From: an uncultured Treponema sp.
GTDB lineage: Bacteria; Spirochaetota; Spirochaetia; Treponematales; Treponemataceae
DNA: 10,015 nucleotides
Reading direction: 5' to 3'
NCBI GenBank assembly: GCA_905236315.1
Contig: CAJOPO010000145.1
Span: 1 to 10,015, forward strand
Below, in pieces: positions 1 through 10,015 of the stretch. Below the pieces are notes generated by a model. The model was not told where the DNA came from and searched no databases. It saw only the letters and a program-made list of their open reading frames with translations. Position numbers and translations under genes: made by a program. The stretch's first letter is position 1. Each line of letters opens with the position of its first letter.

Positions 1-24
1 AATAGCGAGATTTTAAATTGTCCT

Positions 25-44
25 GATTTTGCGTTAGCAAAATC
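25..44. repeat. Inverted repeat, 8-bp arms, 4-nt loop
   Basis: GATTTTGC (25-32) is followed by GTTA and then the exact reverse complement GCAAAATC (37-44). No T-run follows on either strand, so it is not a convincing intrinsic terminator. It could be the end of an upstream transcript or a protein site about 50 bp ahead of the ABC operon -35 box. An open frame runs in from the left edge to a TGA at 94-96, but it has no recognisable product, so no gene is called in 1-92. Confidence 0.45.
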
Positions 45-92
45 AAATCCGTGTGACTATTTTCTGTTTTTTCATGCTGAAGCCCTGATACC

Positions 93-121
93 TTGACATA
101 AATGCTTTTATCTTATACTAT
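93..121 (+). promoter_or_regulatory. Sigma70-type promoter of the ABC importer operon
   Basis: A perfect -35 TTGACA (93-98) is followed, after 17 bp, by TACTAT (116-121), which matches 4 of 6 of the -10 consensus; TATACT at 114-119 is an alternative with a 15-bp spacer. Transcription would start near 127-130. The -10 lies in a small palindrome (TACTA, TTTT, TAGTA; 116-129), a possible operator, although 5-bp arms are weak evidence. The promoter shows that an ATG at 102 cannot be the start of the downstream gene, because it lies inside the promoter. Confidence 0.7.
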
Positions 122-132
122 TTTTAGTAACA

Positions 133-190
133 GCGGAAGACAAAGACGTCACTATCGTGAGCGGCGTTTTTTCGTCTTCCGCTTTTTGTT
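133..190 (+). promoter_or_regulatory. 5'-leader hairpin with T-run (candidate attenuator)
   Basis: GCGGAAGAC (133-141) and GTCTTCCGC (174-182) form a perfect 9-bp stem, followed directly by TTTTTGTT (183-190). Inside the loop a smaller hairpin (TCAC-TATC-GTGA, 149-160) is followed by T6 at 167-172. A shifted pairing, AAGACG (143-148) with CGTCTT (173-178), competes with the outer stem. The hairpin begins within a few bases of the predicted transcript start and ends just before the ribosome binding site at 192-196. The position and T-run fit an intrinsic terminator used as an attenuator; a simple 5' stabilising stem is also possible. No known riboswitch family was recognised. Confidence 0.5.
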
Positions 191-200
191 TGGAGGCAAG

Positions 201-953
201 ATGAAAAAGTTTTTTGTTTTAACATTGGCATTATTCGCTATTTTTACAGTTGCAGGGTGTAAAAAACAAGCAAAAGCAGAATGGATTATTGCAACTGATA
301 CTGTATTCCGCCCCTTTGAATATACAGACGCTAGTGGAAAATTTGTAGGAATTGACGTAGACATACTAGCGGCCATTGCGCAAGACCAAGGTTTTACCTA
401 TGAATTGCGCTCTCTAGGCTGGGACGCTGGCGTGCAAGCGGTACAAGTTGGACAGGCAGACGCACTTATTGCAGGGGCGACTATAAAGCAGGAACGCATT
501 GATAACGGTTGGATTTTTTCTGATGGATATTATAATGCAACTCAAACTTTTGTAGTACACAAAGACAGTTCCATATCTTCTTATGAAGATTTACGCGGAA
601 AAACTGTTGCTGTAAAAACAGGAACAGCAGGTGCTGACTTTGCAGAAAGCTTAAAAGACACTTATGGTTATACAATTACACGTTTTGAAGACTCACCTAC
701 AATGTATCAAGATGTAATAAACGGTAACAGTGCCGCCTGTGTAGAAGATACTCCCATTATGGCAGATAACATAAAATCCGCAGGTCTTGCGTTAAAAATA
801 CCTTCTGGCATGGAAAGTAGTGGTGCTCCTTATGGCTTTGCTATTATGAACAAAGATAAACAGAAACTCCTTGATATGTTCAATGCAGGTCTTAAAAATA
901 TACGCGCAAACGGCAAGTATGATGAAATTATAAATAAATATTTAGGAAACTAA
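201..953 (+). CDS. Amino-acid ABC transporter, substrate-binding lipoprotein
   Basis: This is the periplasmic solute-binding protein of a polar amino-acid importer (family 3, SBP_bac_3), which delivers substrate to the permease encoded next. The start is set at 201 rather than at an in-frame ATG at 102: GGAGG at 192-196 sits 4 nt upstream, and residue 1 then begins a classic signal peptide (MKKFF plus a hydrophobic stretch) with lipobox VAGC, giving acylated Cys20. The 250-residue product has the usual family length. The mature part opens with WIIATDTVFRPFEY and later has the family-typical IKQERIDNGWIFSDGYY and KTVAVKTGTAG segments. The ligand cannot be told from sequence; glutamine-, cystine- or other polar amino-acid binding are all possible. 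The permease gene starts 20 nt after the stop. The leader hairpin upstream may regulate the operon. Confidence 0.92.
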   Translation: MKKFFVLTLALFAIFTVAGCKKQAKAEWIIATDTVFRPFEYTDASGKFVGIDVDILAAIAQDQGFTYELRSLGWDAGVQAVQVGQADALIAGATIKQERIDNGWIFSDGYYNATQTFVVHKDSSISSYEDLRGKTVAVKTGTAGADFAESLKDTYGYTITRFEDSPTMYQDVINGNSAACVEDTPIMADNIKSAGLALKIPSGMESSGAPYGFAIMNKDKQKLLDMFNAGLKNIRANGKYDEIINKYLGN

Positions 954-973
954 CACAAGGGAGCTATTAGCGG

Positions 974-1645
974 ATGGCATTAATTTTAAAAACTTACTTA
1001 GGACTTTTGTTAAAGGCATTAGGAAATACAATGCTTTTAACACTACTAGCACTTGTTTTTGCTATGGTTATAGGACTAGTTTTTGCTCTTATGAACGTTA
1101 GTAGAAATAGAATCTTTAACTGCATAGGAGTAATTTATGTTGATGCTATTCGCGGTGTTCCTATGATTGTTCTAGCGTTTTTTATTTACTTTGGCGTACC
1201 ACAGGGAATAAAACTTTTAGGGGCAGAAAACTTTAGACTTACGGCTTTACAAGCGGGTACTATAGCCCTTTCTATGAACTGCGGTGCGTATATGGCAGAA
1301 ATCTTTCGTGGTGGAATAGAGAGCATAGACAAGGGGCAAATGGAAGCAAGCAGAAGTTTGGGACTTTCTTATTCAGCTAGTATGCGCCTTGTTGTATTGC
1401 CACAGGCTTTTAGAGTTATGATTCCTTCTATTATAAATCAATTTATTATAACATTAAAAGATACTTCCATACTTTCTGTAATAGGTTATCCTGAATTGAC
1501 TAATACAGGACGCACTATAGCAGGAAACACTTTTTTAAATTTTCAGACATGGGCTATTGTTGGCATTTTATATATGATAGTCATTATTACCTTAAGCAAG
1601 ATTGCAAAGAAAATAGAAAAGAGGATAAAGATAGATGAGCAATAA
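974..1645 (+). CDS. Amino-acid ABC transporter permease (HisM/GlnP type)
   Basis: This is an inner-membrane permease of the His/Glu/Gln/Arg/opine family, forming the transport channel probably as a homodimer, since only one permease gene is present. The 223 residues match family length. Hydrophobic segments lie at about 14-40, 50-75, 92-107, 150-171 and 190-208. The EAA loop that docks on the ATPase is visible at about 124-145 ([22 protein letters not shown] pattern, with the conserved Gly130 and Pro143). [17 protein letters not shown] at 60-76 is also family-typical. The ribosome binding site AAGGGAG (957-963) is 10 nt before the ATG. The last 11 bases overlap the ATPase gene, so the two are probably translationally coupled. 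Confidence 0.93.
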
Positions 1646-2372
1646 TTCTAAAATTCATGTAGAACACTTAAAAAAGACATTTGGCACACTAGAAGTATTA
1701 AAAGACATAAGCATAGATATAGAAGAAGGTGAAGTAGTTGTTGTAATAGGGCCTTCTGGTAGTGGTAAATCCACGTTTTTACGCTGCTTAAACGGACTTG
1801 AAAAAGCTACAGCAGGAACAATCATTATAAACGGAACAGACGTTTTAGACCGTAAGGTGAATATAAACGCCGTTAGGGAAAATATTGGAATGGTGTTTCA
1901 GCATTTTAATTTATTCCCCAATATGAATGTAATAAAAAACGTAATGCTTGCTCCTGTAGAGCTAAAAAAGATGTCAAAAGAAGAAGCCTATGAAACAGGA
2001 ATGAAACTTCTCTCTCGCGTAGGAATGGAAGCAAAGGCAGAAGTCTACCCTCAGCAGCTCTCTGGTGGGCAAAAACAGCGTGTTGCCATAGCGCGCTCCC
2101 TTGCAATGAACCCTTCTATTATGCTTTTTGACGAGCCAACTTCTGCCCTAGACCCAGAGATGGTAGGAGAGGTTCTTGCTGTAATGAAAGAGCTTGCACA
2201 AGGTGGAATGACAATGGTTGTTGTTACGCATGAAATTGGTTTTGCCCGCGAGGTTGCAGATAGAGTTGTGTTTATGGACGGTGGCTATATTGTAGAGCAA
2301 GGAACGCCAGAGGAAGTCCTTCTTCACCCAAGAGAAGAGCGTACTATTAGCTTCTTAAACAAGGTTCTCTAA
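1635..2372 (+). CDS. Amino-acid ABC transporter ATP-binding protein
   Basis: This is the cytoplasmic ATPase that powers the importer. All nucleotide-binding motifs are intact: Walker [10 protein letters not shown] (39-47), Q-loop FQHFNLFP (88-95), signature LSGGQ (142-146), Walker B IMLFDEP (162-168), D-loop SALD (170-173) and switch histidine in VTHE (His199). The FNLFPNMNV stretch and C-terminal [17 protein letters not shown] are typical of the GlnQ/HisP polar amino-acid group. At 245 residues it has standard length. The start ATG at 1635 lies within the end of the permease gene, with GAGGAT at 1621-1626 as ribosome binding site. A kinase-like gene follows after 18 nt without a terminator, so it is probably on the same transcript. 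Confidence 0.95.
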
Positions 2373-2390
2373 AAGGCAGATGGGCGTAAT

Positions 2391-2978
2391 ATGAAAAAGA
2401 TAATTACTATAAGCCGAGAATTTGGTTCTGGTGGTGGGTCCATAGGTAAGATTGTAGCGGAAAAACTAGGCTATGAATATTACGATAAGGCTATTATCTT
2501 GCAGGCTGCTCGTGAGTTTGGTATAGATGTAGAGCGCATGGTGCAGTGGGACGAAAAAGTGCCTTTTGCATTTGGATTTGGTCAAAGTTTATTTGAGTTT
2601 TATAATAAGCCCCTTGACGAAAAACTGTTTAATGCGCAAAAGCAGGTTATACGCAAGCTAGGTGAAAAGGGGAACTGCGTTATTGTAGGGCGTAATGCAA
2701 ATAGCATTTTAAAAGAGTATGATAATTCTTTGCACGTGTTTATAACAGCAGACCTATACTGGCGCGTTAAGTATATGAAAGCTGAAAAGATGAAAGATTT
2801 CTCTGAGCAGAAGATAATCGAGAAAATGCGTAGTGTGGATAAAATGCGCCGTAAATATTGTGCGCACTATACAGATACGGAATTTGGCGTGGCAGAATAT
2901 TATGACCTATGCCTTTGCTCTTCTTCTCTTGGAATAGAAGCGTGTGCAGATACAATCTGCACACTTGCTAAGTTGTAA
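2391..2978 (+). CDS. Cytidylate kinase-like family protein
   Basis: This 195-residue P-loop protein belongs to the cytidylate-kinase-like group. The N-terminus KKIITISREFGSGGGSIGK (2-20) holds a glycine-rich phosphate loop in the SREFGSGG context typical of that family, followed by LGYEYYDK (27-33). A second conserved segment, NCVIVGRNAN (95-104), precedes a strand-and-arginine stretch (HVFITADLYWRVKYM, 115-129) resembling the nucleoside-monophosphate kinase lid region. The true substrate is unknown; members of this group are usually separate from the canonical Cmk, and CMP kinase activity is inferred only. The ribosome binding site is weak (AAGG near 2372-2375). Its place directly after the ABC ATPase suggests co-transcription, not necessarily a shared function. 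A shared terminator lies just downstream. Confidence 0.8.
   Translation: MKKIITISREFGSGGGSIGKIVAEKLGYEYYDKAIILQAAREFGIDVERMVQWDEKVPFAFGFGQSLFEFYNKPLDEKLFNAQKQVIRKLGEKGNCVIVGRNANSILKEYDNSLHVFITADLYWRVKYMKAEKMKDFSEQKIIEKMRSVDKMRRKYCAHYTDTEFGVAEYYDLCLCSSSLGIEACADTICTLAKL
2942..2964. repeat. Inverted repeat inside the 3' end of the kinase-like gene
   Basis: Ten-base arms (2942-2951 and 2955-2964, GTGTGCAGAT and ATCTGCACAC) separated by ACA form a tight hairpin within the coding region, 14 bp before the stop codon's end. There is no T-run. It lies 22 bp ahead of the operon terminator and may protect the mRNA 3' end, or it may be a coincidence of coding sequence. Confidence 0.4.
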
Positions 2979-2986
2979 TCTTCTAC

Positions 2987-3016
2987 AAAGGCTCCTAAAA
3001 ACTAAAGGAGCCTTTT
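2987..3016. terminator. Shared intrinsic terminator between convergent operons
   Basis: AAAGGCTCCT (2987-2996) pairs perfectly with AGGAGCCTTT (3006-3015), with a 9-nt loop and TTTT on the + side (3013-3016). Its A-rich 5' arm gives a short T-run on the - strand too, so it can serve both the + strand ABC/kinase operon and the - strand envelope operon. The - strand stop codon (TAG, 2995-2997) lies at the stem-loop junction. Confidence 0.75.
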
Positions 3017-4305
3017 AACACTACACCGCTAAGGTCTTCATACTTTCCGTAAGAACCTTTTTCATTTGGTCCTTCAAAGAAGTATTGGCTTAAAATGCTA
3101 AGCGTTATTTGGTCAGAAAGGCTGTAGCTTAATTCTGCTTGAACTACACTGCTAAAATCATTAAATTCAATCATTCCTTCTAAAGAAAGACTAAGCGTAT
3201 CTTGTAAGAAACTCTTAGAAATATGCAAAGAAGCAAGGTGTTCGTATCGTTCTCTATCTAAGTCTGATATTTCGCCAAATGCAATGTCTGCATAGTATTG
3301 TGCGGTAAGTGTCCAAGAACTAGGCATCCAATCAATGCCAATAAGGGCTGATGTTTCGTTCCTTTGTACGCTTGTTTGCACATTAGAGCGAGAGATTTGT
3401 GCTTTTAACTGGCTTTCTGCACTGGTGTTTATATATCTATTTGGGAAAAACGCTCCTTCTAGTCTTAATACAATCTCACCTATAGGAATGGAAGAGTCAA
3501 AGCCTATCATTGCCATTCTTTTATATTCTGCACTTAAATCTATAGCGGTATATGTAGAATTAAGCGTGTAGGAAACAATGGGCATATCGTCCCAGCCATA
3601 AAAACCATATAGAGATAAGTCTGCAAAAGGTAAGTAGCTTGACACTTTTAGAGCATATTCTGCATTTTGAATCTTTAACTCTGGAGTTGTAATATTGTCT
3701 TCTGTAAAACTATTTATGGCAAGTGTTATCCCCTGAGCCGTTACAGAGCGTGGCATGATAAGGCTTTTTAGCGGGTTTGAATCTTTTAGTGGTAGAGTGC
3801 TTGGGGTAAAGAATGGAATACAGTAAAAGTCAGCGGTTATGCTTTCCCCTAAATATGATAATCGCACTGCATCTATTCCCAAGCGGCTTTCGCTATACTC
3901 ACTTGCAAGCAGCTTAGTTTCGTCTTTTGGGCAGAGAACATCTACTATCTGAATACCGTCCGCTGCTCCCCATGCGTTTATTTGCCTACCAATGCGTAAT
4001 GCCCACCAAGAGCCGTTATAATCATACCATGCTTCTTTTAGGGTGGCAGAAAGTTCTGTGCTAAGTGCGTCATAAGAAGCATTTGCGTTTATGTAAAAAG
4101 AACTTTCGTTTGCGTCTACGCGGGAGTCTGCTTGTATTGTTGTAGTTCCTAAAGTAAACTTTCCCGCGTTGTCTACATTATTAATATTGGGTAAAGCAAT
4201 TCCTGCTTCTGTAGTTAGTTTGCCAGAAAGGGTAATTTCTTGTGCGCAAAAATACTCTGTACAAAGTGTAACACTTAAAGCAAGAATTGCAAATTTATAC
4301 TTCAT
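2995..4305 (-). CDS. Predicted outer-membrane beta-barrel protein
   Basis: This 436-residue protein has a signal peptide (MKYKFAILALSVTL, probable signal-peptidase I site after CA at 20-21), alternating polar/hydrophobic strands throughout, and a terminal phenylalanine (KGSFSF). The last is the usual recognition signal for barrel insertion. The segment EAWYDYNGSWWALRIGRQ (91-108) followed by INAWGAADG resembles barrel proteins of the DUF1302 kind, recalled by pattern, not by search. It is the last gene of the envelope cassette. Its ATG overlaps the stop of the LolA-like gene by 4 nt (ATGA), with GAGG at 4315-4318 as ribosome binding site, so the two products are probably made together. A plausible role is the outer-membrane acceptor or pore for the cargo of the RND and LolA-like partners; the cargo is unknown. 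A porin unrelated to transport by its neighbours cannot be excluded. Confidence 0.75.
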   Translation of the reverse strand: MKYKFAILALSVTLCTEYFCAQEITLSGKLTTEAGIALPNINNVDNAGKFTLGTTTIQADSRVDANESSFYINANASYDALSTELSATLKEAWYDYNGSWWALRIGRQINAWGAADGIQIVDVLCPKDETKLLASEYSESRLGIDAVRLSYLGESITADFYCIPFFTPSTLPLKDSNPLKSLIMPRSVTAQGITLAINSFTEDNITTPELKIQNAEYALKVSSYLPFADLSLYGFYGWDDMPIVSYTLNSTYTAIDLSAEYKRMAMIGFDSSIPIGEIVLRLEGAFFPNRYINTSAESQLKAQISRSNVQTSVQRNETSALIGIDWMPSSWTLTAQYYADIAFGEISDLDRERYEHLASLHISKSFLQDTLSLSLEGMIEFNDFSSVVQAELSYSLSDQITLSILSQYFFEGPNEKGSYGKYEDLSGVVLKGSFSF

Positions 4306-5096
4306 TTTATGCTTCCTCTTTCAAGAGCGGCTACGGTAAACATATTATCGTCTAATGGAATATCATAGCGAACGTCTTTTAGTTCTAGCAAGGTGCTGTG
4401 TTCTGTTTGCACGTTTTTTATAAACATTTTCCCTGTAGTCCAATAACCATCTATTTGCTTTATATCTGAGCAGGTGAGTGTTCTCTGTAAGCGATTTTGC
4501 CTGTCATAAAATTCTGCTTTTTGTAATAGATAATTATCTTTCCTTATCCATGTTATGCGGCGAGGATTCTTTTCTGTTTTATCCTTTGCAAGACATTCTA
4601 TTTTATAACATTCCACTCCTTCTACGCTTTCCTCTCCTAATAGGTTAAAAGTGTCTTTGCTTAAGCCCCTTTCTCCTATGTCTTCATAGGTAAAGTCTGT
4701 ACCCATAAAGTCATCACTTTTGCCACTGCCACTTATGCGTCTAACCTTTTTCATTGCAGGTAAGTAGAGCCAGTTGTCACTGTCGGGCGTACTTCCGTCT
4801 GCTTTTTCATCGTATTCAAACATAAGATATGCTACACCTGCAACATCTTTGGGTGTTGTAAAACATATTACGCTTTTCTTTGTTTCTCCATAGTCCTTAC
4901 TCCTCATAAAGACTTCTCGGCTTCTCTCTTTTCCTTTTTTATCAGTGAGCGTCATTGTGGCTGTGTATGAACTACTAGAACCAGAGGGAACTTCATCTGC
5001 TTTTTTCATTATATCATAGCCTGTGAGACTTTGAGCCTCTAGTGGCATAGCTAGTAAACTTAAAATGCTAAGTGTAAATAGTGCTAGTTTTTTCAT
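4302..5096 (-). CDS. LolA-like outer membrane lipoprotein-sorting protein
   Basis: This 264-residue periplasmic protein belongs to the LolA-like 'outer membrane lipoprotein-sorting protein' group (the PF17131 type). It has a signal peptide (MKKLALFTLSILSLLAMPLEA, probable cut after Ala21), no lipobox cysteine, and the family's hallmark central stretch LYLPAMKKVRRISGSGKSDD (110-129) followed by FMGTDFTYEDI (130-140). The fold is an open beta-barrel with a hydrophobic cavity that carries lipids or acylated proteins. Unlike true LolA it sits in an operon with an RND-type exporter, so it probably serves that exporter rather than general lipoprotein transport; this is inference. Its ATG lies 2 nt after the RND stop codon, with GGAGG (5104-5108) inside the RND gene's last codons. 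Its stop overlaps the next start. Confidence 0.88.
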   Translation of the reverse strand: MKKLALFTLSILSLLAMPLEAQSLTGYDIMKKADEVPSGSSSSYTATMTLTDKKGKERSREVFMRSKDYGETKKSVICFTTPKDVAGVAYLMFEYDEKADGSTPDSDNWLYLPAMKKVRRISGSGKSDDFMGTDFTYEDIGERGLSKDTFNLLGEESVEGVECYKIECLAKDKTEKNPRRITWIRKDNYLLQKAEFYDRQNRLQRTLTCSDIKQIDGYWTTGKMFIKNVQTEHSTLLELKDVRYDIPLDDNMFTVAALERGSIK

Positions 5097-5098
5097 AA

Positions 5099-7456
5099 TT
5101 AATCCTCCATTGAAGTTTCTTTGCCAAATGGCTTTGTTATATATATAAGAGCTGGCGTAAGCGTATAGTCTGCAACTAAAGCAGACGCTAAGCCAATCAT
5201 TGCCAAAAGTCCTATTCTGAATAGCGTATTCATAGGGCTAAACGTGTACATTAGGAACATCGCACATAAGATGAATGTGGTCATTCCCATGGTTTTTCCT
5301 ATTTCTGTGAAAGAAGCAAGTATGGATTCTTTATAAGAACCTGTCTTTTCAAAGTAAAACTTTACGTGATTCGTAAAGTGTATTGTATCATCTACTGCAA
5401 TTCCTAATATCATTGGCATAATGGTCATTGTAAGCATATCCAAAGACATATTAAAGTAGCCCATAACACCGCCTATTATTATAACTGGTGTAATATTAGG
5501 AATCATGCCTATAAGACCTGTGCGTATGCTAGAGAATGCTAGAATTAATAGTATCGCTATTATAACAAATGAGCCTGCAAAAGATTTCAACTCTCCAGAA
5601 ACAAGTTTGTGGTTCATTTCTGCAAAATTTACAACTTCCCCCACAACACAAGTTTTTGCACTAGGAAATAAGGAAGATGCTTTTGCATTTGCGGCATTAA
5701 TATCTTCTACAATTTGATTTGCGCTATATCCGTTTAGTTCTACATGCAAGTGTGTAATTCTGTATTCATCATCAAGCCAGTTTTCCATATCTTCGCCTTG
5801 CATTATTCCGCAGAACTCTACTAATTGGCTAAGGACATCTTGTTCTTCTGGAATAATATATGCAGAAGAGAGGTCTGCATTAAATGCGCGGTTCATTTCT
5901 TTTACAATGCTTGTAACAGATGTTACGCGAGGCTTGTTTGAAGAAATGCGTGTTTGAGGAAGTGTGCCTAAGTATTGCTCTAGGCTATCTAGTGCTTTCA
6001 TGTTTTCTACTTTCTTAAAAGCATCTTCTTCGTCAAACTCTATCATTACGTCATAACTATATTGGCTGCCTAATTTTGAATTAAGTATTTCCTTTAATCG
6101 CTTTATGTAGTCTATGCGTTCCCCCATCATTTCTACATAATCCATATTTACTGATATTCTAAATATTCCGGGTATCATAATTGCAATGACGACTAGACTG
6201 CAAATTACTACAGGCACTCTTCCGCTTATTATTTTACTACCAAATGAACGGAAAGCTAAATCTGTTTTTGTGGCTCCATTAGACTTCTGTGTTTCTTCTA
6301 CAACTTGTCTGTCTTTACCAAAGCTCATTAGTATAGGAATAAGTACAATTACGTAAATGTAAACGGCAAAGACTATGCTCGCAGAACATTCCCCTACCCA
6401 TCGTATTGGTGCAATGCCTGCTATTAAGAAAGACACAAGGGATGCTGCCGTTGTAATTACTGTGAATAAAATAGGCCAGCCTGTTTCTTCTACAGATTTT
6501 ATTACGGACTGCGTTCTCTTACCTGTTTTTCTAAAGTACATTCTAAACGAGTTTATGTAGTGTATGGAGTAGCCAACAGAAAGAGCCATGCCTAGTAGTA
6601 TGGGGAGTGTGATTAATGAGGAGTCTGCTGTTATGTTTAGGTAGCTCATTATGCCTAATACTGAACCTATGCCACCCACTGTAGCTATAACAGGAACTAT
6701 TACACCACGCAAGGAGCGCACAAAAAGGATTAGACAGATAAGCATTACTATAAAGCCTGCTACAATGCGCACTGCACATTCGTGATTTATTACATCGTCC
6801 TCTTCCACCTCTGTATATCCCATTCCTGTGGGTTTTAGTGTATATGCAGGACTTTCAAAATCTTTAGAAAGGATTATCTCGCGTGCAGCGCGTCCCATAG
6901 TAAGTTGGTCTTCTACCATGTTGTTATATGGCATTAAAGACACTAGTACCCAAGTTTCTTTTGCGTCATCGCTTACGATTTTATTTACAAGAGATTCTCT
7001 ACTTAAAATAAAATCTTTCTTTTCTTTTAGCTCTGCGCTGTCTGTTGGAATACCGTCTTCAAAGGGTTTTATAACATTAAAGCCATCTTCGGTTCCTTGC
7101 GAAATAGAAAGCGTCATAAGGGAAGTAACATCTTCTGCAAAGGGAACTTCTTCTACAAGGCGTTTACCTAGTCGGTCTATGGCATCAAGCACTTCGGGTG
7201 CAAAGACATCTTCTGCTTCTACTAAAATCATTAGAGAATCATCATTTCCAAAAATGTCTTCAAAGTGGTCTTGATTTATTTTTACTTTTTCCCAGTCACT
7301 AAACCATTCTTCTTCACTAGATGCCATCTTGAACTTTGTAAGTCCTAAACAACTTATTGCGGTAAGCACTGTAAGTATTGAAAGGATAATAATTCTATGT
7401 TTTATTTGAAACACACCAACCTTTTTGAAAAAGGCATTTATATTAGCAACTCTCAT
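5099..7456 (-). CDS. MMPL/RND-family inner-membrane transporter
   Basis: This 785-residue membrane protein has the duplicated RND plan. TM1 is at about 21-41, a large periplasmic loop spans 42-228, and a TM bundle follows at about 229-378. A second half repeats this, with TM7 near 413-433, a loop at 434-626, and a TM bundle at 628-770. The fourth helix of the second half carries GIAVDDTIHF (685-694), the family's acidic proton-relay motif; the first half has GMALSVGYSIHY (289-300) without the Asp pair, as in many MMPL members. Length is below the roughly 1000 residues of drug-efflux RND pumps, which fits the lipid/sterol-type MMPL branch. No membrane-fusion protein or TolC gene is adjacent. 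The start ATG has GGAGGG (7460-7465) closely upstream, and promoter and operator candidates precede it. Substrate unknown; extraction of lipid for the LolA-like partner is the best guess. Confidence 0.9.
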   Translation of the reverse strand: MRVANINAFFKKVGVFQIKHRIIILSILTVLTAISCLGLTKFKMASSEEEWFSDWEKVKINQDHFEDIFGNDDSLMILVEAEDVFAPEVLDAIDRLGKRLVEEVPFAEDVTSLMTLSISQGTEDGFNVIKPFEDGIPTDSAELKEKKDFILSRESLVNKIVSDDAKETWVLVSLMPYNNMVEDQLTMGRAAREIILSKDFESPAYTLKPTGMGYTEVEEDDVINHECAVRIVAGFIVMLICLILFVRSLRGVIVPVIATVGGIGSVLGIMSYLNITADSSLITLPILLGMALSVGYSIHYINSFRMYFRKTGKRTQSVIKSVEETGWPILFTVITTAASLVSFLIAGIAPIRWVGECSASIVFAVYIYVIVLIPILMSFGKDRQVVEETQKSNGATKTDLAFRSFGSKIISGRVPVVICSLVVIAIMIPGIFRISVNMDYVEMMGERIDYIKRLKEILNSKLGSQYSYDVMIEFDEEDAFKKVENMKALDSLEQYLGTLPQTRISSNKPRVTSVTSIVKEMNRAFNADLSSAYIIPEEQDVLSQLVEFCGIMQGEDMENWLDDEYRITHLHVELNGYSANQIVEDINAANAKASSLFPSAKTCVVGEVVNFAEMNHKLVSGELKSFAGSFVIIAILLILAFSSIRTGLIGMIPNITPVIIIGGVMGYFNMSLDMLTMTIMPMILGIAVDDTIHFTNHVKFYFEKTGSYKESILASFTEIGKTMGMTTFILCAMFLMYTFSPMNTLFRIGLLAMIGLASALVADYTLTPALIYITKPFGKETSMED

Positions 7457-7496
7457 AGACCCTCCGCATAACGATGTTGTGTTAGCTATTGCTTAT

Positions 7497-7526
7497 TTTA
7501 TAACATAACACTGTTATTTATGTCAA
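7497..7526 (-). promoter_or_regulatory. Promoter of the RND/LolA-like/barrel operon
   Basis: On the - strand a perfect -35 TTGACA (7526-7521) is followed after 18 bp by TATAAA (7502-7497); TTATAA one base earlier gives a 17-bp spacer. Transcription would start near 7490, about 34 nt before the RND start codon. So the envelope genes can be transcribed independently of tetR. Confidence 0.75.
7505..7517. promoter_or_regulatory. Candidate TetR-family operator in the RND promoter
   Basis: ATAACA-C-TGTTAT is a perfect 13-bp palindrome placed in the -35/-10 spacer of the RND promoter, where a bound dimer would block RNA polymerase. A related but imperfect copy, ATAACAATTTTGT (10 of 13 matches), covers the tetR start codon (8221-8233). 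Binding by the neighbouring TetR protein is inferred from position and symmetry only. Confidence 0.5.
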
Positions 7527-7540
7527 TAGGAGGTTAGGAA

Positions 7541-7585
7541 TAGAACTTAGACCTTAGCACCTATTATGCTAAGGTCTAAGTTCTA
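7541..7585. repeat. Long inverted repeat, 19-bp perfect arms
   Basis: The arms 7541-7559 and 7567-7585 are exact reverse complements around a 7-nt loop. No T-run follows on the - strand (it continues TTCCTAACC), so this is not a standard intrinsic terminator for tetR, although it may act as a transcriptional insulator ahead of the RND promoter, whose -35 lies 15 bp further on. Both arms are built from the 7-nt periodic motif described in the next entry. Confidence 0.85.
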
Positions 7586-7613
7586 CCGTCTAATTTCTAA
7601 CTTCTATCGTCTA
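7569..7613. repeat. Heptanucleotide-periodic repeat overlapping the tetR stop
   Basis: On the + strand CTA recurs at 7569, 7576, 7583, 7590, 7597, 7604 and 7611, an exact 7-nt period over seven units (TTCTACC, GTCTAAT, TTCTAAC, TTCTATC, GTCTAAC and similar). The inverse motif TAG recurs at 7541, 7548 and 7555 in the opposite arm of the inverted repeat. The last CTA is the tetR TAG stop codon read on the other strand. This resembles the short heptamer tandem repeats known from some bacterial intergenic regions; its function here is unknown. Confidence 0.7.
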
Positions 7614-8222
7614 ACAAAACATACTTTCCCAGCCAGAAACAAGATAATTTATAATCGTAGGGAGTAGAGAGAGGGCCTTCTTTTCTGATTCAACGTGTGT
7701 TAGTAAGTAAATAAAACTATCTATTTGGGAATGAGAAACCCAATGAATAATGCTTTTACCTATGCTCTTTATATTTTTTTCCTTACATAATTCATTTGCT
7801 AACAGGATATAGTGTTCTTCCATAATGGCAATTATTCTATCTATGCAGTGTTCATAAGAAGAACCTTGTGATTTTGATATTAATAAAATGGATTCATCAT
7901 AATGCTGATATAAAAAATGAAGTATCTTCTTTGCACTTTCTAAATCATCATTTTCACTATAAGCAATTTTATCTTTTGCATATTGCCTTTCTGCTGTAAA
8001 GTGTTCTTGCATAAGAGCAATAATTTGCTCAAGAGGTTCTTTTACTATTGTACCAAATAGGGTTTCTTTATCATTAAAGAAAAAGTACAAGGCTCCTGTT
8101 GTAACCCCTGCGTTTTTGCATATAGAGCGCAAGGAGGCATCTCTATAACCTAATGAAAGAAACTCACTTTTGGCACTTTTTAAAAGCTTTTCTTTTGTTT
8201 CGCTATCCTGTTTTGATTGCAT
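7611..8222 (-). CDS. TetR/AcrR-family transcriptional regulator
   Basis: This is a 203-residue one-component regulator. The N-terminal DNA-binding domain is clear: KEKLLKSAKSEFLSLGYRDAS (10-30), then the helix-turn-helix LRSICKNAGVTTGALYFFFN (31-50), ending DKETLF (51-56). The C-terminal ligand and dimer domain (about 60-203) is divergent, as usual, and gives no clue to the inducer. It is encoded just upstream of the RND operon on the same strand and most likely represses it. The start is well bounded, since an in-frame TAA lies 18 nt upstream (8241-8243), yet there is no recognisable Shine-Dalgarno sequence, so translation may be weak or leaderless. The region at the start codon carries inverted repeats that could mediate autoregulation. 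Confidence 0.9.
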   Translation of the reverse strand: MQSKQDSETKEKLLKSAKSEFLSLGYRDASLRSICKNAGVTTGALYFFFNDKETLFGTIVKEPLEQIIALMQEHFTAERQYAKDKIAYSENDDLESAKKILHFLYQHYDESILLISKSQGSSYEHCIDRIIAIMEEHYILLANELCKEKNIKSIGKSIIHWVSHSQIDSFIYLLTHVESEKKALSLLPTIINYLVSGWESMFC

Positions 8223-8226
8223 AACA

Positions 8227-8249
8227 ATTTTGTGATGATGTTACAAAAT
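8227..8249. promoter_or_regulatory. Inverted repeat just ahead of tetR (possible operator)
   Basis: ATTTTGT (8227-8233) and ACAAAAT (8243-8249) are perfect inverted arms separated by 9 bp, beginning 5 bp upstream of the tetR start codon. A dimeric repressor bound here would block tetR expression. No clear -35/-10 pair was found for tetR; CATACA and TACATT around 8247-8254 are weak -10 candidates. Read-through from ackA is an alternative source of tetR transcript. Confidence 0.4.
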
Positions 8250-8264
8250 GTATGCTATATTTAG

Positions 8265-8329
8265 CCCCCGAATCACATTCGGAGGTAGAGGGTATCACAG
8301 CATTGCGGTTCTTTCCTCAATATGACACC
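8265..8329 (-). other. Foldable region between ackA and tetR
   Basis: The 140-bp gap 8223-8362 holds no gene. On the - strand GGUGUCA (8329-8323) can pair with UGAUACC (8297-8291) with one G-U pair, enclosing ATTG/CAAT (8321-8318 with 8305-8302). Next comes a second hairpin with arms CCGAAT/ATTCGG and a 3-nt loop (8268-8282), flanked by extra G-C pairs. The G-U pair in the first stem becomes an A-C mismatch on the other strand, so any RNA would be read in the ackA-to-tetR direction. No T-run follows, so this is not a normal ackA terminator. It may be a leader element, a processing site or an intergenic repeat. Confidence 0.35.
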
Positions 8330-8362
8330 TTATTCTTGTATACTTTTGTAACACCTATAAAC

Positions 8363-9700
8363 TTATGGTCTAACAATAACCTTTTCAAGATTAGGACGCT
8401 TTACAAGGTCTGCCTTTAAGCCTTCCTCTCTAGCCTTGTTTACATAAGATGGGTCTTGGAAGCTATAAGTAAAGTTTGTATGAACATCATAAGTGCCTTT
8501 CATAAGGGCATAGGCATCTTCTGTCATAACAAGCTCTTCATCAGTTGGAATAACAAAAATCTTTGTTGCGCTATCATCTGCACTTATGCAAGTTTCTGCG
8601 TTTCCTGTAAAACTCCATTCATTCTTTTGTGAATCAATCTTAATGCCATAATTCTCTAAGCCTGAACAAGCCTTAAATCTTGTAATAGGACCGCGCTCAC
8701 CAACGCCTGCTGTCCAAACAATAGCGTCTACATGACCTAGCTCTGCCATGAATGCACCAATGTATTTCTTTATGCGCAAGGCTTCCATTTCTATAGAAAG
8801 TTGACAAAGTTTATCTCCTTTTGCTGCTTCTATTTCTATATCGCGCCTATCACTAAATCTGCCTGTAATGCCTAAGCAGCCTGATTTCTTATTTAATGCA
8901 GTGTCCATTTCATCAGCAGACATACCTGTTTTGCGCATTATATAAAAAGGAAGAGCTGGGTCTAGGTCGCCTGAACGGGTGCCCATAACAAGTCCTTCAA
9001 GAGGGGTTATACCCATTGTGGTGTCATAGCACTTACCATTTTTTACTGCACACATAGAAGAGCCATTACCAATGTGGCAGATGATAAGATTTGTATCTTC
9101 TGGCTTTTTATGCAAAAGGACGGCAGCCCTCTTTGCTGTGTATAAGAATGATGTACCATGGAAGCCATAGCGACGAGCAGCATATTTTTCGTACCATTCG
9201 CGAGGGATGGCATACTGGAAAGTTTCCTCTGGCATAGTCTGATGCCATGCTGTATCCATAATAGCGGAGTGAGGAATATTAGGCATAACCTTTTGTGCAG
9301 CTTCTATACCCATAATATTTGCAGGCATGTGTAAGGGACCTAAATCTATTACAGAGCGGAATGTGTCTAAAACTTCTGGAGTGATAAGAACGCTCTTTGT
9401 AAATTTATCTCCTCCATGCAATACTCTGTGACCTACAGCAGAGATTTCGTCCATAGACTTAATAACCCCAACTTCTGGGTCTGTAATTTCTTTAATGATA
9501 AGTTCTATAGCTTCTTTGTGTGTGGGGCAGGGGCTTTGTATTTCTGTTTTTTTTCCTTTTGCCTTATGAGTTATGCAACTTCCTTCTATACCAATGCGTT
9601 CTACAACGCCATTTGCCATAACTTCTTTATTATCCCAATCGTATACTTGATATTTTGCAGAAGATGAACCGCAATTCAATGTTAAAATTACCATAGCCAT
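8363..9700 (-). CDS. ackA: Acetate kinase
   Basis: Cytoplasmic acetate kinase interconverts acetyl phosphate plus ADP with acetate plus ATP, the ATP-yielding last step of fermentation to acetate. Family signatures are intact: NCGSSSAK (9-16), GHRVLHGG (90-97), DTAWHQTMP (149-157), YGFHGTS (178-184), GNGSS (211-215), GTRSGDLDP (240-248) and TDEELVM (386-392). These supply the expected Asn9, Arg92, Asp149, His181, Arg242 and the C-terminal glutamate (388/389). The 445 residues exceed the roughly 400 of E. coli and archaeal enzymes; most of the excess is a tail after about residue 403. The start at 9700 has GAGG 6 nt upstream; an ATG two codons later is less well spaced. No phosphotransacetylase gene is adjacent. 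A consensus promoter lies upstream. Confidence 0.97.
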
Positions 9701-9730
9701 AAAATGCCTCTAATTCAATTTTATAAGGGT

Positions 9731-9744
9731 ACAAAAGTATTTGT
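9731..9744. promoter_or_regulatory. Small palindrome in the ackA leader
   Basis: ACAAA-AGTA-TTTGT is a 14-bp inverted repeat 9-22 bp downstream of the predicted ackA transcription start. The octamer TTTGTAAC at its right side (9740-9747) recurs at 8345-8352 after ackA and, inverted, at 8240-8247 before tetR. It may be an operator; short AT-rich words recur by chance, so support is weak. Confidence 0.3.
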
Positions 9745-9759
9745 AACCACTCTTTTGCT

Positions 9760-9788
9760 ATTATAATGAATTACTGCTTTTTTTTCAA
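9760..9788 (-). promoter_or_regulatory. Sigma70-type promoter of ackA
   Basis: On the - strand, TTGAAA (9788-9783) and a consensus TATAAT (9765-9760) are separated by exactly 17 bp. Transcription would start near 9753, giving a leader of about 50 nt before the acetate kinase start codon. Confidence 0.75.
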
Positions 9789-9842
9789 TGTACAACTAAG
9801 ATATTTTTGTATGTTGCCTCTGCTTTGAAAGGTCGGTATGAG

Positions 9843-9904
9843 TGACGTATATACGTCAGTATGTGCGACATGTACATGTCGGTGGGGGCGACGTGTACAC
9901 GTCG
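9843..9904. repeat. Three 16-bp palindromes at exact 23-bp period
   Basis: TGACGTATATACGTCA (9843-9858), CGACATGTACATGTCG (9866-9881) and CGACGTGTACACGTCG (9889-9904) are each perfectly self-complementary and start exactly 23 bp apart, with spacers GTATGTG and GTGGGGG. A further GTCG followed by GTATGAG (9832-9842) precedes the first, like the end of a decayed fourth unit. Differences between units occur at symmetric positions (1/16, 5/12, 7/10) and always keep the symmetry. The third unit can also pair in a larger GGGGCGAC/GTCGC..CCCC stem (9884-9916). They lie 55-121 bp upstream of the ackA -35 box. Function unknown: dimeric-protein sites or RNA hairpins. Confidence 0.9.
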
Positions 9905-9937
9905 GTCGCTTCCCCCTTTATACTTGTGTTTAAGGGA

Positions 9938-9965
9938 ACCTCTAAAAATTGCAATTTTTAGAGGT
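9938..9965. repeat. 28-bp perfect palindrome
   Basis: The 14-base arms (ACCTCTAAAAATTG and its exact complement) meet with no loop, centred between 9951 and 9952. As RNA on either strand the inner bases could form an AT-rich stem closed by G-C pairs at the base. There is no downstream T-run. It has the look of an intergenic palindromic repeat. Confidence 0.85.
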
Positions 9966-9982
9966 AACTTTGAAAATGCGAT

Positions 9983-10015
9983 GTTTTAATTCCTGCTATT
10001 ACCAGGAATTAAAAC
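9983..10015. repeat. 33-bp inverted repeat at the window edge
   Basis: GTTTTAATTCCTG (9983-9995) and CAGGAATTAAAAC (10003-10015) are perfect 13-bp arms around a 7-nt loop (CTATTAC), ending on the last base of the window. The GTTTT...AAAAC ends and 33-nt length resemble a CRISPR repeat, but only one copy is visible and no cas gene is present, so this is listed as an inverted repeat only. A hairpin terminator of a gene beyond the edge is the plainer alternative. Confidence 0.8.

Follow-up and report, generated by a model that had tools for sequence, protein, structure and literature searches.

What are three adjacent perfect palindromes upstream of an acetate kinase gene, and what keeps them in so exact a register? 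The question is raised by a window of 10,015 nucleotides, the whole of contig 145 of a 2.57-Mb Treponema genome (546 contigs, 84.5% complete), in which three 16-bp palindromes follow one another at a step of exactly 23 bp (Table 1). This layout is seen directly in the window sequence, as the first-pass annotation had described it: all three units are perfect (3/3), they differ mutually at pairs 1/16, 5/12, and 7/10, and both the G-run ahead of unit 3 and the C-run at 9912-9916, which had been suggested to form a larger stem, are present. The array is located 142 bp upstream of ackA, and a TetR-family gene is also encoded in the window. The family does not fit a CRISPR array, as its 16-bp units vary and its spacers are 7 bp long. 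No named element had been recognised in this pattern, and none surfaced in the Rfam and literature searches made here; the portions available to us of the literature on Treponema palindromic or tandem repeats, dispersed modular repeats, and 23-bp palindromic repeats contained no matching element.

Table 1. Features of the window array and its setting (positions in the 10,015-nt window).
Feature	Position	Strand	Description
Other element end	9831..9842	.	GGTCGGTATGAG; sister copies C156 and C259 have a half-unit here
Element by family model R1	9837..9916	-	E 7.2e-22; the window copy is among the 27 elements building R1
Palindrome unit 1	9843..9858	.	TGACGTATATACGTCA; family pattern matched exactly
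7-bp spacer	9859..9865	.	between units 1 and 2
Palindrome unit 2	9866..9881	.	CGACATGTACATGTCG; family pattern matched exactly
7-bp spacer, G-rich	9882..9888	.	before unit 3
Palindrome unit 3	9889..9904	.	CGACGTGTACACGTCG; family pattern matched exactly
Element end, 7-bp spacer + CCCCC	9905..9916	-	minus-strand reading GGGGGAAGCGAC; 21/28 oriented copies have a G-run at this position
ackA, acetate kinase (PF00871)	8363..9700	-	neighbour only

A second repeat occupies positions 9929-10015 of the window and consists of two hairpins (GGGAACCTC..GAGGTAACTTTGAAAATGCGATGTT..hairpin), with a copy on C425 that is 98.8% identical over 86 bp. Variants with different yet paired stems occur on C33, C107, and C276 and in the congener G118 (L067), and C236 also carries the repeat of this type common to C33, C107, and C276; the copies are often located at contig ends.

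A dispersed modular repeat in one Treponema species

Dispersed and mostly intergenic, the modular repeat to which the window array belongs has spread in one Treponema species by whole-element copying. The search of the genome and its relatives that the first-pass annotation had proposed was productive: the 2.57-Mb genome contains the family pattern YGACRTRTAYAYGTCR in exact form 39 times and its reversed control 0 times, so the window array is not a product of chance, and the 59 relatives hold a single match (G030, within a 2,673-nt ORF). Chaining the units in 23-bp register gave 28 arrays. Of these, 26/28 are clear of every selected ORF of ≥300 nt, and mechanical ORF calling puts an overlapping ORF at the arrays on C187 and C234; "intergenic" thus rests on crude gene calls, since the less strict counting of any stop-to-stop frame of ≥360 nt marks as covered 7/21 period-23 arrays that Tandem Repeats Finder (TRF) located in this genome. 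The family model finds 28 matches here, with some arrays split in two and some missed. Among 199 congeners, it scores strongly at one further locus, in G118, and matches weakly in seven more genomes.

Oriented elements typically run from GGGGGAAnnnAC through YGACRTRTAYAYGTCR units with 7-bp spacers to TTCCCCC in some copies. They are modular, a G-run end being joined to one to five palindromic units of 16+7 bp. The G-run was present at the left in 21/28 oriented copies, the C-run at the right in 7/28, and both in 5/28, counts that include some copies truncated where a contig ends or aligned in a different register. Half-units fused to the G-run also belong to the family, and several copies carry a second end type (GTCATTG...GATTAGTATACT and similar). 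No target-site duplication was evident when copies were inspected by eye.

Copies at different loci preserve the arrangement of the element. The window array is 89.5% identical over 86 bp to that on C156, which is 92.6% identical over 95 bp to that on C259; the window and C259 give a longer alignment at 72.5% identity. The window (read on the minus strand), C156, and C259 share their unit order, and therefore whole elements were copied to new sites. The interval between dnaA and dnaN measures 261 bp with its array here and 26-240 bp in the 25/29 relatives' loci where both genes were found. Since these 25 loci hold no unit with fewer than three mismatches, the dnaA-dnaN array is a gain in this lineage.

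Thirty scanned neighbours, among them dnaA/dnaN, a parA-like gene, tRNA synthetases, transporters, helicases, and a permease-kinase, share no theme, and a regulon reading was rejected for lack of a common function. The dnaA-dnaN array (L014:5898-6351, G000 C126) is perhaps near the origin region, and another array lies upstream of the parA-like gene (L011:2051-2135).

Several known elements have a comparable organization. REP/BIME and REPIN elements with their RAYT transposases are dispersed intergenic palindromes, including multi-unit arrays, and a DNA-binding protein gene is linked to class members. The arrays studied here resemble them in being dispersed intergenic palindrome arrays with a DNA-binding protein gene linked to some members, but the linked protein is of HU type (see below), the 23-bp register is exact, and the sequence is wholly different between families. 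RAYT mobilisation was rejected because the genome, at 84.5% completeness, has 0 matches to the Y1 transposase (Y1_Tnp, PF01797). The BOX elements of Streptococcus have the structure boxA-boxB(n)-boxC with a 45-bp inner box; distinct ends and a variable number of inner units are found here too, a likeness of layout, but the inner unit is a 23-bp palindrome and the ends are G-run and C-run motifs. MITEs are short, have no gene of their own, and occur as copies at many loci. The window repeat is likewise short, geneless, and present at many loci, including one syntenic site where it is extra DNA relative to relatives; it differs in its tandem palindromic core and in having no known cognate transposase, and it may differ in its ends, with the G-run and C-run both found in 5/28 oriented copies, and in target-site duplication, of which none was seen by eye. 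A phage or plasmid origin was rejected, as no match was found in phages or plasmids; the exact tandem pattern also had no match in viral contigs or in genome contigs, a set from which the window's own genome was perhaps excluded.

Symmetry and pairing within the family

The first-pass annotation stated that every change between units is matched on the opposite side, and took this as a sign of selection or of a process regenerating palindromes. The matching is complete in the window array, but across the family the pairs vary independently. Among the 39 exact units, the three variable pairs are Watson-Crick 16, 28, and 19 times, compared with 18.5, 28.2, and 22.7 expected, and perfect palindromes number 6 against 9.3 expected. 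Three of these six are the window's own; without the window, the count is 3/36 against 9.1. No other array among the exact units tabulated has all three units perfect, so singling out the window array overstates the symmetry. Asymmetric decay in related strains had been named as evidence against a function; the asymmetric variation observed here is among other copies within the same genome.

The 27 aligned elements point the same way: 76.7% of their cells pair, compared with 75.7% in shuffles (reached by 70/500 shuffles), the covariation score is reached by 49/500, and no covariation measure is clearly separated from shuffles (49 to 201 of 500 reach the observed value). Covariation at the RNA level was therefore rejected for the window's family by pair counts and shuffles alike, and the family lacks the compensatory changes that identify a structured RNA. 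Pairing between units was also rejected, with fewer pairs than in shuffles for U2-U3 (327 versus 346, sd 5.9) and with 344 versus 349.6 for U1-U2 and 478 versus 489.3 for U1-U3. Nearly all changes in the family are transitions at G/C positions, and A/T positions hardly vary, a contrast that is partly ascertainment because the unit-picking pattern leaves six positions free.

The 23-bp step and its HU-DUF4469 neighbours

The strict step, also pointed out in the first-pass annotation, reaches well beyond this family: the same 23-bp step occurs with quite different sequences in other Treponema and in Bacteroidales. The weak model matches in seven congeners consist of tandem repeats that differ in sequence, are mostly palindromic, and keep a 23-bp step, apart from a partly 28-bp step in G101 and a single 24-bp step in G104. 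TRF found 12 non-ORF arrays of period 23, 7 of period 22, and 6 of period 21 in 1,718 kb of congener samples, and at most two for every other period from 14 to 60; several of the sampled contigs had been chosen for array matches, and the arrays in G104, G132, and two in G197 are new. That in G104 (L169) combines a 16-bp palindrome, TTATTAACGTTAATAA, with 7 bp and is listed by TRF as period 46. De novo scans for palindrome chains were weak, with L169 alone looking like a real array among six new candidates. Because of this, and because several samples were match-selected, the conclusions here draw on TRF and free-gap patterns. No non-ORF period-23 array was found in a small sample of the order's other families (257 kb). 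Period-22 non-ORF arrays of 4.7 to 6.8 copies in congeners (L175:15145-15294, L202:7643-7747, and L230:7932-8034) perhaps form a related class.

When the gap of TCCGN5CGGA pairs was left free from 2 to 30 in eight congeners, it was exactly 10, the value for a 23-bp step, in 17/19 forward matches; the matches belong to five arrays, and those of G021 and G108 look orthologous. The public genome set contained 36 loci with three units of this type at a 23-bp step (by record title, 19 Bacteroidota, 5 spirochaetes, 8 actinobacteria, and 4 others), in a scan that covered the 23-bp period only and for which we estimate an expectation of ~0.001 with uniform bases. CGGGTGYCG pairs, with the gap free from 2 to 32, showed the 23-bp step in 29/29 matches, which were spread over 12 places in six Bacteroides/Parabacteroides/Spirochaetaceae genomes; the reversed control matched in 3/6 of these genomes (1, 1, and 14 matches, spacing unlisted).

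In this mainly Bacteroidales family, the pair beside the fixed core is Watson-Crick in 42/42 tandem units, compared with 23.6 expected (C-G 30, A-T 9, G-C 3), and it changes also within single arrays; the two pairs beyond it are nearly invariant, and at the fourth there is no pairing (8/42). Stem covariation with a conserved loop is thus real in the class and absent from the window's family, and it concerns mainly one pair and few independent events. The expectation that symmetric change reflects selection or palindrome regeneration is not supported in the window's own family; compensatory change is seen in the mainly Bacteroidales one. Within-array covariation at the scan loci gave p 0.025 when all pairs were counted and p 0.84 when those of the seed were excluded. 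Eight actinobacterial loci and one from Phycisphaeraceae were set aside before the neighbour and covariation tests, and four Treponema scan loci were also left out of the latter.

In Treponema, 23-bp arrays are enriched beside HU-DUF4469 genes. When ORFs in the vicinity of 63 array loci were clustered, two groups stood out: XRE-type HTH genes, and genes for HU-domain proteins that carry a DUF4469 Ig-like domain (PF14848, PF18291, and PF14734). The latter belong to the HU-HIG/HU-DUF4469 family and adjoin arrays in Treponema and, among Bacteroidales, at two loci. Across the 1,718 kb of congener samples, a local HU model found six HU genes, 6/6 within 1.5 kb of an array, although 5/6 are on contigs chosen for array matches, four of them beside already-known arrays, and only that of G132 comes from an unselected genome. 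The HU-linked array in G101 has chiefly period 28, together with a 23-bp step.

A search of 200 congeners gave an HU match in 91/200, and the next 20 HU genes by score were taken array-blind with 1.2 kb per side where the contig allowed. TRF detected a period-23 array in 7/20 of these windows, compared with 9/469 control windows (p 5.6e-7) and 1/58 ackA/dnaA windows (p 2e-4), in a sample that leans towards proteins like the array-linked ones because the query alignment was built from them. The other 13/20 had no 23-bp array by TRF. The number of independent HU-array cases is about six, because L347 and L348, from two genomes, share a unit and T. parvum supplies three of the cases; apart from the L347/L348 pair, the array units beside HU genes differ among windows. 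In the 15 listed HU-array pairs, the array starts ≤28 bp from the HU stop codon in 8 and lies 117 to 1,432 bp away on the 5' side of the HU gene in 7. By eye, the L209, L338, and L347 arrays have a YTRTRY loop in common, and their paired stems are quite unlike one another. Within-array covariation in ten HU- or HTH-linked arrays was not above shuffles (p 0.14).

Several observations weigh against such a link. Among the 27 scan loci kept after nine were set aside, an HU-DUF4469 gene abuts the array at 2 and lies within 1.5 kb at 2, and ten neighbours scanned at nine other loci included none. For the present genome the link is indirect: it has one HU-DUF4469 match, and the examined flanks of its 28 arrays contain no HU gene; the window array accordingly shares the exact period and palindromic unit of the wider class, and its examined flanks lack an adjoining HU-DUF4469 gene. 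G118 has an array, yet it is absent from the 91 genomes with an HU match. In viral contigs, 62 stretches matched an HU search pattern and 0 were confirmed. A related solved structure (4fmr) is named "uncharacterized hypothetical protein".

Three HU-DUF4469 paralogs of T. parvum (G072: L338, L339, and L344) are 91, 88, and 77% identical to the G132 protein, and each is followed by a 23-bp array of different sequence. XRE/Cro-type HTH genes adjoin 23-bp arrays in several Treponema (L265, L281, L282, L284, L138, and L133), flanking the arrays on both sides at L265 and L281. In G101 (L168 / L138), hairpins of the GTCCCTGNCAGGGAC type occur at both 28-bp and 23-bp steps and adjoin an HTH-HU gene pair.

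Putative loading sites and competing readings

We tentatively propose that the arrays are putative loading sites for HU-DUF4469 (HU-HIG) type proteins, whose geometry would set the 23-bp step; such binding is inferred from the constancy of the step while the sequence changes and from the HU-type gene being the most clearly associated gene in Treponema. HU proteins prefer bent or cruciform DNA. The 23-bp step would correspond to the footprint of a dimer of this type, and dimers might load side by side along the array. Palindromy would then mirror the dimer or reflect recognition of extruded hairpins or cruciforms. Sequences may differ through specificities peculiar to individual proteins or lineages, or because stem sequence counts for less than structure and loop. 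The 28 arrays of this genome would all be served in trans by the product of its single HU-DUF4469 gene found.

Nearly as likely is that the arrays are non-autonomous mobile or passively amplified palindromic repeats of MITE, REP, or BOX kind with no host function, whose step is inherited within families and with which HU genes share a niche or which they help move. Whole-element copies at unrelated loci, modular ends, the species-specific amplification (28 arrays here and one locus in G118), scanned neighbours with no common function, and the extra DNA at dnaA-dnaN relative to 25 relatives all agree with this possibility. It leaves unexplained the exact 23-bp step in unrelated sequences of two phyla and the HU link, and the genome has no Y1 transposase match. 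A role at the RNA level, with tandem 3' untranslated hairpins acting as terminators or mRNA stabilisers, seems improbable. Several HU-linked and Bacteroidales arrays do begin a few bases past a stop codon, T-runs end some G021/G108 arrays, and folding on the two strands gives z -7.2 and -6.1 for C276 and z -4.1 and -2.3 for C156. The window array itself folds only modestly below shuffles (z -2.6 and -2.2), its family shows no covariation, and neither the window nor nine loci reach an Rfam gathering score. Moreover, the arrays of this genome face gene 5' ends 26 times and 3' ends 15 times, as raw counts over neighbours of known side with no background computed, and loop orientation relative to the nearest-ending gene is mixed (5 versus 3 at eight Bacteroidales loci, by eye). 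GU-versus-AC polarity differs between arrays, as an RNA element would allow (chi2 p 8e-4, from small and related counts). Replication-strand mutation as its cause was rejected, since the polarity is uncorrelated with contig GC skew; it correlates weakly with TA skew (p 0.02) and spacer composition (p 0.003).

Two further readings carry very little weight. An array of dimer sites serving as the operator of a local regulator, such as the product of the TetR gene adjoining ackA, would suit the palindromic 16-bp sites, the TetR-family gene in the window, and the XRE-type HTH genes that adjoin several arrays of other Treponema. Such control is very hard to reconcile with 28 arrays beside unrelated genes (dnaA/dnaN, parA-like, tRNA synthetases, and permease-kinase), some of them downstream of genes, and no perfect 16-bp palindrome is present upstream of ackA in the 17/29 relatives with a readable ackA start. 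It is equally far-fetched that quasi-palindrome correction by template switching, in line with the copying mechanism suggested in the first-pass annotation, maintains the symmetry alone. Each window unit differs from its C259 sister by exactly one change, which makes the unit symmetric, and correction could have produced this; a perfect ancestor with decayed sisters would fit equally, and perfect units are rarer than chance in the family once the window is removed.

The loading-site proposal can be extended to a two-part system common to Spirochaetota and Bacteroidota, an extension that we regard as more doubtful. Fast-diversifying HU-DUF4469 (HU-HIG) proteins would be paired with hairpin-forming tandem arrays; the protein would fix the 23-bp step, the loop would be conserved, and the stems would change compensatorily, structure being read rather than stem sequence. 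Copies may then spread intergenically as genome-wide loading sites, as they possibly did in this Treponema. Burroughs and colleagues reportedly described in 2017 the expansion of HU proteins in Bacteroidetes and proposed a role against invasive elements. To our knowledge, the HU-HIG proteins expanded in Bacteroidetes have no known target, and the part of the HU-DUF4469 literature available to us names no DNA target for the family; the association of HU-HIG genes with 23-bp arrays was new to us. A fixed 23-bp spacing with wholly changed sequence suggests a protein or structure of rigid geometry with a loose or fast-changing sequence preference. The arrays beside some HU-HIG genes are a concrete candidate target, which would tie a protein family common in gut bacteria to a recognisable DNA signature.
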